A stretch of DNA of 62,659 nucleotides from Deltaproteobacteria bacterium RIFCSPLOWO2_12_FULL_60_19 (GTDB lineage Bacteria > Desulfobacterota > Binatia > UBA9968). Positions 1 to 62,659 of the stretch are shown here, in pieces. The stretch lies in the NCBI GenBank assembly GCA_001798595.1, contig MGSS01000102.1, positions 1 to 62,659 on the forward strand, given 5' to 3'. Below the pieces are notes generated by a model. The model saw nothing but the letters and a program-made list of their open reading frames with translations, searched no databases and had not been told where the DNA came from. Positions within the stretch are counted from its first letter, which is position 1. Each line of letters opens with the position of its first letter. The translations under genes were made by a program, and so were the position numbers.

Positions 1-875
1 ACCGTCAGGTTACAGGTCCAGGGACTCTCCTGCACCACCACCTTGTCGCCCAACGCCTTGACGACATCCTCCCTGGCCGCCGGGTTGAAGCCGCGGAACT
101 CGATCAGCGCCTGGCCGCTGCGGATCGAGGCGACCCGGGGCGCGGTATCCTTGATAAAGACGGCTTTGAAGCTGTCCAGGTAAGGCCGGTCTTTCATGTA
201 GTAGTTCGGGTTCTTCTTCCCTGTCCACTGCGCTCCCGGCACGTATTCGCCGAAGACGAACGGGCCGGTGCCCATGACGTTTTTTTCATACCAGCGCGGA
301 TCCTGTTTGAGCTTTTCCGCGCTGTAGATGAAATTCCACGGCGAGGCGAGATTGGCGCGGAACGAAGCAGAGGGATGCTTGAGGCGGAAGATCACCGTGT
401 TGGCGTCCGGCGCTTCGATCTTATCGACCGCGGCATACGACGCCTTGCGAGCGCTCGCTACGCCTTGAGGGGGAAAGATGATCTTGTCGTATGTCGCCTT
501 GACGTCGGCGGAAGTCAGCGTCGAGCCGTCGTGAAACTTGATTCCCTGCCGGATCTTACAGGTGTAGCTGAGGCCGTCTTTGGAGGGGCTGCAATCTTCG
601 GCCACGTCGCCGATGATCTTGGGATAGGCCTGCGGGTCGAAGCGCAGGAGCGTGCTGTAGTGAGGGCCCACCGGATGGAGCATGGCGAATGTGGTCTCGC
701 GATGGCCGTCGAACGAAGGCGGGGCCTCGCCCACGGCAAACACCAACTCCCCTCCCCGGCGCGGTTGCTCCGTCTGCGCGGCCCTGCCGGGCAGCGGCGA
801 AAACGCCAAGACCATCGCGATGACTGGGACCGCAATCCAAGCTGTAATCCAACCCGCCTTTTCAGCCTTTCTCAT
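1..875 (-). CDS. ABC transporter substrate-binding protein, peptide/nickel type (SBP_bac_5), 3'-truncated by window edge
   Basis: The gene reads leftward off the window. The ATG at 873-875 follows a strong GGAGGTG ribosome site. A Sec signal peptide (MRKAEKAGW, then a hydrophobic stretch ending near AAQ) is followed by a family-5 binding-protein fold: GGELVFAVGE at the mature start, a DPQAYPKIIGDVAE segment, and a TYTCKIRQGIKFHDGS-like block typical of DppA/OppA/NikA proteins. It should bind a ligand in the periplasm for an ABC importer, but the permease genes, if adjacent, lie outside the window. Ligand cannot be told from sequence. Confidence 0.9.
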   Translation of the reverse strand, partial: MRKAEKAGWITAWIAVPVIAMVLAFSPLPGRAAQTEQPRRGGELVFAVGEAPPSFDGHRETTFAMLHPVGPHYSTLLRFDPQAYPKIIGDVAEDCSPSKDGLSYTCKIRQGIKFHDGSTLTSADVKATYDKIIFPPQGVASARKASYAAVDKIEAPDANTVIFRLKHPSASFRANLASPWNFIYSAEKLKQDPRWYEKNVMGTGPFVFGEYVPGAQWTGKKNPNYYMKDRPYLDSFKAVFIKDTAPRVASIRSGQALIEFRGFNPAAREDVVKALGDKVVVQESPWTCNLT

Positions 876-1106
876 TGAACACCTCCGTTTGACGTTCCAC
901 GCGCACCTACCGCCGGCCCCACGCTCCATTGGCGCCCTAACACCTAGTCCATCTTACCCTGGAAAGTCAAGCATTGTTCCACAGGGTAGCGGTCCAGCAT
1001 CGTGGCATTTTGTAGTGGCTACCCTGTGTGGTCGCGCCTACATGCTTCGGCGAACCTGAGCGACTACCCTCTTCTTATCTTGCTTCTCCGAATCTCCATT
1101 GGTAAT

Positions 1107-1140
1107 AATGCCTCTACGCTTGTATGGGCTCAGAGGCATT
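1107..1140 (+). promoter_or_regulatory. Perfect 9-bp inverted repeat enclosing the ligase start codon
   Basis: AATGCCTCT (1107-1115) is exactly complemented by AGAGGCATT (1132-1140) with a 16-nt loop that contains the ATG at 1124. No Shine-Dalgarno sequence precedes this ATG and an in-frame stop at 1106-1108 rules out a start further upstream. The hairpin may modulate initiation, or may be a terminator-like structure followed by TTTTT-poor sequence; neither is shown. Confidence 0.5.
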
Positions 1141-2683
1141 TTTGGATTTACGGCCTGGCAACCTCATCGAACCGGTCAGCGGCCGACGGTGGGATGTTCA
1201 GGAGATTATCCGCCAGGTTGCGCTGCGCGTCCGGCGCTATGAGCAGGCGGGGATGGCGCCCGGCGACCGGGTGTTCATCCCCTACGGCAACCGGCTTGAA
1301 TTTTTCGCCGATCTGCTGGCCGTCTGGCGGCTCGGCGGCTCGGCGGCGCCGCTCGACGGCCGCCTCACGGCTTTTGAGATCGAGCAGCTCGCTCAAGCCG
1401 CCCGCCCGCGCTTTTTCCTTGTAGACGACACGCTCGACGCGCCGACGCTGGGTTTCCTCTCCCGCATGGACGCCAAAGTGTTGAACACTCTGGAAAACGA
1501 GCGCGGCGCGGGCACGGCCTCCGCTATCGAGCTACCGGCCGATCGCAGCTTTATAGATAATGAAGCGTTGATTCTCTTCACCTCCGGCTCGACCGGCAAT
1601 CCCAAAGGAGTCGTCCACACGCATCGCTCTTTGCACGCGCGCTGGGCGGCGCTCCGCGAACACGTCGGGCTTGAGGCGCTCGGGGAGACGCTCTGCGTCT
1701 TGCCGACCTACTTCGGCCACGGCCTCATCTGCAATTGCCTGTTTCCCTGGCTTGCGGGACAAAATCTGTTCATCACGCCCCCCTTCAGGCCGGATCTCGT
1801 CATGCAGTTGGGCGCGCTAATCGACGATCACAAGATCAGTTTCATGTCCTCGGTGCCCGCGGTGTGGCAGCTCGCGCTCCGAGTCTCCCGGCCGCCGGCG
1901 CGCGGCACGCTCAAGCAGGTCCACTGCGGCTCGGCCCCGTTGACCGCCCGCTTTTGGAAAGAGATTCAGGGTTGGTGCTCGACGGAGAAAGTTTGGAACG
2001 CTTACGGGATCACCGAGACCGGAAGCTGGACCGCCGGAACGAGCCTCGGTGAATTTGTCCCCGAAGACGGCCTGATCGGCAAGCCGTGGGGCGCGGTGAT
2101 TAAAATCTTCACGACCTCGGACACCGCCATGCCGCCGGCGGCCGAGTTGGAGTGCAAGAGCGGCGACTCCGGCTCGGTCTGGATCCGGACGCCCGCGCTG
2201 ATGCGCGGCTATCTCAACCGCGACGATCTCACGCGCCAAGCGATCTGCGAGGGTTGGTTCCTGACCGGCGACATCGGCCGGATCGACGACCGCGGGCTCC
2301 TCTATCTTCAAGGAAGGGAGCGCGAAGAGATCAACAAAGGGGGCGTCAAAGTCTATCCCGCGGACATCGACGCCGTCGTCGCGCGCTTCGAGCAGGCGGC
2401 GGATGCGGTCGCCTTCGGGATCGACGATCCGGTTTACGGCCAGGACATCGGCCTGGCGCTGGTGCTGCGAAACAGCGATGCGGCGATTATCCGGGAACTC
2501 TACGCCTGGATGCAGCGCCATCTGGCGCAGCATAAGATGCCGAAGCGCTGGTATCTCATGGACTCGATTCCGCGCCGGTCCAACGGCAAGGTCAACCGCG
2601 CCGCGGTCGGGGAGCATTGCGCAAAGTCCACGCCGCTCGACCTCCGCGCCATCATGCAGAGCGGCGCAGGCAAGCAGCCCTGA
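1124..2683 (+). CDS. AMP-dependent acyl/aryl-CoA synthetase-like adenylate-forming enzyme
   Basis: A 519-residue member of the ANL adenylating superfamily, which makes acyl-adenylates and usually CoA thioesters. The P-loop-like motif LFTSGSTGNPKG lies near residues 151-162, the A5-type YGITETGSW near 310, the A7-type GWFLTGDIGR and hinge block near 395-410, KGG of the A8 region follows, and the A10 lysine sits in SNGKVNRA near 490. A small acyl carrier protein gene starts 30 bp downstream, so it may load the carrier rather than CoA. The likely substrate is a carboxylic acid, perhaps aromatic given the surrounding decarboxylases; this is inference. The ATG used is the only possible start because of an upstream in-frame stop. 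Confidence 0.9.
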   Translation: MGSEAFLDLRPGNLIEPVSGRRWDVQEIIRQVALRVRRYEQAGMAPGDRVFIPYGNRLEFFADLLAVWRLGGSAAPLDGRLTAFEIEQLAQAARPRFFLVDDTLDAPTLGFLSRMDAKVLNTLENERGAGTASAIELPADRSFIDNEALILFTSGSTGNPKGVVHTHRSLHARWAALREHVGLEALGETLCVLPTYFGHGLICNCLFPWLAGQNLFITPPFRPDLVMQLGALIDDHKISFMSSVPAVWQLALRVSRPPARGTLKQVHCGSAPLTARFWKEIQGWCSTEKVWNAYGITETGSWTAGTSLGEFVPEDGLIGKPWGAVIKIFTTSDTAMPPAAELECKSGDSGSVWIRTPALMRGYLNRDDLTRQAICEGWFLTGDIGRIDDRGLLYLQGREREEINKGGVKVYPADIDAVVARFEQAADAVAFGIDDPVYGQDIGLALVLRNSDAAIIRELYAWMQRHLAQHKMPKRWYLMDSIPRRSNGKVNRAAVGEHCAKSTPLDLRAIMQSGAGKQP

Positions 2684-2713
2684 CGGCCAAAAAACACGCA
2701 CCCCGGGAGTATC

Positions 2714-2980
2714 ATGAACAGCTTGAACGATCGACCACAGCGAAAAGCGGCCCTCATCGAATTTCTCCGCACCATCCAGCGGCCGGATCGTCCGATCGAG
2801 GCGATTCCCGAGAACCAGGAACTGGTCGAGTCGGGACTGATCGATTCGCTGGCGCTGCTCCAGATCGTGAGTTATCTCGAAGAGACCTACCGGATCGACT
2901 TCCGCGAACGAGGCGTCAACCCCTCCGACTTAGGCTCCGTCGGCGCGATTCTCGACCTGATCGAGCGCGGCGGGGGATGA
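2714..2980 (+). CDS. Acyl carrier protein (phosphopantetheine-binding)
   Basis: An 88-residue carrier protein. The 4'-phosphopantetheine attachment serine is in the motif ESGLIDSLALLQIV (about residues 37-50), where DSL is the family hallmark. The rest is an acidic helical bundle. A GGGAG site lies about 7 nt before the ATG. It follows the adenylating enzyme by 30 bp in the same direction, so the two likely form an activation-and-carrier pair. Confidence 0.88.
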   Translation: MNSLNDRPQRKAALIEFLRTIQRPDRPIEAIPENQELVESGLIDSLALLQIVSYLEETYRIDFRERGVNPSDLGSVGAILDLIERGGG

Positions 2981-3108
2981 CGAAGATAGTGTGGTGTTGC
3001 ACAACTTTGTTATCAATTCCGACCGTCATTTCAGCCGAGTCAGCCTGAGGCTGACGAGAGCCGGAGTCGAGGAAGTTATGTAGGGGCGCGATGAATCGCG
3101 TCCATACT

Positions 3109-3194
3109 GGATTCCCGCTTGCGCGGGAATGACGGAAGGGATATGGATTCCCGCTGGAGCCTGCCCTCGACTCCGATCGGGGGCGGGAATGACG
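3109..3194. repeat. Two adjacent palindromic REP-like units with ATTCCCGC / GCGGGAAT ends
   Basis: The 275-bp gap before the flavin-reductase gene holds two inverted-repeat units. The first (about 3117-3133) is TGGATTCCCGC-TTG-CGCGGGAATGAC; the second (about 3143-3194) has the same arms with a longer loop. The arms resemble the widespread TGGATTCCCGC...GCGGGAATGAC intergenic repeats of Proteobacteria. Further GC-rich imperfect dyads lie at 3030-3110. No gene is seen between 2981 and 3255. Confidence 0.7.
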
Positions 3195-3255
3195 CTGGCG
3201 GCACTGCGACTGTTTCGTCGAACTTCGAGACGGGACGCCATAAGGAGACCCGAAG

Positions 3256-3897
3256 TTGGATTGGCAAGAGCCCGACATGTTCGAGCCCGTAGCGCACGGC
3301 AACAAGCCCTTCGGCGTGCGGATTCCCTCGCTGGTGGTCAGCCGGGGAAAGAACGATCAACTCAATTTTCTCACCGCGATGTGGTTTACTCCCACCGGCT
3401 CCGAGCCTTCCCGGATGGTCGTGGGGATTCTTAAAAGAACTCTCACGTACAGGCTGATCCTCGAGCGCGGGGAGTTCGTCATGAGCGCGCCGACCGACAA
3501 AATGATGGACGCCGTCGTTTTCGCCGGCTATATCTCGGGACACGACGTGGACAAGTGGAAGGCGACCGGACTCACGCCGGTCAAGCCGTCGAAGGTCTCC
3601 GTGCCGCTGATCGGCGAAGCGATCGCCAACGTGGAGTACCGGTTGGTTCGGCAGATCCCGTTCGACGATGAGCTGGACCTCTTCGTCGGAGAGGCACTGG
3701 CGACCCACATGCGCAAAGGGGCGATGGAGGGCGAGCTGTACCGCGAAGATTCCGACCCCCTGCTTTACATGGGGACCAAATACGATCCCGCAGGCAAATC
3801 GCTCGGAAAATTTTACACCCATCTGGGTAGGATCGAGCGGGCCGACTATGATTCGCCGCTGCTCAAGAAATATCTCGGACGGCAAAAGCCGCGATGA
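3256..3897 (+). CDS. Flavin reductase-like FMN-binding split-barrel protein
   Basis: 213 residues with the flavin-reductase split-barrel pattern: an early LNFLTAMWFTPTG strand pair, a VVGILKRTLTY segment, and ERGEFVMSAPT. Such proteins bind FMN and either reduce it for partner oxygenases or act as oxidoreductases. The start is TTG at 3256, chosen because AAGGAGA at 3242-3248 is correctly spaced and no ATG is better placed. It stands alone between a repeat-filled gap and the ABC operon, so its partner is unknown. Confidence 0.75.
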   Translation: MDWQEPDMFEPVAHGNKPFGVRIPSLVVSRGKNDQLNFLTAMWFTPTGSEPSRMVVGILKRTLTYRLILERGEFVMSAPTDKMMDAVVFAGYISGHDVDKWKATGLTPVKPSKVSVPLIGEAIANVEYRLVRQIPFDDELDLFVGEALATHMRKGAMEGELYREDSDPLLYMGTKYDPAGKSLGKFYTHLGRIERADYDSPLLKKYLGRQKPR

Positions 3898-3977
3898 AGC
3901 GATCCCTATGGCCTCCCTTGACAGAAAATGTTACGCGCCATACGCTGTGCCATAACTTTAAAAGAGGAGAGCTTTGT

Positions 3978-5006
3978 ATGAAACACCATGTCCTCGTAAG
4001 ACGCGCGGCGGTTTTGTTTGGGCTGCTTCTGAGCCTGACCGCCCCGCAGGGCCTCCGCGCCCAGGCCGACCACACGGCCAGGCTGGTGGAGGGCGCGAAA
4101 AAGGAGGGCAAGCTCGTCTGGTACACCTCCATGAACATCACCGAGTCCAAGCCCCTCCTGGACGACTTCGAGAAGCAATATCCGTTCATCAAGACCGATC
4201 TCTTTCGCGCCAGCGGCGAGAAGATCCAAAACCGCGTGGTCACCGAGGTTCGCGCCGGCCGATGGGATTTCGACCTCGCCGCGATCAGCGAGATCGGCAC
4301 GCTGGTAGAGCACAAAGCGATCGGCCCCTACGTCTCGCCCGAATCCAAGGCCTATATCAAAGAGCTGAAGGACGCAGAGGGCGGTTACTGGACCGGGATC
4401 TACACCAACTACTTCGTCCCCGGCTATAACACGCGGATGGTGAGCGCCGCCGAGGCGCCCAAGCGCTGGGAGGACTTCCTCGACCCAAAGTGGAAGGGGA
4501 AAATCTCGATCGACCAGGAGGAGTATCCCTGGTATGTGACGCTGCTGGCGGCCTGGGGCAAGGAGAGAACGGACAAATACATGGGGGCGCTGGCGAAGCA
4601 AGGCATCCAGTGGCGCAAGGGGCACACGCTGATCGCCCAGTTGATGGGGGCGGGAGAATTTCCGTTGGCCATTGTTTACGCCCACCGCGTAGAATCGGAC
4701 CGAAAAAAGGGCGCGCCGATCGACTGGGTGAATACGGTCGATCCGATCGTCGTCTCCGTCAACTCGGTGGGCCTCAGCGCCAAACCCAACAATCCGAACG
4801 CCGCCAAACTCTTTATCGACTTTGTCCTCTCGAAAAAATCCCAGGAGAAGATCCGCTCCTACAACCGGGTGCCGGCGCGCGCGGACGTGGAGCCGCCCTC
4901 GCCCAAAATGGAGCAGTCGAAGCTCAAGCTGCGCGTGGTGCCCCACGACACGGCGACCCGCTATAACGAGTACGTGAGAGATTTCAGGGCCATATTCGGC
5001 CTGTAA
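3978..5006 (+). CDS. Extracellular solute-binding protein, family 1 (iron(III)/spermidine type)
   Basis: About 342 residues. The ATG at 3978 follows GAGGAGA and opens a signal peptide ending near LRAQA; an open frame from 3894 is probably non-coding. The mature protein begins with the family-typical EGAKKEGKLVWYTSMN and contains RWEDFLDPKWKGKISID, the lobe motif of FbpA-like binding proteins. It is first in an operon with a second binding protein, fused permease and ATPase. The ligand is uncertain: the family covers Fe(III), thiamine, phosphonate and organic anions. Confidence 0.88.
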   Translation: MKHHVLVRRAAVLFGLLLSLTAPQGLRAQADHTARLVEGAKKEGKLVWYTSMNITESKPLLDDFEKQYPFIKTDLFRASGEKIQNRVVTEVRAGRWDFDLAAISEIGTLVEHKAIGPYVSPESKAYIKELKDAEGGYWTGIYTNYFVPGYNTRMVSAAEAPKRWEDFLDPKWKGKISIDQEEYPWYVTLLAAWGKERTDKYMGALAKQGIQWRKGHTLIAQLMGAGEFPLAIVYAHRVESDRKKGAPIDWVNTVDPIVVSVNSVGLSAKPNNPNAAKLFIDFVLSKKSQEKIRSYNRVPARADVEPPSPKMEQSKLKLRVVPHDTATRYNEYVRDFRAIFGL

Positions 5007-5035
5007 ACCGATTCGCGGAAAAGGAGAAAACAAAA

Positions 5036-6205
5036 ATGGCGCGGAGCAAGATGGGATTGGCTGCCTTCCTATTATTGTCGGCGCTTCTCACAATCGCGCC
5101 CGGGGCGGCGTTTTCAGCCGCCGCGCCGCTGCCGAAGGCGACCCAGGAGATGCTCAAGAAGCTCAGGCTCGAGTCGAGCATTATGTCCGGTCTCGACAAA
5201 GAGCTTGAGGTGCCGAAAGCCTGGATGGATGGGGCGAGGAAAGAGGGCAAGGTGCGCGTATTCTCCACCATCGACCCGCCGCAGTTCGAGGTGCTCTCCG
5301 CTCCCTTCAAAGAGCGCTTCCCGTTCATCGCTATCGAGTACAACCGCGCGAGCCACGAGGACCGGGCGATCCGCACGCTGGTCGCCTACAAAAACAAAAA
5401 AATCGTCACCGACGTTCTGACCGGCGTGGGCGGCAGCTTCTTCATGTTCCGGGAGGCCGGCGCTTTCGAGGACTTGAGAAACATACCGAACTGGAAGAAC
5501 AACCCGCCCGACACCAGCGACCACGACGGACTCTGGGTCGGCATGCACATGCGCCACTGGTGCATGGCCTACAACACCAAGCAGCTGAAGAAGGAAGATG
5601 TGCCCAAGAAGTGGGAGGATTTTCTCACCAATCCGATATGGCGGAACGGCAACCTCGCGCTGGGCAACCGCCCGCAGCTATGGTCGCTCCAGCTCTGGAA
5701 GGCCAAAGGCGAGAAATGGACGAAAGATTTTCTCACCAGGCTCTTTAGCGAGGTCAAACCGCAGCTGCGCCGGGAAGGCATGAACGCCATGCTGGAATTG
5801 CTGGCGGCGGGAGAGTTCTACGGCAGCATTCCGTCGGCGGAGTACCGCACCCACCAAAAAGTTCTCGATGGCGCTCCCATCAGCTACACCTGCCCCGAGC
5901 CCGTTCCGGTCGCCGTCTCGGAGATGGCGGTGCTCAAGGGCGCGCCGAACATCAACAGCGCCCGCGTGTTTGTGAATTGGTTTTTGAGCAAGGAAGGCCA
6001 GATCGCCCAGTACATCTCCGACTTCGCCCCGCCGGTCCACAAGGATCTGCGCCGTAAGGAGTTTCTCCCCTTCGCCGACCAGATCGTCGGCAAGCAGAGC
6101 GCCTTCAGAGATCCGGCTTTAGAGTTGGAAGTCCAGCCGAAACTGCTCGAGTTCTGGGACGAGCTTTGGCTCAAAAGCGGAGGAAGACGGCGCGGCAAAT
6201 CGTAA
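5036..6205 (+). CDS. Second extracellular solute-binding protein of the same operon
   Basis: 389 residues with a signal peptide ending near FSAAAP. The core carries ARKEGKVRVFSTIDPPQFEVL, KWEDFLTNPIWRNGNLAL and a terminal WDELWLKSG. It shares fold and motifs with its upstream neighbour but is clearly divergent, so the importer may use two receptors with different ligands. The stop codon overlaps the permease ATG (TAATG), indicating translational coupling. AAAGGAGAAAAC precedes the start. Confidence 0.88.
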   Translation: MARSKMGLAAFLLLSALLTIAPGAAFSAAAPLPKATQEMLKKLRLESSIMSGLDKELEVPKAWMDGARKEGKVRVFSTIDPPQFEVLSAPFKERFPFIAIEYNRASHEDRAIRTLVAYKNKKIVTDVLTGVGGSFFMFREAGAFEDLRNIPNWKNNPPDTSDHDGLWVGMHMRHWCMAYNTKQLKKEDVPKKWEDFLTNPIWRNGNLALGNRPQLWSLQLWKAKGEKWTKDFLTRLFSEVKPQLRREGMNAMLELLAAGEFYGSIPSAEYRTHQKVLDGAPISYTCPEPVPVAVSEMAVLKGAPNINSARVFVNWFLSKEGQIAQYISDFAPPVHKDLRRKEFLPFADQIVGKQSAFRDPALELEVQPKLLEFWDELWLKSGGRRRGKS

Positions 6206-7926
6206 TGGGAGAGACTCTCCGGTTACACCTCTGGCAGCACGGAATTTTTCTCCTCATCCTGTTTCTCGTGCTGGCCCCCCTCGCCTTTCTTATCCTGGGA
6301 AGCTTCAGCACGGCGCGCCTGCCGGGGGACTTTTCCCTCGATGCGATGGGGCTCGTCAACTATATCAAGGTCTACTCCGACCCCGGGACCTTCGAGATAT
6401 TCTCCAATACCGTGATCTACGTCGCGGGCAGCACGGCCTTGGCTCTTGCTCTGGCAGTCTCGCTCGCGTGGCTCGTCGAGCGGACCAACATGCCCGGAAA
6501 AGTGCTCGTCTATGCGGGCGTTCCGATGACCCTGGCCGTGCCGGGCATGCTGCAGGCCATGGCGTGGGTTCTGCTTCTCAGCCCGCGCATCGGTTTTATC
6601 AACCAGCTATTAAAAGATATTTTCGGCCCGGAGACGCCGATCATCGACGTTTACTCCCTTGGCGGCATGGTCTTCCTCGAAGGTCTTAGACTCGTGCCCA
6701 CGGCCTTTCTGATGCTCGTGCCGCTCATGCGCAGCATGGACCCGACTCTGGAAGAGGCCGCGGCGGTTTCCGGGGCGCGGCCGCTCTCTACGCTCCGCAA
6801 GGTCACGTTGCGCCTGTTGGCTCCCGCGTTGGTGGCGGTGATGATCTACCAGGCGATGACCGCGCTGGAGGTTTTTGAGATTCCCGGCATTCTGGGACTT
6901 CCCGCCGGCATCTACGTCTTCAGCACCAAGATTTACGCGATCGTGCGCACGGCGACCTTCATGCCGGTCTACGGCCAGGCCAACGCGCTGGCTATGGTTT
7001 ATCTCTTCATCGCCGTCGCGACCACCTTTTTCTACACCCGGATGATCGGCCGCGCGGAGCGATACGCCGTCATCACGGGGAAAGGCTACCGGCCGCGCCA
7101 GCTCGATTTGGGGAAATGGAAAATCCCGGCGCTGGGATGCGCGCTGCTGTTTCTGTTTCTCTCGATCGTGCTCCCCTTTCTGGTTTTCCTTTACGCTTCT
7201 TTCCTGCCGTATCTTCAGGCGCCGTCGTGGAACGTCCTGAAGGCCTTGACGCTGAAGAACTACCGCTTGCTGGCCGAATACGGCGAGGTCGGGTCGGCGC
7301 TGAAAAATACGGTTCTGATGGTCGGAGCCACGGCCACGGCCACGGTCGTGCTGTCGTTTTTAGTTTCGCTCGTCGTCATACGCAGCAAGTTCTGGGGACG
7401 AAAGCTCCTCGACCAGATGGCCTTCATGCCGCATGCCATTCCCGGCATCGTCATGGGCATCGCGTTTTTCTGGCTCTTTCTCAAAATCGACTTTCTGCCG
7501 CTCTATGGCACCATCTGGGCGATTTCGATCGGCTTTACGATCAGCTTTCTCGCCTATGGCACGCGCTCGATGAACGCCGCCCTGCTCCAGATCCACAAAG
7601 AGCTGGAAGAGGCGGCCTACGTGAGCGGCGCGCCGCCGTGGCGCACGATGTGGCGGATTTTTGTCCCGCTGATGATGCCGACTCTGGTGGGCGTCTGGAT
7701 CTGGGTGGTGCTCCATGCCGTGCGCATCGCCGGCATGCCGCTGATGCTTTACGAAGGCCCCAAAAATCAGGTGCTGGCGATTCTTATCTGGAATATGTGG
7801 GATGAAGGCTACGTTCCCGCGGTGGCGGCGATCGGCACGCTGCTCATGATCGTGCTCTTGTTGCTCACGCTCGCCGTCCGTCTCCTGGGCTTCCGCAGGC
7901 AGACCATGCAGATCGGGGGAACATGA
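6205..7926 (+). CDS. Fused double-domain ABC permease (FbpB/thiamine type)
   Basis: About 573 residues with some 12 predicted membrane segments, that is two permease halves joined in one chain. Each half has the EAA cytoplasmic loop contacting the ATPase: EEAAAVSGARPLSTL near residue 195 and EEAAYVSGAPPWRTM near 460. The ATG at 6205 overlaps the stop of the preceding binding protein; an upstream TTG in frame (6166) is less likely. The 3' end overlaps the ATPase start by ATGA. Confidence 0.92.
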   Translation: MGETLRLHLWQHGIFLLILFLVLAPLAFLILGSFSTARLPGDFSLDAMGLVNYIKVYSDPGTFEIFSNTVIYVAGSTALALALAVSLAWLVERTNMPGKVLVYAGVPMTLAVPGMLQAMAWVLLLSPRIGFINQLLKDIFGPETPIIDVYSLGGMVFLEGLRLVPTAFLMLVPLMRSMDPTLEEAAAVSGARPLSTLRKVTLRLLAPALVAVMIYQAMTALEVFEIPGILGLPAGIYVFSTKIYAIVRTATFMPVYGQANALAMVYLFIAVATTFFYTRMIGRAERYAVITGKGYRPRQLDLGKWKIPALGCALLFLFLSIVLPFLVFLYASFLPYLQAPSWNVLKALTLKNYRLLAEYGEVGSALKNTVLMVGATATATVVLSFLVSLVVIRSKFWGRKLLDQMAFMPHAIPGIVMGIAFFWLFLKIDFLPLYGTIWAISIGFTISFLAYGTRSMNAALLQIHKELEEAAYVSGAPPWRTMWRIFVPLMMPTLVGVWIWVVLHAVRIAGMPLMLYEGPKNQVLAILIWNMWDEGYVPAVAAIGTLLMIVLLLLTLAVRLLGFRRQTMQIGGT

Positions 7927-9011
7927 TTCGGATCGAACAGCTTCACGTGCGCTATCGGACGGAGCGCGGCGAGGTGTACGCGGTGCGCGGCATTGACTTG
8001 AACGTCAAGCAAGGACAGTTTTTCACTCTGCTCGGGCCGAGCGGCTGCGGCAAAACGACGACTTTGCGGTCGGTGGCGGGCCTGGAAAAGCCGACGGCGG
8101 GAGAAATCTACGTCGGCGACGAGATCGTCTTCTCCTCGGTGAAGGGGCTCTCGGTTCCGCCGTACAAGCGGGACATCGGGATGGTTTTTCAGTCCTATGC
8201 CATCTGGCCGCACTTAAACGTTTTTGAAAACGTCGCCTTTCCTTTACGGGAGATGAAAAAGAGAGTTGCCCAGGACGAGATCCGCTCTCGGGTGCGCACG
8301 GCGCTCTCCCTGGTGCAGCTCGAAGGGCTTGAGGATCGCCCCGCGCCGTTTTTAAGCGGGGGCCAGCAGCAGCGCCTCGCCCTGGCGCGCGCCCTGGTGA
8401 GGGAGCCGCGCGTGCTGCTTCTGGACGAGCCGTTGAGCAATCTTGACGCGAAGCTCAGGGAAGAGACGCGCGTCGAGCTGCGCGAGTTGGTCAAGCGCCT
8501 GGGCATCACGACGCTCTACGTCACGCACGACCAGCTGGAGGCGCTCACGATGTCCGACGTCGTCGCCGTCATGGACGGGGGCAACATCGTCCAAGAGGGA
8601 TCGCCGGTCGAGATCTATCGCGCGCCGCGGGACAGATTCGTCGCCAACTTCATCGGCCTCAGCAACTTTCTCGAAGGGCGGGTCACAAAGGTCGGCCGTC
8701 TGGGCGAAGTCGAAAGCTCCGGCGCGACGCTCAAGTGCGTGCTCCCCGACGGCGTCGCGACGGGAGATTCCGTGATCGTGGTGATCCGGCCGGAGGATTT
8801 AAATCTTTACACCGGCGCGGCAACACAGAACGACAATATTCTCGAAGGCAAGATCGAGGCGCTGATCTTCATGGGAGACACGCTGGAGTGCCAGGTGGCG
8901 GTGGGCAAACAAATCATCCGCATCAAGCTCCATCCCTCCTCACCGGCCGCGCGCGGCGAGACGGTGCGGCTGCAGCTTCCCGCCGAGAGCTGCCGCGCCC
9001 TGCGCGCTTGA
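7923..9011 (+). CDS. ABC transporter ATP-binding protein (FbpC/PotA family)
   Basis: 362 residues. Walker A GPSGCGKTT is at 38-46, the Q-loop VFQSYAIWPH near 86-95, signature LSGGQQQRLALARAL near 143, Walker B VLLLDEPLSNLD next, and the H-loop THDQLEAL follows. Residues beyond about 285 form a TOBE-type ligand/regulatory domain. It overlaps the permease by 4 nt and powers uptake through that permease. It is the only such ATPase in the window and could also serve the ATPase-less system at 51207-53984. Confidence 0.94.
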   Translation: MIRIEQLHVRYRTERGEVYAVRGIDLNVKQGQFFTLLGPSGCGKTTTLRSVAGLEKPTAGEIYVGDEIVFSSVKGLSVPPYKRDIGMVFQSYAIWPHLNVFENVAFPLREMKKRVAQDEIRSRVRTALSLVQLEGLEDRPAPFLSGGQQQRLALARALVREPRVLLLDEPLSNLDAKLREETRVELRELVKRLGITTLYVTHDQLEALTMSDVVAVMDGGNIVQEGSPVEIYRAPRDRFVANFIGLSNFLEGRVTKVGRLGEVESSGATLKCVLPDGVATGDSVIVVIRPEDLNLYTGAATQNDNILEGKIEALIFMGDTLECQVAVGKQIIRIKLHPSSPAARGETVRLQLPAESCRALRA

Positions 9012-9024
9012 AGGAACTTTGAAT

Positions 9025-10245
9025 ATGGCTGAGCTTTTCCCTTATCCCCGTTTTTCACTGGCCGAGAGAGACCGGCGCTGGCGCGCAGTGCGCGAGCTGA
9101 TGCGCCGGGAGCGGCTCGACGTCATCGTCACGCCGCAGAACACCGGCCACTCGATGGACTATCAGGCGAACACCCGCTATCTGACCCACGTCGGCGGCGG
9201 CGGAGATTCCGACATCGCCGGAGTTTTTCCCGTCGAAGGTGAAGTGACGGCGATCGCAACGTCAGCCGCCCCGCGCTGGCCGACCGTGCAAGAGTGGACT
9301 AAAGATATCCGCGAAGCGCGGCGCAATTACGGCCGGGTGATCGTCGAGCGATTGAAGGAACTTAAAGTCGACCGTGGACGCATAGGCATCACCGGGCTCG
9401 GCGATGTCGAAGGCACGCGCACGCCGGAGGGAACGATTCTCTACGGCACATGGAAGCAGATCCCCGAGGCGTTCCCGAACGCCGAGTTGGTGGATGCCAC
9501 CGACATTCTCGCCGAAGTCCGCTGCGCGAAGAGCCCGGAAGAGATCGAAGTCTTGACCAGGTCGATGGAGATCATCGAGCTGGCGTATCAGGCAGAGATC
9601 GCCGCGGCGCGGCCCGGCGTGAAAGATTGGGACGTGTGGGCCGCGACGCAGAGCGCTTTGATGATGAACGGCTCGGAGATGCCGGTCCACTGCAACTGGG
9701 TGTCGGGAAGGAATCCGGTGCGCACGCTCACCCGCCCCAGCATGCGCCTGCTCGAAAGAGGCGATCTGATTATTAATGAGATTGAGTCGTCGTGGATCGG
9801 CTACAGGTCGCAGGGCGTGCAGCCGGTCTTCGTCGAAGTCGCCGGCGCGGCGCACCTGGAGTTGATCAAAGTGCAGCGCGAGGTTTTTAACCGCGTGTTC
9901 GAGAGCCTTAAGCCGGGCATCACCGTCGGAGAGCTGGCCGAGCTCACGCGGCAGTCGGCCGTTCACGCCGCGCCGAAATCCGGTCCGGCAGCCGGCGCCA
10001 AAGGCGAGCTGACGATGCACGGCCGCGGCGCCGGCGACGACGGCCCGATCATCACCTCTCACGCGCGGAGCCCGAAGCAGCTCGGCGTCGCGCTTCGCGA
10101 AAACATGGTCTTTATCTGCAAGCCCTCGGCGATCGCCGCCGACGGAAAGTCGATCTGCACGTGGGGCGACACGGTAGTCGTCACCCCCACCGGCGGCCGC
10201 CGGTTGGGCAAAAGACCGCACGACCTGGCGGTGTCGGGAAGATAG
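9025..10245 (+). CDS. M24 (creatinase / Xaa-Pro peptidase fold) protein with substituted metal ligands
   Basis: 406 residues from the ATG at 9025 (AAGGA 10 nt upstream). An N-terminal creatinase-like domain is followed by the pita-bread domain from about residue 165. Of the five metal ligands of M24 peptidases, only His332 (MHGRGAG) is evident. The first Asp aligns with Glu252 (GDLIINEIES), the second with Gln263 (GYRSQGVQ), the EP glutamate with Lys366 (ICKPS) and the final Glu with Gly381 (TWGDTVVVT). A metal-free C-N hydrolase such as creatinase is a better model than a peptidase. It ends the ABC operon, so it may act on the imported compound. Its last ~20 codons recur twice downstream. 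Confidence 0.85.
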   Translation: MAELFPYPRFSLAERDRRWRAVRELMRRERLDVIVTPQNTGHSMDYQANTRYLTHVGGGGDSDIAGVFPVEGEVTAIATSAAPRWPTVQEWTKDIREARRNYGRVIVERLKELKVDRGRIGITGLGDVEGTRTPEGTILYGTWKQIPEAFPNAELVDATDILAEVRCAKSPEEIEVLTRSMEIIELAYQAEIAAARPGVKDWDVWAATQSALMMNGSEMPVHCNWVSGRNPVRTLTRPSMRLLERGDLIINEIESSWIGYRSQGVQPVFVEVAGAAHLELIKVQREVFNRVFESLKPGITVGELAELTRQSAVHAAPKSGPAAGAKGELTMHGRGAGDDGPIITSHARSPKQLGVALRENMVFICKPSAIAADGKSICTWGDTVVVTPTGGRRLGKRPHDLAVSGR

Positions 10246-10251
10246 ACACGC

Positions 10252-10554
10252 ATGAAAAGAGGCAACGCTGGAAAGATGCCGAAGAAGTTTGATCTGGAAC
10301 GAGCAGCCGGATTGGAGATCGCGGGGGCTTTGGCAGTCGGTCATGGCCGCCGCCGATCAAGGTCGGCTTCCAAAGGTTCGGTTCGGTTGTCGCGACTGGA
10401 GACTCAACAGGTGTTCGATGCCGCGTACGGTATCGCCAGCCTCATCGAGCGGGTTCCCCGGCGCTCGATTCTTACCCCCAGCGGCCACTCTTTACGTCTG
10501 GAAAAGAAAAAAAACGGCGGCGAACGCACCCTAAGAATTCATCTTAAAGATTAA
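10252..10554 (+). CDS. Small basic protein of unknown function, copy 1 of a local duplication
   Basis: The ATG at 10252 lies 6 nt after the M24 stop. Up to 100 residues are encoded; the last ~69 (from GRRRSRSASKGS to RIHLKD) are almost identical to the protein at 11312-11551. In this frame only a handful of residues differ between copies, whereas an alternative overlapping frame would have about a dozen changes, so selection acts on this frame. The protein is rich in Arg/Lys and has no recognised domain. N-terminal residues before GRRRS are not shared and may not be translated as such. Confidence 0.5.
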   Translation: MKRGNAGKMPKKFDLERAAGLEIAGALAVGHGRRRSRSASKGSVRLSRLETQQVFDAAYGIASLIERVPRRSILTPSGHSLRLEKKKNGGERTLRIHLKD

Positions 10555-10604
10555 GCGATACGAAATTGGACTAGCGACAGTTCAGGCCGCGCAACGGCCA
10601 GAGG

Positions 10605-10646
10605 CTTCGCAAAAGATCGCACGACCCGGCGGTTTTCAGAATTTAA
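10605..10646 (+). pseudogene. Remnant of an M24 gene 3' end (copy 1)
   Basis: In one frame this stretch reads LRKRSHDPAVFRI-stop, matching the C terminus of the upstream M24 protein (RLGKRPHDLAVSGR-stop) and a better preserved remnant at 11568-11630. It has no upstream coding sequence and is a leftover gene end lying between the small basic gene and the HEPN gene. Confidence 0.6.
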
Positions 10647-10670
10647 CGGAAAATTGCTTTAGGTTAAGCT

Positions 10671-11066
10671 TTGTTATATTTTGCATGTGTGGACCTGAAA
10701 CGCGCTCAATCGTCGCTAAAGGCAGCCCAGCGATGTCTGGAGGAGCAACTCTTTGATTCAGCCGTAAGCCGGGCGTACTTTGCGATGTTTCAGGCAGCTA
10801 TCTGTGCTCTCGAAACCCGAGGAATCAAGCGGAGTGAATGGACCCACAAAGGCGTACACAGCGACTTTGTTCAACACTTCGTCCGAGGACGGAAGGTCAT
10901 AGCCGCAAGTTTTGCTAGTGCTCTACCCACGACAATGGAAATTAGGCACATCGCAGATTATCGTCAACCCGGACCGAGCCAGCGACAAGCCGAGCGGGCG
11001 GTTAAATTGGCGCGGGAATTTTCAGAACTTCTCATGAAGGAGGTGATTAATGCCTCGAACCCCTAA
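10671..11066 (+). CDS. HEPN-domain protein
   Basis: About 125-131 residues. The pattern LKAAQRCLEEQLFDSAVSRAYFAMFQAAICALE followed by THKGVHSDFVQHFV and a late DYRQPGPSQRQAERAVKLAREFSELL is that of HEPN helical-bundle proteins, which are often RNases or toxin partners. An R-x4-H stretch (RSEWTH) is present, though whether it is the catalytic one is unsure. The start is unclear: TTG 10671 or GTG 10689; a TATATT box at 10675-10680 would suit near-leaderless initiation at the GTG. It overlaps the next gene by 17 nt. Confidence 0.7.
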   Translation: MLYFACVDLKRAQSSLKAAQRCLEEQLFDSAVSRAYFAMFQAAICALETRGIKRSEWTHKGVHSDFVQHFVRGRKVIAASFASALPTTMEIRHIADYRQPGPSQRQAERAVKLAREFSELLMKEVINASNP

Positions 11067-11319
11067 AACTCCCACCGAACAAGAGCTTTTAGAAACTAAG
11101 CTTTCTGAGCTTACTGCCTTGATTAAAGAGCTGTCCCCACAAGCGCGTGTAGAAATTTCGTTCGAGCGATACGAAGATGAAGACGCGCATATCGACGTGT
11201 ATCCGCCTTCTTCGGTTAACCCTGGAGAGGTCGCCCGCATCGAGACAACGATAGGAGAACGCTGTAACGACGTACTCCTCGACACCGGTCTCTTTATCGT
11301 AGGCGCCGTGTGTGATTGA
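11050..11319 (+). CDS. Small acidic partner of the HEPN protein
   Basis: An 89-residue acidic protein (ISFERYEDEDAHIDVYPP and DTGLFIVGAV near the end) not recognised as any named family. It starts inside the HEPN gene after an AAGGAGGTGATTA ribosome site, and its stop overlaps the following small gene. Tight overlap with a HEPN gene suggests a functional pair, possibly an antitoxin or binding partner. It is not the nucleotidyltransferase usually paired with HEPN proteins. Confidence 0.6.
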   Translation: MPRTPKTPTEQELLETKLSELTALIKELSPQARVEISFERYEDEDAHIDVYPPSSVNPGEVARIETTIGERCNDVLLDTGLFIVGAVCD

Positions 11320-11551
11320 TAAGACTATAGGCCGCAAACATGGCCGCCGTCGATCAAAGTCGGCTTCTAAAGGCTCAGTTCGGTTGTCACGCCTGGAAAC
11401 TCAACAGGTGTTCGATGCCGCGTATAGTATCGCCAGCCTCATCGACCGGGTTCCCCGGCGCTCGATTCTTACCCCCAGCGGCCACTCTTTACGCCTGGAA
11501 AAGAAAAAAAACGGCGGCGGACGCACCCTAAGAATTCATCTCAAGGATTAA
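11312..11551 (+). CDS. Small basic protein of unknown function, copy 2
   Basis: 79 residues from GTG 11312, overlapping the stop of the acidic partner (8-nt overlap), so it forms a three-gene unit with HEPN and partner. It is the paralogue of the protein at 10252-10554, differing at roughly five of the last 69 residues. The nucleotide duplication continues past the stop codon into the M24 3'-end remnant, so the duplicated block is about 300 bp. Confidence 0.55.
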   Translation: MIDKTIGRKHGRRRSKSASKGSVRLSRLETQQVFDAAYSIASLIDRVPRRSILTPSGHSLRLEKKKNGGGRTLRIHLKD

Positions 11552-11567
11552 ATCCGTTAGCGACGCC

Positions 11568-11630
11568 ATCCCCACCGGCGGCCGCCGCCTCGGCAAGAGG
11601 CCGCACGACCTGACGGTTTTCAGAATTTAG
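11568..11630 (+). pseudogene. Remnant of an M24 gene 3' end (copy 2)
   Basis: This reads IPTGGRRLGKRPHDLTVFRI-stop, nearly the same as the last 20 residues of the intact M24 protein 1.3 kb upstream (TPTGGRRLGKRPHDLAVSGR-stop). There is no rest of a gene before it: the small basic gene ends 17 bp upstream. It marks the far edge of the HEPN-bearing insertion. Confidence 0.75.
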
Positions 11631-11669
11631 CGAAAGATTTTGAGCATTCTTAGCGCCAGTCGTAGGCGC

Positions 11670-11891
11670 TCAGGGGTCCGTCTTTTTCAACATCTCGCTG
11701 ACGGCACTCCGGAGCTTTCTCCGATCCATCTCCTCCACAGATTCAAACTCGCACATTTCTCCGAGAGAAACCTTTAGGGCTTCCGCAAGGCGCAAGAGCA
11801 GGTCGAGCGTAGGATTCTCCGTCCCACGTTCGATATTACTGACGTATTGCGCGCTAATACCAGCCCGTTCGGCTAGTTTTTCCTGTGACAA
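11670..11891 (-). CDS. XRE-family transcriptional regulator, start uncertain
   Basis: The HTH_3 domain reads SQEKLAERAGISAQYVSNIERGTENPTLDLLLRLAEAL, then a short helical tail. The only standard start is TTG at 11889-11891, but that omits helix 1: the frame continues upstream as LLGKRIREIRKRQA (to about 11933), which fits the family exactly. No ATG, GTG or TTG exists there, so either a rare start codon is used near 11928-11933, behind an AGGGAG site, or the gene is decaying. It lies 55 bp downstream of the PIN gene on the same strand. Confidence 0.75.
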   Translation of the reverse strand: MSQEKLAERAGISAQYVSNIERGTENPTLDLLLRLAEALKVSLGEMCEFESVEEMDRRKLRSAVSEMLKKTDP

Positions 11892-11946
11892 CGCCTGCCG
11901 TTTTCGTATTTCCCTGATTCTTTTGCCTAATAGTGGCCCGCGCTCC

Positions 11947-12381
11947 CTACAGATAATCCTCGGGAGTCTTATACGGGATCACGTCGGCGATAGCCCGAAA
12001 GTGGTGGTCATAGGCGACGATCGCCTCACACCTTGCGATGTGGGCGCTTACCGCATGGGGGATGTCACTGGCATCTTTTAATGCTACGAACCTTCCGGCG
12101 AGACGTCTTCTCTCCGTCCGAGATGAGAAAGGTAGAATACGCAGCGGAAGTTGAAGTATCTTCTCCAAAGCGGCCTTTCCAAAACTGCATCCCGTGTCGA
12201 AGTCGGGGGCATTTTCGAGCGCGAAGACATAGAGCTCGTGCAGCGCATAGAAGGAAGTCGCAGCCACGACCAGTCCAGAGCTGATTTTGGCGAACAGCCG
12301 GTCCACGGCTCTGGAACGCTCGACTTCGGTAGAATGGGTGAGCGTATAGACGAGAAGAACGGAGGTGTCGAGATAAACCAA
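11947..12381 (-). CDS. PIN-domain toxin (VapC-like)
   Basis: 144 residues. The first catalytic aspartate is in MVYLDTSVLLV (Asp5), and DASDIPHAVSAHIARCEAIVAYD supplies the later acidic residues and conserved C-terminal strand of PIN nucleases. The start is TTG, directly abutting the stop of the upstream 54-residue gene (TAG-TTG), as in vapBC operons. Such toxins cleave RNA. Confidence 0.82.
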   Translation of the reverse strand: MVYLDTSVLLVYTLTHSTEVERSRAVDRLFAKISSGLVVAATSFYALHELYVFALENAPDFDTGCSFGKAALEKILQLPLRILPFSSRTERRRLAGRFVALKDASDIPHAVSAHIARCEAIVAYDHHFRAIADVIPYKTPEDYL

Positions 12382-12546
12382 CTATTTCGTGCCCGTTGCC
12401 CGCTTGGCTGCGGGAAGCCTGCGTGTCGATACCATCAGTTCTTTCTGACTGGCCAGGATCCGTCCTAGGCTACTCTTCCGGGCGCGATGCAGAAGCTTGT
12501 CGACCGACTTGCCGCGAATATATTTTCCGAAATCCTTAAGCTCCAT
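12382..12546 (-). CDS. Putative antitoxin upstream of the PIN toxin
   Basis: A 54-residue basic ORF (MELKDFGKYIRGKSVDKLL to KRATGTK) ends exactly where the PIN gene starts. Size, position and zero spacing fit a VapB-like antitoxin, but no standard AbrB or RHH DNA-binding motif is evident. Roughly 170 bp of non-coding sequence separates it from lnt. Confidence 0.55.
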   Translation of the reverse strand: MELKDFGKYIRGKSVDKLLHRARKSSLGRILASQKELMVSTRRLPAAKRATGTK

Positions 12547-12718
12547 GATGACAGTCTACCCCTGCTAGGACTGTAGTGTCAACCGCATCGAAATCAATAT
12601 CTAATCGAGATACTAAAGCCTCTTTCCAAAGATCTCCACCGCCGCAATGCAAGTATTGATGTGGATGGTGAGGGTGTCCTTCGTGTGCGCCGCATAGCCG
12701 CCACTCTGCCTGCCTCAC

Positions 12719-14266
12719 TCACTTGCCCCTTCTCCAGCGCGACAAAACTATCGCGAGCGATGCAACGACCATCATCCACGCAAACCAATCTCCGTATCTC
12801 ACATAAAACGTCTCGCCGGTCATGATGGGAACGCTCGCGGTCAGGACTCCGGGAGTAAACGTCGGCAGGTTTTTTACCATCTCACCCCTGGGATCGATGA
12901 TTGCCGTCAAGCCCGTGTTCGTCACGCGGACGAGGCTGCGGCGCGTCTCGATGGCGCGCCACTGGGCGAGGCGGGCATGCTGCCACGGGGCCACCGTGTC
13001 GCCGAACCAGGCGTCGTTGGTGAGGTTGACGAGAATATCCGCGCTTTTCTCCCGAACGAATCGTCGAGCCAGCTCAGGCATCAGGTCTTCGTAGCAGATA
13101 AGCGGTGCGACTCTGATGCCGTTAGCGATATCCAGCGTGACCGGTCCATTGCCGCGCGTAAAGCCGTCGCCGATGGGCGGCACGCCCGGCACCTTGGAGA
13201 AAACAGCCGCAAACGGAAGGTATTCGCCGAAGGCGAGCAACACCTGCTTGTGGTAATGCCCTTTCACGTTGCCTCGCGAATCGATAAGAAAAGCGCTGTT
13301 GAACACTTTGGCGTCCGGCGACCTGGGATCCCCGCGAAAGCTTCGCGCGCCGAAGATCAACGCGCTATCCGTCGGCAGCGCTGGAACCATCTCCGCCGGC
13401 AGGTTCTGCGCGTCCTCCGGCACCCAGGCCTCGACCGCGCTCTCGGGCCAGATGTAGAGAGCCGCGTTGCGGCTCTTCTCCGTCAGCTCGAGGTAGGACT
13501 TGAGATTGCTCTCCAGGAAAGCGGTCTTCCATTTGTATTTGATGTCGATGCTCCCCTGAATCGCCGCGATCTCTAACCTCTTAGCCGCGCGCATCGCCAG
13601 GGCCACGCTGTTGAGCCGTGACTCGCCGTAGAACAGAGCCGCGATCGTGAAAACGCCAAGGACGGCCACGCCAGTAACGAGATCCTTCGCTTTGCCGCTT
13701 CGCTCGAACAGCGCGGCATAAACGAGGGCATTGAGCCAGACCAGAAGAAAGCTTGTGCCGTAGGGGCCGGCGAGATCGGCGGTCTGGATGAGAGCGAGAA
13801 ACGCCGACTGACTGTTCGCCAAGTGCCACGGAAAAATCTGCGGGAACACAAACTCTATCGCCACCCAGAGGAGCGCAGGAAACAAATAGAGCGGCCCAAG
13901 CCCGCTCAGGCGCGTGAGCAGGGCGAACAGCGCAATCGGAATAGACTGGCTCACACCGAACAGCAAAAGGCCCAGTTCGCTCAGGCCGGGCGGAATTCCG
14001 CCAAAGACCCTCATCGTATGATCGACCCAATAGAATCCGGTCGCGAGCGTCACCGCGCCGCCAAGCCAGGATATGAGAAATGTCTCGCGCAAAGTCGCAG
14101 CGCGACGAACGAGCCAGAAGAGCGGGACCAGCGCAACCCACGCCAGCGGAAACAGACTGGGCTGGAGAAATGGCAACGCGACTGCGACGCCCCCGATGGA
14201 CGCCGCAAGCAGGAGATGCTTGGTAGACGCTGACAGCATCAGGTCGTTTTGCGCGGAAAGGGCCAT
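12719..14266 (-). CDS. lnt: Apolipoprotein N-acyltransferase
   Basis: About 515 residues. Several N-terminal membrane segments precede a periplasmic nitrilase-like domain holding the Glu-Lys-Cys triad: Glu in IWPESAVE, Lys in GHYHKQVLLAFGEYLPF and Cys in PLICYEDLMPE. NLTNDAWFGD is the family signature. The enzyme N-acylates lipoproteins in the inner membrane, so the cell has an outer membrane. The frame is open to 14443, but that extension is encoded by a hairpin repeat; the ATG at 14266 (MALSAQN) or 14239 (MLSAST) is more credible. Confidence 0.93.
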   Translation of the reverse strand: MALSAQNDLMLSASTKHLLLAASIGGVAVALPFLQPSLFPLAWVALVPLFWLVRRAATLRETFLISWLGGAVTLATGFYWVDHTMRVFGGIPPGLSELGLLLFGVSQSIPIALFALLTRLSGLGPLYLFPALLWVAIEFVFPQIFPWHLANSQSAFLALIQTADLAGPYGTSFLLVWLNALVYAALFERSGKAKDLVTGVAVLGVFTIAALFYGESRLNSVALAMRAAKRLEIAAIQGSIDIKYKWKTAFLESNLKSYLELTEKSRNAALYIWPESAVEAWVPEDAQNLPAEMVPALPTDSALIFGARSFRGDPRSPDAKVFNSAFLIDSRGNVKGHYHKQVLLAFGEYLPFAAVFSKVPGVPPIGDGFTRGNGPVTLDIANGIRVAPLICYEDLMPELARRFVREKSADILVNLTNDAWFGDTVAPWQHARLAQWRAIETRRSLVRVTNTGLTAIIDPRGEMVKNLPTFTPGVLTASVPIMTGETFYVRYGDWFAWMMVVASLAIVLSRWRRGK

Positions 14267-14285
14267 TGAAAGTTTATTCGTCGAA

Positions 14286-14415
14286 GCTGAACGCCGCCAC
14301 CCGCTCTCCGAGCCTGCGCATCGGTTCGTGGCTCGTGCTCGTCTCTCGTGCTCGGCCCCTCTCCCCCACGAGCACGAACACGAGCACGCTCCGGAAAGCG
14401 GGCGGCGGCGTTCAG
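14286..14415. repeat. Long imperfect hairpin with CTCGTG / CACGAG word arms
   Basis: Outer arms GCTGAACGCCGCC (14286 on) and its complement (ending 14415) extend about 28 bp with few mismatches. Inside are arms built from reiterated TCGTGCTCG (14324-14353) and CACGAGCACGAA (14367-14388). It is one of eight such word-repeat structures in the window, and it makes a spurious N-terminal extension to the lnt frame. Confidence 0.75.
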
Positions 14416-14513
14416 CCGGATCCTGAATGTTAAGGAACCTCAAGCTATCACATCATTTGGAAAGGTTGTAGCCTCTTGCCGGCAAGCGGGCGGAAGATAA
14501 CGTCGCAGAACTG

Positions 14514-14540
14514 TTGACAGAACAATGCTTCATATATAAA
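14514..14540 (+). promoter_or_regulatory. Candidate sigma-70 promoter for the SBP-UbiD-cupin units
   Basis: TTGACA (14514-14519) is followed after 15 bp by TATAAA (14535-14540), an AT-rich box in otherwise GC-rich DNA, 65 bp before the start of the first binding-protein gene of the UbiD region. Spacing is a little short of the optimum. Confidence 0.45.
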
Positions 14541-14604
14541 AGGTTGATTTGTGAAACGATCCCGAACGGCCGCCAGGCCCGCTTTGAAGAAGTATGAGGA
14601 GAGT

Positions 14605-15723
14605 ATGAAGAAATCACTGCCTATTCTCTGGCTTGCGTTGGCGTTGGTCGCCGCCCCATCTTTGACACCCGCTCAAACGGCCAAGCCGGGCGGAAAGACG
14701 GAATGGGACGGCACCGTTGAGCTGGCGAAAAAAGAAGGGAAAGTGGTCGTCTCCATCCCGGCCAGCGCGGAACTTAGAAAGTTGATCGAGGAGACGTTCA
14801 AAAAGCGTTTCACAGCCATCGACATCGAGCTTGTGCCGAGTCGCGGCACCGCAATCATCACCCGGATCACTAGCGAAGCGAAAGCGGGCGTGCGTAACTT
14901 CGACATTCACATCGGCGGCTCCAACTCCGCGGTCAGCGGCCTGCTCGCGGAAGGCATTCTCGAACCCATTGAGCCTTATCTGATCCTCCCGGAGGTCAAG
15001 GATCCCAAGCAGTGGTGGGGCGGCCACATGTGGGTGGACCGGGCCAAGCGGTATATCTACAGCTTCCAGGCCTACCTTACCGAGAGCATGTGGCGCAACG
15101 AGAGCCTGGCCAAGGCGGACGAGTTCCGCAGCTACGATGATTTGTTGAATCCCAAGTGGCGCGGCAAGATCGGCATCCTTGATCCTCGCACGCCGGGCGC
15201 CGGTGACTCGAACTGGGCGTATATCTGGTTGGTGAAAGGCGAAGAGTATCTAAAAAAATTGGCCGCGCAAAATCTTCTCGTCGGGCGCGATCAGCGAGTC
15301 CTCGGAGAAAGTCTCGCCAAAGGCAAAGTCGCCGTGGTGATCGGGTTGACCTACTACTCGCTCTTGCCCTTCGTCAACGCGGGACTTCCCGTTAAACCGC
15401 TGCCTCCGCTGAAAGAAGGAACCTACGGCACGGGAGGGAGCGGCAACCTGACGATTATCAAGAATCCGCCCCATCCGAACGGGACCAAGGTCTTCGTCAA
15501 CTGGCTCCTCGGCAAAGAAGGCCAGGAGATCACGACTAAAGCCCTGGGGCAGGCGACCCGGCGCCTCGACGTCGACACTCAGTGGCTAAAAAGTCTCGGC
15601 GTCATACCCGCAAAGGACGCTCTGTCGGTCAAAGAGTACCTCGACGCCGAGAACCAGTCTGAAGATCGGCTGGAAAAAGTGCGCGAGCCGGCGGTCAAGG
15701 TCGCCCACAAACTGTTTAATTAG
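14605..15723 (+). CDS. Extracellular solute-binding protein of UbiD unit 1
   Basis: 372 residues from the ATG at 14605 (GAGGAGAG 2-9 nt upstream); upstream in-frame GTG at 14551 is less likely. The signal peptide ends near PAQTA. Motifs: ELAKKEGKVVVSIPASAEL at the mature start, FDIHIGGSNSAV, WWGGHMWVD, SYDDLLNPKWRGKIGILDPR, FVNWLLGKEGQ. It is the closest relative of the proteins at 18476 and 21141. No permease or ATPase accompanies it; a UbiD decarboxylase follows 36 bp later. Confidence 0.88.
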   Translation: MKKSLPILWLALALVAAPSLTPAQTAKPGGKTEWDGTVELAKKEGKVVVSIPASAELRKLIEETFKKRFTAIDIELVPSRGTAIITRITSEAKAGVRNFDIHIGGSNSAVSGLLAEGILEPIEPYLILPEVKDPKQWWGGHMWVDRAKRYIYSFQAYLTESMWRNESLAKADEFRSYDDLLNPKWRGKIGILDPRTPGAGDSNWAYIWLVKGEEYLKKLAAQNLLVGRDQRVLGESLAKGKVAVVIGLTYYSLLPFVNAGLPVKPLPPLKEGTYGTGGSGNLTIIKNPPHPNGTKVFVNWLLGKEGQEITTKALGQATRRLDVDTQWLKSLGVIPAKDALSVKEYLDAENQSEDRLEKVREPAVKVAHKLFN

Positions 15724-15759
15724 GTCGTTGAAGGAAAAATCCTGTCACTGGAGATGCTT

Positions 15760-17355
15760 ATGCCACGAGAGTACTACACTGACTTGCGCAACTTCCTCGA
15801 AGCGCTCGACCAGCGCGGCAAGCTCTACCGCTGGTCGCGCCCGGTTGATAAAGACAGCGAGCTGATGCCGCTCATGCGCCTGCAATATCGCGGGCGAGCC
15901 GACGAAGCGCGCCAGGCGTTTCTGTTCGAGAACGTCACCGACGCCAAAGCCGGCCGCTACGACATGAAGGTCCTGACCGGCATGTACGGCTCGTCGCGCA
16001 GCATCATCGGACTGGGAATGGGCTGCGAAGATCCTCAGGGGATTTACGAAAAGTGGCGCCACGCGGTGACGCACCCGATCGCTCCCGTCGTGGTCGAGCG
16101 CGGCAAAGTCCAGGAGGAAGTCCATACCGGCGCCGAATTGGAAAAGATCGGCTTGACCATGCTGCCGGCGCCGGTCGAGGAGCCGGGCTTCAGCGGCGCG
16201 ATCCGCGTGACCGGCCCCTTTATCACGAAGGACGCCGAAACCGGCATGCGCAACGTCGGCATGTACAGCGGCCATTTTTACGGACCGGACCGCTTCCTGG
16301 CCGGCATCGCGCGCATTCACGACGCCATGCTTTATCATTTTCCCGTGGCGCGCCGGCGGAGCGAAGCTTTGCCGGTGGCCGTTTGTCTGGGCGCGCTTCC
16401 CGACATCGCGTACGTCGCCGCGGCGAACATACCTTACGGCCTGGACGAATTATCCGTCGCCGGCGCGATCCGCAACCGGCCGGTCGAACTCGTGCGCTGC
16501 AAAACGATCCCCCTGGAGGTGCCCGCGGAGGCGGAGATCGTTATCGAAGGGGAGCTTTCGACCGAGACGACGGCGCGCGAGAAGGCCTTCAGCGACTACC
16601 CCGGCTATTTGATGGCGGAGCACGCGAGCAAGCAGGTGGTCAAAGTCAAAGCGATCACCTGCCGGCGCGGCGCGATCTTTCCGGCGATTCTCGTCGGGCT
16701 GCCGCCGAGCGAGTCGAACGGCATCTCGCGCACCTGCCGCGAGATGATGCTCGATAATTATCTCAAGTACGGCTGCGGCATTCCGGAAGTGCTGGAAGTG
16801 AGCTGCCCGGAGATGGGCGGGGGCTGGAACTGGTGGGTGATCCGGATGAAAAAAAGCCATCCGAGCAAGCCGCAGCAGGTGCTCCACGCCGCGGCCAGCA
16901 TGGGCGCGACCAACAAAGTGATCATCGTCGTGGACGAAGACATCGATCCCAAAGATCCCGAGATGGTCATGTGGGCGATGAGTTTCGCCATGCAACCCCA
17001 TCGGGACGTCCAGATCACCACGGGGCGCTCTCCGCTGCTGGACCCGTCGGCCCATGCGTTGATGACCAAACCCGAAGACCGCAGCTTTCCGCCTCCGATC
17101 GGCTGCTCGGGCATGTTGATCGACGCCACGCGCAAGGGTCCCTACCCTCCCGTCGGATTGCCAAAAAAACATTTCATGGAGCGCGCGATGGAAATCTGGC
17201 GGCAGGAACGCATGCCGGAACTGAAACTTAGAACTCCCTGGTACGGCTACCCGCTCGGCATGTGGACCGCCGAGGACGATGCGCAGGCCGAAGCGGTGAC
17301 GAAAGGCGACTACTTTGGAACAAGCGTAAAGAAGAACGACGAAGGGAAGCATTGA
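15760..17355 (+). CDS. UbiD-family decarboxylase, unit 1 (atypical active site)
   Basis: 531 residues, near the usual UbiD length. The family pattern is clear (PVVVERGKVQEEVHTGAE, EIVIEGELS, VDEDIDPKDPEMVMWAM, KPYPPVGLP-like end). UbiD enzymes use prenylated FMN to decarboxylate or carboxylate aromatic or unsaturated acids. The prFMN-site arginine of the NxGxYR motif is Ser here (NVGMYSGHF, about residue 170), and the EGPFGE pair is EKAFSD, so the triad is altered. The start at 15760 is preferred over 15754 because GGAG at 15750-15753 fits it. Stop overlaps the bicupin ATG (TGATG). Confidence 0.9.
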   Translation: MPREYYTDLRNFLEALDQRGKLYRWSRPVDKDSELMPLMRLQYRGRADEARQAFLFENVTDAKAGRYDMKVLTGMYGSSRSIIGLGMGCEDPQGIYEKWRHAVTHPIAPVVVERGKVQEEVHTGAELEKIGLTMLPAPVEEPGFSGAIRVTGPFITKDAETGMRNVGMYSGHFYGPDRFLAGIARIHDAMLYHFPVARRRSEALPVAVCLGALPDIAYVAAANIPYGLDELSVAGAIRNRPVELVRCKTIPLEVPAEAEIVIEGELSTETTAREKAFSDYPGYLMAEHASKQVVKVKAITCRRGAIFPAILVGLPPSESNGISRTCREMMLDNYLKYGCGIPEVLEVSCPEMGGGWNWWVIRMKKSHPSKPQQVLHAAASMGATNKVIIVVDEDIDPKDPEMVMWAMSFAMQPHRDVQITTGRSPLLDPSAHALMTKPEDRSFPPPIGCSGMLIDATRKGPYPPVGLPKKHFMERAMEIWRQERMPELKLRTPWYGYPLGMWTAEDDAQAEAVTKGDYFGTSVKKNDEGKH

Positions 17356-18467
17356 TGAAGCGGGTGACAAGCTACGAAATCTGGCTTAAAGAAGAAGCCA
17401 TTCCGATTATCGAAGGATACGGCATCGAAGACGTAACCGCTCTGCCGCGCAAGCCGTGGAAGAGGACGGGAGGCGCCGGCGCGTATATCGAGCTTCGAGG
17501 CATGGAAGGATTCACCGGCATGTACGTCGGCGAGATTCCGGCGCGCGGAGCGCTCAACCCCGAAAATCATCTTTACGAAGAATTGATCTATATCCTTAAA
17601 GGCATCGGCGCCACTGAAATCTGGTCCGCCGGCGACAATGGGCGCAGGATGCACTTTGAATGGCAACAGGGCAGCTTGTTCGCCATTCCGCTCAACACGC
17701 GCCATCGCCTGATCAACGGCAGCAATGAGCCGGCGCTTTTTTTGGCCGTCACCAGCGCGCCGCTGATGATCGATCTCTTGCACAACATCCCGTTCGTCAT
17801 GGGCAGCGACTACAAGTTCCGCGACCGCTTCGACGGCGAGACGGATTATTTCGTGCCGACGAACAACCGGAAAGAGGTGGGCGGTTTCATCACCTGGGAG
17901 ACCAATTTTATCGCCGACGCCCGCGGCGCGCTCGTCGATCCGTCCGAGGCGAAAGGTCTCGGCGTGATGATCACGTCCTTCGACATGGGCGGCAGCACGC
18001 TTGTGGGCCACATCGCCGAGTGGCCCGTCGGGCGCTACCACAAAGCACATTATCATCAGGGCGGGGCGATCCTGCTCATCCTGCGCTCCGAAGGCTACAC
18101 GCTCATGTGGCCGCCGGAAGCGGGAATTCGCCCCTACCGATCGGGTCACGCAGATCGAGTGGTGAAAGTGAATTGGCGCGAAGGCAGCGTCTTCAGCCCG
18201 CCGAGCGGTTGGTTTCATCAGCATTTCAACACCGGCAATGAACCTGCCCGCCAGTTGGCGTTTCGCTACAGCGGAGAATCGGGAAACTATATCCTGGGGT
18301 GTTGGCGCGCGCTCAACAAGGAAGGCGTGCGCGCCAGCATCCGCGACGGCGGGACGCTGATCGAATACGAGGACGAAGATCCGCAGATTGAGAAAGATTT
18401 TGCAGCAGGGCTGAAAAACAACGGCGTCGCGATAGAGATGCCGCCGGTGAGTTATAGAGATCTGTGA
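17355..18467 (+). CDS. Bicupin protein, unit 1
   Basis: 370 residues from the ATG overlapping the UbiD stop. Two cupin halves: the first has LYEELIYILKG and PLNTRHRLING, the second YHKAHYHQGGAILLILR and WFHQHFNTGNEPARQLAFRY, with histidines suited to a metal site mainly in the second half. Cupins of this build act on small aromatic or oxo acids or bind them. Translational coupling to UbiD implies a shared pathway. Related proteins occur at 25233 (complete) and 23973 (truncated). Confidence 0.85.
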   Translation: MKRVTSYEIWLKEEAIPIIEGYGIEDVTALPRKPWKRTGGAGAYIELRGMEGFTGMYVGEIPARGALNPENHLYEELIYILKGIGATEIWSAGDNGRRMHFEWQQGSLFAIPLNTRHRLINGSNEPALFLAVTSAPLMIDLLHNIPFVMGSDYKFRDRFDGETDYFVPTNNRKEVGGFITWETNFIADARGALVDPSEAKGLGVMITSFDMGGSTLVGHIAEWPVGRYHKAHYHQGGAILLILRSEGYTLMWPPEAGIRPYRSGHADRVVKVNWREGSVFSPPSGWFHQHFNTGNEPARQLAFRYSGESGNYILGCWRALNKEGVRASIRDGGTLIEYEDEDPQIEKDFAAGLKNNGVAIEMPPVSYRDL

Positions 18468-18475
18468 GGCACGGT

Positions 18476-19594
18476 ATGAGCCAAAAAACTTTTTTTCTAG
18501 CGGTCCTTTTCTTTCTCGCGGCGGCCTCCCCTTCCTTGTCGCTCGCGCAAACCGCGAAGCCGGCGTGGCAAGCGGAATGGGAACGGGCGATCGAGCTGGC
18601 GAAGAAAGAAGGCAAAATCGTCATTTCCATTCCAGCCTCTGCCGAGCTCAGACAGGCGCTGGAGGAGAGCTTCAAACGGCGCTTCGGGTTCGTCGTAGAG
18701 TCGGTGCCGGCCCGTGGCACGTCGGTGGTGAGGAAGATCGTCGACGAGAGCAAAGCCGGCATCAGTTACTTCGACATTCACATCGGCGGCAGCGAGTCGA
18801 TCGTCACCGGCATGTTGCCGGAAAAAATTCTTGAGCCGATCGAGCCGTGGTTCATTCTCCCGGAGGTCAAGGACCCAAAGAACTGGTGGGGCGGCCACAT
18901 CTGGATCGACAACGCAAAGCGCTTCATCTATGCCTTCCAGGCCTATCAGACCGAAAGCGTGTGGTATAACAGCGATCTCGTGAAGCCGGAAGAGATCCGC
19001 TCTTTCGACGATCTGCTGAGTCCCAAATGGCAGGGGAAAATCGCCATCCTCGATCCGCGCACGCCCGGCTCGGGCGCCTCGATGTGGTCGTATCTGCGCG
19101 ATATCAAGGGTGAGGATTATTTAAAAAGGCTCGTCGCGCAGAAAATGCAGCTCGGCCGAGACCAGCGGCTGCTCGCGGAAAATCTCGCCAAAGGAAAAAC
19201 CGGCCTCGTCATAGGCCTCACTTATTACTCGATCGTCCCTTTCCTGAAGGCGGGGCTTCCGGTCAAGCCGCTTCCCACTCCCCGTGAAGGAATGTATGTG
19301 AGCGGCGGCAGCGGCCATCTCACGATCATCAGGAATCCGCCGCACCCGAACGCCACCAAAGTGTTCATCAACTGGCTCTTGAGCAAGGAAGGCCAGGAAG
19401 TTTTTTATAAAGGACTCGGCCAGGCGACGCGGCGGCTGGATGTCGATACGCGCGGCTTGAAGGAATTCGGCGTGACGGCGGCGAAGGACACGATCACGCT
19501 GGAACAGTATTACAAGTTGGAGAATCAGTCGGAGAAAAAAGTCAGCGAGTCGCGGGGGCCGGGCGCGGCGCTGGCGCGGAAGCTGCTGGACTAG
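18476..19594 (+). CDS. Extracellular solute-binding protein of UbiD unit 2
   Basis: 372 residues; the ATG at 18476 sits 6 nt after GAGG, and the bicupin stop is only 9 bp upstream. Signal peptide to SLAQTA. Shares with the unit-1 protein the segments ELAKKEGKIVISIPASAEL, DIHIGGSESIV, WWGGHIWID, FDDLLSPKWQGKIAILDPR and FINWLLSKEGQ. High similarity in tandem suggests gene duplication with ligand divergence. Confidence 0.88.
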   Translation: MSQKTFFLAVLFFLAAASPSLSLAQTAKPAWQAEWERAIELAKKEGKIVISIPASAELRQALEESFKRRFGFVVESVPARGTSVVRKIVDESKAGISYFDIHIGGSESIVTGMLPEKILEPIEPWFILPEVKDPKNWWGGHIWIDNAKRFIYAFQAYQTESVWYNSDLVKPEEIRSFDDLLSPKWQGKIAILDPRTPGSGASMWSYLRDIKGEDYLKRLVAQKMQLGRDQRLLAENLAKGKTGLVIGLTYYSIVPFLKAGLPVKPLPTPREGMYVSGGSGHLTIIRNPPHPNATKVFINWLLSKEGQEVFYKGLGQATRRLDVDTRGLKEFGVTAAKDTITLEQYYKLENQSEKKVSESRGPGAALARKLLD

Positions 19595-19603
19595 CCCTGC
19601 GGG

Positions 19604-19663
19604 CATCTCAAATCTCATATCTCAAATTGCAATTCTGAGATCTGAAATTTGAGATGTGAGATT
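19604..19663. repeat. Inverted word repeat: ATCTCAAAT words against ATTTGAGAT words
   Basis: The left arm (19604-19628) reiterates CTCAAAT/CTCATAT; the right arm (19632-19663) reiterates its complement CTGAGAT/TTTGAGAT. The structure begins 10 bp after the binding-protein stop and ends 35 bp before the UbiD start. It has the same architecture as the other word repeats but a different word. Confidence 0.7.
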
Positions 19664-19698
19664 CCGAGCGAAGCAACGAAAGGAGCAAGCGAGGACAT

Positions 19699-21114
19699 AT
19701 GAGCTACACGGATTTGCGAGAATGGATTCAAAAGACGGACGAGATCGGCGAGCTGGCGCGCATCGACGGCGCGGACTGGGACCTGGAGATCGGCGCGCTG
19801 ACCGAGGTGGCCGAGTTCAGCTCGCCGTCGCCGGCCGTGCTGTTCGACCACATCAAAGATTATCCGGTGGGCCATCGCGTCCTGGTCGGGATGATCGAGT
19901 CGCTCAAGCGCGCGGCGGTGACGACCAACCTGCCGACGGATATCGGCCGCAACGACTTCATTGCCGCCTGGAAGGAGCGGCTCAACCACCCCACGCTGAT
20001 TCCGCCGCGCTACGTCGATAGCGGTCCGGTGATGGAGAATGTTTTTACCGGCAAGCAGATCGACGTCCTCAAGATGCCCGTCCCGCGATGGCACGACCGC
20101 GACGGCGGACGTTACATCGGGACGGCCCACGTGGTGTTTACCCAAGACCCCGACGAGGGTTGGATCAACATGGGCGTCTACCGCGTGATGGTCCACGATC
20201 GCGACAAGCTGGCGCTCTACATCTCCCCCGGCAAGCACGGCCGCATTCACCGCCAAAAATCCTTCGACGCCGGCAAGCCGCTCAAGGTCGCGATCTCTTT
20301 CGGGCAGGATCCGCTGCTCTTCCTGATCGCCTCGCGCGCGCTCCCCTGGGGCGCGCAGGAGCTGGAGTACGCGGGCGGCATCAAGGGCGCGCCGATCGAC
20401 GTGATTCGCGGCGAGTTCACCGGCCTGCCCATTCCCGCGTTCGCCGAAGTGGCGATCGAGGGCGAGGTCTCGCCCGACGAAGTCAAAGAAGAAGGACCGT
20501 TCGGCGAATGGACGGGTTACTACGCGAGCGGCGAGAGAAAAGAGCCGGTCTTGAAGATCCACTCTCTCATGCACCGCAACAACCCGATTATCACCGGCGC
20601 GCCGCCGTTTCGTCCCCAGGCGGGCGCCGACGACTGCTCGTCGTTGATCCGCGCCGCGTTTATCTGGGATTCGCTGGAAAAGGCCGGCGTGCCAGACGTG
20701 AGAGGCGTCGCCTGCTACCAGAACCGCTTTTTCACCGTCGTCTCGATCAAGCAGCGCTATCCCGGCCATGCCAAGCAGGCGGCGATCATCGCCAACCAGT
20801 GTCAGACCGGCGCTTACCTGAGCCGATTCGTGATGGTGGTTGACGAAGATATCGACGTCGCCGACTTCAACGACGTCCTCTGGGCGATGTGCACGCGGGT
20901 GGATCCGGAAAACTCGATCGACATCATCCGCCGCGCCTGGAGCGGGCCGCTCGACCCGATCATCCCCAGGGCGGAGAAGGGCTTGAGCTCGCGCGCGATC
21001 ATCGACGCCTGCCGGCCCTACGAGTGGATGAAGGACTTTCCTCCTGTCTCGGGCGCAAGCAAAGAACTCAAGGAGAAGGTGTTGGCAAAGTACGGCCACT
21101 TTTTGAAGCGGTAA
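19699..21114 (+). CDS. UbiD-family decarboxylase, unit 2 (canonical active site)
   Basis: 471 residues, AAAGGAG site upstream. The prFMN/catalytic signature is complete: NMGVYRVM supplies the arginine (about residue 154) and EEGPFGEWTGYY the two glutamates (about 263-268). VVDEDIDVADFNDVLWAM and the RSGPLDP-like tail are typical. It should be a true prFMN decarboxylase of an aromatic or alpha,beta-unsaturated acid. No UbiX prenyltransferase is in the window. Confidence 0.93.
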   Translation: MSYTDLREWIQKTDEIGELARIDGADWDLEIGALTEVAEFSSPSPAVLFDHIKDYPVGHRVLVGMIESLKRAAVTTNLPTDIGRNDFIAAWKERLNHPTLIPPRYVDSGPVMENVFTGKQIDVLKMPVPRWHDRDGGRYIGTAHVVFTQDPDEGWINMGVYRVMVHDRDKLALYISPGKHGRIHRQKSFDAGKPLKVAISFGQDPLLFLIASRALPWGAQELEYAGGIKGAPIDVIRGEFTGLPIPAFAEVAIEGEVSPDEVKEEGPFGEWTGYYASGERKEPVLKIHSLMHRNNPIITGAPPFRPQAGADDCSSLIRAAFIWDSLEKAGVPDVRGVACYQNRFFTVVSIKQRYPGHAKQAAIIANQCQTGAYLSRFVMVVDEDIDVADFNDVLWAMCTRVDPENSIDIIRRAWSGPLDPIIPRAEKGLSSRAIIDACRPYEWMKDFPPVSGASKELKEKVLAKYGHFLKR

Positions 21115-21140
21115 CAAGGATGGCCTGAAGGAGAACGGAC

Positions 21141-22256
21141 ATGAGGGCTAAACTTGGAATCGTCTTTGCGGCTGCAAGCCTGTTACTTTTCAGCTCCAAC
21201 GCGGCGGCGCAGACCGGTAAGCCGGCGGCGGAATGGGAGAAGATTCTCGAGGCGGCGCGAAAAGAAGGAAAGGTCGTCGCCTCCATCCCGCCTAACGCCG
21301 AGCTGAGAAAGGGCATCGAGGAGACGTTTCAAAAGCGCTTCGGCATCACGGTGGAAAGCGTTCCGGGAAGGGGCGCGTCCAGCATCCGGCGCATGGTCGA
21401 TGAGGCCAAGGCGGGCATTCGCTACTTCGATCTCCATTTCGGCGGCACAGAGTCCACGGTCAAGGGGCTGCTGCCGGAAAACATTCTGGATCTTATTGAA
21501 CCGTGGTTTGTCTTACCGGAGGTGAAAGATCCGAAGAACTGGTGGGGCGGCCATATCTGGGTCGATAAAGCGAAGCGTCTGGTCTATTCCTTCGCGGCGT
21601 ATCAGACTCAGACTCTCAACTACAATGCGGATCTGGCTAAGCCTGAAGAGATCCGCTCCTTCGACGATTACTTGAACCCCAAATGGCAGGGCAAGATCGG
21701 CTTCAGCGACCCGCGCATCCCCGGCTCCGGCGCCTCGGTTTGGTCGTTTATTCTGCAGGTTAAAGGCGAAGAATATTTGAAAAAGCTGGTCGCGCAGAAG
21801 TTGTTTCTCGGCCGCGACCTGAGACTGTTGGCCGAAAGCCTGGTCAAGGGGCGGGTCAGCCACACGATAGGCATCGGCCACACCGAGTTCGCCCCCTTTA
21901 TCAAGGCCGGTTTCCCGATCAAATCGCTCCCGATGCCCAAAGAAGGCCTCTATGCCACCGCAGGATACGGCGCGTTGGTCATCCTGAAGAACTCTCCTCA
22001 CTCCAACGCAACGAAAGTCTTCGTCAATTGGCTGCTCGGCAAAGAAGGCCAGGAAATCTTTACCCGGTCGATGGGCGAGGCGACGCGGCGGCTCGACGTG
22101 GATACGAAATGGATGCAGGAGTTCGGCGTTCTCGCGGCGAAGGACGGTCTGACCCTGGAGCAATACTACAAGATGGAGAATCAATCGGAGGAGAAAGTTT
22201 ACAGCGTGCGCGATCCGGGGGCGGCGATGGCCAAAAAGCTGCTCGACGCAATGTAG
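21141..22256 (+). CDS. Extracellular solute-binding protein of UbiD unit 3
   Basis: 371 residues, AAGGAGAAC upstream of the ATG. Signal peptide ends near AAAQTG. It carries the same landmarks as the unit 1 and 2 proteins (ARKEGKVVASIPPNAEL, DLHFGGTESTV, WWGGHIWVD, FDDYLNPKWQGKIGFSDPR) but diverges around the cleft (GIGHTEFAPFIKAGFPIK in place of GLTYYS), so it probably binds a different ligand. Confidence 0.88.
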   Translation: MRAKLGIVFAAASLLLFSSNAAAQTGKPAAEWEKILEAARKEGKVVASIPPNAELRKGIEETFQKRFGITVESVPGRGASSIRRMVDEAKAGIRYFDLHFGGTESTVKGLLPENILDLIEPWFVLPEVKDPKNWWGGHIWVDKAKRLVYSFAAYQTQTLNYNADLAKPEEIRSFDDYLNPKWQGKIGFSDPRIPGSGASVWSFILQVKGEEYLKKLVAQKLFLGRDLRLLAESLVKGRVSHTIGIGHTEFAPFIKAGFPIKSLPMPKEGLYATAGYGALVILKNSPHSNATKVFVNWLLGKEGQEIFTRSMGEATRRLDVDTKWMQEFGVLAAKDGLTLEQYYKMENQSEEKVYSVRDPGAAMAKKLLDAM

Positions 22257-22340
22257 CGGCAGGCCGGTGAAAAAGGTGGTGAGCCTGTCCTTCGACGTCT
22301 CAGGGCCCTGAGTTTCACCGAAGGGTCGAACCACCGTCAG

Positions 22341-22474
22341 CCCCCCTGGGGGTCTCTCGGAGGGCCGATGCGTGGGCCGAGAAGATCCAAGCGTGACCTT
22401 GAGCTACTCTTAGCTCGGAGGAGCAGCGTAACACCGACGTATCGCATCGGCCCGGAGAGAGATTCCCAGGGGGG
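22341..22474 (+). repeat. 135-bp hairpin element, copy 1
   Basis: Ends CCCCCCTGGGGGTCTCTCGG ... CGGAGAGAGATTCCCAGGGGGG pair with each other, followed inward by GGGCCGATGCG / CGCATCGGCC. Near the right end lies the box GCAGCGTAACACCGACG shared with the copies at 29462 and 39355. It fills the 247-bp gap between the unit-3 binding protein and its UbiD gene, ending 29 bp before the UbiD ATG. The gap also holds a smaller dyad around 22283-22325 (CCTGTCCTTCG ... CGAAGGGTCG). Confidence 0.82.
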
Positions 22475-22503
22475 CGCCTGTTTAGTCAATTGGAGTTGAT
22501 GCG

Positions 22504-23973
22504 ATGGCTGTAAAAGATTTGCGCGAGTGGATCGACATTCTCGAAGAGAAGCGCGACCTGAAGCGCATCAAAGCCGAAGTGGATTGGGACGAGGAGATCG
22601 GCGCGATCACGCGAGAGGTGTCGAGCGCGTACGGGCCGGCGCTGCTGTTTGAGACGATCAAAGACCATCGCAACACGCTCTGCCGCAGGCTCTTCACCAA
22701 CTTGACCGGCAGCCGGGAGCGGGTCTGCGGGCTGCTCGGCCTTTCTGAGGGGACTTCCTACCGCGAGCTGGTTCCCATTCTCAAAGAGCGCTTCTCGCAC
22801 CCGGTCAAGCCGATTCAAGTAAAGAGCGGCCCGGTTAAAGAAAACATCGTCAAGGGAGACGCCGTCGATCTCTATCAGCTGCCGGTGCCCAAGTGGAACC
22901 CGCTCGACGGCGGCAGATACATCATGACCTCCGCGAGCACGGTGACGACAGACCCGGAGACGGGGCGGCACAACGCCGGCACCTATCGCGGCATGATCTC
23001 GTCGAAAAAGACGATCAGCGTCTTGCTCGCCACGACTCAAGGATGGGGAGAGCACTTCACGAAATATCGAAAGCGCGGCGAGGAGATGCCGGTGGCCGTG
23101 GTCCTGGGCCAGGACCCCACCCTCTTTATCGCCGCCTCCACGCCGGTGAGCCATTCGGAATACGAGATGGCCGGCTCGTTGCGGGGCGCGCCGGTGGAGC
23201 TGGTCAAATGCGAGACCAGCGACCTGCTGGTGCCGGCTAACGCGGAGATTGTGATCGAAGGGAAAATCTCGCCCGATCCGAAAAGCTTCGAAGCCGAAGG
23301 GCCGTTCAGCGAGTATCCGGGCTACTACGGCGGCCGCAAAAGCCCCAAGCATACCATCCGGGTCGAGTGTCTCACCTATCGGAACGACCCGATCTTTACC
23401 GGCTGCCTGACCGGAGCGAGTCCGGGCAGGACCAACGAGTGTACGATGTGGACGCCCGCGGCCTATTCGGCGGTCGCGTGGCACTACCTCGAGCGGGCGG
23501 GCGTGGCGAACGTGCTGGCCGTTTGGCGCGGCAAGTGGCCGGAGGTGATGCGCGTGCAGATCCGCAAGACCCACCGCGGCCATGCCCAGCAGGTGGCCAA
23601 CGCGCTCTGGGGCTCGCATATCGCCAACTACACGGCCAAGCATCTGATCGTGGTCGACGAAGATATCGACATCTTCGACGGCGAAGCGATCGAGTGGGCG
23701 CTGGCCTACCGAGTGAACGCCGGGATGGGTGACATTGCGTTTTTTCCCGGCACCTCCGGTTCGATGCTCGATCCGAGCGTGCCGATCGAAGAGCGCGACT
23801 CCGTAAAATACGGCCACGGGAGATGGACGCGCGTCCTGGTCGACGCGACGATCAACTGGGAGCTTGAGCCGCAGGAGCAGTACGGCGGCCACCGCTATCC
23901 GCCGCTCGGAACCTCCATCTCGCCGAAAATGGAGGAGACGCTCAAGCGCAGATGGAAGGAGTACGGCTTTTAA
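22504..23973 (+). CDS. UbiD-family decarboxylase, unit 3 (canonical active site)
   Basis: 489 residues. NAGTYRGMI (about residue 160) gives the prFMN arginine and AEGPFSEYPGYY (about 263-274) the paired glutamates. Also present: AEIVIEGKISPD and VVDEDIDIFDGEAIEWAL. It is preceded by the hairpin element rather than a clear ribosome site (TTGGAG is 8 nt upstream). Its stop overlaps the ATG of a truncated cupin. Confidence 0.93.
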   Translation: MAVKDLREWIDILEEKRDLKRIKAEVDWDEEIGAITREVSSAYGPALLFETIKDHRNTLCRRLFTNLTGSRERVCGLLGLSEGTSYRELVPILKERFSHPVKPIQVKSGPVKENIVKGDAVDLYQLPVPKWNPLDGGRYIMTSASTVTTDPETGRHNAGTYRGMISSKKTISVLLATTQGWGEHFTKYRKRGEEMPVAVVLGQDPTLFIAASTPVSHSEYEMAGSLRGAPVELVKCETSDLLVPANAEIVIEGKISPDPKSFEAEGPFSEYPGYYGGRKSPKHTIRVECLTYRNDPIFTGCLTGASPGRTNECTMWTPAAYSAVAWHYLERAGVANVLAVWRGKWPEVMRVQIRKTHRGHAQQVANALWGSHIANYTAKHLIVVDEDIDIFDGEAIEWALAYRVNAGMGDIAFFPGTSGSMLDPSVPIEERDSVKYGHGRWTRVLVDATINWELEPQEQYGGHRYPPLGTSISPKMEETLKRRWKEYGF

Positions 23974-24188
23974 TGGACAGAGCGAACGGGCAGCGAAAGA
24001 CCGCCTACGAAAGGTGGATCGAGCAGGAAGGCATTCCCGTCGTCGCGGGATACGGCGTGCGGGATGTCCGCGAGCTTGCGCTGGGGCCGTGGAAGCGGCT
24101 CGGCGGCAGAGGCGCCTATGTGCAGATGAAAGGGCTTGAGGGCATCGCCTCCGCCATGCCCGGTTCATCCCACGCTCACGGAGGGTAG
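23973..24188 (+). pseudogene. Truncated bicupin (first ~50 residues only)
   Basis: The ATG overlaps the UbiD stop (TAATG), as for the intact bicupin of unit 1. The product TAYERWIEQEGIPVVAGYG ... KRLGGRGAYVQMKGLEG matches the N terminus of the bicupin at 17355 (TSYEIWLKEEAIPIIEGYG ... GAGAYIELRGMEG), then runs into unrelated sequence and stops after about 71 residues. Both cupin barrels are gone. The break point is about 20 bp before the ribosome site of the next gene, so a deletion joined the two. Confidence 0.75.
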
Positions 24189-24192
24189 AGTT

Positions 24193-25200
24193 ACGAAGAT
24201 AAAACTGCCTCGACTCATAACCGCGATCCTCTTCCTCGTCGCTTTGTTCATAACGTGGCAAGGCCGCGCGCTTGCGGCTGAGGTTCGCAAGGTCGAACGA
24301 CTTAAGATCGGCTACGCTTCGATCAGCGGCAATCGCATTTCACTCTGGGCCGCGCAGGACGTCGGGTTTTTCGCGCGCCATGGCCTCGCGGCAGAACTCG
24401 TCTTTATTGCCACCTCGGCGCAAGGGATGCCGGCCTTGCTTGCGGGCGATCTCGCGATCTTTTCCGGTTCGCCCGAGACCGCCGCCCAAGCTGCGGTCAG
24501 AGGGATCGATCTGGCGATCATCGCGAGCAACGAACCAACGCAATACAAGCTCATTGTTCAGCCGGGGATCAGGTCGGTGGCGGAGCTCAAAGGGAAAAAA
24601 ATCGGCATCGACCGCGTCGGTGGATCGAGCTACTACGCCACCCGGCGGATGCTTGAGAAACTGGGCCTCAAACCTGAGGAGGTGGAATTTATGCAGGTGG
24701 CGGGCGGCGGGATTCAAAGAGCCGCAGCGTTTGGCTCCGGAGTGCTCAGCGCGGTGGTGACGACAATTGAACGATTGGAGCGAGCGAAAATCCCCTACCA
24801 TGTTCTGGCCGATGCCATCGGTATGGGCGTGAGGATTATCGGAAGCTCGGTCATTACCACTCGAAGCTTCAGGGATCGCAATCGGAATATCATCCAGGGG
24901 TTCGTCAGGGCGCTGACCGAGGCGATTCACTGGACTAAAAACCCGAAAAACCGGGAGGGCGTGCTGAAGGTCTTCAGCCGCAACCTCAGGACCGACGATG
25001 CGTCGGTGCTGGGTTTGAATTACCGTTTATATGTCGATCCACTGCCTCTTTTCCCTTACACGAACATGGAGGACCTGCGCTCGAACCTCACGGATCTGGC
25101 GGAGAGCAACCCGAAGCTCCGGGAGCTGAACTTATCCGAGCTGGTCGACAACAGTTTCGTCCAACGAGTGGAGGCGGAAGGCGTAGCGACGCCGCGCTGA
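24193..25200 (+). CDS. NMT1/SsuA-type (NitT/TauT-like) substrate-binding protein with ACG in place of a start codon
   Basis: Residues following ACG at 24193 read KIKLPRLITAILFLVALFI, a signal peptide, then LKIGYASISGNRISLWAAQDVGFFARHGL, ALLAGDLAIFSGSPE and LKGKKIGIDRVGGSSYYATRRML, the SsuA/THI5-like pattern. GGAGGG at 24180-24185 is 7 nt before ACG, exactly where an ATG would be expected, so ATG probably mutated to ACG. The only standard upstream start is TTG 24136, which has no good ribosome site and adds a peptide that does not look like a signal sequence. Expression may be weak. Confidence 0.8.
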   Translation, partial: TKIKLPRLITAILFLVALFITWQGRALAAEVRKVERLKIGYASISGNRISLWAAQDVGFFARHGLAAELVFIATSAQGMPALLAGDLAIFSGSPETAAQAAVRGIDLAIIASNEPTQYKLIVQPGIRSVAELKGKKIGIDRVGGSSYYATRRMLEKLGLKPEEVEFMQVAGGGIQRAAAFGSGVLSAVVTTIERLERAKIPYHVLADAIGMGVRIIGSSVITTRSFRDRNRNIIQGFVRALTEAIHWTKNPKNREGVLKVFSRNLRTDDASVLGLNYRLYVDPLPLFPYTNMEDLRSNLTDLAESNPKLRELNLSELVDNSFVQRVEAEGVATPR

Positions 25201-25232
25201 GGCTTGCCGAGCCGCGAGAGAGAGGAAGACAC

Positions 25233-26327
25233 ATGGCCAAAGCGCCAAAGACCTTTGACGAGTGGTATGTAAAGAGCTCGTACCAGAATTTCGTCCGGCA
25301 GGAGGGAGTTCCTCTCTATGAAGGGAGCGCGCTCGAAGATCTCGGCAGCCTGACCCTTACCGATTGGGAAAGGCGGGGCGGCAAAGCGGCCTACACCCGT
25401 CTCGGGGATCAAGAATATTATAACCTCCAGATCGTCGAGATTCCTCCCGGCGGCGAGCTCAAACCCGAGCGCCACATGTACGACTCGGTCATGTACGTCA
25501 TGAAAGGGAGAGGCGCCGCGACGATCTGGCAGGAGGGAGAGCCCCGCACAACCGTCGAGTGGGAAGAGGGAGCGCTGCTCGCCATCCCGCTGAATGCGTG
25601 GCATCAGGAGTTCAACAGCTCGGGGAGCGAGCCGTGCCGTATCCTGTTCGGCACCAACATGGCTCACGTCATCAACCTTTACGGCAATCTCGACTTTGTC
25701 TTTAACAACCCTTTCGTTTTCAGCGACCGCTACACCTACTCCATGCAGTCTTTTTTCTCCGACAAGGGACAGCAGTGGAATCTGCGGCTCTACGAGACCA
25801 ATTTCATTCCCGACATCCGCAAGTTTTCCCTGGACCCCTATCCGGAAAGAGGAAACCGCACGTCGATCATGCGCCTCGCGATGTCCAACACCTCCATCGG
25901 GATGCACATCATGAGCGTTTCCGAAGGGACCTACGTCACCGCTCATCGACACGAGGCGAGGGCCCACGTAATCGTCGTCGAAGGGGAGGGCTATGAGCTT
26001 CTGTTCATGCCGGGCGAAGAGAGGCAGCGGCGCAGGGTACCGACCAACCCTTACGCGGTGGTCGCGCCCCGTCACAACGAGTACCACCAGCACTTCAATA
26101 CCGGCAAGGGAGAATACCGGATGCTGGCGTTTCGGGGCAGCGGCTTGAGGCAGGGCGGCGGCCGGCGCTACGACCCGGCGCGAACGGCTCAGGATAAAAA
26201 CCCATACGATCTTTCATTCAAGATTTCTTACGAAAAAGAAGATCCCGCGATCCGGGAGGAGTATTACAAGGAGCTTGAAAAGAACGGCATCAGTTTACGG
26301 CTGAAGCCCCTCGACCAGAGGGGATAG
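25233..26327 (+). CDS. Bicupin protein, unit 4
   Basis: 364 residues with GAGAGAGGAAG upstream. First cupin: PERHMYDSVMYVMKGRG and PLNAWHQEFN; second: TAHRHEARAHVIVVEGEGYELLF and NEYHQHFNTGKGEYRMLAFRG. It resembles the unit-1 bicupin, particularly in the HQHFNTG segment. Here the cupin precedes UbiD instead of following it. Confidence 0.85.
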   Translation: MAKAPKTFDEWYVKSSYQNFVRQEGVPLYEGSALEDLGSLTLTDWERRGGKAAYTRLGDQEYYNLQIVEIPPGGELKPERHMYDSVMYVMKGRGAATIWQEGEPRTTVEWEEGALLAIPLNAWHQEFNSSGSEPCRILFGTNMAHVINLYGNLDFVFNNPFVFSDRYTYSMQSFFSDKGQQWNLRLYETNFIPDIRKFSLDPYPERGNRTSIMRLAMSNTSIGMHIMSVSEGTYVTAHRHEARAHVIVVEGEGYELLFMPGEERQRRRVPTNPYAVVAPRHNEYHQHFNTGKGEYRMLAFRGSGLRQGGGRRYDPARTAQDKNPYDLSFKISYEKEDPAIREEYYKELEKNGISLRLKPLDQRG

Positions 26328-26375
26328 TCGCTTTTCGCCCGGCATGGAAGAGCCCGGAAGGAGAAGAATGGGAAC

Positions 26376-27848
26376 ATGGGCACGCGAACGGAAGTAAAAG
26401 ACTTGAGGCGATTTCTCGCGGAAGCCAAGCGGCGCTTTCCCGAAGAGATAGTCCGCGTGAAACGCGAGGTCGATCTGCGCTTCGAGATTTCGGCCGTTCT
26501 GGTCAAGCTCGACCGGGCGCATAAATTCCCTGTCGTGATCTTCGACAAGCTGCAAGCCGCTTCGGGCAAGCCATCCGCCTTTCCCCTGTTGTCGAATCTC
26601 TTCGCCAGCCGCAATCTTTGCGCCCTGGCGTTGGACTCGTCCGTGGCAAGGGTCGGCCTCGACTACGATCTCAGAACTCAGAGCGCGAAGACGCCGCTCG
26701 TCGTGGCCAAAGAAACCGCGCCGGTGAAACAAGTGGTGAAGAAGGGGAAAGAGGTGAACCTGTTCGATTTTCCCGTCCCCTTGCCTTACCACATGGAGGG
26801 CGGGCGCACGATTTTGGGCTCGGTCGTGACCACAGTCGATAACCAGGCGGGAACTACTTACAACTGCGCCTATCAGACCTTGAGAGTGCTCGAGCCGCGA
26901 AAGGCCACCGTCGGTCTCGGCGAGGGAACGCACAACTGGGAGCGCTACCGGGAGCGCGTGGAAAACACCGGAGAAGGACTTCCGGTCGTCGCCTGGATCG
27001 GCCATCACCCCGCCGCCTGCATGGGCGCTTTGACCCGCGTGCCGATCGACGTCGACGAGTACTCGGTGATCGGCGGCGCTTTAGGAGAGCCGTTGAGAGT
27101 CACCCCGTCGGAGACGTGGGGCGAAAAATTTCTCGTGCCCGCGGACGCCGAGATCGTCATCGAAGGGATCATCCCGCCGAAGGAAAGAGGGCGCCACGGC
27201 CTCAGAGCGGACTACGCGCGCTACTACTCTCCGGAAACTCTGAGGCCGGTCATCAATGTCCAAGCGATAACTTACCGCCGTGACGCCGTCTATCACGACA
27301 TTCACCTGGGCGGGCGCGATCAGGACCATCTGGGCGGCATCCCGCTCGAAGGCTCCATCTATCGCGCAGTGAAGCAGGCCGTGCCGACGGTGAAAAATGT
27401 CCATCTCCCCTCCTCCGGCTGCAGCCGTTTCCACGCCTACGTGCAGATTAAAAAAACCTCCGCGGGCCAAGGGAGAGAGGCGATCGTCGCCGCTTTGTCC
27501 GTGGATCGCCGCCTCAAACATATCGTCGTCGTAGATGAAGATATCAACATCTTCGACGACGCCGAGGTTCTCTGGGCCGTCGCCACGCGCAGCCGTTGGG
27601 ATCGCGACCTGGTCGTCGTGCCCAACATGATCTCGACCACGCGCGATCCGACCGCCTATGCCTCCAGCTCGCCGGAACTGGCCTATCATTCCTATACCGT
27701 GGCCAAGGGCGGAATCGACGCGACGATGCCGGCGCCTCCCGAGCCTTTTGAGATAAGGATCAAGGTGCCCGACGATGTCATGCGCAAAGTTGAGCTTAAG
27801 GACTACATTCGAAGCGACACATTGGCCAAGATTCCGCTGGACGCTTAA
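26376..27848 (+). CDS. UbiD-family decarboxylase, unit 4 (atypical active site)
   Basis: 490 residues. UbiD features: VKKGKEVNLFDFPVPLPYHMEGGR, AEIVIEGIIPPKERG, VVDEDINIFDDAEVLWAV. The NxGxYR arginine is replaced (NCAYQTL, Gln about 167) and the EGPFGE pair is HGLRAD, so two or three triad residues are altered, more strongly than in unit 1. Such divergent UbiDs may catalyse other prFMN reactions or need a partner. A zinc-ribbon protein gene follows 15 bp later. Confidence 0.9.
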   Translation: MGTRTEVKDLRRFLAEAKRRFPEEIVRVKREVDLRFEISAVLVKLDRAHKFPVVIFDKLQAASGKPSAFPLLSNLFASRNLCALALDSSVARVGLDYDLRTQSAKTPLVVAKETAPVKQVVKKGKEVNLFDFPVPLPYHMEGGRTILGSVVTTVDNQAGTTYNCAYQTLRVLEPRKATVGLGEGTHNWERYRERVENTGEGLPVVAWIGHHPAACMGALTRVPIDVDEYSVIGGALGEPLRVTPSETWGEKFLVPADAEIVIEGIIPPKERGRHGLRADYARYYSPETLRPVINVQAITYRRDAVYHDIHLGGRDQDHLGGIPLEGSIYRAVKQAVPTVKNVHLPSSGCSRFHAYVQIKKTSAGQGREAIVAALSVDRRLKHIVVVDEDINIFDDAEVLWAVATRSRWDRDLVVVPNMISTTRDPTAYASSSPELAYHSYTVAKGGIDATMPAPPEPFEIRIKVPDDVMRKVELKDYIRSDTLAKIPLDA

Positions 27849-27863
27849 AGGAGGAGGGTCGCG

Positions 27864-28034
27864 ATGGCAAGCTCTATGCGGGTTGTCTGTCCCGGTTGTG
27901 ACGAGGAGTTCCTGGTTTCGCCTCAGTTCGAGCGGCTGAAGATCGCGGCGAAATGCCCTTTCTGCGAGAAAGAGTTTCCGATTGAACAGAGCAAGAAGAT
28001 CGTCCGGCCCAGCCCGATTCTGCTCGTCAAGTAA
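27864..28034 (+). CDS. Small zinc-ribbon protein following UbiD
   Basis: 56 residues after a strong GGAGGAGGG site. Two CxxC knuckles (CPGCDEEF and CPFCEKEF) separated by about 22 residues form a zinc ribbon; a short basic tail follows. Reversible phenolic-acid decarboxylases (VdcBCD type) include a small zinc-ribbon D subunit next to a UbiD-like C subunit, so an accessory role for the unit-4 UbiD is plausible, though sequence similarity to VdcD is not clear. Confidence 0.7.
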   Translation: MASSMRVVCPGCDEEFLVSPQFERLKIAAKCPFCEKEFPIEQSKKIVRPSPILLVK

Positions 28035-28098
28035 AACGAGGCCGGCCTGCTCCAAACCGGCAAAATCTACCAGGGCTGCAAGAGTTCGCGCTTACGCG

Positions 28099-28689
28099 CT
28101 ATCCTCGAAGACCTCCGCTTCCAAGCTTAAACCCGTAGGCCAGTTGCAATAACTGGATGATGATCCGCGCCGTCGCGCCCCAGATGTCCCGGCCTTGATA
28201 GTAGAAATGATAGATTGGGTCGTGTCTGTCCGGCGGGTAGAGCCGGGGCTCGACCTTGAAGCAGCCCGGCTCCAAAAGCGCGGCAACAGGCACGGAAAAA
28301 ACAGCCGCGGTCTCAAGCTCGTTCAAGCGAAACTCATAGGGATGCGGGATGAAACCGACGAAAGGCGTCACCAGATAGTTCGCCGCGGCGGTGACCTGAT
28401 CGAGCTGTCCCAAGACGCGCACGTCGGCGGGGGCAAGTCCGATCTCCTCTTCGCTTTCGCGGAGCGCCGCCGCCAGCGGCCCCGCGTCGCGCGGATCGAT
28501 TTGGCCGCCGGGAAAGGCCACCTGGCCTCTGTGGGAGTTGAGCAACTCCGTTCTTAGCGTGAGCACGAGATGCTCCCCGTCCTCCCGCTCCTGGATCGGC
28601 ACCAGAACCGCAGCCGGCTTGGTATAGTCACCGCTTAAGAATCCCGGCGCGCGGGTTTGTAAAATCCGGCCTATTCTGTCGGCGGCCAT
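28099..28689 (-). CDS. Nudix hydrolase, CoA pyrophosphatase-like
   Basis: 196 residues. The Nudix box GQIDPRDAGPLAAALRESEEEIGL (about residues 62-85) is complete, with the extended FPGGQID start and downstream PFVGFIPHPYEFRLNELETAAVF of the CoA/NUDT7 group. It would hydrolyse CoA derivatives or other NDP-X compounds in the cytoplasm. It is divergent from endonuclease III, with a 78-bp shared gap. Confidence 0.9.
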   Translation of the reverse strand: MAADRIGRILQTRAPGFLSGDYTKPAAVLVPIQEREDGEHLVLTLRTELLNSHRGQVAFPGGQIDPRDAGPLAAALRESEEEIGLAPADVRVLGQLDQVTAAANYLVTPFVGFIPHPYEFRLNELETAAVFSVPVAALLEPGCFKVEPRLYPPDRHDPIYHFYYQGRDIWGATARIIIQLLQLAYGFKLGSGGLRG

Positions 28690-28767
28690 GACGAAGTTTC
28701 ACTCCAACTGACTCTGTGCTAAGAAGTTCTTTTAATTTAACCTCACTCCACGCAAAAAACCATCCCT

Positions 28768-29424
28768 ATGAAGCCGGCCGAGATTCACCACGCGATCCGC
28801 ATTCTCCGGCGCGAAGTTCCGAAGTGGCAGACGCCCATCGTGACTCTGGTGGCGGAGAATTCCGGAAGCCCGTTCCAGGTGCTTATCTCCTGTATTCTAA
28901 GTCTGCGCACGCAGGACACGACCACGGCCCAGGCGAGCCGGCGGCTCTTTGCTCTGGCCGACAAGCCGGAGACGATGTCGCGCCTCTCGGTTCGGAAGAT
29001 TGAGAAGGCGATTTTCCCGGTAGGATTCTATCACACGAAGGCGAAGGTCATCCGCGACATCTGCCGGACTCTGATTAAAGAATATTCCGGCAAAGTGCCT
29101 GACGAGATCGACGAGCTGTTGAAGCTCAAGGGCGTGGGACGAAAGACGGCGAATCTCGTCGTCACCCTGGGCTACCGCAAGCCCGGCATCTGCGTGGACA
29201 CGCACGTGCATCGAATCTCCAATCGCTGGGGCTACCTGCGAACGAAGAATCCGAAAGAGACGGAGTTCGCCTTAAGAGAGAAACTCCCGAAGCAATATTG
29301 GATCGAGTACAACGACCTGCTCGTCACCTTCGGCCAGCATCTCTGCCGCCCGATTTCACCGATGTGCAGCCGGTGCCCGGTAAAAAGATATTGCGATCGG
29401 GTGGGAGTTACGATAAGCCGCTGA
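28768..29424 (+). CDS. nth: Endonuclease III
   Basis: 218 residues. The HhH motif LKGVGRKTANLVV holds the catalytic Lys, VDTHVHRISNRWG the catalytic Asp, and CRPISPMCSRCPVKRYC the [4Fe-4S] cluster (C-x6-C-x2-C-x5-C). A DNA glycosylase/AP lyase for oxidised pyrimidines. No clear ribosome site precedes the ATG. Confidence 0.95.
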   Translation: MKPAEIHHAIRILRREVPKWQTPIVTLVAENSGSPFQVLISCILSLRTQDTTTAQASRRLFALADKPETMSRLSVRKIEKAIFPVGFYHTKAKVIRDICRTLIKEYSGKVPDEIDELLKLKGVGRKTANLVVTLGYRKPGICVDTHVHRISNRWGYLRTKNPKETEFALREKLPKQYWIEYNDLLVTFGQHLCRPISPMCSRCPVKRYCDRVGVTISR

Positions 29425-29461
29425 CAGGCCGGCTACAATTGAGCGCGGCTTCCGTGATCCC

Positions 29462-29596
29462 GCCCGCGTGGCGGTCTCTCGAAGGGCCGACGCGTGGGAC
29501 GAAGAGATGCAAGCGTAGCCCGGAGCAACTTTCAGCCCGTAGGGGCAGCGTAACACCGACGTATCGCATCGGCCCGAAGAGAGATTGCCAGGCGGG
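29462..29596 (+). repeat. 135-bp hairpin element, copy 2
   Basis: Same element as at 22341, same orientation. Arms CCCGCGTGGCGGTCTCTCG and CGAAGAGAGATTGCCAGGCGGG pair; inner arms GGGCCGACGCG / CGCATCGGCC; box GCAGCGTAACACCGACG retained. Arm bases differ from copy 1 but remain paired. The right arm ends 7 bp before the next ATG, so it is in that gene's leader. Confidence 0.82.
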
Positions 29597-29603
29597 CTAA
29601 GCC

Positions 29604-30833
29604 ATGACGCAATCAACCTCAGAAAATTTCGCTCACAACATAGAGCTGCTGGGTTATCACGACCTCGACGGCAAGCCGGCCTTCAAGCTGGCGATGCAGG
29701 AGGTAAACGGCCGTTGGTATCTTTACCTCGCGCATCTCTGGCACCGCGGATGGAGCATTCTCGATGTCACCGATCCCGCCGCGCCGGAATATGTGAGCTT
29801 CATTCCCGGGCCGGAGAATACCTGGACGATTCAGATTCAAGTCGCCGATGGAAAGATGATCACCGCGCTGGAGCGGATCGCTCCTGGCTGGGGCGGTAAT
29901 GACGGCAAGCCATACTCCGAGGGCTTTCTGATCTGGGATATCTCCGATCCGAGAAGAGCGCGGCAACTCGGCCACTATCGAACCCACAGCACCGGCACGC
30001 ACCGCAACTTTTACGACGGCGGCGAATTGGTCCACGCGGCGGGCGGAGCGCCCGGTTTCGACGGCAAGATTTATCAGATCGTGGACATCTCAGACCCGGC
30101 AAAGCCGAAACAGGTATCAAGCTTCTGGCTGCCGGAGCAAAAAGAAACCGCGCCGAGAGACGGCGCCAAGTTTTCTCTGCACGGCCCGGCGCACATTGAA
30201 GGCGACTGGGCTTATCTTTCGTACGGCAACGGCGGCGGGATCGTCCTGGATATTTCCGATATTCATCAGCCGCGCATGGTAAGCCGGCTCGCCTTCCAGG
30301 GACTCGGCAGCCGGCAGGGAATCCACACCTACCTGCCCTTGCCGCGACGCAAGCTCGCGCTGATCAACGACGAAGCGATCAACGAAAACGGCGATGAAAA
30401 TTTAAATCTCGCGGGCATTATCGACATCGCAGACGAAAAGCAGCCGCGCTTAATTTCTCTGTTCCCGCAGCCTGTGCCGCCCCCCGAAACCGGCTTGAAG
30501 AATTTCTTCGACAAAGGCGGCCGCTTTGGTCCTCACAATCAACATCACCCCAATCACCAACCATCCGTGGAAGACCGCGACGACATCGCCTACCTCACCT
30601 ACTTCAATGCCGGCCTTCGCGTTTACGACATCCGCGACCCGCGCACGCCAAAGGAGATCGCCTACTTCATCCCGCCCGATCCGGCAGAAAGAATCGGCAC
30701 GAAACCGAGCAAGCTGGTTGCGCAAGTTGAAGATGTCCTCGTCGACCGCCGCGGCTGCATCTACATCAGCGAGAAGAACCAGGGGATCTTCATCCTGCGG
30801 CTGAAGAAAGTTTGGCCGTACGGCGCCATGTGA
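29604..30833 (+). CDS. LVIVD-repeat beta-propeller protein
   Basis: 409 residues with recurring blades of the form ILDVTDPAAPEYVSF, IWDISDPRRARQLG, IVDISDPAKPKQVS, VLDISDIHQPRMVS, IIDIADEKQPRLIS, VYDIRDPRTPKEIA, the LVIVD repeat. There is no signal peptide, so it is probably cytoplasmic. Function is unknown; related proteins occur near hydrolases in soil bacteria. The sequence immediately upstream is the hairpin element; the only ribosome-site candidate is within its right arm. Confidence 0.82.
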   Translation: MTQSTSENFAHNIELLGYHDLDGKPAFKLAMQEVNGRWYLYLAHLWHRGWSILDVTDPAAPEYVSFIPGPENTWTIQIQVADGKMITALERIAPGWGGNDGKPYSEGFLIWDISDPRRARQLGHYRTHSTGTHRNFYDGGELVHAAGGAPGFDGKIYQIVDISDPAKPKQVSSFWLPEQKETAPRDGAKFSLHGPAHIEGDWAYLSYGNGGGIVLDISDIHQPRMVSRLAFQGLGSRQGIHTYLPLPRRKLALINDEAINENGDENLNLAGIIDIADEKQPRLISLFPQPVPPPETGLKNFFDKGGRFGPHNQHHPNHQPSVEDRDDIAYLTYFNAGLRVYDIRDPRTPKEIAYFIPPDPAERIGTKPSKLVAQVEDVLVDRRGCIYISEKNQGIFILRLKKVWPYGAM

Positions 30834-30879
30834 AGCCGGTCAAGTTGCAGCTTTTTCTGAAGTTTGAAATACTGGCTCG

Positions 30880-31155
30880 GTGGCGCAGGAAGAGTGGAAG
30901 TGCCTCAATGTTACCGTTAGCGACAAAGAATCTCGCGCCGTCATTGAATACAAAATTCATTTCTACCGGAAGACCAATGGATGGTACGACGAGGTCCGGT
31001 ACGATAGCCACGAGATCAGGAAAGGCAGGAAGAGCCTCGCGCCCCACCTGCACATGAAGCTCATTACGCGATTTAAGAACCCAAAGGAAGGCGAAGCGGA
31101 ATTGAGCCGGATCATTGACGAGATTCTGCCGAAGATAAAGGAGATTACTCGATGA
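30880..31155 (+). CDS. Hypothetical protein, first of an overlapping pair
   Basis: 91 residues from GTG 30880, predicted beta-alpha: CLNVTVSDKESRAVIEYKIHFYRKTNGWYDEVRYDSHE, basic and unrecognised. It overlaps the next gene by ATGA. The pair layout resembles toxin-antitoxin or antitoxin-HTH pairs, but no diagnostic motif is seen. Confidence 0.5.
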   Translation: MAQEEWKCLNVTVSDKESRAVIEYKIHFYRKTNGWYDEVRYDSHEIRKGRKSLAPHLHMKLITRFKNPKEGEAELSRIIDEILPKIKEITR

Positions 31156-31421
31156 GTCGGATCTTGGCGATCAAGGGAGACGAAGGGGAGCGGGAGGTGG
31201 ATTATTCCGCCCTCTCTCTCAAGGAAATCCAGAAAAAACTCAAGGCCTACGAAAAGAAGTACGGAAGCTACGCCAGGTTCCTAAGAACCTACGATTGCGA
31301 GTCGAGCCCGGCGGAGGATTATCTGACTCTGATCGACTGGGAATGTCTGCTGAACGAAAGCAATAGTAGAAAAACCACGCGTCTTTCTCTCATCAAGGGC
31401 GGCAAAAAAAAACCGCGCTGA
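31152..31421 (+). CDS. Hypothetical protein, second of an overlapping pair
   Basis: 89 residues, rich in charged residues, with a central helical segment LKEIQKKLKAYEKKYGSYARFLRTYDCESSPAEDYLTLIDWECLL. Starts inside the stop of the preceding gene (ATGA), so the two are co-translated. No family recognised. Confidence 0.55.
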   Translation: MSRILAIKGDEGEREVDYSALSLKEIQKKLKAYEKKYGSYARFLRTYDCESSPAEDYLTLIDWECLLNESNSRKTTRLSLIKGGKKKPR

Positions 31422-31441
31422 CTCCTGCTCCAACCCTTACC

Positions 31442-31774
31442 CTACTTCTTCTCCGGCCTGAGGGATTCCGGAAAGTACCGCGAGGGGGACCAGACGTTGG
31501 TGGTGAAGTTGCAGCAGCCGAGGATGCGCAGCTCGCGCATAATGCGGATGTAGTCCGCTGAATCGATATAGTCCCGCCAGGCGTCAAGGGACTCAAAGTC
31601 GATGGTGATGGCGACCTGCGGCGTCACTTCGAGGGGATTGCGGTAATTGCGGATCTCGACGACTCCCCGGTGAGAAAGCGTGGCCGGCAGCCAATCGTTT
31701 TTGGCCTTGTTGGCGTAGATCGTCAGGTTCGCCTTCTGATCCGGCAGATCCCACTGGATGACGAAATGAACCAT
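31442..31774 (-). CDS. Small dimeric alpha/beta-barrel-like protein
   Basis: 110 residues: an N-terminal strand MVHFVIQWDLPDQ, helix, then VEIRNYRNPLEVTPQVAITIDFESLDAWRDYIDSADYIRIM, a ferredoxin-like pattern seen in NIPSNAP/EthD-type proteins. Its ATG lies at the end of the SDR gene (1-nt overlap), so it is the last gene of the dioxygenase cluster. Confidence 0.6.
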   Translation of the reverse strand: MVHFVIQWDLPDQKANLTIYANKAKNDWLPATLSHRGVVEIRNYRNPLEVTPQVAITIDFESLDAWRDYIDSADYIRIMRELRILGCCNFTTNVWSPSRYFPESLRPEKK

Positions 31775-32565
31775 TATTGAAGCCCCCTCACCAGCCCGCC
31801 GTCGATCTGGATGGTGGTGCCGGTGATATAACTCGCCCGCTCCGAACCGAGAAAGACGATCAGGTCTCCAGTCTCATCGGCCGTGCCATAGCGGCCCAAG
31901 GGAATCTCCCCGGCCATCTCTTTGTCGATCTCTTCCACCGTCCGCTTCATGCGCTCGGCGCGCGCCTGGTTCAATTTCCGCGCGCGGTCGGTGGCGATTC
32001 TGCCCGGGCAGACGTTGTTGACGAGGATGTTGTCCTTCGCCAATTCGCGCGACAACGTCTTGGCCAGGCCGATCGCCCCGCTCCGAACGCCGTTGGAGAG
32101 AACCAGCCCGGCGATCGGCTCCTTGACCGCATAGGACGAGATATTGATGACGCGGCCGCCGCCGGCCTTGCGCATGTGCGGCACCGCTTCGCGCGTGAGC
32201 CTGACGGTGCTCAAGAAATTAAGCCGGAAAGCATTCTCCCAATCTGCGTCCGTAAATTTCATAAACTCGCCCGGAGGCGGGCCGCCGGCATTGGTCACCA
32301 CGATATCGAGCCGCCCGAACTTTTCCACCGTCTTGGCGACAAATCGCTGGATATCTTCCGCTTTCGTCATGTCGGCCACGATCGGCAATACATCGCCGCC
32401 GGTCTCGCGCCGGATCGTCTCCGCCGTCTCGTTCAACTGAGCCTCGCTTCTGGCGCAGATGCTCACCTTGGCCCCCTCGCGGGCAAAGCCCATCGCGGCC
32501 GCCCTCCCGATTCCCTGACTCGCCCCCGCCACCAACGCAACTTTTCCACGTAGTCCCAAATCCAT
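31774..32565 (-). CDS. Short-chain dehydrogenase/reductase with altered catalytic residues
   Basis: 263 residues. Cofactor motif GASQGIG at 14-20, TNAG at 91-94, and a classical C-terminal YITGTTIQIDGG. Ser143/144 of ISSYAV is retained, but the YxxxK dyad position reads SNGVR (Ser157, Arg161). This substitution occurs in a recognised SDR subgroup related to FabG-like proteins. Downstream of a LigAB-type dioxygenase, it may process ring-cleavage or pre-cleavage intermediates. Confidence 0.88.
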   Translation of the reverse strand: MDLGLRGKVALVAGASQGIGRAAAMGFAREGAKVSICARSEAQLNETAETIRRETGGDVLPIVADMTKAEDIQRFVAKTVEKFGRLDIVVTNAGGPPPGEFMKFTDADWENAFRLNFLSTVRLTREAVPHMRKAGGGRVINISSYAVKEPIAGLVLSNGVRSGAIGLAKTLSRELAKDNILVNNVCPGRIATDRARKLNQARAERMKRTVEEIDKEMAGEIPLGRYGTADETGDLIVFLGSERASYITGTTIQIDGGLVRGLQ

Positions 32566-32593
32566 CGTCTATCCTCTATCCTCCATCCTCGAT

Positions 32594-32839
32594 TTATTTC
32601 TGCGTCCAGTAAATATTGCTCCGAAACTCGGGATTTAACCGCATAATGTAGAGCGCGAGCATGCCGTGAGCGCCGAGCTGCCTGAGCCGCCTCGGATCGC
32701 CGTCTTTGAGCGCCTGCTTCTCTTCGGCGCTAAGCTCGTAGTTGTTCAGCGCGCCGTCAAGATTTGCCAGCGCCTGCTTATAGCTCTGCTCCTTCAGCTT
32801 GAGATCGAACAGAAAACGGTTGAGATGATAGCTGCTCAT
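32594..32839 (-). CDS. LigA-like subunit of extradiol (class III) dioxygenase
   Basis: 81 residues: MSSYHLNRFLFDLKLKEQ followed by LSAEEKQALKDGDPRRLRQLGAHGMLALYIMRL, the alpha-subunit pattern of protocatechuate 4,5-dioxygenase, a helical cap over the LigB active site. It is encoded 88 bp after the LigB-like gene with a word repeat in between. Confidence 0.82.
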   Translation of the reverse strand: MSSYHLNRFLFDLKLKEQSYKQALANLDGALNNYELSAEEKQALKDGDPRRLRQLGAHGMLALYIMRLNPEFRSNIYWTQK

Positions 32840-32863
32840 CTTCCCTCCCTCCCAGCGCCCCGC

Positions 32864-32934
32864 CCGTTAGGGGTTAGGCGTAAAGCGTGAGGGGTTTAAC
32901 GTCCCCTTACCCCTTACCATTCACGCCTTACGAC
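32864..32934. repeat. Inverted word repeat: GTTAGGGG words against CCCCTTAC words
   Basis: Left arm reiterates GTTAGGGGTTAGGCGTAAAG and GTGAGGGG; right arm is the reiterated complement CCCCTTACCCCTTACC and CACGCCTTACG. The right arm overlaps the LigB stop codon. A one-sided run of CTATCCTCTATCCTCCATCC lies at 32570-32589 upstream of the SDR. Confidence 0.7.
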
Positions 32935-33797
32935 GATAGTTTCCAGCTGACAAAGCCCCACCCTGTCGCAACCGAGTCGGGCATGTAGAACGTCGCCGAT
33001 GCCTTGGCGTCGCCCACCGTGCCCAGAGCGACCATCCAGTTGAGAAACTCCGAATCCCCCGCCTGGCAGATCTTCTCCACGGAATAGTCCGCGAGCGACC
33101 TCCCCTTTCCCTCGCGCATGATCTGCAGGAGCTGATGATCGAACCCTGTGTCGATCTGGCCGATGCGGGGCGAGCCGGGAAAGTGCGACAGCCCGCCGGT
33201 GGCGAGAATCGCCACGCGCTCTTTCCAGCCGTCGGCCACTTTGCGGATCAGCTCGCCGATCTGGTAGCAACGACGCGGCGTGGGTATGGGGTCGGCCCAG
33301 GTGTTCACGTAGATGGGCAAAATGGGAATCTTCGCCTCAGGCAAAAGAAAATATAATGGGACAACCTGCGTGTGCTGCAACTCGATATATTCGCCGAACG
33401 AAAAGTCGATTCCCGATTCGAGACCGGCGCGCAAGATCGCCCGGCCCAATTCCTTGTGATTGCGGTAGTGAAACTTGTGGCGCGTGAACTGCCCTTTGAC
33501 CTCGTCGGCCAGCGTGACAAAGAACGTCGGGATGTTGTTATGAAAAAAATTAACGAACTGGTCGTTCGCCACGACGATCAGGACATCCGGTTTGGCCGCT
33601 TCCAGGTCGGCGCGCAGAACGGAAAATGCCTTCTCGGCGTCGCGACGCAGCTTCTGCTGCGCCTCGAGGGACGGCTTGGACGCCGCCGCCTGCGGCGCCA
33701 TCCGATAGTGCAGCGCCATGAACTCGTCCCACTCCGCCCCCGGCTCCAGAAGTATATTAGGCGCGTGACTCGCGGCGACGGCAGCGACAAGCGGCAT
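32928..33797 (-). CDS. LigB-like catalytic subunit of class III extradiol dioxygenase
   Basis: 289 residues from ATG 33797 (GAGAGGCGAGAG upstream); a longer frame to 33866 lacks a ribosome site. N-terminal AAVAASHAPNILL holds the first iron-ligand histidine region, VVANDQFVNFFHNNIPTFFV the second, and ATGGLSHFPGSPRIGQID the conserved glycine-rich loop with active-site His. It would use Fe(II) to cleave a catecholic ring adjacent to the hydroxyls (protocatechuate or gallate type). Confidence 0.88.
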   Translation of the reverse strand: MPLVAAVAASHAPNILLEPGAEWDEFMALHYRMAPQAAASKPSLEAQQKLRRDAEKAFSVLRADLEAAKPDVLIVVANDQFVNFFHNNIPTFFVTLADEVKGQFTRHKFHYRNHKELGRAILRAGLESGIDFSFGEYIELQHTQVVPLYFLLPEAKIPILPIYVNTWADPIPTPRRCYQIGELIRKVADGWKERVAILATGGLSHFPGSPRIGQIDTGFDHQLLQIMREGKGRSLADYSVEKICQAGDSEFLNWMVALGTVGDAKASATFYMPDSVATGWGFVSWKLSS

Positions 33798-34001
33798 CTT
33801 TCTCTCGCCTCTCTTCCCGTGGCAAATCCTATAACCCGATAGCCGGAAAATCAACCGCGGTCGCACGTCGGTTGGAGCGCGTTGTTGGAGAAAAAGTCAA
33901 CATAGCGCGAAAACAAAAGGGGTCTTAGTGAGGGCGATTATGTTTTACTTGGCACCCCGCGACGAAAGCGGCTATCTTGGCGAAGACAGGCCGGTGCTCT
34001 G

Positions 34002-34337
34002 TTATGTATACTTTATATATTTGGATGGACCTACGGGTTCATAGATAAAATTGTGGCGCCAATAGCAGCAGAAACGTGTGAGATGTCTTTTGTTCGCCGT
34101 GTCCTTGTATTTGATAAAGCCCCAAACCATGAGCGCCCTTTGTCCATTCAATATGGCTTGATGCTCGGGCGCAGTGATTTGCTTGGTAATTATACTGGCA
34201 TGTTTACCGCCGGGTGGAATTATGAATTTTGCAAAATGTGGCGGGTTTTCGAATTGGGGCTTTTGGGTTGGAATCGGATATGGAACGATATTAATTCCCA
34301 TCAAAACACCCCGTTCGTCCTCATTCCCATACGACAA
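34002..34337 (-). CDS. C-terminal part of a hypothetical envelope protein, probably truncated
   Basis: 111 residues. HFAKFIIPPGGKHAS ... LNGQRALMVWGFIKYKDTANKRHLTRFCCYW matches the soluble C-terminal half of a common family of one-membrane-segment hypothetical proteins with a GxxxYxDxxxxxHxTxFC signature. The usual N-terminal membrane segment is missing and a stop lies about 8 codons upstream. DNA here is AT-richer than the flanks. Confidence 0.5.
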   Translation of the reverse strand: MSYGNEDERGVLMGINIVPYPIPTQKPQFENPPHFAKFIIPPGGKHASIITKQITAPEHQAILNGQRALMVWGFIKYKDTANKRHLTRFCCYWRHNFIYEPVGPSKYIKYT

Positions 34338-34668
34338 AACAAAGGAGATAGCGGAAACTTACGAACAGGCGCTAGAAGCCGCAAGCAGAATAAAAAAATA
34401 CAAGGGCGATCCGACAGCCCTTAAGTTTGAGATAAACAAGCAGTGGCCCGATGTCACCGGCGAGACAAGAGCCAGATATGCGACCATGCGACCGACTCAA
34501 ATTGCGCTGGACTATACAGCATGGAAACATTACCCCATCGGCGCTGAGTTAACGAAAAAGATTATGAATAGAATGAGAGTGAGAGTGAAAGGCAAACTCC
34601 TTCCCTTCCGGTATCCGCAGGATCTTATCGACAGGCAGTTCCGAATCCTCAAGAAGAAGCGAACATAA
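34174..34668 (+). CDS. Doubtful hypothetical protein
   Basis: An open frame whose 5' third is antisense to the preceding gene, but whose 3' part (34335-34668) looks protein-like: KEIAETYEQALEAASRIKKYKG, then a basic end GKLLPFRYPQDLIDRQFRIL. It may be the 3' remnant of a gene whose start was lost. No family recognised; the true start is unknown. Confidence 0.3.
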   Translation: MICLVIILACLPPGGIMNFAKCGGFSNWGFWVGIGYGTILIPIKTPRSSSFPYDKTKEIAETYEQALEAASRIKKYKGDPTALKFEINKQWPDVTGETRARYATMRPTQIALDYTAWKHYPIGAELTKKIMNRMRVRVKGKLLPFRYPQDLIDRQFRILKKKRT

Positions 34669-34793
34669 CCCAATCCGTTCCGCCTTGCGGGGTAGCGAGC
34701 CGATTTGAGATTACCCCGTTTCTTCTTTCTAAAAAATATACACCAGTGTTACCTTGCGTTTAGTTGAATGGCGTAAGCCCAGGCGAGGTAACT

Positions 34794-34997
34794 ATGAGTC
34801 TTTTAATCCATGAAGTAGCAAGGGAAGCTGAAATTCATCCCGCAACGATAAGACGTGCTGAGAAGCGCGGCCTAATCTCATCGAAGCGAGATGTAAATGG
34901 CTGGCGTCGGTATCCACCCGAGGTAGTGGATAAGCTGAAGCAGCTTTTCGGAAAAGCAGACCGAGAGCCGAAGGAAAACGACCGGGATGGACCTTAA
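34794..34997 (+). CDS. Small MerR-type helix-turn-helix regulator
   Basis: 67 residues from ATG 34794 (GGCGAGG upstream; the ATG at 34764 is less likely). LIHEVAREAEIHPATIRRAEKRGLISSKRDVNGWRRYPPEVVDKLKQLFG is a full MerR winged-helix N-terminal domain with no effector domain. Small MerR proteins of this build regulate accessory genes or act as excisionase-like factors. About 170 bp without a recognisable gene follow. Confidence 0.75.
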   Translation: MSLLIHEVAREAEIHPATIRRAEKRGLISSKRDVNGWRRYPPEVVDKLKQLFGKADREPKENDRDGP

Positions 34998-35165
34998 CAA
35001 AGAATTGCTGACTCCTACTCCTCACCCGGACTACAGCGCCTTTACGGTCCGCGAAATCCGAGAGTGTGGGATTAGCGGGGTCAGGCTGCTACGACTCAAC
35101 AATCTTGGCGAATAGGTGTCAGGCATCGATAACTTGAGTAGTCCGAATCTGAGTAGGAGGTCGTG

Positions 35166-35381
35166 ATGAACGCGGAGTTCTTTTACAGCAATCTTCTAAT
35201 GAGCATGGGTTTTCATTATTCCGGACCGCCGTGGATTTTCATGACGGTGGTGATTATCCTGGTACTGGTGATCTTAGGCCGCTATCGTGAAAAGCTCGGC
35301 CGGATGTTGACTCAACGAAGCTTGCTCGAAGCTTTGTTGGATTTTCTCAGATCATGCCAAAGGGCCTTGAAGGGGTTGTAG
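35166..35381 (+). CDS. Small single-pass membrane protein
   Basis: 71 residues with a well-placed AGGAGG (35155-35160). One strong membrane segment PPWIFMTVVIILVLVILGRY is followed by a basic amphipathic tail RSLLEALLDFLRSCQRALKGL. The tail is read antisense to the microprotein at 35312-35455 and recurs, with one codon deleted, at 36678-36740, where it lacks a start. Confidence 0.5.
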   Translation: MNAEFFYSNLLMSMGFHYSGPPWIFMTVVIILVLVILGRYREKLGRMLTQRSLLEALLDFLRSCQRALKGL

Positions 35382-35454
35382 GTCTCCTTGTGATAGGCGT
35401 AGCCGGCAAGCACCATGACGAGAACGACGAGATTGATCCAACCAAAGGCATCCA
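35312..35454. repeat. Direct repeat copy 1 (about 140 bp)
   Basis: From TCAACGAAG to GGCATCCA this matches 36675-36814 with scattered mismatches and a 3-nt indel. The two copies bracket the XRE and NYN genes. The indel preserves reading frame on both strands. Confidence 0.8.
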
Positions 35455-35455
35455 A
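35312..35455 (-). CDS. Membrane microprotein, duplicated copy (possibly degenerate)
   Basis: 47 residues, DAFGWINLVVLVMVLAGYAY then a polar tail ending SNKASSKLR. It is the paralogue of the protein at 36675-36815. Here the start codon would be TTG and no upstream ribosome site or partner genes are found, so this copy may be inactive. Confidence 0.4.
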   Translation of the reverse strand: MDAFGWINLVVLVMVLAGYAYHKETYNPFKALWHDLRKSNKASSKLR

Positions 35456-35517
35456 CAGTGTCAAACGCGGGGACCTTGAAAAGTATCTTGAGGCCAACCC
35501 GATAGAGGCAAAGAAAG

Positions 35518-35784
35518 ATGAGCTTCGCTATTGACGGCCTAGGACATCATGTCGTACAAGACATTATGACCAAAAAGGAGTTTAAGCTGCTACGGGGCCT
35601 GCTTGGGTTAAGTCAAGGGAAGCTCGCCAAGGAATTGGGAGTGACCATCCGCACCATTACGAGATGGGAACGCGGGGAGTTCGCTATCCCACGAATCGCA
35701 GAGTTGGCGATTAGGAACTTGTTTCGTGAGACGTTAAAGGAAACGACTCCTTGGGAGAAAATCAAGAAAGAGTTAGTGCTCTAA
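35518..35784 (+). CDS. XRE-type helix-turn-helix regulator
   Basis: 88 residues from ATG 35518, or 72 from ATG 35566. KEFKLLRGLLGLSQGKLAKELGVTIRTITRWERGEFAIPRIAELAIRNL is an HTH_3/antitoxin-type domain of the HigA/MqsA class. No toxin is adjacent; the NYN nuclease lies 127 bp further on. A hairpin follows the stop. Confidence 0.75.
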   Translation: MSFAIDGLGHHVVQDIMTKKEFKLLRGLLGLSQGKLAKELGVTIRTITRWERGEFAIPRIAELAIRNLFRETLKETTPWEKIKKELVL

Positions 35785-35803
35785 GGCTGGGCTAAAAAAC
35801 ACT

Positions 35804-35833
35804 GAGGCCGGCAACCTTTCGGAAGCCGGCCTC
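35804..35833 (+). terminator. Stem-loop after the XRE gene
   Basis: GAGGCCGGC (35804-35812) pairs perfectly with GCCGGCCTC (35825-35833) across a 12-nt loop, 20 bp after the XRE stop. No T-run follows, so it may be a factor-dependent terminator or an mRNA-stabilising stem. Confidence 0.5.
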
Positions 35834-35911
35834 GCACCCTAGCCCGCAGGCGTAGGGGGGATAACTGAAAGAAAGTCTAGACCGCATGGAACGGGCTGTC
35901 AAGGGGCTCCA

Positions 35912-36547
35912 GTGAACGCGAAACCGTCTCGGATAACTTACGTGTATGTCGATGGCTTCAACCTGTATTACGGCGCCATACGCGGCACCCGCTATAAATG
36001 GCTCGACCTAGGCAAGCTGTGCCAGGCTCTTTTACCCTCCGACAACATCGGGGCGATCAAATACTTCACTGCCAAAGTATCCGGACGGCGAGGCGATCCG
36101 GGGCAACCAATCCGCCAGCAGCTTCACCTCCGGGCGCTCGGCACTCTTCCTAACGTGAGCGTCATCTACGGGCAATCTCTGACGCATTCGATCCCGCTGC
36201 CGGTTTCCGGTTCCAACCCGATAAAATGGGTCAAGGTGGACAAGACGGAAGAAAAGGGCTCCGATGTGAATCTGGCCTCCCATCTTCTACATGATGGTTT
36301 CAAGAACCTGTACAACACCGCCGTCATTATCAGCAATGATTCGGATCTGAGAGAGCCGGTTAGGATGGTTCGCGAGGTTTTGGGTTTGCCCGTAGGGATT
36401 ATCAATCCGCATCAAAGTCATAGCAAAGAACTCCAGGAATACGCGACTTTCGTCAGGCGGATTAGAGAGCGTCATTTGGCGGCAAGCCAGTTCCCGTCAA
36501 CGCTGGTGGACGCGCAAGGACAATTCGAGAAGCCCAAAGGTTGGTGA
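35912..36547 (+). CDS. NYN-domain (PIN-like, LabA/DUF88) RNase
   Basis: 211 residues from GTG 35912. VYVDGFNLYYGAIRG holds the first acidic residue, VKVDKTEEKGSDVNLASHLLHD the central one, and AVIISNDSDLREPVRMV the SNDSDL motif of NYN nucleases. GIINPHQSHSKELQEYATFVRRI is the usual C-terminal region. These proteins are Mg-dependent RNases of defence or RNA-turnover contexts. Confidence 0.88.
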   Translation: MNAKPSRITYVYVDGFNLYYGAIRGTRYKWLDLGKLCQALLPSDNIGAIKYFTAKVSGRRGDPGQPIRQQLHLRALGTLPNVSVIYGQSLTHSIPLPVSGSNPIKWVKVDKTEEKGSDVNLASHLLHDGFKNLYNTAVIISNDSDLREPVRMVREVLGLPVGIINPHQSHSKELQEYATFVRRIRERHLAASQFPSTLVDAQGQFEKPKGW

Positions 36548-36565
36548 GAACCAAGAGATAACGCC

Positions 36566-36673
36566 ATGAGACAAAAACGGAGGCTGGGATATTCCAAGTT
36601 CCTGGCGACCGTGATTACCGTGGTGGTCGTGATTTTAGGATTGATGGTTGTAGAGAGCCTGGTGGGATTTTGA
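36566..36673 (+). CDS. Membrane microprotein
   Basis: 35 residues: a basic head MRQKRRLGYSKF and one membrane helix LATVITVVVVILGLMVVE. It starts 18 bp after the NYN gene and its stop faces the stop of the minus-strand microprotein at 36675 with 1 bp between. No strong ribosome site. Confidence 0.35.
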   Translation: MRQKRRLGYSKFLATVITVVVVILGLMVVESLVGF

Positions 36674-36674
36674 T

Positions 36675-36814
36675 TCAACGAAGATTGCTCGATGCTTTGT
36701 TGGATTTTCTCAAATCATGCCAAAGGGCCAAGGGGTTGTAGGTCCCCTTGTGGTAGCCGTAACCGGCAAGCACCATGACGAGGACGATGAGATTGATCCA
36801 ACCAAAGGCATCCA
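36675..36814. repeat. Direct repeat copy 2 (about 140 bp)
   Basis: Second copy of the repeat at 35312-35454, same orientation, 1.36 kb away. It coincides almost exactly with the 46-residue microprotein gene. Confidence 0.8.
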
Positions 36815-36815
36815 T
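36675..36815 (-). CDS. Membrane microprotein of a three-gene operon
   Basis: 46 residues beginning MDAFGWINLIVLVMVLAGYGY, one membrane helix, then a basic/polar tail KGTYNPLALWHDLRKSNK. It lies 7 bp after the 31-residue gene, same strand. A second copy at 35312-35455 conserves the frame through a codon-sized indel, which supports this strand as the coding one. Confidence 0.5.
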   Translation of the reverse strand: MDAFGWINLIVLVMVLAGYGYHKGTYNPLALWHDLRKSNKASSNLR

Positions 36816-36822
36816 AAATGAG

Positions 36823-36918
36823 CTACTGCTTCAAAGACCGACCCACCACCCAAACCACGTAAAGAAAAGAACCGAATATGACAAGGGCGCCGATGACGGC
36901 GATAATCTGGGAAATCAT
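36823..36918 (-). CDS. 31-residue membrane microprotein
   Basis: MISQIIAVIGALVIFGSF then LYVVWVVGRSLKQ: a single hydrophobic helix with a basic end. Its ATG overlaps the stop of the 77-residue gene (ATGA), and GGAGGG lies 7 nt upstream of the ATG. Size and arrangement recall subunit-like or toxin-like microproteins, but no family is recognised. Confidence 0.6.
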   Translation of the reverse strand: MISQIIAVIGALVIFGSFLYVVWVVGRSLKQ

Positions 36919-37148
36919 TTGAAGCCCTCCAAAGCTTTAATTGAAGCGCTGATTCTACGATGAATCATACCGATTATCACCGCAAAAACAACCTCAAGAA
37001 ATATACCCAAACAAAAAAGCAATATTTTCAAGTTGCTATCCAAAGCCAAGAGAAGACTAACCTCTCCCGCACCGAGGAGAAACATGCCGGCCCAGAAAAG
37101 CCGAAGCCATTCGGTCAAATAGCGTATTCTCTCTTTTAAAGCATCCAC
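36915..37148 (-). CDS. Small two-pass membrane protein
   Basis: 77 residues from GTG 37148. Two membrane helices (LFWAGMFLLGAGEVSLLLAL and ILLFCLGIFLEVVFAVIIGM) are joined by a short DSNLK turn, with a basic HRRISASIK end. First gene of the microprotein operon, 60 bp downstream of the tRNA gene's 3' end. No family recognised. Confidence 0.6.
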   Translation of the reverse strand: MDALKERIRYLTEWLRLFWAGMFLLGAGEVSLLLALDSNLKILLFCLGIFLEVVFAVIIGMIHRRISASIKALEGFK

Positions 37149-37209
37149 TTGGTCTAACTTGCGGGGAATGTCCTACGATCCAGATGTTTTGTCAAGGAGG
37201 ATTATTAAG

Positions 37210-37285
<76 letters not shown>

Positions 37286-37328
37286 GGAACTATAAAATAT
37301 TGCGTAAAACCAGTGGAGAGTCAAGATC

Positions 37329-37420
37329 AAGTCGTGTTCGCTGGTGGACCGTGCTCGTGCAATGCTGGCAACAGATAATTCTCCGTCCTCACGATCACGA
37401 GCCACGAGCACGAATCACGG
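37329..37420. repeat. Inverted word repeat: CGTGCTCGTG words against CACGAGCACG words
   Basis: Left arm 37329-37360 (GTCGTGTTCG ... CGTGCTCGTG), right arm 37390-37420 (CACGATCACGAGCCACGAGC, then ACGAATCACGG). The right arm overlaps the gshB stop codon. Same word class as the repeats at 14286, 53991 and 58864. Confidence 0.7.
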
Positions 37421-38368
37421 TCTAGGCGCTTTTCGCTCGATGAAGTCGACGATCTGTCGCTCGAGCTGGACTTTGTCGAGGGCGTTGATCTCCTGGACAC
37501 CCGTCGGGCTGGTGACGTTGACCTCGGTGAGATAATCGCCGATGACATCCAGGCCGACGAAGTAAAGCCCCAATCGAGCGAGATCGGGCGCGAGCGCGGC
37601 GCAGATCTCGCGGTCCCTGGCGGTGACGGCCGCCTTGACGGCCTTTCCTCCGACGTGGAGATTGCTTCGAGTCTCATCCTCGCGCGGGACGCGCAGCACC
37701 GCGCCGAGCGGCTCGCCATTGAGAACGATGATCCGCTTATCGCCCTGGCGCACCTCCGGGAGGTAACGCTGGGCCATGACGGGATTTCTGCCGTTCGCCG
37801 TCGCCGTCTCCAGCAGTGAGTTGACGTTTCGGTCTTGACGATGCAGATAAAAAACCCCGCTGCCGCCGCAGCCGTCGAGCGGCTTGACGATCATCTCCCC
37901 GCCGATCTCGTTCATGAAGCGGCGCAGCCGATCCATATCGCCGCTCACGAGCGTCTCGGGAATGAGCAAGGGAAAATTCAGCGCGTAGAGCTTCTCGTTC
38001 GCTTCGCGGAGTCCCAGCGGGCGGTTCACCACCAGGCACTTTCTCTCATCGATCAAGCTCAACAGATGCGTAGCGAAGAAAAAGTTCATGTCGAAGGGGG
38101 GATCCTTGCGCATGAGAATCACGTCGAAATCGGCGAGCGGTCCGGTCGCGCTTTCGCCGAAGCGATAGTGCGGCGCGGCCCGCGCGACGTTCACGCGGCG
38201 ATAGCGTCCCTCCGGCGTCGCGCCGCGGATGGAGAGGTCGCCAAGCCCCATGTGGTAGAGCTCGTGCTTCCTGCGCTCGGCCTCGAGCATCAGGACAAAC
38301 GTGGTGTCCTTGTCGATGTCGATCTTTTCGATGGGGTCCATGACGACCCCGATCTTCAAGACTCCCAT
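37415..38368 (-). CDS. gshB: Glutathione synthetase
   Basis: 317 residues from ATG 38368 (MGVLKIG); a GTG/TTG extension to 38389 crosses a poly-G tract. ATP-grasp fold: MDPIEKIDIDKDTTFVLMLEA is the GshB N-terminal signature, FDVILMRKDPPFDMNF, MIVKPLDGCGGSGVF the ATP loop, and LYFVGLDVIGDYLTEVNVTSPTG the metal-binding end. Adds glycine to gamma-glutamylcysteine. Confidence 0.95.
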   Translation of the reverse strand: MGVLKIGVVMDPIEKIDIDKDTTFVLMLEAERRKHELYHMGLGDLSIRGATPEGRYRRVNVARAAPHYRFGESATGPLADFDVILMRKDPPFDMNFFFATHLLSLIDERKCLVVNRPLGLREANEKLYALNFPLLIPETLVSGDMDRLRRFMNEIGGEMIVKPLDGCGGSGVFYLHRQDRNVNSLLETATANGRNPVMAQRYLPEVRQGDKRIIVLNGEPLGAVLRVPREDETRSNLHVGGKAVKAAVTARDREICAALAPDLARLGLYFVGLDVIGDYLTEVNVTSPTGVQEINALDKVQLERQIVDFIERKAPRP

Positions 38369-38390
38369 ATCCAGCCCCCCCCCACCCAAA

Positions 38391-38420
38391 GTGAGCAGTG
38401 AGTCGTGAGCAGTGAGTAGT
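38391..38420. repeat. Word repeat GTGAGCAGTGAGT, left flank of the four-helix-bundle gene
   Basis: GTGAGCAGTGAGTCGTGAGC followed by AGTGAGTAGT, lying between gshB and the four-helix gene. It is complementary in word content to the longer array at 38782-38865 on the other side of that gene. Confidence 0.75.
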
Positions 38421-38423
38421 TTG

Positions 38424-38798
38424 CTAACGCCTGTTCGCCAGGGATTTAATAAGTCCGTTAAGCATTCTGCCTATTTCATCCAGCTTGCCAGCCAAACGGT
38501 CATAAGCTGTTCTTTCCAAGTGCCGCACTCGGAGGCAAATTTCCAGTTGAGTATCTAACTCGCTCAAAGAACCTCTGGCAATGTGCAGAAACTGCACTAG
38601 TTCTCTGGTATTTTTTCTTGCCGCGCCTTCAGCGATATTGCTTGGAATCGAGATAGCGGCTCTTTGCAGCTGCGCGGTTAGTCCGAACCTCTCTTGCGCT
38701 GGAAACTTTTCAAGTTCTTTATACAACTCCGCAACGAAATCCATACTGGCTTGCCAGACTTTGAGCTTCCGATGCGGCTTCCCCTCACTACTCACCAC
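38424..38798 (-). CDS. Four-helix-bundle protein (S23 / intervening-sequence type)
   Basis: 124 residues: KVWQASMDFVAELYKELEKFP, then FGLTAQLQRAAISIPSNIAEGAARKNTRELVQFLHIARGSLSELDTQLEICLRV, the TIGR02436 four-helix-bundle signature also found in 23S rRNA intervening sequences and in Avd-like proteins. The GTG start (38798) and the first codons lie inside the flanking word repeat, so the repeat supplies the translation start. Confidence 0.88.
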   Translation of the reverse strand: MVSSEGKPHRKLKVWQASMDFVAELYKELEKFPAQERFGLTAQLQRAAISIPSNIAEGAARKNTRELVQFLHIARGSLSELDTQLEICLRVRHLERTAYDRLAGKLDEIGRMLNGLIKSLANRR

Positions 38799-38865
38799 TC
38801 ACCCCCTCACTATTCACTCTTGACTCTTCACTACTCACCACTCACTACTCACTCTCTTACTACCC
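38782..38865. repeat. Word repeat ACTCACCACTCACTA, right flank of the four-helix-bundle gene
   Basis: About 84 bp of reiterated CACTACTCACCACTCAC, TATTCACTC, TTGACTCTTCACTACTCACC. It is the complement of the left-flank words and therefore forms an inverted pair around the gene. It also encodes the last residues of the RDD protein (stop at 38849) and the first of the four-helix protein. Confidence 0.78.
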
Positions 38866-39292
38866 ACGTTCCGGCGAGCGCGTCGTGCCAGCCCCTTTTC
38901 TCGCCATTCCAAAGGATGCGGATGAAACCCAACAACAGCGGCGCCGTGGCAAGGGTGGCGATCCAGCGAATCAGGGCCCGGCCATAGGTAATGGGCTGCT
39001 GTCCCGCGCCTACCACGCGCAGGCTGAAAAACCATTGCCCGACGGTTTTGCCGGCCGCGCCGTGGAGCACAACGAAGTAGGCCGAGACAAAAAACAGCCA
39101 CGCGACCAGGAAAACAGGGGACAGGCCGGCCAGCGCGCCCCACGAGAGCGAATGCTGGTAAGCCGCCAGCCCGAGGCGATAGGCGACGGAGATCAGGCGA
39201 TAGAGCAGCAGTGAGAACAGAAACAGAACTGCAACGTCGATCGACAACGCGCAGCAGCGGCGGAACAATCCGCCCCAACGGACCTCTTCCAT
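38849..39292 (-). CDS. RDD-family membrane protein
   Basis: 147 residues from ATG 39292; a longer frame to 39544 is encoded by the hairpin element at 39355. GLFRRCCALSIDVAVLFLFSLLLYR is the first RDD helix with its Arg/Asp residues, SWGALAGLSPVFLVAWLFFVSAYFVVLHGAAGKTVGQWFFSLRVV the second region. Inner-membrane protein, function unknown. Its 3' end lies in the word repeat. Confidence 0.85.
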   Translation of the reverse strand: MEEVRWGGLFRRCCALSIDVAVLFLFSLLLYRLISVAYRLGLAAYQHSLSWGALAGLSPVFLVAWLFFVSAYFVVLHGAAGKTVGQWFFSLRVVGAGQQPITYGRALIRWIATLATAPLLLGFIRILWNGEKRGWHDALAGTWVVRE

Positions 39293-39354
39293 GGGGCGAA
39301 GTTTACGACCGTAGCTAATAAACCGCAAGCTTGGCCAGGCTGTCGAGATCCGTG

Positions 39355-39491
39355 CGCCCGCCTGGAAATCTCTCTCCGGGCCGATGCGATTCGTCGATGT
39401 TACGCTGCTCCTAAGGGATGAGAACAGCCAGGAAATACGATTGGCACTGCGCGTCCCACGCATCAGCCCTCCGGAGACTCCCAGGCGGGCG
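39355..39491 (-). repeat. 135-bp hairpin element, copy 3 (reverse orientation)
   Basis: Ends CGCCCGCCTGGAAATCTCTC and GAGACTCCCAGGCGGGCG pair; inner arms GGGCCGATGCG / CGCATCAGCCC; the box CGTCGATGTTACGCTGC is the complement of that in copies 1 and 2. It lies in the 334-bp gap between the RDD and rsmE genes; the rest of that gap shows no gene. Confidence 0.8.
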
Positions 39492-39626
39492 GTAGTGATG
39501 GTTGCGCTCGGCCGAAGCGGGCGAGCCTTGACGGGCGACGGCACTGACCGTACAGGTTCGAAAAAAGCAGAGATCTATTGCCGTCGCCTGGAAGGGCTTG
39601 CCCGCGAGGACGACGAATCACTCGGG

Positions 39627-40367
39627 CTAGCCCATATCGCCCCAAAGAAACTGCGCCAGCGATAGCGCCGCGAGCGCCGCAGTCTCCGTGCGCAAAATCC
39701 TTTTGCCGAGGCCGACCGATTTAAACCCGTTGCGGGTGGCCTCGGCGACTTCATCCGGGCTAAGCCCGCCTTCGGGACCGATCGCGAGCAGCAGCGATTC
39801 CACGCTGGGGGTTTCGCGGTGCAGTTGGGTTAGGTTGAGCTGCGACTCGCCTTCCCAGCAGAGAAGCTTGAGCGCGCAAGGCCATGCATGCCGCACGAGA
39901 GTTGGGAAGTCCGTGATTTCGAGAATCTCAGGAACCTTGGTCCGGCCGGATTGTTTCGTGGCGCTCAACGCGATTTTTTGCCAGCGCGCCCGCCGCTTCT
40001 CGGAACCGGCGCGATCCAACCTCGGCACCGTGCGCGAGGAAACAAACGGCGCGATTTGAGCGACGCCCAGCTCGGTCGCTTTCTCGACTACCCATTCCAT
40101 CTTTTCCCCCTTGCCCAGGGCCTGGGCAAGAGTCACGCGCAAAGGGGATTCCCTCTCGGGCTGAAATGATTTCAGGATCGCGATCTCGCCGGAGCGGGCC
40201 GCGTAGGAACGGATCACCCCTTCATGTTCCCACCCTGAGTCATCGAACAAAGTGACCGGGTCGCCGGGCGCCAGCCGCAGGACTTTTCGTATGTGATCGA
40301 GTTCCTGACCCGTCACCGTAGCGGTTTCGCCCCGGAGATTTTCTCTGAAGACAAAGAAGCGCGCCAT
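39627..40367 (-). CDS. rsmE: 16S rRNA (uracil-1498-N3)-methyltransferase
   Basis: 246 residues from ATG 40367 (AGGGG upstream). N-terminal PUA-like part RFFVFRENLRGETATVTGQELDHIRKVLRLAPGD; SPOUT knot with EKATELGVAQIAPFVSSRTV, KLLCWEG, LLAIGPEGGLSPDEVAEA, and GLGKRILRTETAALAALSL. Follows prmA with 2 bp between, a common bacterial gene pair. Confidence 0.95.
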   Translation of the reverse strand: MARFFVFRENLRGETATVTGQELDHIRKVLRLAPGDPVTLFDDSGWEHEGVIRSYAARSGEIAILKSFQPERESPLRVTLAQALGKGEKMEWVVEKATELGVAQIAPFVSSRTVPRLDRAGSEKRRARWQKIALSATKQSGRTKVPEILEITDFPTLVRHAWPCALKLLCWEGESQLNLTQLHRETPSVESLLLAIGPEGGLSPDEVAEATRNGFKSVGLGKRILRTETAALAALSLAQFLWGDMG

Positions 40368-40369
40368 CT

Positions 40370-41242
40370 TCAGCCCCTCTTTTTGAGGAGCAATGTAACC
40401 CACTCTTTCTGTCGCGTATGGCGTTCCAGAAGGAATTTTTGAGACGAAAAACGGCGGAGGATCTGCCCGACCTGGGGCTTTAGAATACCGGAGAGGACGA
40501 GATATCCCCGCGCCGCCACTTTTTCTTCGAGCGCGCCGGCCAGCTCGAGGATCGTCTCGGCCGTGAGATTGGCCACGACGAGATTGAAGCATTCCGCGAT
40601 CTTCTCCAGCCGGCAATTCGACAGCGTCACCCGCCGCCAGACGCCGTTCAGCCGGACGTTGCCGCGCGCGACTTTCAGCGCCGTCGGGTCGTTATCCACC
40701 GCCACGACGCTGCTCGCGCCGAGCTTGGCCAGCGCGATGGCGAGAATTCCCGACCCCGTGCCGACGTCGAGCGCCGTCAGCTCGTCCCCGCCGGCGCGGG
40801 AAGCCAGCTCTTCCAGAAACTCCAGGCAGCCGCGAGTGGTCGCGTGCGATCCCGTCCCGAAGGCCATGCCCGGCTCGATGGTGATGATTTGACGGCGGCG
40901 CGTCTTGGGAGGATCGACCCAGGGAGGCGTGATCCAGAAAGCCTTGCCGACTTTGTGCGGGGTAAAAAAGCGGCGCCAGGAGTGGCTCCAGTTGTTTTCC
41001 TTCAACGGCGTCCAGCGGATCGGTTGCTCCCCGAAGCCCGGATATATCCTGCGGATGTCCCGCAGAAAGCGCTGGATCTCGCGCCTCAGCGCGGTGATTC
41101 TCGGCGAGTCGGCGAAAAAAGCGCGCACCTCGTTTTTTTTGAGCACCGCGCCGGGCGAGCCGCGCTCGATCAGAAAATTCGCCACCGCATCGAGCGCCGG
41201 CCGAGGAGCTTTAAGGGAAAGTTGAAGCCACGGGACGGACAC
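40370..41242 (-). CDS. prmA: Ribosomal protein L11 methyltransferase
   Basis: 290 residues. The SAM site is TALDVGTGSGILAIALAKLGASSVVAVDNDP, and LVVANLTAETILELA the NLxx motif IV. EPGMAFGTGSHATTRGCLEFLE is the PrmA-specific block. Methylates L11. Directly upstream of rsmE. Confidence 0.95.
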   Translation of the reverse strand: MSVPWLQLSLKAPRPALDAVANFLIERGSPGAVLKKNEVRAFFADSPRITALRREIQRFLRDIRRIYPGFGEQPIRWTPLKENNWSHSWRRFFTPHKVGKAFWITPPWVDPPKTRRRQIITIEPGMAFGTGSHATTRGCLEFLEELASRAGGDELTALDVGTGSGILAIALAKLGASSVVAVDNDPTALKVARGNVRLNGVWRRVTLSNCRLEKIAECFNLVVANLTAETILELAGALEEKVAARGYLVLSGILKPQVGQILRRFSSQKFLLERHTRQKEWVTLLLKKRG

Positions 41243-41385
41243 TGAGTTTTTATGTCACACGGAAGCGCCTATATCAATGTCGCGCTTTTGGAACTTGTCG
41301 CAGGTTGGCAAAAATTTCGCTGCCGGATATAAAGCGGGTACGGCGACTCGCGAAATGCGGCGCCGGCAAAGGCCGAGGATTTTTC

Positions 41386-42438
41386 ATGGCAGCCAGGGAG
41401 CCTGTAAGAGTAGCGGCGGTCGGCCTCGGACGATGGGCCAGGACGCTGGCCGACGCTGCAGCCGGAAGCGAACGGTTGAAGCTCGTGAACTGCTTCAGCC
41501 GGTCGGAGAAGAGCCGCGAGGAGTTTTCCCGGAGATACGGCTGCCACGCGGCCAAGAGCTACGCCGAGCTGCTCAAAGATTCCGAAGTGGAAGGGATCAT
41601 CGTCACCACGCCGAACGACGCCCACGCCGAACCGATCGAGGAGGCCGCGGCGAGCGGCAAGCACGTTTACGTCGAGAAGCCGATCGCGCATACTATTGGA
41701 GACGCGCTGGCGATCGAGCGGACCTGCCGCGACGCCGGCGTCATTCTCGCCGTAGGCCACAGTGCGCGCCGCCTTCAGGGAAACCGCAAGATCAAAGAGA
41801 TTCTCGATCAGGGCGGCATCGGCAAGCTGGTGATGGCCGAGTGCAATTTCTCCAATGACCGGAGCCTCGCGCTCAAGCCCGAAGAGTGGCGCTGGCGCAA
41901 AGACAAGAGCCCTGGCGGGCCGCTCATCCAGCTCGGAGTGCATCACGCGGACACGCTCCGCTACCTGTTCGGTCCGGTGAAGTCCGTGACGGCGATGGCG
42001 AAAAGACTCTACACGCCGGCGGAGATCGAAGATGTAACCATGACGCTGCTGGAGTTGGAGAGCGGCCAGCTCTGCTACATCGGCTCCAACTGGGCGTCGC
42101 AGGGGACCTTCTACACTTACGTCTATGGGATGGATGCAAACCTTTATTTCACGGTGGATTTTAATTTTTGGAGCCGCTCCGACGCGCTGGACGAACACAG
42201 CCGCCTGGAGATTCAACAGCGCGGCGCTTCCGGGCGCGAACCGATTCCGCTCGGGCGCGGCGATATGTTTCGCGAGGAGCTGGAGGAGTTCGCCGACTGC
42301 ATCCGCGAGAACAAACAGCCGGAGGTCGGAGGGAAGGAAGGGACGGCGGCACTGGCGGTTATCGTCGCCGCGCTGCGCTCGGCAGCCGAGCGGCGGACCG
42401 TCGAAGTGAAAGAGGTTTTAGAGAACGCGCTTGCTTGA
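41386..42438 (+). CDS. Gfo/Idh/MocA-family oxidoreductase
   Basis: 350 residues from ATG 41386 (GAGGA 7 nt upstream); a TTG at 41305 is in frame but lacks support. VRVAAVGLGRWARTLADA is the Rossmann loop, VTTPNDAHAEPIEEAAASGKHVYVEKPIAHT the EKP motif with catalytic Lys, and GGPLIQLGVHHADTLRYLFG the GxxxxxGxHxxD motif. An NAD(P)-dependent dehydrogenase for sugar or cyclitol-like substrates. Confidence 0.92.
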   Translation: MAAREPVRVAAVGLGRWARTLADAAAGSERLKLVNCFSRSEKSREEFSRRYGCHAAKSYAELLKDSEVEGIIVTTPNDAHAEPIEEAAASGKHVYVEKPIAHTIGDALAIERTCRDAGVILAVGHSARRLQGNRKIKEILDQGGIGKLVMAECNFSNDRSLALKPEEWRWRKDKSPGGPLIQLGVHHADTLRYLFGPVKSVTAMAKRLYTPAEIEDVTMTLLELESGQLCYIGSNWASQGTFYTYVYGMDANLYFTVDFNFWSRSDALDEHSRLEIQQRGASGREPIPLGRGDMFREELEEFADCIRENKQPEVGGKEGTAALAVIVAALRSAAERRTVEVKEVLENALA

Positions 42439-42501
42439 TTCCTGCCGGGCTGCCCCATATAATTAATATTTGGTGTAGATTTCTGACTCCGTTTTTGCAT
42501 C

Positions 42502-43842
42502 ATGGCACACATAGTTCCCTTTCGCGGGATCCTCTACAATCCGAAAAAAGTTTCCGATCCTTCCAAAGTGATCGCGCCGCCGTACGACGTGATCTCCCCG
42601 GAGGAGCAAGAGCGGCTTTACAAACGCTCTCCTTATAACGTCGTGCGCCTGATCCTCAATCAGGAGCCCGACCCCTATGAAAGCGTCGCCCGTCTCTTTG
42701 AAAGTTGGCAGCAGGATGGCATTTTAGTCCGCGACGGGGTCCCGGCGCTCTATTTTCTGAGCCACCGCTTCGCCCACAAAGAGAAAGGAGAAGTAGAGCG
42801 CAAGGGCTTCATGGCGCTGGCCCGGCTCGAAGATTTTTCCAGCGGCGCCATCCGGCCGCATGAGGCGACGCTCGACGGGCCCAAAGCGGACCGGCTGCGG
42901 CTCATGCTCTCCTGCCATGCCAACTTAAGCCCGATCTTCGCGCTCTACTCCGAGCCGAAGCAGCTCATCAATCGACTGATGGCGGAACATGTCCACGGAA
43001 TGGCGCCGCACGTCGAAGTCAAGGAAGACAAAGGCGGCGTCTGTCGCCTCTGGCGCGTGACGGACCCTGAGTTGATCCGCATGGCCGAGCGCGAGATGGA
43101 GGCGCAACCGCTGCTGATCGCCGACGGCCACCACCGCTATGAAGCCGCGCTGAATTACCGCAATCACATGCGCGGGCAGAGGCCGAATACGACCGGGCGG
43201 GAGGCGTTCAACTATGTAATGATGTTCTTCGCCAATATGCAGGACGAGGGTCTCGTCATCCTGCCGACCCACCGCCTGGTCCGCGCCTTTCAGCCGATTC
43301 CCTTTCAGCAGCTCGAAGAGTCCCTGCTGCGCTACTTCTACATCGAGCCTTACGCCAAGACTCCCGAGGGGCAGCGCTCGTTTTTAGGCGCGCTCAAGCG
43401 CGGCGGGAAAAAGCACCATCTGATCGGCGCGTCGTTTAAGCGCGACCCGCGCTATTTGATCCTCAGACTCAAGAACAAAAGATTCATGCAGCGGCTGGCC
43501 GGCGATCTGAGCGCACCGATGCAGGAGTTGGACGTCAGCATCCTCCATCGCCTCATCCTCGATCACATCCTTGGTCTAAAGCCGGAAGAGCAAATCAAAC
43601 CTGAGGTGATCAGCTACTCTCAAGACGAAGAGAAGGTGCTGCAGGCGGTTGAAAAGGACGACTATCAGGCGGCGTTCATCCTAAACCCGCCGCAGCCGGA
43701 ACAGATCATGGAGATCACGCTCAGAGGCGAAAAGATGCCGCAGAAGACGACCTACTTTTATCCCAAGTTGATTTCCGGCCTGGTCATCAACAAGATCGAT
43801 CCGGAGGAGGAGATTGAAGAGGGGCCGGAACGAGGTCGGTGA
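42502..43842 (+). CDS. DUF1015-family protein
   Basis: 446 residues. AHIVPFRGILYNPKKVSDPSKVIAPPYDVISPEEQERLYKRSPYNVVRLIL is the family start; PLLIADGHHRYEAALNYRN and FNYVMMFFANMQDEGLVILPTHR are internal signatures. A conserved cytoplasmic protein, proposed elsewhere to act as a serine kinase in some lineages; its role here is unknown. Confidence 0.92.
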   Translation: MAHIVPFRGILYNPKKVSDPSKVIAPPYDVISPEEQERLYKRSPYNVVRLILNQEPDPYESVARLFESWQQDGILVRDGVPALYFLSHRFAHKEKGEVERKGFMALARLEDFSSGAIRPHEATLDGPKADRLRLMLSCHANLSPIFALYSEPKQLINRLMAEHVHGMAPHVEVKEDKGGVCRLWRVTDPELIRMAEREMEAQPLLIADGHHRYEAALNYRNHMRGQRPNTTGREAFNYVMMFFANMQDEGLVILPTHRLVRAFQPIPFQQLEESLLRYFYIEPYAKTPEGQRSFLGALKRGGKKHHLIGASFKRDPRYLILRLKNKRFMQRLAGDLSAPMQELDVSILHRLILDHILGLKPEEQIKPEVISYSQDEEKVLQAVEKDDYQAAFILNPPQPEQIMEITLRGEKMPQKTTYFYPKLISGLVINKIDPEEEIEEGPERGR

Positions 43843-43881
43843 TTCTAGATTTTGGTAAACGGAAGATATAAAGTCGTCGAT

Positions 43882-44118
43882 ATGAAGTGCCTGGTCTGCG
43901 GCTCGGAAATGGTCAAGAAGAAAATCCCGGTCGATCTACGGATCGGTGACAAGCTACTGGTCGTTGAACAAGTGCCCGCAACGGTCTGTGATCACTGTGG
44001 AGAGAAAGTTTTTGCTCCAACGATCGCTAGAAAACTCCAGGCCCTCGGCAAGCAGCGCAGCAAGGCGCAGCGAACCTTGAGAGTGCCGGTCTTCTCTATG
44101 GACAACGTCTTTCCCTAA
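43882..44118 (+). CDS. YgiT-type zinc-finger protein (MqsA N-terminal-like)
   Basis: 78 residues from ATG 43882. MKCLVCGSEM and TVCDHCGEKVF form the two CxxC knuckles, and IPVDLRIGDKLLVVEQVPA lies between, as in MqsA/YgiT antitoxins. The HTH half of MqsA is absent. No MqsR-like toxin is upstream (DUF1015 is); a DUF2283 fragment follows. Confidence 0.8.
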   Translation: MKCLVCGSEMVKKKIPVDLRIGDKLLVVEQVPATVCDHCGEKVFAPTIARKLQALGKQRSKAQRTLRVPVFSMDNVFP

Positions 44119-44169
44119 GACTTCCCTATTAGGGCCGTTTCCCATCTCGTGCAACTACTAAGAACTAAC

Positions 44170-44270
44170 ATGTGGCTGGACTACGACGAGGAGGCCGATG
44201 TTCTATACCTGCAACTTGAAGATCAACCACGCTCGACACACAGTCAAATGCGAGATGACGGTGTCCTCGA
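44170..44270 (+). pseudogene. DUF2283-like gene, truncated at the 90-bp repeat
   Basis: MWLDYDEEADVLYLQLEDQP ... RDDGVLDY is the first half of a DUF2283 protein. The reading frame then enters the 90-bp repeat and continues as unrelated sequence to 44439. The other frame of the repeat (RFSKAGQRKVALGNFEFSVAEP) looks more protein-like, so a frameshift at the junction is possible. Confidence 0.6.
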
Positions 44271-44360
44271 TTACGGTTCTCGAAAGCGGGCCAGCGGAAG
44301 GTCGCTCTGGGCAATTTTGAGTTCTCAGTGGCTGAACCTCAAGAGCAAATTCCTATCACT
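44271..44360. repeat. 90-bp direct repeat, left copy
   Basis: Identical to 48588-48677 except one A/G difference near position 44343. It runs from TTACGGTTCTCG to TCCTATCACT. Such identity implies a recent duplication or exchange. Confidence 0.9.
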
Positions 44361-44496
44361 TTTTATTCATTCAGGCCGCAACCCGATATATTTCCAACCT
44401 CACTTTGCAAACTACAAAATAGCAACAGGGCTTGCCTGACTATCACTACGACCTTCACTGCGAACGATGTTACGTTGGCCAGCGAGAGAAGGATGT

Positions 44497-45972
44497 ATGG
44501 CTAAAGATAGGACAACCATCGGTATGCAAGCACAAATCAGAAAGATGTCCGAGCAGGGGTATTCGATTCATACGATCGCTCGGATTCTAAGGATTTCGCG
44601 CAAGACGGTGCGGAAGTATTTGGAGATTGGGATGGGGGAAACGAGGGAGAAACCAGAATGGATTCAGGCGGTGGATTGGAATTCCGTCCTGCAGGAAGTT
44701 TTATACGGCTGGGGGACTACGATCAAACAGATCCACCGAGAGATAGCTCCAGAGGTCTCTTATCTAAACTTCTGGCGGGCGTTTCGAGCCCAGGCTCTCC
44801 GCCACGCTTCGCCCTCAGACGTCACTATTCGTCTGCATCAAACCTGCGCCCGATTGGTTCAGAGCCGGGAGCGGGACATCCTTGTGCACTGGAGACAGTC
44901 GACCGACAGAACACGTTAGGGAAAGGCGGTCGCTATCCTCGACAGTCGTTCCCGTACCATTGATCAGATCGCCAGCAAGGTCGAAAAGAGTATCGACGCT
45001 GTCAAAAACTGGATATGGGCCTTCAATCGCCAAGGCATCGAGGGACTGAACTCACAACGGAAGACGCGTGAGGACGAGCATTCCGTCAATGCCCAGAAGA
45101 GAGCGAAGTGCCTTCTTGAGATACTACACCAGAGACCTAACGCTTTCGGTATCAATAGAAGCAACTGGAATCAATCTAGCCTCGCGCTGGCCTACGAGAC
45201 GGAGCACGGTGAAGCCATCTCCAAGAGCACAGTCAGCAGGCTAATTAGGAAGTCTGGCTACCGATGGAAGAAGGCAAAGAGGGTTCTGTCGAGTCCAGAT
45301 CCACTGTACCGGGAGAAGGTTGAACTGCTACTCAATACGCTGCATAGCTTAAAATTTGGGGAGCTGTTTTTCTTTGTCGATGAAATGGGTCCCCTGCGGA
45401 TCAAGAGATACGGGGGGCGGGTCTACGTTCCGAAGAGTACCTCGCCAACAGTTCCCCAAGTTCAACCCCAAAGGGGTGCGGTGATCCTTGCGGCAGCGTT
45501 GAGCGCAACTACGAACCAGGTCACCTGGATCTACGAGGATTCCAAGGATACCTCCGGGATGATTGACCTTGCCGAGCTTCTATTCAATCAACATCACAAT
45601 GCAACCAGGATCTTCCTGACCTGGGATGCGGCCTCGTGGCACAGATCCGAACGACTTTCGGATTGGCTCGACAGTTTCAACTTCGAGACTCGCGTGAGGA
45701 ATTATGGCCCGGCGGTGGAACTTGTTCCTCTACCGACGTCATCTCAGTTCCTGAATGTGCTGGAAGCTGTCTTCAGCGGCATGAAGCGAGCAGTGATTCA
45801 CAACTCCGATTATCGGAACACCGACGAGATGAAAGGAGCAATTTCACGTCACTTCTCGGAAAGGAATGCCTACTTTAAGGAGAATCCGAAGCGAGCCGGG
45901 AAGAAAATCTGGGAAATCGATTTTTTCGCGGACATCGACAATTTGACATCGGGGAACTATCGCGAGTGGTAA
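44497..45972 (+). pseudogene. IS630-family DDE transposase interrupted by an in-frame TAG
   Basis: From ATG 44497 (AGAAGGA upstream) an IS21-like HTH domain (YSIHTIARILRISRKTVRKYL) leads into a second HTH. A TAG at 44917-44919 is followed in the same frame, with no other stop, by 351 codons containing a third HTH-like part (TIDQIASKVEKSIDAVKNW) and the DDE catalytic core: Asp in FFFVDEMGP, Asp in FLTWDAASWHRS, Glu in LNVLEAVFSGMKR. A single base change would restore about 491 residues. The stop overlaps the GTG of the PolA-like gene. Confidence 0.82.
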
Positions 45973-48275
45973 CGCAAGACCGGAACTTTCTGATCGATGC
46001 TTCGTTCATTCTCGAGAGGAATCACGAGGCATTTCTTGGAGCGCAGCTCTTGGTATGCGGCGATGAGAACTACACCTTCTTGTATGGTGTTACGCGAGAC
46101 CTTCTCCGTCTGAGACAGGATCTTGGGATCCTTCAAGGCGTCTTGGTCGTTGGACGGGACTCAGGCACTGCATGTGCAGAGGGGTGCATCGGACGTCTAG
46201 TAGATTTCCTTTCGGTGCTTGGCATGCGCATTCTGCATCGGCCTGACGTTTCCGTTCTCGACTTGTGCGCTGGCGTAGCTCCGCTCGCCTCTCATGTCAT
46301 CTCTGATCGCCAGGAGTTTCTGCAATTAGTAAAGTACGATCTCACTGTTGTTTGTCCTGACAAGTCTGGCGGCTGGGATATTCTGTCCTCGACTACTGTC
46401 AAGCAGAAATTCGGAATCGAGGCTGTACAAGTGCCTAGCTTTCTCGCACTGACCACCGGTCCGAAGTCTTCAATCGTCACGCGAGGACAGGCAAGGCGGC
46501 TCTTGGAACTCTATTCAGAGGTTACGGAGATGTTCGAGGACGGACTGACACGTGTGATGTCAGCACCATTGCGTGACAAGTTGGAGCTAAACAGGAAGGC
46601 AATTCTTGACCGGACTGTGCGGTTGACCGCGACGGAAGAGCGTGTTCGAGACCTGGATACTCCCGCGCCGCTGTATGAATTAGCTGAAGACGAAAGCGCA
46701 CGGATCCTCGAATCATGCGGGCTATTATCACTTGTCCGCTTGTTGCGTCGGCCATCTCGGTCATCGGGGGCACCGGCAGTACTGGAAGCGCAGGATCTGC
46801 GTGAACCAGAGGGTTACAAAGTGATTACCGACGCCGAAGGTTTGGACGTGTTACAGTCGACAGTGTTGTCCGCTAAAGTGTGTGCCATTGATACCGAGGC
46901 GAGCGATAAGGACCCTCGCACGGCGACGCTTTTCGGCGTAGCGTTCTGTGTTGAGGAGAGGAGAGCCTACTATCTACCTGTCGTGGGTAACCATCGGAGT
47001 TCCGCCCGTCCGCTGGATGCGCACGGAGCGCTGCGGAAAATTCTTGGAAGTGGGGTGAGATTCGTTGGCCACAACATTAAGTATGATTACGTGCTTCTTC
47101 GTCGAAACAATCTGAACATTGCTCAGATGTACTTCGACACAATGCTAGCGGCACATGATTGCTACGGTGATCTCGATTCTTGGAGCCTGGGGTATTTGGC
47201 AGAGAGAATACTGGGCCGACACGTACAACCCTATCGTGAACTCGTGAATGAAGGCGAGACTTTCTTGGACCTTCCTCAAGATGTCGTGGTCCGCCATGCG
47301 TGTACGGATGTCGATGCAACACTGGCACTCTATCATATGCTTGTGAAGGAATTGGAACGACGAGGGGTAGCTCACCAGTACTGGAACGAAACGATTCCTC
47401 TGGTCAAGACTCTTGGGGACTGGGAGTTTGCTGGAGTCTGGACCGACACCAGCAAGCTTGCAAGCATCCGACAGCTATTGCTTACTCGCCTACAGGAGCT
47501 TCGCGCAGCCGTCTTGAAGGATACTGGTACTGTCTTCGACTTGGATTCCAACAAGGAACTTTGGGCTGCTCTCGGAGGAATCTCGTCTCTGAAGCGGATG
47601 TTGCCAGCAGGAGGCAGCGGCAGAATCCTTGCGCTGGAGCGGGCCGCTTGCTCGCATCCCATTGCCAAAAGTGTCGCGAGATATAAGCGGCTTCGGAAGG
47701 AACTGCGCATCGTAGATTCCGTTGCCGCTGCGGTTCGTGAGGGGCGGGTCTACCCACTTTTTAGTCAAGTGAGGACCGGGTACAACATGCTGACGTCTGA
47801 GAATCCGAGTATCTTCGATGGGGTCGCGGACAACAGCTTGAAGTCGTGTTTCAGGGGATGTCTACCTGGTTTCTTTAGGGACCGTCGCAAGGCGATTGGA
47901 CGGTTACGGGAACTGACCGGTGAGTATGACAGTGAAAAAGCAGCGTTCGCGCAGAGCGCGGGCGAGATTCGAAGGGTGATCGCTGAAGTGGGCAGTGAGG
48001 AGTTGCTGCTCTCTTTGGCGGTAGGCGTCTCGGATACACAGCTGTCGAAGGAGTACCTGATTGACCGATTGACGGCGTCCCAGGTTCGCCACGAGTTTCA
48101 GGTGACATACCCAAGGGTGTTCGAGTGGGCGAGTCGATATCGCAATGAGTGCGTAGCGCGAGGTTTTGCTGTGGACGGCGGTCGGGTCCGGCATCTGGAT
48201 GGCCTGCGAAGTTCTAACGTTGCAAGAAGAGAGGCTGCCTGTAACACGGCAATCAGATGGCTACTTCGATACTGA
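45966..48275 (+). CDS. Degenerate DNA polymerase I-like protein; only the 3'-5' exonuclease site looks intact
   Basis: 769 residues in full PolA order. N-terminal 5'-nuclease-like domain (about 5-230): HVISDRQEFLQLVKYDL matches the TGDKDLLQL block but acidic residues are missing, and the GDSSDN helix-hairpin motif is TTGPKSS. The 3'-5' exonuclease domain (about 285-465) keeps Asp309 and Glu311 (AIDTEAS), Asn370/Asp374 (GHNIKYD) and Asp448 (HACTDVD, with His for the usual Tyr). Polymerase domain (about 470-769): NMLTSENPSIF and the O-helix-distal ARGFAVDGGRVRHL are recognisable, but the motif A DYSQxE and motif C HDE are absent and the protein stops after NTAIRWLLRY. Start GTG overlaps the transposase stop. 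Confidence 0.85.
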   Translation: MVTQDRNFLIDASFILERNHEAFLGAQLLVCGDENYTFLYGVTRDLLRLRQDLGILQGVLVVGRDSGTACAEGCIGRLVDFLSVLGMRILHRPDVSVLDLCAGVAPLASHVISDRQEFLQLVKYDLTVVCPDKSGGWDILSSTTVKQKFGIEAVQVPSFLALTTGPKSSIVTRGQARRLLELYSEVTEMFEDGLTRVMSAPLRDKLELNRKAILDRTVRLTATEERVRDLDTPAPLYELAEDESARILESCGLLSLVRLLRRPSRSSGAPAVLEAQDLREPEGYKVITDAEGLDVLQSTVLSAKVCAIDTEASDKDPRTATLFGVAFCVEERRAYYLPVVGNHRSSARPLDAHGALRKILGSGVRFVGHNIKYDYVLLRRNNLNIAQMYFDTMLAAHDCYGDLDSWSLGYLAERILGRHVQPYRELVNEGETFLDLPQDVVVRHACTDVDATLALYHMLVKELERRGVAHQYWNETIPLVKTLGDWEFAGVWTDTSKLASIRQLLLTRLQELRAAVLKDTGTVFDLDSNKELWAALGGISSLKRMLPAGGSGRILALERAACSHPIAKSVARYKRLRKELRIVDSVAAAVREGRVYPLFSQVRTGYNMLTSENPSIFDGVADNSLKSCFRGCLPGFFRDRRKAIGRLRELTGEYDSEKAAFAQSAGEIRRVIAEVGSEELLLSLAVGVSDTQLSKEYLIDRLTASQVRHEFQVTYPRVFEWASRYRNECVARGFAVDGGRVRHLDGLRSSNVARREAACNTAIRWLLRY

Positions 48276-48587
48276 GCAGGCAGGTAGCTGAGTCCCGTTC
48301 CGCGGAAAACCTAACAGCTAGCTCTGTTGGAAGATTTCCAGGCCCCACCCGGAAGAGATCCAGCGATAAAAGAGCTTACCTTCGATCCATCTTACGGTTC
48401 GATAAACTCACCGTCCCGAGGAAGATCGAGGGACAGCCAGGTTATTTAAGAGCCTCCTCACCGCAACCGAGGGCAAATGTCCATCCGCTGTCCTAAGACC
48501 GGCGCTGAAGTTGACATAAAACCACCTTATCGGATATTTTTCACTCCAAGTTGGATACAGGGGCCAGTTGATCCTTTCTGTGGGCTC
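48276..48587 (+). other. Non-coding right part of the IS630-PolA element
   Basis: 312 bp without a convincing gene. An open frame begins MSIRCPKTGAEVDIKPPY at 48477 and runs through the 90-bp repeat to 48686; it may be a fragment of a small conserved protein, but its coding nature is doubtful. A weak dyad AACAG-CTAGCT-CTGTT lies near 48311. Confidence 0.5.
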
Positions 48588-48677
48588 TTACGGTTCTCGA
48601 AAGCGGGCCAGCGGAAGGTCGCTCTGGGCAATTTTGAGTTCTCAGTGGCTGAACCTCAAAAGCAAATTCCTATCACT
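48588..48677. repeat. 90-bp direct repeat, right copy
   Basis: Right-hand copy of 44271-44360. In one frame this copy ends cleanly with a stop (QIPITNY-stop at 48684-48686), whereas the left copy runs on, suggesting the right side holds the original gene end. Confidence 0.9.
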
Positions 48678-48697
48678 AACTACTGAGAGGCTGTTAC

Positions 48698-48787
48698 CTA
48701 CCGCCCCACCGGCGGCACGAATTCGCCGTCGCCGGGCTTGCCGATCAACTTGCCGTTCTCCATCACCACTTTTCCACGAACGATGTT
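48698..48787 (-). pseudogene. Remnant of an amidohydrolase 3' end
   Basis: On the minus strand this encodes NIVRGKVVMENGKLIGKPGD then GEFVPPVGR-stop, matching the last 29 residues of the intact amidohydrolase (stop at 49642) with a few changes and clear nucleotide divergence. Nothing of the gene precedes it: the PIN gene ends 8 bp away. The PIN/AbrB pair therefore sits between the full gene and a spare gene end. Confidence 0.82.
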
Positions 48788-48794
48788 TTTAGCT

Positions 48795-49256
48795 TTAACG
48801 ATACCGGCTCGGAGGGATCGCGTTGAGTTCGCTGACGTTGAGGAGGTGGGGATCGGTAGTGATTAAAAAATCTGCTCGCTCAGCCAAGCCGGTGGCCAAG
48901 TAGAGGCCATCATTGTAGGCGAAAGCGTTTTTCTTGGAATAATATTTTCTCCGTAGCTCCGCGGCATGGACGGCCAGTGGCGCGGTAATCGCGAGGACGC
49001 GCAGGTTCGGTTCCGCTTCAATCGCGGCTCGCGCGATCTCAAAACCCGGCTGGTCTTCTCTCAGATAGGCGTAACGGATCTCGCCGAACAGGATCGCTGT
49101 CGAGACGCCCCGCAAGCGTCCTTCCTCCACCGCCTTAAGAACGCGCGCGGAGGCGACGATCTCGTCCTTCGGCGCTTTTGTCGCGTGTGGGATAAGGACG
49201 GCCAGGAAGATGTTGGCATCTAGACAAGCAAGAGGCGGAGCATCATCTCGCGCCAT
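48795..49256 (-). CDS. PIN-domain toxin (VapC-like)
   Basis: 153 residues. Catalytic acids in LACLDANIFLAVLIP, FGEIRYAYL and NAFAYNDGLYLATGLAERADFLITTDPHLL. It begins inside the AbrB-type antitoxin gene (14-nt overlap), a standard toxin-antitoxin layout. Expected to be an RNase held inactive by its partner. Confidence 0.88.
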   Translation of the reverse strand: MARDDAPPLACLDANIFLAVLIPHATKAPKDEIVASARVLKAVEEGRLRGVSTAILFGEIRYAYLREDQPGFEIARAAIEAEPNLRVLAITAPLAVHAAELRRKYYSKKNAFAYNDGLYLATGLAERADFLITTDPHLLNVSELNAIPPSRYR

Positions 49257-49491
49257 CTTCCCAGCCCTCTTCGAATTCCTTGTGGACCTGGCGATGATCT
49301 GACGGAGTCAAGCGCTTTCCCGCAAGGCGGAGGGCGTCCGTCAACCGGGGCGGCACCGCTTGGACGCGGAAGGAACCGTCGGTTTGTTGAACAAACACGA
49401 GGAGGTCCCCCACCTTGGCCCGCAGCGCCCTGCGAACCTCGCGCGGCAGAGTAACCTGATACCTCGCGGTGATCTTTGTCATAGAGGACAT
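49243..49491 (-). CDS. AbrB/SpoVT-type antitoxin
   Basis: About 80-83 residues; starts at ATG 49491 or 49482 are equally possible, and an extension to 49524 is unlikely. MTKITARYQVTLPREVRRALRAKVGDLLVFVQQTDGSFRVQAV is a swapped-hairpin AbrB DNA-binding domain; the acidic C-terminal tail (FEEGWEDGAR) would bind the toxin. Likely autoregulates the pair. Confidence 0.88.
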   Translation of the reverse strand: MSSMTKITARYQVTLPREVRRALRAKVGDLLVFVQQTDGSFRVQAVPPRLTDALRLAGKRLTPSDHRQVHKEFEEGWEDGAR

Positions 49492-49641
49492 AGGCTGTCT
49501 TTCGCTCTCAGTACTTTCAGACAAAGCAATTTTTATCAGAAATACTTAGTACCGTCAAACGCCCTAAACAGATTCGGAACTAGCCGAGGTTCGTCTGCTA
49601 TCCAGGAACTCGACGGAAACGGAGATGCGCCCACTACCACC

Positions 49642-51024
49642 CTACCTCCGCACCGGCGGCACGAATTCACCGTCGCCCGGCTTGCCGATTACCTTGCCGT
49701 TCTCCATCACCATTTTTCCACGCACGATCGTGTAAACCGGCGCGCCTTTGACCTTGCGTCCGTGATACGGCGTCCAGCCGACCCGCGTGTAGGTCGTCTC
49801 GTTGGTGATCGTCTCTTCCTTCTCCATGTCGATGATAGTCAGATCGGCGTCCGAGCCGACCTGGATCACTCCCTTGCGCGGATAGACGCCGAAGATGCGG
49901 GCGGGATTGTAGGAGGTGATGCGGACCAGCCGGTCGAGCGTCAATTTCCCCTCGTTCACGGCGGTGAGAAAGAGTCTCAGATAGTCCTGAATCTGCGGCT
50001 CCCCTCCCGGAGATTTCCACATATCTTTCCATCCGACGTCTTTTTCTTCCTTGGTGTGCGGCGCATGGTCGGTGCCGATCAGATCGACGGTCCCGTCGTT
50101 AATACCCTTCCACAGCGCCTCGACGTGGGCCGGCGGCACCCAAAATCCCAGACAATAAGGCCCCAACTTCTCCACATTTTCCCAGGTCGCAAGGAAAAGC
50201 GCCCAGGGATTCACCTCGCCGGTCACGGGCCTTCCTTCTTCTTTGGCGCGCCGGATCATCTCGATCCCTCCCGGCGTGCTCATGTGCAGGATATGAAGTT
50301 TCGTGCCGGTCGATTTTTGAAAACGGATCAGCGTCGCGATCGCCGTGTCCCAGATGATGCCGTCGAAGTCGCGGTAGGCTTTGGCGTAGGCCTGCGGGCT
50401 TTTGTCGCCGCGCTTCCAGTATCGCTGTTCGATCTCGTCCATTAAATCTTGATCGTGCGGGTGGACCATCAAAGGCAGGCCGGTTTTGGCTACCTCCTCG
50501 AACGCGCGAAAGAGCTGCCCGTGATTATGGAGCCCGATCCCCGGCATGTGCGGGTAGTCCCGTCCGGTGTCTTTGACCATGAAAATCTTGAAGGCGAGGC
50601 AGCCGGCCTTGGCGAGTCCCGGAATCTGTTCCGGCACGGTGCCGGATGGATTGTGGTTAAAATCCACGACCGCTTTCTTTTTGTGGTCTTCGATCAGGGT
50701 ATGGTAGCGCTCGACCGTCGTGGTCGGTGGATCGACGTTCGGCATGCCGATCGACAACGTCACCCCGCCGGCTGCGGCCGCCTGCGTCGCGGTAGTGAGG
50801 TCTTCCTTATGGGTGAATCCGGGGTCCCGGTGGTGGGTATGGGTGTCGATGAGTCCGGGGATTATTTGCTTCCCCTTTGCGTCGATCGTCTTATCGGCTT
50901 GAGCAAATGAGCCGGGCTTGCCCAACCCGGTGACTTTGCCACCCTGGACCGCAATATCGGCGGTTATAGATCCGCCCGGCGTCCAGACCTCTCCGTTTTT
51001 GACCAATAAGTCCACTTTGTCCAT
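49642..51024 (-). CDS. Dihydroorotase/hydantoinase-type amidohydrolase
   Basis: 460 residues. Metal site: HxH in IDTHTHHRDPG, carboxylated Lys in CLAFKIFMV, His in LMVHPHD and in LHILHMSTPGG, Asp in LIGTDHAPHTKEEK. GMPNVDPPTTTVERY is typical of cyclic-amidase enzymes (dihydropyrimidinase, allantoinase, hydantoinase). It hydrolyses cyclic amide or ureide rings. Divergent from the ABC system that follows, with which it may cooperate. Confidence 0.9.
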   Translation of the reverse strand: MDKVDLLVKNGEVWTPGGSITADIAVQGGKVTGLGKPGSFAQADKTIDAKGKQIIPGLIDTHTHHRDPGFTHKEDLTTATQAAAAGGVTLSIGMPNVDPPTTTVERYHTLIEDHKKKAVVDFNHNPSGTVPEQIPGLAKAGCLAFKIFMVKDTGRDYPHMPGIGLHNHGQLFRAFEEVAKTGLPLMVHPHDQDLMDEIEQRYWKRGDKSPQAYAKAYRDFDGIIWDTAIATLIRFQKSTGTKLHILHMSTPGGIEMIRRAKEEGRPVTGEVNPWALFLATWENVEKLGPYCLGFWVPPAHVEALWKGINDGTVDLIGTDHAPHTKEEKDVGWKDMWKSPGGEPQIQDYLRLFLTAVNEGKLTLDRLVRITSYNPARIFGVYPRKGVIQVGSDADLTIIDMEKEETITNETTYTRVGWTPYHGRKVKGAPVYTIVRGKMVMENGKVIGKPGDGEFVPPVRR

Positions 51025-51132
51025 GATTTTTCTATCTCCGTTTCGAAAAAGTTCGAGAAATCCTTATATGATCCGCATTGATCCGTGTCAAACGGCCGGC
51101 GGCCGGTGGATCGCGTCCGGAGCCGCCGGCGC

Positions 51133-51161
51133 TTGACTCCCGCCTATGAATTTGATCTTAT
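51133..51161 (+). promoter_or_regulatory. Candidate promoter of the second ABC system
   Basis: TTGACT (51133-51138), 17-bp spacer, TCTTAT (51156-51161), 45 bp upstream of the binding-protein ATG, in the 182-bp divergent gap. The -10 match is moderate. Confidence 0.35.
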
Positions 51162-51206
51162 CCTCCCTGCCGTCGTCTAAGAGGGCAGAGAGAGGGGGAT
51201 CGAACC

Positions 51207-52220
51207 ATGAAACGAACCTTGAATTCAATTATTGGATTGCTGGTGGTCGCTGTATTCGCGGCGGGCACGGCTTCCGGTCAGAACCCGGCGCTGGTTGATG
51301 CGGCCAAAAAGGAGGGCGGCAAGGTCGTCATCTACGGCTCTCTCGAGTCCGACAGCATGGATGCCGTGAATAAAGTGTTTCAAAAAAAAACCGGCATTCA
51401 GGTCGAATACTGGAGAGCGTCCGCCACCAAAGTCATGGACCGCGCCTTGAGCGAGTACCGGGCCGGCAAGCCGGGGTTCGATATTATTCTCACCAACGAC
51501 AACCCCATGCAGCTCATGCTAAAAGAGGGCATCTTCGCCAAGTACGACTCTCCCTCCGCCAAAGAGTTTCCCAAGGATGCCATCGATCCCAACTTAGGTC
51601 CGAGATACCGCAACGTTATTATCGGCGTCCTCTATAACAAAAGTCAGATCAGTCCGGCCGATGCGCCGAAATCCCTCGAAGACCTGGTGAACCCTAAGTA
51701 CAAGGGCAAGCTGGTGATGCCGGACCCCACGCAGCATACGACGACGACGCAGTGGGTCGCCAGCCTGCATAAGCTCATGGGCAAAGAGAAGGCCGATAAA
51801 TACGTCCGGGATCTCGCCGCGATGAAGCCCATTTTGGTCGAGTCGCTTCTGCCCGCCGCGGAGCGGGTTTCGACCGGAGAGACGCCGATCGCGATCACCT
51901 ACGTGAAGTACGCTTTCATCTTCGGTAAAAAAGGCGCGCCGCTGGACCATGTCAGGCTGCCCAAAATGATGGGCGACGGCCACTATCTGACCCTGGGCAA
52001 CAAGGCGCAGCATCCGAACGCCGGCAAGGCCTTTATCGACTTTTTCCTCGGCGCGGAGAGCATGAAAATGATCGCCCAGTTGGGTGAGTTTGTGAACCGC
52101 AAAGGCGTCTATCCGCCGCTGCCGGACGCCGACAAGATCCAGTTCGTCGAGATGGTCGATCTCGACAAAAAAGGTTTTGCGGAAAAGAAAAAGGAGTATA
52201 CCGAAATATTCCTGAAGTAG
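51207..52220 (+). CDS. Extracellular solute-binding protein, family 1 (iron-type)
   Basis: 337 residues, AGAGAGGGGG upstream. Signal peptide to TASGQ, then AAKKEGGKVVIYGSLESDSMDAVNKVFQKKTGI, LEDLVNPKYKGKLVMPDP and GKAFIDFFLGAESM, the AfuA/FbpA pattern. Forms an operon with the fused permease; no ATPase gene follows. Confidence 0.9.
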   Translation: MKRTLNSIIGLLVVAVFAAGTASGQNPALVDAAKKEGGKVVIYGSLESDSMDAVNKVFQKKTGIQVEYWRASATKVMDRALSEYRAGKPGFDIILTNDNPMQLMLKEGIFAKYDSPSAKEFPKDAIDPNLGPRYRNVIIGVLYNKSQISPADAPKSLEDLVNPKYKGKLVMPDPTQHTTTTQWVASLHKLMGKEKADKYVRDLAAMKPILVESLLPAAERVSTGETPIAITYVKYAFIFGKKGAPLDHVRLPKMMGDGHYLTLGNKAQHPNAGKAFIDFFLGAESMKMIAQLGEFVNRKGVYPPLPDADKIQFVEMVDLDKKGFAEKKKEYTEIFLK

Positions 52221-52232
52221 GGTTAACCGCCG

Positions 52233-53984
52233 GTGAACGATAGAAGTATCGCGGTCGGGCGAGCGCTCCCCGCGTGGGGGGGGCTCGCCCGACTTGTCCT
52301 ATTCTTTACTCAGCCCGTCAATCTGGTCTTCGCCGGCATCGCCGCCATCATTGCCTTCCTCGCGCTTTACCCAAGCTTTTTTCTTTTATACGGAAGTCTG
52401 ACCGATGCGCCGCTCGGCGTTCCTGGCCACTTCACGCTCCGGAACTACGTCCAGGCCTACACCGACCCTACGGCGTACCGGCTGATCCTGACTTCGTTTC
52501 TTTTCGGCATCGGCGCATCGGCGCTGTCCGTGTTTTTGGCTCTGACGCTTGCCTGGATCACGATCCGGACCAATGCGCCGTACCGAAGGCTGTTCGAATT
52601 GACCGCCATCGTCCCGAATATTCTCCCACCCATCCTGATCTCCATTTCCTGGGTCCTTCTGCTCAACCCGAGCAACGGCCTCATCAACGTGATCCTGGTG
52701 CGGCTGTTCGGCTTGACGACGGCGCCTTTTAATATCTACTCGCTCCCCGGCCTCATCTTCGTCGAGGGGCTGATTCTGACGCCGCTTGCGTTCTTGATTA
52801 TTTCCGCGGCGCTCAAAAGCATGGACCCGTCGCTGGAGGAATCGGCGAAGACGCTCGGCTCGGGCGAGATGGGAGTCGCCACGCGGATAACCTTTCCTTT
52901 GATGCGGCCGGCCATCCTGGCCGCCGGAACGTTGAATTTCGTGAGAGCGGTCGAGAGCTTCGACACGCCGGCCATCATCGCCCTCCCGGCGCGCATCGAG
53001 GTCTTCACGACGAAGATTTGGCGCGAGGCTTTGGGTTCCTTCCCGACGAACCACAACCTGGCGGCCGCCTATGGCGTGGGGATTCTTATCATCGCTCTCC
53101 TCTTCGTTTACCTCTATCGCAAGTTCACCTCGCAGATAGAGAGCTTCTCCACGGTCACGGGCAAGGGCTTCCGGCCGCACCAGATCGATTTGGGCGGGTG
53201 GCGCTACCTCGCGTCGGGCGTTGCGCTGTCGCTGCTGACGATGATGGTGATTCTGCCGATTCTCCTGCTGATGTTGGTTTCTATACTGCCCTATTACCAT
53301 GTGCCCACATGGCAAACCTGGCAAAACCTGACGCTCAGCAATTTTCATTTCGCATTAGAAAACCAGCGGGTCTTCAGAGCCTTCGGCAACAGCATCTTTC
53401 TCGCCGTCGGCGGCGCGACGCTCTGCATGGGAATTGCGGCCTTGACCGCGTACCTAACGATTCGAACCAAGATCGCCGCCCGCGGCCTGCTGGAAGGACT
53501 CGTCTTCATCCCCTGGGCCTTCCCCGGCACGGCCCTAGCGCTCGGTCTTCTCTGGGCCTACGTCGATTTTCCGATTCCGATCTACGGCACGATTTGGATC
53601 ATCATGATCGCCTACGTCACCCGCTTTCTCCCCTACGGGCTGAGAGCGGTGACGAGCACGATTATCCAAATTCATAAAGAGCTGGAAGAGGCCTCGACGG
53701 TCTGCGGCGCCGGTTTCTTCGCCACGTTTCGCCGCATTCTCGTGCCGATGATGCGGCCGGGCATCATGGCCGGCTGGATCATCCTCGCGACGACTTTCAT
53801 GCGCGAGTTCAGCGCCACGCTGTTTCTCTATAGCCCCGGATCCGAGGCTCTCGGACCGCTGCTTTATTTCCTCTATCTCGACGGCATGCGCGGCCGCGTC
53901 GCCGCGATCGGGCTGATCATTTCCCTCATCTCTGTCATCCTCATCGCGATCGCGCAGAGGCTATCGCGCTGGGACAAGCGCTAA
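52233..53984 (+). CDS. Fused double-domain ABC permease
   Basis: 583 residues from GTG 52233, 12 bp after the binding-protein stop. Two permease halves, each with an EAA loop: EESAKTLGSGEMGVATRITFPLMRPA and EEASTVCGAGFFATFRRILVPMMRPG. It resembles the permease at 6205-7926, including the GKGFRPHQIDLGGWRY linker, so the ATPase at 7923 could serve both. Imports the ligand across the inner membrane. Confidence 0.92.
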   Translation: MNDRSIAVGRALPAWGGLARLVLFFTQPVNLVFAGIAAIIAFLALYPSFFLLYGSLTDAPLGVPGHFTLRNYVQAYTDPTAYRLILTSFLFGIGASALSVFLALTLAWITIRTNAPYRRLFELTAIVPNILPPILISISWVLLLNPSNGLINVILVRLFGLTTAPFNIYSLPGLIFVEGLILTPLAFLIISAALKSMDPSLEESAKTLGSGEMGVATRITFPLMRPAILAAGTLNFVRAVESFDTPAIIALPARIEVFTTKIWREALGSFPTNHNLAAAYGVGILIIALLFVYLYRKFTSQIESFSTVTGKGFRPHQIDLGGWRYLASGVALSLLTMMVILPILLLMLVSILPYYHVPTWQTWQNLTLSNFHFALENQRVFRAFGNSIFLAVGGATLCMGIAALTAYLTIRTKIAARGLLEGLVFIPWAFPGTALALGLLWAYVDFPIPIYGTIWIIMIAYVTRFLPYGLRAVTSTIIQIHKELEEASTVCGAGFFATFRRILVPMMRPGIMAGWIILATTFMREFSATLFLYSPGSEALGPLLYFLYLDGMRGRVAAIGLIISLISVILIAIAQRLSRWDKR

Positions 53985-53990
53985 AAAAAC

Positions 53991-54084
53991 CGTGGTCGTG
54001 ATCGTGCTTCGTGTTCGGAAAAAAGCCCATCTGAAATTGCGACGAGCCATCATCTTTTGACACGAGCACGAGCCACGAACCACG
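53991..54084. repeat. Inverted word repeat: TCGTGATCGTG words against CACGAGCACGAG words
   Basis: Left arm 53991-54017 (CGTGGTCGTGATCGTGCTTC), right arm 54061-54084 (CACGAGCACGAGCCACGAAC), separated by about 43 bp. It fills the gap between the permease and the Pht5-like gene and ends just before the latter's AGGAGG site. Confidence 0.7.
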
Positions 54085-54098
54085 AATTAGGAGGCTGT

Positions 54099-55091
54099 GT
54101 GGAGAAACTTCATTTGACGATCGCCTGCGGCGACTACGACCGTACCAAGGCCCTGCAGGACGGAAGCGTCCAGCCGGAAGGAGTGCGGTTAAACTACATT
54201 CCGCTCCAGGCCGAAGAGATTTTCTGGCGCATGAGCCGCCACCAGGAATTCGACGCGTCGGAGTGGTCGCTGTCGAATCACCTGACGATGACGAGCCGGG
54301 GAACTTCGCCCTTTGTCGCGGTGCCGGTTTTTCCTTCGCGCTTTTTCCGGCACTCCTGCATCTTCATCAACACCGATTCCCAAATTCAGGGGCCGGCCGA
54401 TCTCAAAGGGAAGCGAGTCGGCGCGCCGGAATACTCGATCACGGCGGCGGTCTGGATCCGCGGCTTTCTCCAGGACGAGCACGGCGTCAGCCCGCGCGAC
54501 ATCGAGTGGCATATCGGCGGCCAGGAGGAGCCGGGGAGAAAAGAGCGGCTGGAGCTGAAGCTCTCGCCGGACATCCGCGTCGGCGCCATCGCGCCCGACA
54601 AAACGCTCAACGCCATGCTCGAAAGCGGAGAGATCGATTGCCTGATCTCGGCGCGCGCTCCCTCTTGCTTCGTCAAAGGCTCGCCCAAGATCCGCCGCCT
54701 CTTTCCCAACTACAAAGAAGTCGAGATCGACTACTACAAACGGACCAGGATTTTTCCCATCATGCACGTCCTGGTGATCCGCAAAGAGCTCTACGAGCGC
54801 CATCCCTGGGTCGCGCCAAGCCTCTACAAGGCATTTTGCCGGGCCAAGGAGCGCGCGATCCAGAACATGCACATCTCGAATACCCTCGCCTGCACGCTCC
54901 CCTGGCAGTTCGCCGAGATGGATCTGCTGAAAGCGACGTTCGGTCCCGACTGGTGGCCGTACGGCATCGAGCCGAACCGCCACGTCCTGGAGACGCTGAT
55001 CCGCTACATGGGCGAGCAGGAGCTGATCGCCAGGCCGCTCAAAGTTGAAGAGGTGTTTGCGCCGAATGTGGCGGGAGAGTTTAAGATCTAG
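54099..55091 (+). CDS. 4,5-dihydroxyphthalate decarboxylase-like protein (SBP fold)
   Basis: 330 residues from GTG 54099 (AGGAGG 4 nt upstream); the ORF upstream of it is word-repeat sequence. LTIACGDYDRTKALQDGSVQPEGVRLNYIPLQAEEIFWRMSRHQEFDASEWSLSNHL is the signature of the Pht5 family, which shares the periplasmic-binding fold but has no signal peptide. The family includes a phthalate-pathway decarboxylase giving protocatechuate, though many members are only inferred. It fits the dioxygenase at 32594-33797. Confidence 0.82.
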   Translation: MEKLHLTIACGDYDRTKALQDGSVQPEGVRLNYIPLQAEEIFWRMSRHQEFDASEWSLSNHLTMTSRGTSPFVAVPVFPSRFFRHSCIFINTDSQIQGPADLKGKRVGAPEYSITAAVWIRGFLQDEHGVSPRDIEWHIGGQEEPGRKERLELKLSPDIRVGAIAPDKTLNAMLESGEIDCLISARAPSCFVKGSPKIRRLFPNYKEVEIDYYKRTRIFPIMHVLVIRKELYERHPWVAPSLYKAFCRAKERAIQNMHISNTLACTLPWQFAEMDLLKATFGPDWWPYGIEPNRHVLETLIRYMGEQELIARPLKVEEVFAPNVAGEFKI

Positions 55092-55098
55092 CTCGGGA

Positions 55099-55214
55099 AA
55101 AATGCAAAATGAAAATTGCAAAATGTAAAAGTTAAAATGCAAGCCAGAATCGAAGACACAACATCCCTTTCTTCCTCATTTTGCCTTTTTCACTTTGCAC
55201 TTTGCATTTTGCAT
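55099..55214. repeat. Inverted word repeat: TGCAAAATG words against CATTTTGCA words
   Basis: Left arm 55099-55143 reiterates AAATGCAAAATGAAAATTGC; right arm 55177-55214 reiterates CATTTTGC, CACTTTGCA, CTTTGCATTTTGCAT. AT-rich, unlike its neighbours. It starts 8 bp after the stop of the Pht5-like gene. Confidence 0.75.
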
Positions 55215-55239
55215 TGAGCGCCGTTCTAGGCTCAATGAA

Positions 55240-55662
55240 ATGGCGTTAAGCCGTAAAGAGAAGGCGCTTGTCCGCTCCGCCCGCGTGGCGCATCTTGCCA
55301 CCGGGGATCAGAACGGCCGGCCGCACGTCATACCGATCTGCTACGTCTTCGACGGCAAAGAGATCTATTCCCCGATCGATGAGAAACCCAAAAAAAGCTC
55401 GCCGCTTGGCCTGAAGCGAATCAGGAACATCCAGGCGAACCCTCATGTCGCCGTCGTTGTCGATCGGTACGACGAAGACTGGCGGCGTCTGGCCTATGTG
55501 CTGGTCACCGGGAAGGCGAAGGTTTTGCGGAGAGGAGCGAAACACCAAAGCGCCGTCCGACTTCTCCGGAAAAAATATCCGCAGTACCGAAAGATGCGCC
55601 TCGAAGAGCGGCCGATGATCCGAATCATTCCCGTTCGCTGGAAGAGCTGGGGACGGCTGTAG
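55240..55662 (+). CDS. PPOX-class F420/FMN-dependent oxidoreductase (TIGR03668-like)
   Basis: 140 residues from ATG 55240; earlier codons come from the word repeat. KALVRSARVAHLATGDQNGRPHVIPICYVFDGKEIYSPIDEKPKK and RIRNIQANPHVAVVVDRYDEDWRRLAYVLVTGKAKVL are the split-barrel signature of the TIGR03668 subgroup, linked to coenzyme F420. Suggests, without proving, F420 use. Confidence 0.88.
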   Translation: MALSRKEKALVRSARVAHLATGDQNGRPHVIPICYVFDGKEIYSPIDEKPKKSSPLGLKRIRNIQANPHVAVVVDRYDEDWRRLAYVLVTGKAKVLRRGAKHQSAVRLLRKKYPQYRKMRLEERPMIRIIPVRWKSWGRL

Positions 55663-55684
55663 GCCGACGATGCGGCCTTGAGCT

Positions 55685-56256
55685 TTATTGAATCGTGAAG
55701 TCGGCGTCGCTGGTGTCGCAGAGGGACAGAGAGCTGACGCTACAGATTCGAATCCGGGCGGGTGTCGTGGCCGGCTTGCTCACCCTCCACAAATGACTCC
55801 CGTCGTTGGTCGTTCCGTTGGTCAGGCTCCTCCAGGTGACGCCGACGGAAGTCCATTGGATCGTCCGGCTGCTGCCGATGACCCAACTCTCACCTCCGTT
55901 CGGGCCGGTCAGGTTAAGGCGCTTGGTGAAGCTGGCCGTTACAGCTGAATCCGCATTCACCGTCACCATGCAGGCGCCCGCGCCGCGCTATGCGCCGAAG
56001 CCTTTCCCAGAGCGGATGTCCTATCTTTGAACCGCACGAGGATCTCGTCCTCGGCATGGTCCCAATCCCCTGAGAACCGCCCCTGGGACCGCGGCGGGCG
56101 CGCTCCCCGCCTGATCTCCGGCGAAGAATCGGGCAACGTGGGCGCCTCTTGCGCGAACATCTCCGCGCTGAAGAGCGCAAGCGAAGCTAAAAAACCGATT
56201 GCAATTTGTTTTGACGCAGATATTTCTTTCTTTTTGATACAGTCCGTCGAAATCAT
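55685..56256 (-). pseudogene. Decayed secreted protein (subtilase-like N terminus joined to Ig-like end)
   Basis: The 5' part has a signal peptide (IGFLASLALFSAEMFAQEA) and DEILVRFKDRTSALGKASAHS, which resembles the inhibitor-like propeptide of S8 peptidases. After a frameshift near 55970 the 3' part reads LTGPNGGESWVIGSSRTIQWTS and IRICSVSSLSLCDTSDADFTI, a repeat domain of secreted proteins. The catalytic middle is missing, so a large deletion plus frameshift inactivated it. Confidence 0.65.
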
Positions 56257-56280
56257 TCCGCGAACTCACCCATGCCCGAC

Positions 56281-56784
56281 TCAGCGCGACCGCGAGTCCC
56301 CCGGCGGCGCAAACGCCACAGGGAGGTTCAGCCTCTTGAGCCTAACGATATGGTAGGGCTGGGTCAACGCCTCCATGACCATCGATCCCGGCGCCGGAGA
56401 AGTCTCGGCCCACAAAACTAGAACCTGTTTTCCGGCCTCCAGCTCAACCCTCTTGATCTCTATGCCATAGCCCCCTGTCCGCTTCTCGCCCGAGAAGACG
56501 CCAACCACCATCTCCTCCTGGAAATCGACCTGCGGCGCCTGTGGGCCGGAGGAGACGCCTGATTTATGGGCGAGCCATAAATCCTTCCACTCTTTTGCCG
56601 TTACGACGATGACCAATTTCCGTTCGCTGAGCCCGCTCCGAACCCCTTTGTCCACGGTCGCAAAAGGCACGCGGGCGATCTCCTCCGGAGCCGGGGCAGA
56701 AGACGAACGCGCTACCCCGCCGCTGCACGAAAGAACCACCGCGACCAAGCCGGCGCAGGCTGTTTTAGTGAAGAGCGAAAACAT
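56281..56784 (-). CDS. PrcB-like lipoprotein
   Basis: 167 residues from ATG 56784 (an ATG at 56838 is also possible). Lipoprotein signal TKTACAGLVAVVLSCSGG with Cys in VVLSC. The C-terminal domain EEMVVGVFSGEKRTGGYGIEIKRVELEAGKQVLVLWAETSPAPGSMVMEALTQPYHIVRL is the PrcB_C family, named after a protease-complex subunit. Probably anchored in the envelope. Confidence 0.8.
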   Translation of the reverse strand: MFSLFTKTACAGLVAVVLSCSGGVARSSSAPAPEEIARVPFATVDKGVRSGLSERKLVIVVTAKEWKDLWLAHKSGVSSGPQAPQVDFQEEMVVGVFSGEKRTGGYGIEIKRVELEAGKQVLVLWAETSPAPGSMVMEALTQPYHIVRLKRLNLPVAFAPPGDSRSR

Positions 56785-57103
56785 AAACTGCCGGAAAATT
56801 TGCTCGATAGTTCTTCTTGGGCTTATCGGCACTTTCATCTGTTTTTGTTTAACCGGAATGGGCCGAATGAAGCGTTTAATCTTGCCCCCTGCGCTCCACA
56901 CCCTCGCTGGTGACCGATCAGATGAGCAACCGCTGTGCCAATGACTGAAAATCAGGGTGCGCCTTGGTAATCCGTTGAATGAGCGGGAAATCTCTTGAAG
57001 CAGCCGCGAACTGGATACGCGAGAAACAGGAAAGGGTGCCACTTTTTGTTACCCTCGTGGAACCGAAAAGTTACGCTACCCTGCCATCGCAAGCGCTGCG
57101 GCG
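56785..57103. other. Intergenic stretch without recognisable gene
   Basis: 319 bp between the PrcB-like and NtrC-like genes. Open frames here are short and unconvincing. Only a weak 5-bp dyad (AGGGT / ACCCT around 57036-57055) is seen. Confidence 0.5.
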
Positions 57104-58456
57104 CTATTTGATTCCCAGCGATTTTATCAGCTTGAGAAAATATTTTTCATGGAGACCCAGGGCCTTGGCCGCGGCGGTACGGTTGCCTTCGGATTGTTGG
57201 AGCGCTCGGAGAACAAGCTCCCGGCGGTGGGAATTCACAGCCTCACGGTATGAGAGATTCTCTCCGCGCGGCCTTATTTCAGCCGCGGTGATTCTAGCTG
57301 GAAGGTCCCTGGGGGTGATCCCGGGCGCCTGGCCCAGGACGACGGCTCGCTCGATGACGTTGGCCAGCTCGCGGACATTTCCCGGCCAGGCGTACCCTAC
57401 GAGGCTTTCCTGCGCCTGCGGATCGATAGCCGTGAATTGTTTTTTCGTTTCTTTAGAAAATCGCTGGATCAGGAACTGAACTAAAACAGGGATGTCTTCC
57501 CTCCGCTCCCGTAACGGCGGCAGCAGGATGGGAACGACGTTGAGGCGATGATAGAGGTCTTCGCGGAAGCGCCCCTCTTTTACCGCGCTCTCCAGGTCGC
57601 GGTTCGTCGCGGCGATGATCCTCGTGTTTACCTTGAGAGCCTGCGTGCCTCCGACCCGCTCGAACTCCCGCTCTTCGAGGAAGCGGAGCAGCTTTGTCTG
57701 GAGCTCCGCTGAGATATCCCCGATTTCGTCGAAGAAAACCGTTCCTCCGTGAGCCAGCTCTATTTTGCCTTTCTTGAGCTGATGCGCTCCGGTAAACGCC
57801 CCTTTTTCGTGGCCGAACAACTCGCTCTCCAACAGCTCGCGGGACAGACCGACGCAGTTGATCGCGACAAACGGCTCTTCCCGCCGCTCGCTCCAGCGAT
57901 GAACCGCGCGGGCGAAGATTTCCTTGCCGGTCCCGCTCTCGCCCAAGAGCAACACCGTGGCGTTGCTTGCCGCCGCCTTCTTCGCGGTTTCTATCGCCTC
58001 GCTCATCTTCGGGCTCGCGCCGGCGACGAGGCGGTGCTGCTCGCCCGTTTCTTCAAGGAGAATTTCTACTCCCCGTTTGAGCCTTTCCCGTTCCAGCGCC
58101 TTTCGGACGACGATCTCCAGGTGTTTCGGATCGAGAGGCTTGGGGATGAAGTCGAACGCGCCTTCCCTCATCGCCTCCACCGCTTTCTCAATCGAGCTGT
58201 GGGAGGTAATCACAATGACGGGGAGATCGATCCCGTCCCCGCGGAGCGTCCGTAGCAGCTCCATCCCGCCCATCTGCGGCATCTCAAGATCCAGCAGAAT
58301 CAGCGCGGGCAGAGTTTTTTGGAGAGCCCGCAGGCCCTCCTTGCCGTTGGCGGCCGTAGCCACGTCGCAATTCAGGGCGCGCAGCCGCACTTCCAGCAGC
58401 CGACGCGACGCCGCGTCGTCGTCTACAATCAAAACGCGAGCCAAAGTCGTGTCCAT
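57104..58456 (-). CDS. NtrC-family sigma-54-dependent response regulator
   Basis: 450 residues. Receiver domain 1-125 with phospho-Asp56 (LILLDLEMP); AAA+ domain with Walker A GESGTGKE at 172-179, the sigma-54-contacting GAFTGA at 219-224 and Walker B FFDE at 241-244; C-terminal Fis-type HTH (GNRTAAAKALGLHEKYFLKLIKSLGI). It should activate RpoN promoters when phosphorylated, probably by the kinase at 58917-60611. Three bases separate it from the next regulator. Confidence 0.95.
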   Translation of the reverse strand: MDTTLARVLIVDDDAASRRLLEVRLRALNCDVATAANGKEGLRALQKTLPALILLDLEMPQMGGMELLRTLRGDGIDLPVIVITSHSSIEKAVEAMREGAFDFIPKPLDPKHLEIVVRKALERERLKRGVEILLEETGEQHRLVAGASPKMSEAIETAKKAAASNATVLLLGESGTGKEIFARAVHRWSERREEPFVAINCVGLSRELLESELFGHEKGAFTGAHQLKKGKIELAHGGTVFFDEIGDISAELQTKLLRFLEEREFERVGGTQALKVNTRIIAATNRDLESAVKEGRFREDLYHRLNVVPILLPPLRERREDIPVLVQFLIQRFSKETKKQFTAIDPQAQESLVGYAWPGNVRELANVIERAVVLGQAPGITPRDLPARITAAEIRPRGENLSYREAVNSHRRELVLRALQQSEGNRTAAAKALGLHEKYFLKLIKSLGIK

Positions 58457-58459
58457 AGC

Positions 58460-58846
58460 TTAGCTCCCCCGAATCTTCCGGCCGACGTAGGAACTCACGA
58501 GCTGCAAGAACCTGGTCTTGTCGAGCGGCTTGGTGAGGTAATCGACGCAGCCGGCGGCGAGCGCCCTTTCCCGGTCCCCCTTCATCGCGTAAGAGGTCAC
58601 GGCGATCACCGGGATATCGCGCGTGGCGGGGTTTTCTTTGAGTTTCTTTGTCGCCTCAAGACCGTCCATAGTCGGCAACTGGACATCCATCAAAATCAGA
58701 TCGGGCCGCTCGCTGCTCAGAAGATCGAACGCCTCCTGCGCCGTCGTCGCCTCGCGCACACGGTAGCCCTGCGAGCGGAGGAGAAATTCCGCCAGGCGCC
58801 GGTTGACCGCGTTGTCTTCCACCAACAGGATCGTAGCCCCAGCCAT
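58460..58846 (-). CDS. Single-domain response regulator (CheY/DivK-like)
   Basis: 128 residues after a GAGAGGA site. Only a receiver: acidic pair in LVEDNAVNRR, phospho-Asp54 (LILMDVQLP), Thr in VIAVTSYAM, Lys in YLTKPLD. Likely a phosphorelay intermediate or decoy between the kinase and the NtrC-like regulator. Confidence 0.93.
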   Translation of the reverse strand: MAGATILLVEDNAVNRRLAEFLLRSQGYRVREATTAQEAFDLLSSERPDLILMDVQLPTMDGLEATKKLKENPATRDIPVIAVTSYAMKGDRERALAAGCVDYLTKPLDKTRFLQLVSSYVGRKIRGS

Positions 58847-58863
58847 GTTGTCCTCTCAAGTGC

Positions 58864-58920
58864 CGTGCTCGTGCTCGGTTCTCGTGCTCGCCACGAACAC
58901 GAGTCACGAACACGAACTAC
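58864..58920. repeat. Inverted word repeat: CGTGCTCG words against ACGAACACGAG words
   Basis: Left arm CGTGCTCGTGCTCGGTTCTC, right arm CACGAACACGAGTCACGAAC. It lies between the kinase and the CheY-like gene, and the right arm overlaps the kinase stop codon. Confidence 0.75.
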
Positions 58921-60611
58921 GAGGTCGGCAGCGTGAATATAAAGCAGCTGCCTTTTCCCAATTCGCTCTCCACCCAGATTTTCCCGCCGTGCATCTCCAC
59001 GAATCTTTTCGCCAGGGCAAGTCCCAGCCCCGTTCCTTCGGGCTTGTCCCAGCCCCTATCCATCTTGATCTGCTCGAACTCCAGAAATATCCGCTCCTGG
59101 TCCACCGCCGAGATCCCCGGCCCGGTGTCGCCTACTTCCACGCGCAGCGAGCCGCTCTCGGCGTCGGCCCGCACCCAGACTCTTCCCGCCTCGGGCGTAA
59201 ACTTGATGGCGTTGCCAACGAGGTTGAGAAGGACCTGCTTGATTCGCGCCGCGTCGATCGGCACCGGCTCGACTCCGCTATCGCCTTCCACCCGAATGTC
59301 GATCGCTTTCTGCGCCGCGAGGGGGCGCATGGTGGTCTGAACCGCGTCGAGGATATCTCGCAGCGAGGCCGGCTCGATATTCAGCTCCATGCGGCCCGCC
59401 TCGATCTTGGAAAGATCGAGGACCTCGTTGATGAGTTTCAGGAGATGCTTCCCGCCGTTCAAGGTGTCGGTTAGAAACTGCAACCTTTCCTCTTCGGTTA
59501 CCTTCAGCGACGGGTCCAGCAGGACCTCCGAAAAGCCGATGATCGCGTTGAGCGGCGTGCGAAGCTCGTGCGACATTCCCGCCAGGAATGCCGACTTGTG
59601 CCGGCTCGCCGCTTCGAGCTGGGCATTGATCTCGCGCAGCTCCTGCTGCTGGAAGACAAGCCGCCGGTTGAGCCGGTCAAGCTCTTCGGCGTGGCCGCGC
59701 AGCTCGCCCTCTCGCTGCCGGATCGAGTCGGCCATGCGATTGAAAGAATGCGCGAGATCGCCGATCTCGTCCCGCGACTTGATACCGACCTGAGAGCTCA
59801 AGTCGCCCTCCGCGATGCGCTTCGCCGCAGTCGCCAATTGCCTGACGGGCCCCGCGATGACTCTGACGAGAAAGATGGTCACGCCGATCCCGGCCAGGAT
59901 GACGAGGCCGGTCAAGAGCGCGATGTTCCGGTAGATGTTCACGATCGTCGCATTGACTCTCTTCAAGGACAGCGACATTCCGACGGCCGCATGGCCTATG
60001 GTTTTTTCGCTTCCGGGCGGCCCTCCCGTCCCCAACGTTTCCTCGAGCGTCAAGCCGATCTCCTCCCGCTCCCGTCTGACCTGCCGGGTTTTGATGGGAT
60101 AAACGATCTCGTAGAACACCTGGTCGCCCGATTTGATTTGATAGGCCCGCGTCAGAGGGTCCGACATCTCGACTGAGATCGTGGCTCTTAGCTGTTGGCC
60201 CCAGATGATCTGATAAGCTTGCATGAACGGGTCGACCCAGCTTACGTCTTCCAAGACTTTTCTCTCGACCGTCTTGGACGGCAGCTCCGCCAGTTGCGAA
60301 GAATGAACGCCCGCCAACGGCTCGCCCGCTTCGTTCTGGATGACCGCATATAAAACGTCCTCTTCCCGGATCACGCCTTCGATTAGTTGTCTGAGAACGT
60401 TTTCGTTGCCGATCAACACTCCGTACTCGCTGTTGTAGGCGAGATTCCTGGCGAGCGATCGTCCTCGATTCATAAGCCCGCTCTTGATCAACTCCACGCC
60501 ATGCCGGCCGAAGAACCAACCGAGGGTGACCGAGGTCAGGACGATCAGCGCCGAAATGGAAACGGTGAATTTCCACGGCAGCCCGGCCTTAAATTTCATT
60601 GAGAGCGCCAA
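58917..60611 (-). CDS. Membrane sensor histidine kinase with HAMP domain
   Basis: 564 residues; TTG 60611 is preferred because AGAGGGA lies 8 nt upstream, the ATG at 60599 being worse placed. Membrane helix about 16-35, periplasmic sensor to about 227, second helix 228-250, HAMP 250-303, coiled coil, HisKA with His348 in [16 protein letters not shown], and HATPase ([43 protein letters not shown]). Autophosphorylates in response to an envelope signal. Confidence 0.95.
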
Positions 60612-60624
60612 TGACGTTTCCCTC

Positions 60625-61572
60625 TTACTTCAGGACGACGGCCCCTTTGAGCCGGTTGGCCGGGATTTTGAGTCCGATGATCTCGGCCGTATTCAGATTG
60701 ACGTGCAGCGTGGCTTTTTGCGGCGTTGTGATCGGCAGGGACGAAGGGCGATCGCCGGTCAGAATCTTGGCGGCCAGCCCGCCGCACTGGGCCCCCACCT
60801 CCTGGTAATCGGCATCCAACGCCAGGAGCGCTCCCGCCTTCACGAAGGCTGGGGACAACCCCATAAAAGGGATTTTGTTTTGCAGCGTGTGCAGCAGGAT
60901 AACTTTCATCGAGCCGGAGGAGAAAGCGGTGCTGTCCGCCACGGACCACAAAGTATCGGCGCTCTTATCCAGCGCGCGGAGCGCCTCCGGCACTTTCTCT
61001 TCCGAGTTGATGGCGGCGCCGACAAGCTCGAGTCCCATTTCCCTGGCGATCCTTCTGGCTTGCAGAACCACGCTCTCGGTTTCTTGGGGGTTGTAGATGA
61101 CGCCGATTTTTTTCGCCGACGGAACGATCGAACGCAGGGCCTCGAACTGGGCCTGAATGGGAATGTCGAGAGAGGCGCCGGTCAGGTTGTTGCCCGAAGC
61201 GTCCATCGAGCGCACAAACCCGCTCGCCAGCGGGTTCAACACCATGCAAAAGGTGACCGGGATGTCTTTGATGGCCTTGGATATCTGGGAGGTGGCGGCC
61301 GATCCGAGCGTCACGATCAGACGGGGATCTTTTTTTCTGATGTCCGCCAGAAGACCGCTTTTCTCCTGGCCGCCCTCGGGCAAAAGGTATTCGCCGATAA
61401 TCGGATCGTAGCCGCTCTCTTTGAGAGTGCGCCGAAGGCTTTTCAGAGCGATCTCGTAAGGCTCTACTTCACGGCTTTTGACGACGACAACGAGATCTCT
61501 GGCGAGAGTAACGGGCACGCTCGAGAGGAAAACGAGCAAGCAAACGCAAAGGCGACAAATGACTTTTACCAC
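60625..61572 (-). CDS. ABC_sub_bind (DUF534-type) periplasmic binding protein
   Basis: 315 residues with a signal peptide ending near [65 protein letters not shown] and [32 protein letters not shown] match the TrpX-like ABC_sub_bind family. No transporter is adjacent; it is 13 bp upstream of the kinase, so it may present a ligand to the kinase sensor domain. Confidence 0.9.
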
Positions 61573-61600
61573 ACGGCGAGTCCGATAAATTATCCCACAT

Positions 61601-62659
61601 TTAAAAGCTTAGGCGAAGTGCCCCGCTGATCCTACGGTCGATGATGTCACCGCCGACAACCTCGCGATGCCTATCGTTGAACAGGTTAAAAACTCCAAGG
61701 CTCAGGCTTCCCTTGGTCCCCGGCAGCTCGAATTTGTAGCCGAGGCGGAGATTCACCAGCGTATAGGAGTCGGCTTTGCCGGCGCGCTCACCCGTGCTCC
61801 GGCCAACGCCGTTGACGAAGACATCCGCCTCGAAGCTCTTGGGCAACGTGAAATTCAAGCCGACGTTGCCCTTGTGCGGAGATCCGACCCCCAGGAGTTG
61901 GCTATCGAGGCGCCGCTCCTGGTAGGAATAGTTCATAAACCCTTTGAGCCAGTCGGTCAGCAGAAACTCGAAGCCGATCTCACCGCCGAAGATCGAACCT
62001 CCATTTCCAGTCGCTACCGCCAGCGTCCCCGGGATGGTCGGCACGACGCCCAGGCTCACCTTATCCAATTGATTATAGAACAGGTCGATCCTCGCTTTCA
62101 GCCTCTTAAACAGCAAGGTTTGATAGCCGAGCTCGTAAGCGATGACCTCTTCGGCCGGCAAATCCCGGCTGCCCCTGACCGTCACCGGGCCGACCGTCAG
62201 GTTGACAAAATTCTCCACGATCGAGGGGTTGCGGTAAGCTCTGGATACCGAGGCGCGGAACGTATGGTTCTCCCAAGGGGTATAAACAACGCTGCCGCGC
62301 GGAGAGACATGCACTCCCGCCTCCGGGTGGGTGTCCACCCGCACCCCTACGGTGAAGGTCAGGTTTTCCATGGGACTGTATTCGTCCTGGAGAAACGCAT
62401 CGAAGAAATGCTGTTCTTGCTTGGCGCCGGTGAGTAGAGGCGCATCAAAACTGCTGAACCGGTAGCCCGCCCCGCCTGTCAGGACGTTTTTGTCGCCCAG
62501 CTTCACGCTATGCTGGGCTTCCAGCTTGAATGAGTCGCTCAGGACAGAGACCGGCTTGGGTAGAATGTTGAACGGAACTTTTGGCGGCATCGGCCTCGTG
62601 GTCATAAAAAAATCGAAGCGGTCCCAGCCGGACTGAAACTTGAAGTCGCCGAGGGAGTA
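61601..62659 (-). CDS. TonB-dependent receptor, C-terminal part (5' end beyond the window)
   Basis: The frame enters at the window edge and ends at 61601, covering about 352 residues of outer-membrane beta-barrel: alternating strands such as LTFTVGVRVDTHPEAGVHVSPRGSVVYTP, RASVSRAYRNPSIVENFVNLT, and a C-terminal IDRRISGALRLSF with the terminal Phe needed for assembly. The plug and TonB box are outside. It imports a ligand into the periplasm and lies upstream of the ABC_sub_bind/kinase genes on the same strand. Confidence 0.93.
   Translation of the reverse strand, partial: YSLGDFKFQSGWDRFDFFMTTRPMPPKVPFNILPKPVSVLSDSFKLEAQHSVKLGDKNVLTGGAGYRFSSFDAPLLTGAKQEQHFFDAFLQDEYSPMENLTFTVGVRVDTHPEAGVHVSPRGSVVYTPWENHTFRASVSRAYRNPSIVENFVNLTVGPVTVRGSRDLPAEEVIAYELGYQTLLFKRLKARIDLFYNQLDKVSLGVVPTIPGTLAVATGNGGSIFGGEIGFEFLLTDWLKGFMNYSYQERRLDSQLLGVGSPHKGNVGLNFTLPKSFEADVFVNGVGRSTGERAGKADSYTLVNLRLGYKFELPGTKGSLSLGVFNLFNDRHREVVGGDIIDRRISGALRLSF

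Follow-up and report, generated by a model that had tools for sequence, protein, structure and literature searches.

The window, the whole stretch of 62,659 nucleotides analysed here, carries a conserved gene pair in which an IS630-type transposase gene overlaps the gene of a DNA polymerase I (PolA)-like protein. The latter has kept the catalytic acids of the 3'-5' exonuclease and lost those of the polymerase. At all three loci with visible upstream DNA (window, L002 and L004) the PolA-like gene is preceded by such a transposase with the same 7-nt overlap, and the residue losses are the same. Thus, the coupling proposed in the initial annotation was found to be conserved, and homologues always unlinked to transposases, which would have spoken against it, were not observed. 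The fourth known member, L003, lacks upstream DNA and is not included in this count.

The extent, reading frame and overlap of the PolA-like gene were exactly as first annotated (Table 1). The protein was compared with Pfam and aligned to 111 cellular PolA. Two Pfam families matched: DNA_pol_A_exo1 with 61.9 bits (cut-off 23.6) and, over part of its length, DNA_pol_A with 48.2 bits (cut-off 34.3). D309, E311, D374 and D448 lie on the exonuclease columns of the alignment. These four acids (DEDD) are kept in 4/4 members (window, L002, L003 and L004), so that no loss of the exonuclease residues in close relatives was seen. The Asp residues of motifs A and C and the basic pair (Arg, Lys) of the fingers motif RxxxK are absent in the three full-length members; the same residues are present in 108-110 of the 111 cellular PolA. 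The acids of the 5'-nuclease had been described as gone. Most of them are lost, but the three full-length members all retain the first, D11, alone among those checked.

Table 1 Features of the gene pair in the window
Feature	Position	Strand	Remarks
IS630-type transposase gene	44497..45972	+	in-frame TAG; HTH part upstream of TAG, DDE domain downstream
In-frame stop TAG in transposase	44917..44919	+	sense codon at that column in L002 and L199
Overlap between the two genes (transposase stop, PolA-like GTG)	45966..45972	+	7 nt; same extent in L002 and L004
PolA-like gene	45966..48275	+	769 aa, open frame, Pol I-derived, GTG start
Degenerate 5'-nuclease region, residues 1-280	45966..46805	+	PolA alignment, residue checks
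3'-5' exonuclease domain, residues 281-470	46806..47375	+	D309, E311, D374, H444 (Tyr in PolA), D448
Thumb and partial fingers/palm, residues 471-769	47376..48272	+	lacks motifs A and C and the fingers RxxxK

One shared change had been missed in the initial annotation. The Tyr of motif Exo III (Y-x3-D) is replaced by His in 4/4 members, corresponding to H444 in the window protein. At this column Tyr was found in 108/108 cellular PolA and His in none (3 of the 111 are gapped); among viral PolA, His occurred in 1 of 79. In DEDDh enzymes, motif Exo III contains a His with the spacing H-x4-D. In the PolA-like group the His stands at H-x3-D, i.e. at the Tyr position, so that any catalytic role of H444 is putative. 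The change from Tyr could mean altered catalysis.

The AlphaFold2 model of the PolA-like protein (pLDDT 83.6) has the large-fragment fold of Pol I, which was partly presupposed, since ordinary PolA made up 38 of the 42 sequences in the input alignment. Within the exonuclease domain, ten-residue blocks reached a pLDDT of 80-97, with one block at 62. Pol I large fragments matched the model with Z 23.1-25.7 over 436-478 residues at an rmsd of 4.1-5.1 (structure-match rows 1-39 and 43). Model residues 278-768 cover Klenow residues 324-849 (Z 25.1, 473-477 residues aligned, rmsd 4.7-4.8), and the structure alignment stops at Klenow residue 849.

For the transposase, the IS630 type was confirmed by a transpos_IS630 match of 155.5 bits (cut-off 100, NCBIfam) for 44920-45969. 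The DDE triad (D, D, E) is present in 10/10 aligned transposases, and a purine-rich stretch precedes the ATG at 44497. The in-frame TAG was not mentioned in the initial annotation. Between this TAG and the first catalytic Asp, no ATG, GTG or TTG exists in the window transposase frame. Since the transposase is interrupted, the window copy has probably lost the ability for autonomous movement.

Relatives of the PolA-like protein were detected in three other MAGs, one of Nitrospira and two of 'Deltaproteobacteria', with 32-40% identity. According to host record titles, the pair-bearing bacteria belong to at least two phyla; all four members are from MAGs except possibly the window, and MAG contigs can be wrongly binned. 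The PolA-like proteins form one clade with a long stem (SH-aLRT 100; 4 of 86 tree rows), and the coupled transposases likewise form one clade (100/100; 3 of 10 tree rows). Hence, they represent a conserved gene pair and not a decaying polA. In the PolA-like tree the closest partner of L004 is not the window, which belongs to L004's own family, but L003, which belongs to another class; therefore horizontal spread is indicated. The exonuclease domain was the best conserved of the three protein parts in 6/6 pairwise comparisons. Between the window and L004 its identity at the three codon positions is 0.53/0.70/0.27, a mark of selection on the protein. Frameshifts or stops in homologues had been named as signs of a decaying copy. 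Of the four copies, only L003 is disrupted: a deletion of about 118 internal codons divides it into two pieces. The other three copies are full-length.

The occurrence of the group is very patchy; in samples of 20 to 395 genomes, a member was present in 1 or 2. A scan of 84,980 genomes was based on six exact 8-mers, so it covered members with at least one of the six, and on the best 80 of 114 relatives; the 8-mer GHNIKYDY is present in 4/4 members. Genome samples of 395, 148, 295, 345, 85 and 20 (overlapping sets) contained no member beyond the four known. The G512 match in the sampled genomes is, judged from its position on the contig, L004's own genome. No member of the PolA-like group was detected in viral contigs (best 80 of 145) or among the best 15 matches listed for 25 phage and 69 plasmid records. 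The transposase scan of viral contigs gave no match.

The PolA-like protein had been called transposon-encoded. In the strict sense this was not borne out: convincing inverted repeats or shared ends were not found, the PolA-like gene has one match in each of the four genomes, and the window transposase is interrupted. For the window, L002 and L004 no terminal inverted repeat scored above the shuffle maximum. Of 2000 shuffles, 56 scored at least as high as the best inverted match of the window (score 14). For a direct match in the right flank, window ~48328-48371 against L002 ~6654-6695, this was the case in 19 of 2000. Given the 12 comparisons made, both matches are unconvincing, but the direct one might be the remnant of a shared end. 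The pair is flanked by two direct copies of a 90-nt repeat (44271-44360 and 48588-48677; 99% identical), which was considered as target duplication and rejected as a dispersed genomic repeat. It has 11 matches on six contigs of the window's assembly (G000), the query's own place included, and its copies have variable 5' ends and sharp 3' ends. No clean empty site was found in G511, a genome of the same genus as L004's host. Its DNA is collinear with the L004 locus as far as position 2645 of L004; beyond this point the two differ, and the region is thus variable.

We tentatively favour a transposase-partnered 3'-5' exonuclease which trims the DNA ends or gaps made by the transposase; this is a serious possibility rather than a firm assignment. 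The unit would be an old, horizontally spread two-gene pair, an IS630-type DDE transposase and a Pol I derivative, translated together. In the derivative, polymerisation would have been given up and the 3'-5' exonuclease kept on a Klenow-like DNA-binding frame. After cleavage by the transposase, the donor site would carry short 3' overhangs and the target would have single-stranded gaps, as expected for IS630/Tc1/mariner. The overhang chemistry of Tc1/mariner is described in the accessible part of PMC7827188, and according to the same part it is host repair that deals with the breaks and gaps in these systems. The PolA-like partner, synthesised next to the transposase from the overlapping gene and possibly in complex with it, may bind such ends or gaps and remove 3'-terminal nucleotides. 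The putative benefit would be a cleaned-up donor site or ends set for repair by host enzymes. Against this role in transposition stand the unconvincing ends at three loci, the single match per genome, the stop in the window transposase in front of an open PolA-like frame, the related transposases that lack the partner, the deletion in L003, the H-x3-D spacing of the His and the small number of known members, four in all.

These single matches and the unconvincing transposon ends would also suit a domesticated pair, which we regard as unlikely. Here, the transposase would have turned into an endonuclease that is immobile, present in single copy and variable in its DNA-reading N-terminus; it would cut DNA, e.g. 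invading DNA, and the exonuclease would degrade it in a defence-like manner. The transposase N-terminal parts indeed differ: the window has an HTH with a weak IS21-type match (35.6 bits, cut-off 160), L002 a pRiA4b ORF3 domain and L004 a short HTH. Genes of toxin-antitoxin type lie near all three, HepT/nucleotidyltransferase at L002, TumE at L004 and PIN/MazE type at the window; however, such genes are common in these genomes. The patchy occurrence would be given equally by a rare mobile element. Furthermore, six proteins compared with PADLOC yielded at best 20.3 bits. This match, to the profile RTasPolA (defence RT-associated PolA), was obtained for L004 only and in the thumb region, and the window protein gave none at E 0.01.

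Also unlikely, and ranked behind domestication, is an architectural role. The PolA-like protein would then serve mainly to bind DNA within the transposase complex, holding nicked or gapped DNA, and the exonuclease residues would be kept for metal or DNA binding. The Klenow-like frame is consistent with this, as the thumb and some of the fingers are conserved among members (29-37% identity) though catalytically empty, and so is the Tyr to His change if catalysis is altered. However, the four invariant acids and the best conserved exonuclease domain point to catalysis.

It is improbable that the PolA-like gene is an independent cargo, carried along behind the transposase but with another task, e.g. 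in host repair or in interference with host Pol I. Its frame is open behind the interrupted window transposase, and the related transposases of the same IS630 branch lacked a PolA-like partner at 7/7 loci examined (L194-L197, L199-L201). They share the DDE triad, variable N-terminal parts and a DDE core of 42-51% identity with the coupled transposases, but differ from these at the C-terminal end. Thus, this transposase type does not need the PolA-like partner. Nevertheless, the exact 7-nt overlap kept at 33-39% protein identity and the matching clades point to lasting joint function.

A decaying polA copy beside a transposase by chance would account for the lost polymerase and most lost 5'-nuclease residues, for the split L003 and for the absence of another DNA_pol_A gene in G000, but it can be dismissed because of the same losses and the same Tyr to His change across relatives at 32-40% identity, the single long-stemmed clade, open frames under protein-level selection, and a full polA in two of the three other hosts (G527, G528) and in 5/7 relatives of the window's host. 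As 2 of these 7 relatives likewise show no polA while 5 have it, an assembly gap in G000 is as likely as loss, and the absence may be such a gap. Replacement of a lost host polA by the PolA-like gene is implausible, as the polymerase residues are gone.

Among the literature matches listed, which leave most subscription papers outside their coverage, no exonuclease-only Pol I beside a transposase was found. The statement in the initial annotation that no named system of this type is known has to be qualified, since IS630 transposases were reported beside TV-Pol (see below). With bacterial DNA polymerase I the PolA-like protein shares the three-region order, the exonuclease acids and the overall fold; it differs in the lack of polymerase catalytic residues and of complete 5'-nuclease acids, and in the Exo III His. 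ExnV1 (PDB 7r0t, structure-match rank 41; Z 23.2, 210 residues, 2.0 A) is a Pol I 3'-5' exonuclease without polymerase from a virus metagenome. In the available text of PMC9629493 it consists of the exonuclease domain only, has the equivalent of Tyr497, is mentioned without a transposase and is considered a truncated gene by the authors. CCPol of SCCmec is likewise a Pol I relative encoded on a mobile element in an operon, but, as given in the accessible sections of PMC7581432, it is an active polymerase without exonuclease domain, with MP and a helicase as partners. The nearest precedent is TV-Pol, a family A-related enzyme of mobile elements, which has neighbourhoods including IS630- or IS605-type transposases (Iyer et al. 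2008, PMC2579912, accessible part). There it keeps the two catalytic palm acids and is reported to have no linkage to nuclease domains in any case. The PolA-like group, without the palm acids (motifs A and C) and with the exonuclease retained, is the mirror image.

The pair offers a directly testable case of whether a transposase can supply the processing of DNA ends itself, and whether an exonuclease site of the tyrosine type can work with histidine. If the furthest-reaching reading of the pair is true, which we hold to be conceivable but rather doubtful, labour in transposition would be divided in a new way and Pol I would have evolved along a new route. The mobile-element polymerases TV-Pol and CCPol are understood as replication tools, whereas this gene pair has kept the proofreading half and dropped synthesis.

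The PolA-like gene of the window encodes a protein matched by the Pfam models DNA_pol_A_exo1 (61.9 bits) and, partially, DNA_pol_A (48.2 bits); the full PolA models of NCBIfam remained far under the required scores, with 169.1 bits against a cut-off of 720 and 110.1 bits against one of 600. As described in the initial annotation, its GTG overlaps the stop of an IS630-like transposase by 7 nt. Retention of the exonuclease acids and loss of the polymerase motifs, both claimed there, were confirmed: the four acids are kept in all four members of the group, and motifs A and C are absent from the three full-length members, as is the fingers RxxxK. The residues were compared with 111 cellular PolA (77 from the genome scan, 29 and 5 of 7 from further searches) and 79 viral PolA, all picked by similarity to the window protein. 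At the Exo III tyrosine position, Tyr497 in Klenow (excerpts of PMC9629493), all four members align a histidine. Tyrosine was found in 108/108 cellular PolA having a residue there and in 77 viral ones, the others carrying His (1) and Leu (1). Exactly this residue divides DnaQ-type exonucleases into DEDDy and DEDDh (excerpts of PMC3753628). Since the histidine stands at tyrosine-type spacing, the predicted site is of the tyrosine type with a histidine in it, which sets the protein apart from plain DEDDh enzymes.

The structure model proposed as a check was calculated with AlphaFold2 (pLDDT 83.6, pTM 0.63); ordinary PolA made up 38 of the 42 sequences in its alignment. The closest solved structures were Pol I large fragments, and the structure alignment spans Klenow 324-849; position 849 lies before motif C. 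The first Foldseek rows were complete Pol I structures, 5'-nuclease part included, with TM-scores of only 0.40-0.45. Hence, the large-fragment fold is well tested for residues 278-768 only.

In a scan of 84,980 genomes 80 of 114 relatives were retained as loci, comprising three group members and 77 ordinary PolA-type matches (71 fell outside the group in the tree, the other six were excluded by their scores). L004, from a Deltaproteobacteria MAG placed in the window's own family by a contig position identical to that of G512, and L002, from a Nitrospira MAG, encode full-length proteins 39% and 33% identical to the window's. Both carry the same transposase type before the PolA-like start, with a 7-nt overlap each, and share the C-terminal transposase residues SGNYREW with the window. 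Locus L003 starts inside the PolA-like gene, with the upstream DNA outside the locus; about 118 internal codons are missing, followed by a second frame whose start overlaps the stop. No further members were found in samples of 395, 148, 295, 345, 85 and 20 genomes (overlapping sets). The group is rare.

The suggested search for other IS630-like pairs yielded L002 and L004. All seven related transposase loci examined (42-51% identical in the core) were without partner; a translated search of them for the PolA-like gene gave nothing below E 0.1. Among ten transposases the three coupled ones formed one clade (support 100/100). The transposases of the partner-less branch (L194-L197, L199-L201) are of IS630 type, measure 375-747 aa and vary in their N-terminal parts; the genomes G192, G252 and G222 gave a single match each. 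N-terminally, a pRiA4b ORF3 domain was seen in the L002 transposase and a weak IS21-type HTH match in the window's.

In the window, the frame overlapping the PolA-like start ends in an IS630-type DDE domain and continues from the HTH part, with an in-frame TAG between. From this TAG to the first catalytic Asp ATG, GTG and TTG are all absent; rarer start codons are present. The L002 and L199 transposases align a sense codon at this column, therefore intact copies exist. Judged from the reading frame, the transposase is probably inactive in the window's genome unless the TAG is read through. The PolA-like frame behind it is still open.

Features of the window and of the related loci
Feature	Position	Strand	Remarks
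PolA-like gene	45966-48275	+	open frame, 769 aa, start GTG
Transposase part	44920-45969		above IS630 model cut-off (NCBIfam; 155.5 bits, cut-off 100)
Start of HTH part	44497 (or 44467)		
In-frame TAG in transposase	44917-44919	+	frame reading
90-nt repeat	44271-44360, 48588-48677		flanks the pair
60-nt amidohydrolase piece	48697-48756, 49641-49700		90% alike
Toxin-antitoxin type genes, window	43852-44360, 48795-49524		below-cut-off MqsA match, DUF2283, PIN/MazE
Toxin-antitoxin type genes, L002	1393-2204		HepT/nucleotidyltransferase
Toxin-antitoxin type gene, L004	8176-8860		TumE

The four PolA-like proteins formed one clade (SH-aLRT 100, stem 2.78 changes per column) in a tree of 86 rows; long branches in it were marked by the program, and L003 covers only 37% of the columns. 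Codon-position identities in the exonuclease domain, window versus L004, were 0.53, 0.70 and 0.27, and in 6/6 comparisons this domain was the best conserved of the three parts. By these sequence comparisons the protein is evidently under selection. A decaying polA copy is ruled out by this selection together with the single clades of both genes.

The hosts of the window and L004 belong to one family; nevertheless, the L004 protein pairs with L003 (SH-aLRT 90, short of the 95 set by the program; 59% across 189 columns of the exonuclease versus 45% across 190 with the window). The L003 host is in another class, and neither class sample contains a match from the other. This pairing points to horizontal transfer of the gene among these hosts, a reading to be taken with care since they are MAGs; for L004, correct binning is favoured by the neighbouring DNA, to which a sister genome is 88-91% alike. 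Ordinary polA is also present in the L002 and L003 hosts, and the L004 host has only a weak further PolA match. Full-length polA was not found in the window's assembly, G198 and G506 (one family, 97-100% complete); sister genomes have it, and either an assembly gap or true loss may apply.

The designation as transposon-encoded was not supported in the strict sense: inverted repeats or common ends clearly above background were not found at the pair loci, the flanking repeat is dispersed, and the PolA-like gene has one match per genome, as has the transposase in the window's genome (counted in one genome sample only). One of 12 comparisons, between the right flanks of window and L002, gave a borderline likeness that 19 of 2000 shuffles reached. 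The 90-nt repeat was rejected as a target duplication, being dispersed in the window's bacterial family: matches of ~45-90 nt, 80-99% alike, occur in 13/25 genomes, a few falling in other parts of the query. Copies lie on contigs C10, C150, C44, C149 and C7 of the same assembly and in relatives (G514, G499, G512, G198, others). Their 3' end is sharp, TTCCTATCA(C/T)T in most, and the 5' boundary variable; such 5'-truncated copies recall retro-type spread. Toxin-antitoxin type genes adjoin 3/3 pairs (these three loci alone counted). The 60-nt piece of an amidohydrolase gene 3' end occurs ~0.9 kb apart on either side of the PIN/MazE pair; this repetition suggests insertion of the PIN/MazE genes along with a duplicated gene end.

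After excision by Sleeping Beauty and mariner transposases, both the element and the flanks of the donor site carry three-nucleotide 3' overhangs. Insertion of Tc1/mariner elements produces gaps at the target, and host repair has to deal with the overhangs and the gaps alike (excerpts of PMC7827188). If the pattern of Tc1/mariner, rather than of bacterial IS630, is taken over, the transposase would leave 3' overhangs and target gaps, and the partner from the overlapping gene, with its Klenow-like frame, would act on such ends as a 3'-5' exonuclease. By analogy, a putative exonuclease made beside the transposase would fit this substrate. In rival explanations the two genes form a domesticated nuclease pair, or the PolA-like protein serves as an architectural subunit or is independent cargo.

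A report of an exonuclease-only Pol I beside a transposase was not found in the literature search. The statement that no named system of this type is known applies only partly, as neighbourhoods of TV-Pol, family A polymerases of mobile elements, include IS630 transposases (excerpts of PMC2579912). In ExnV1, a piece of Pol I consisting of the exonuclease only, the tyrosine is kept (excerpts of PMC9629493). CCPol of SCCmec is, like TV-Pol, a polymerase only (excerpts of PMC7581432). TV-Pol keeps the palm acids and, according to the excerpts of PMC2579912, never occurs linked to a nuclease; the present pair is its mirror image.
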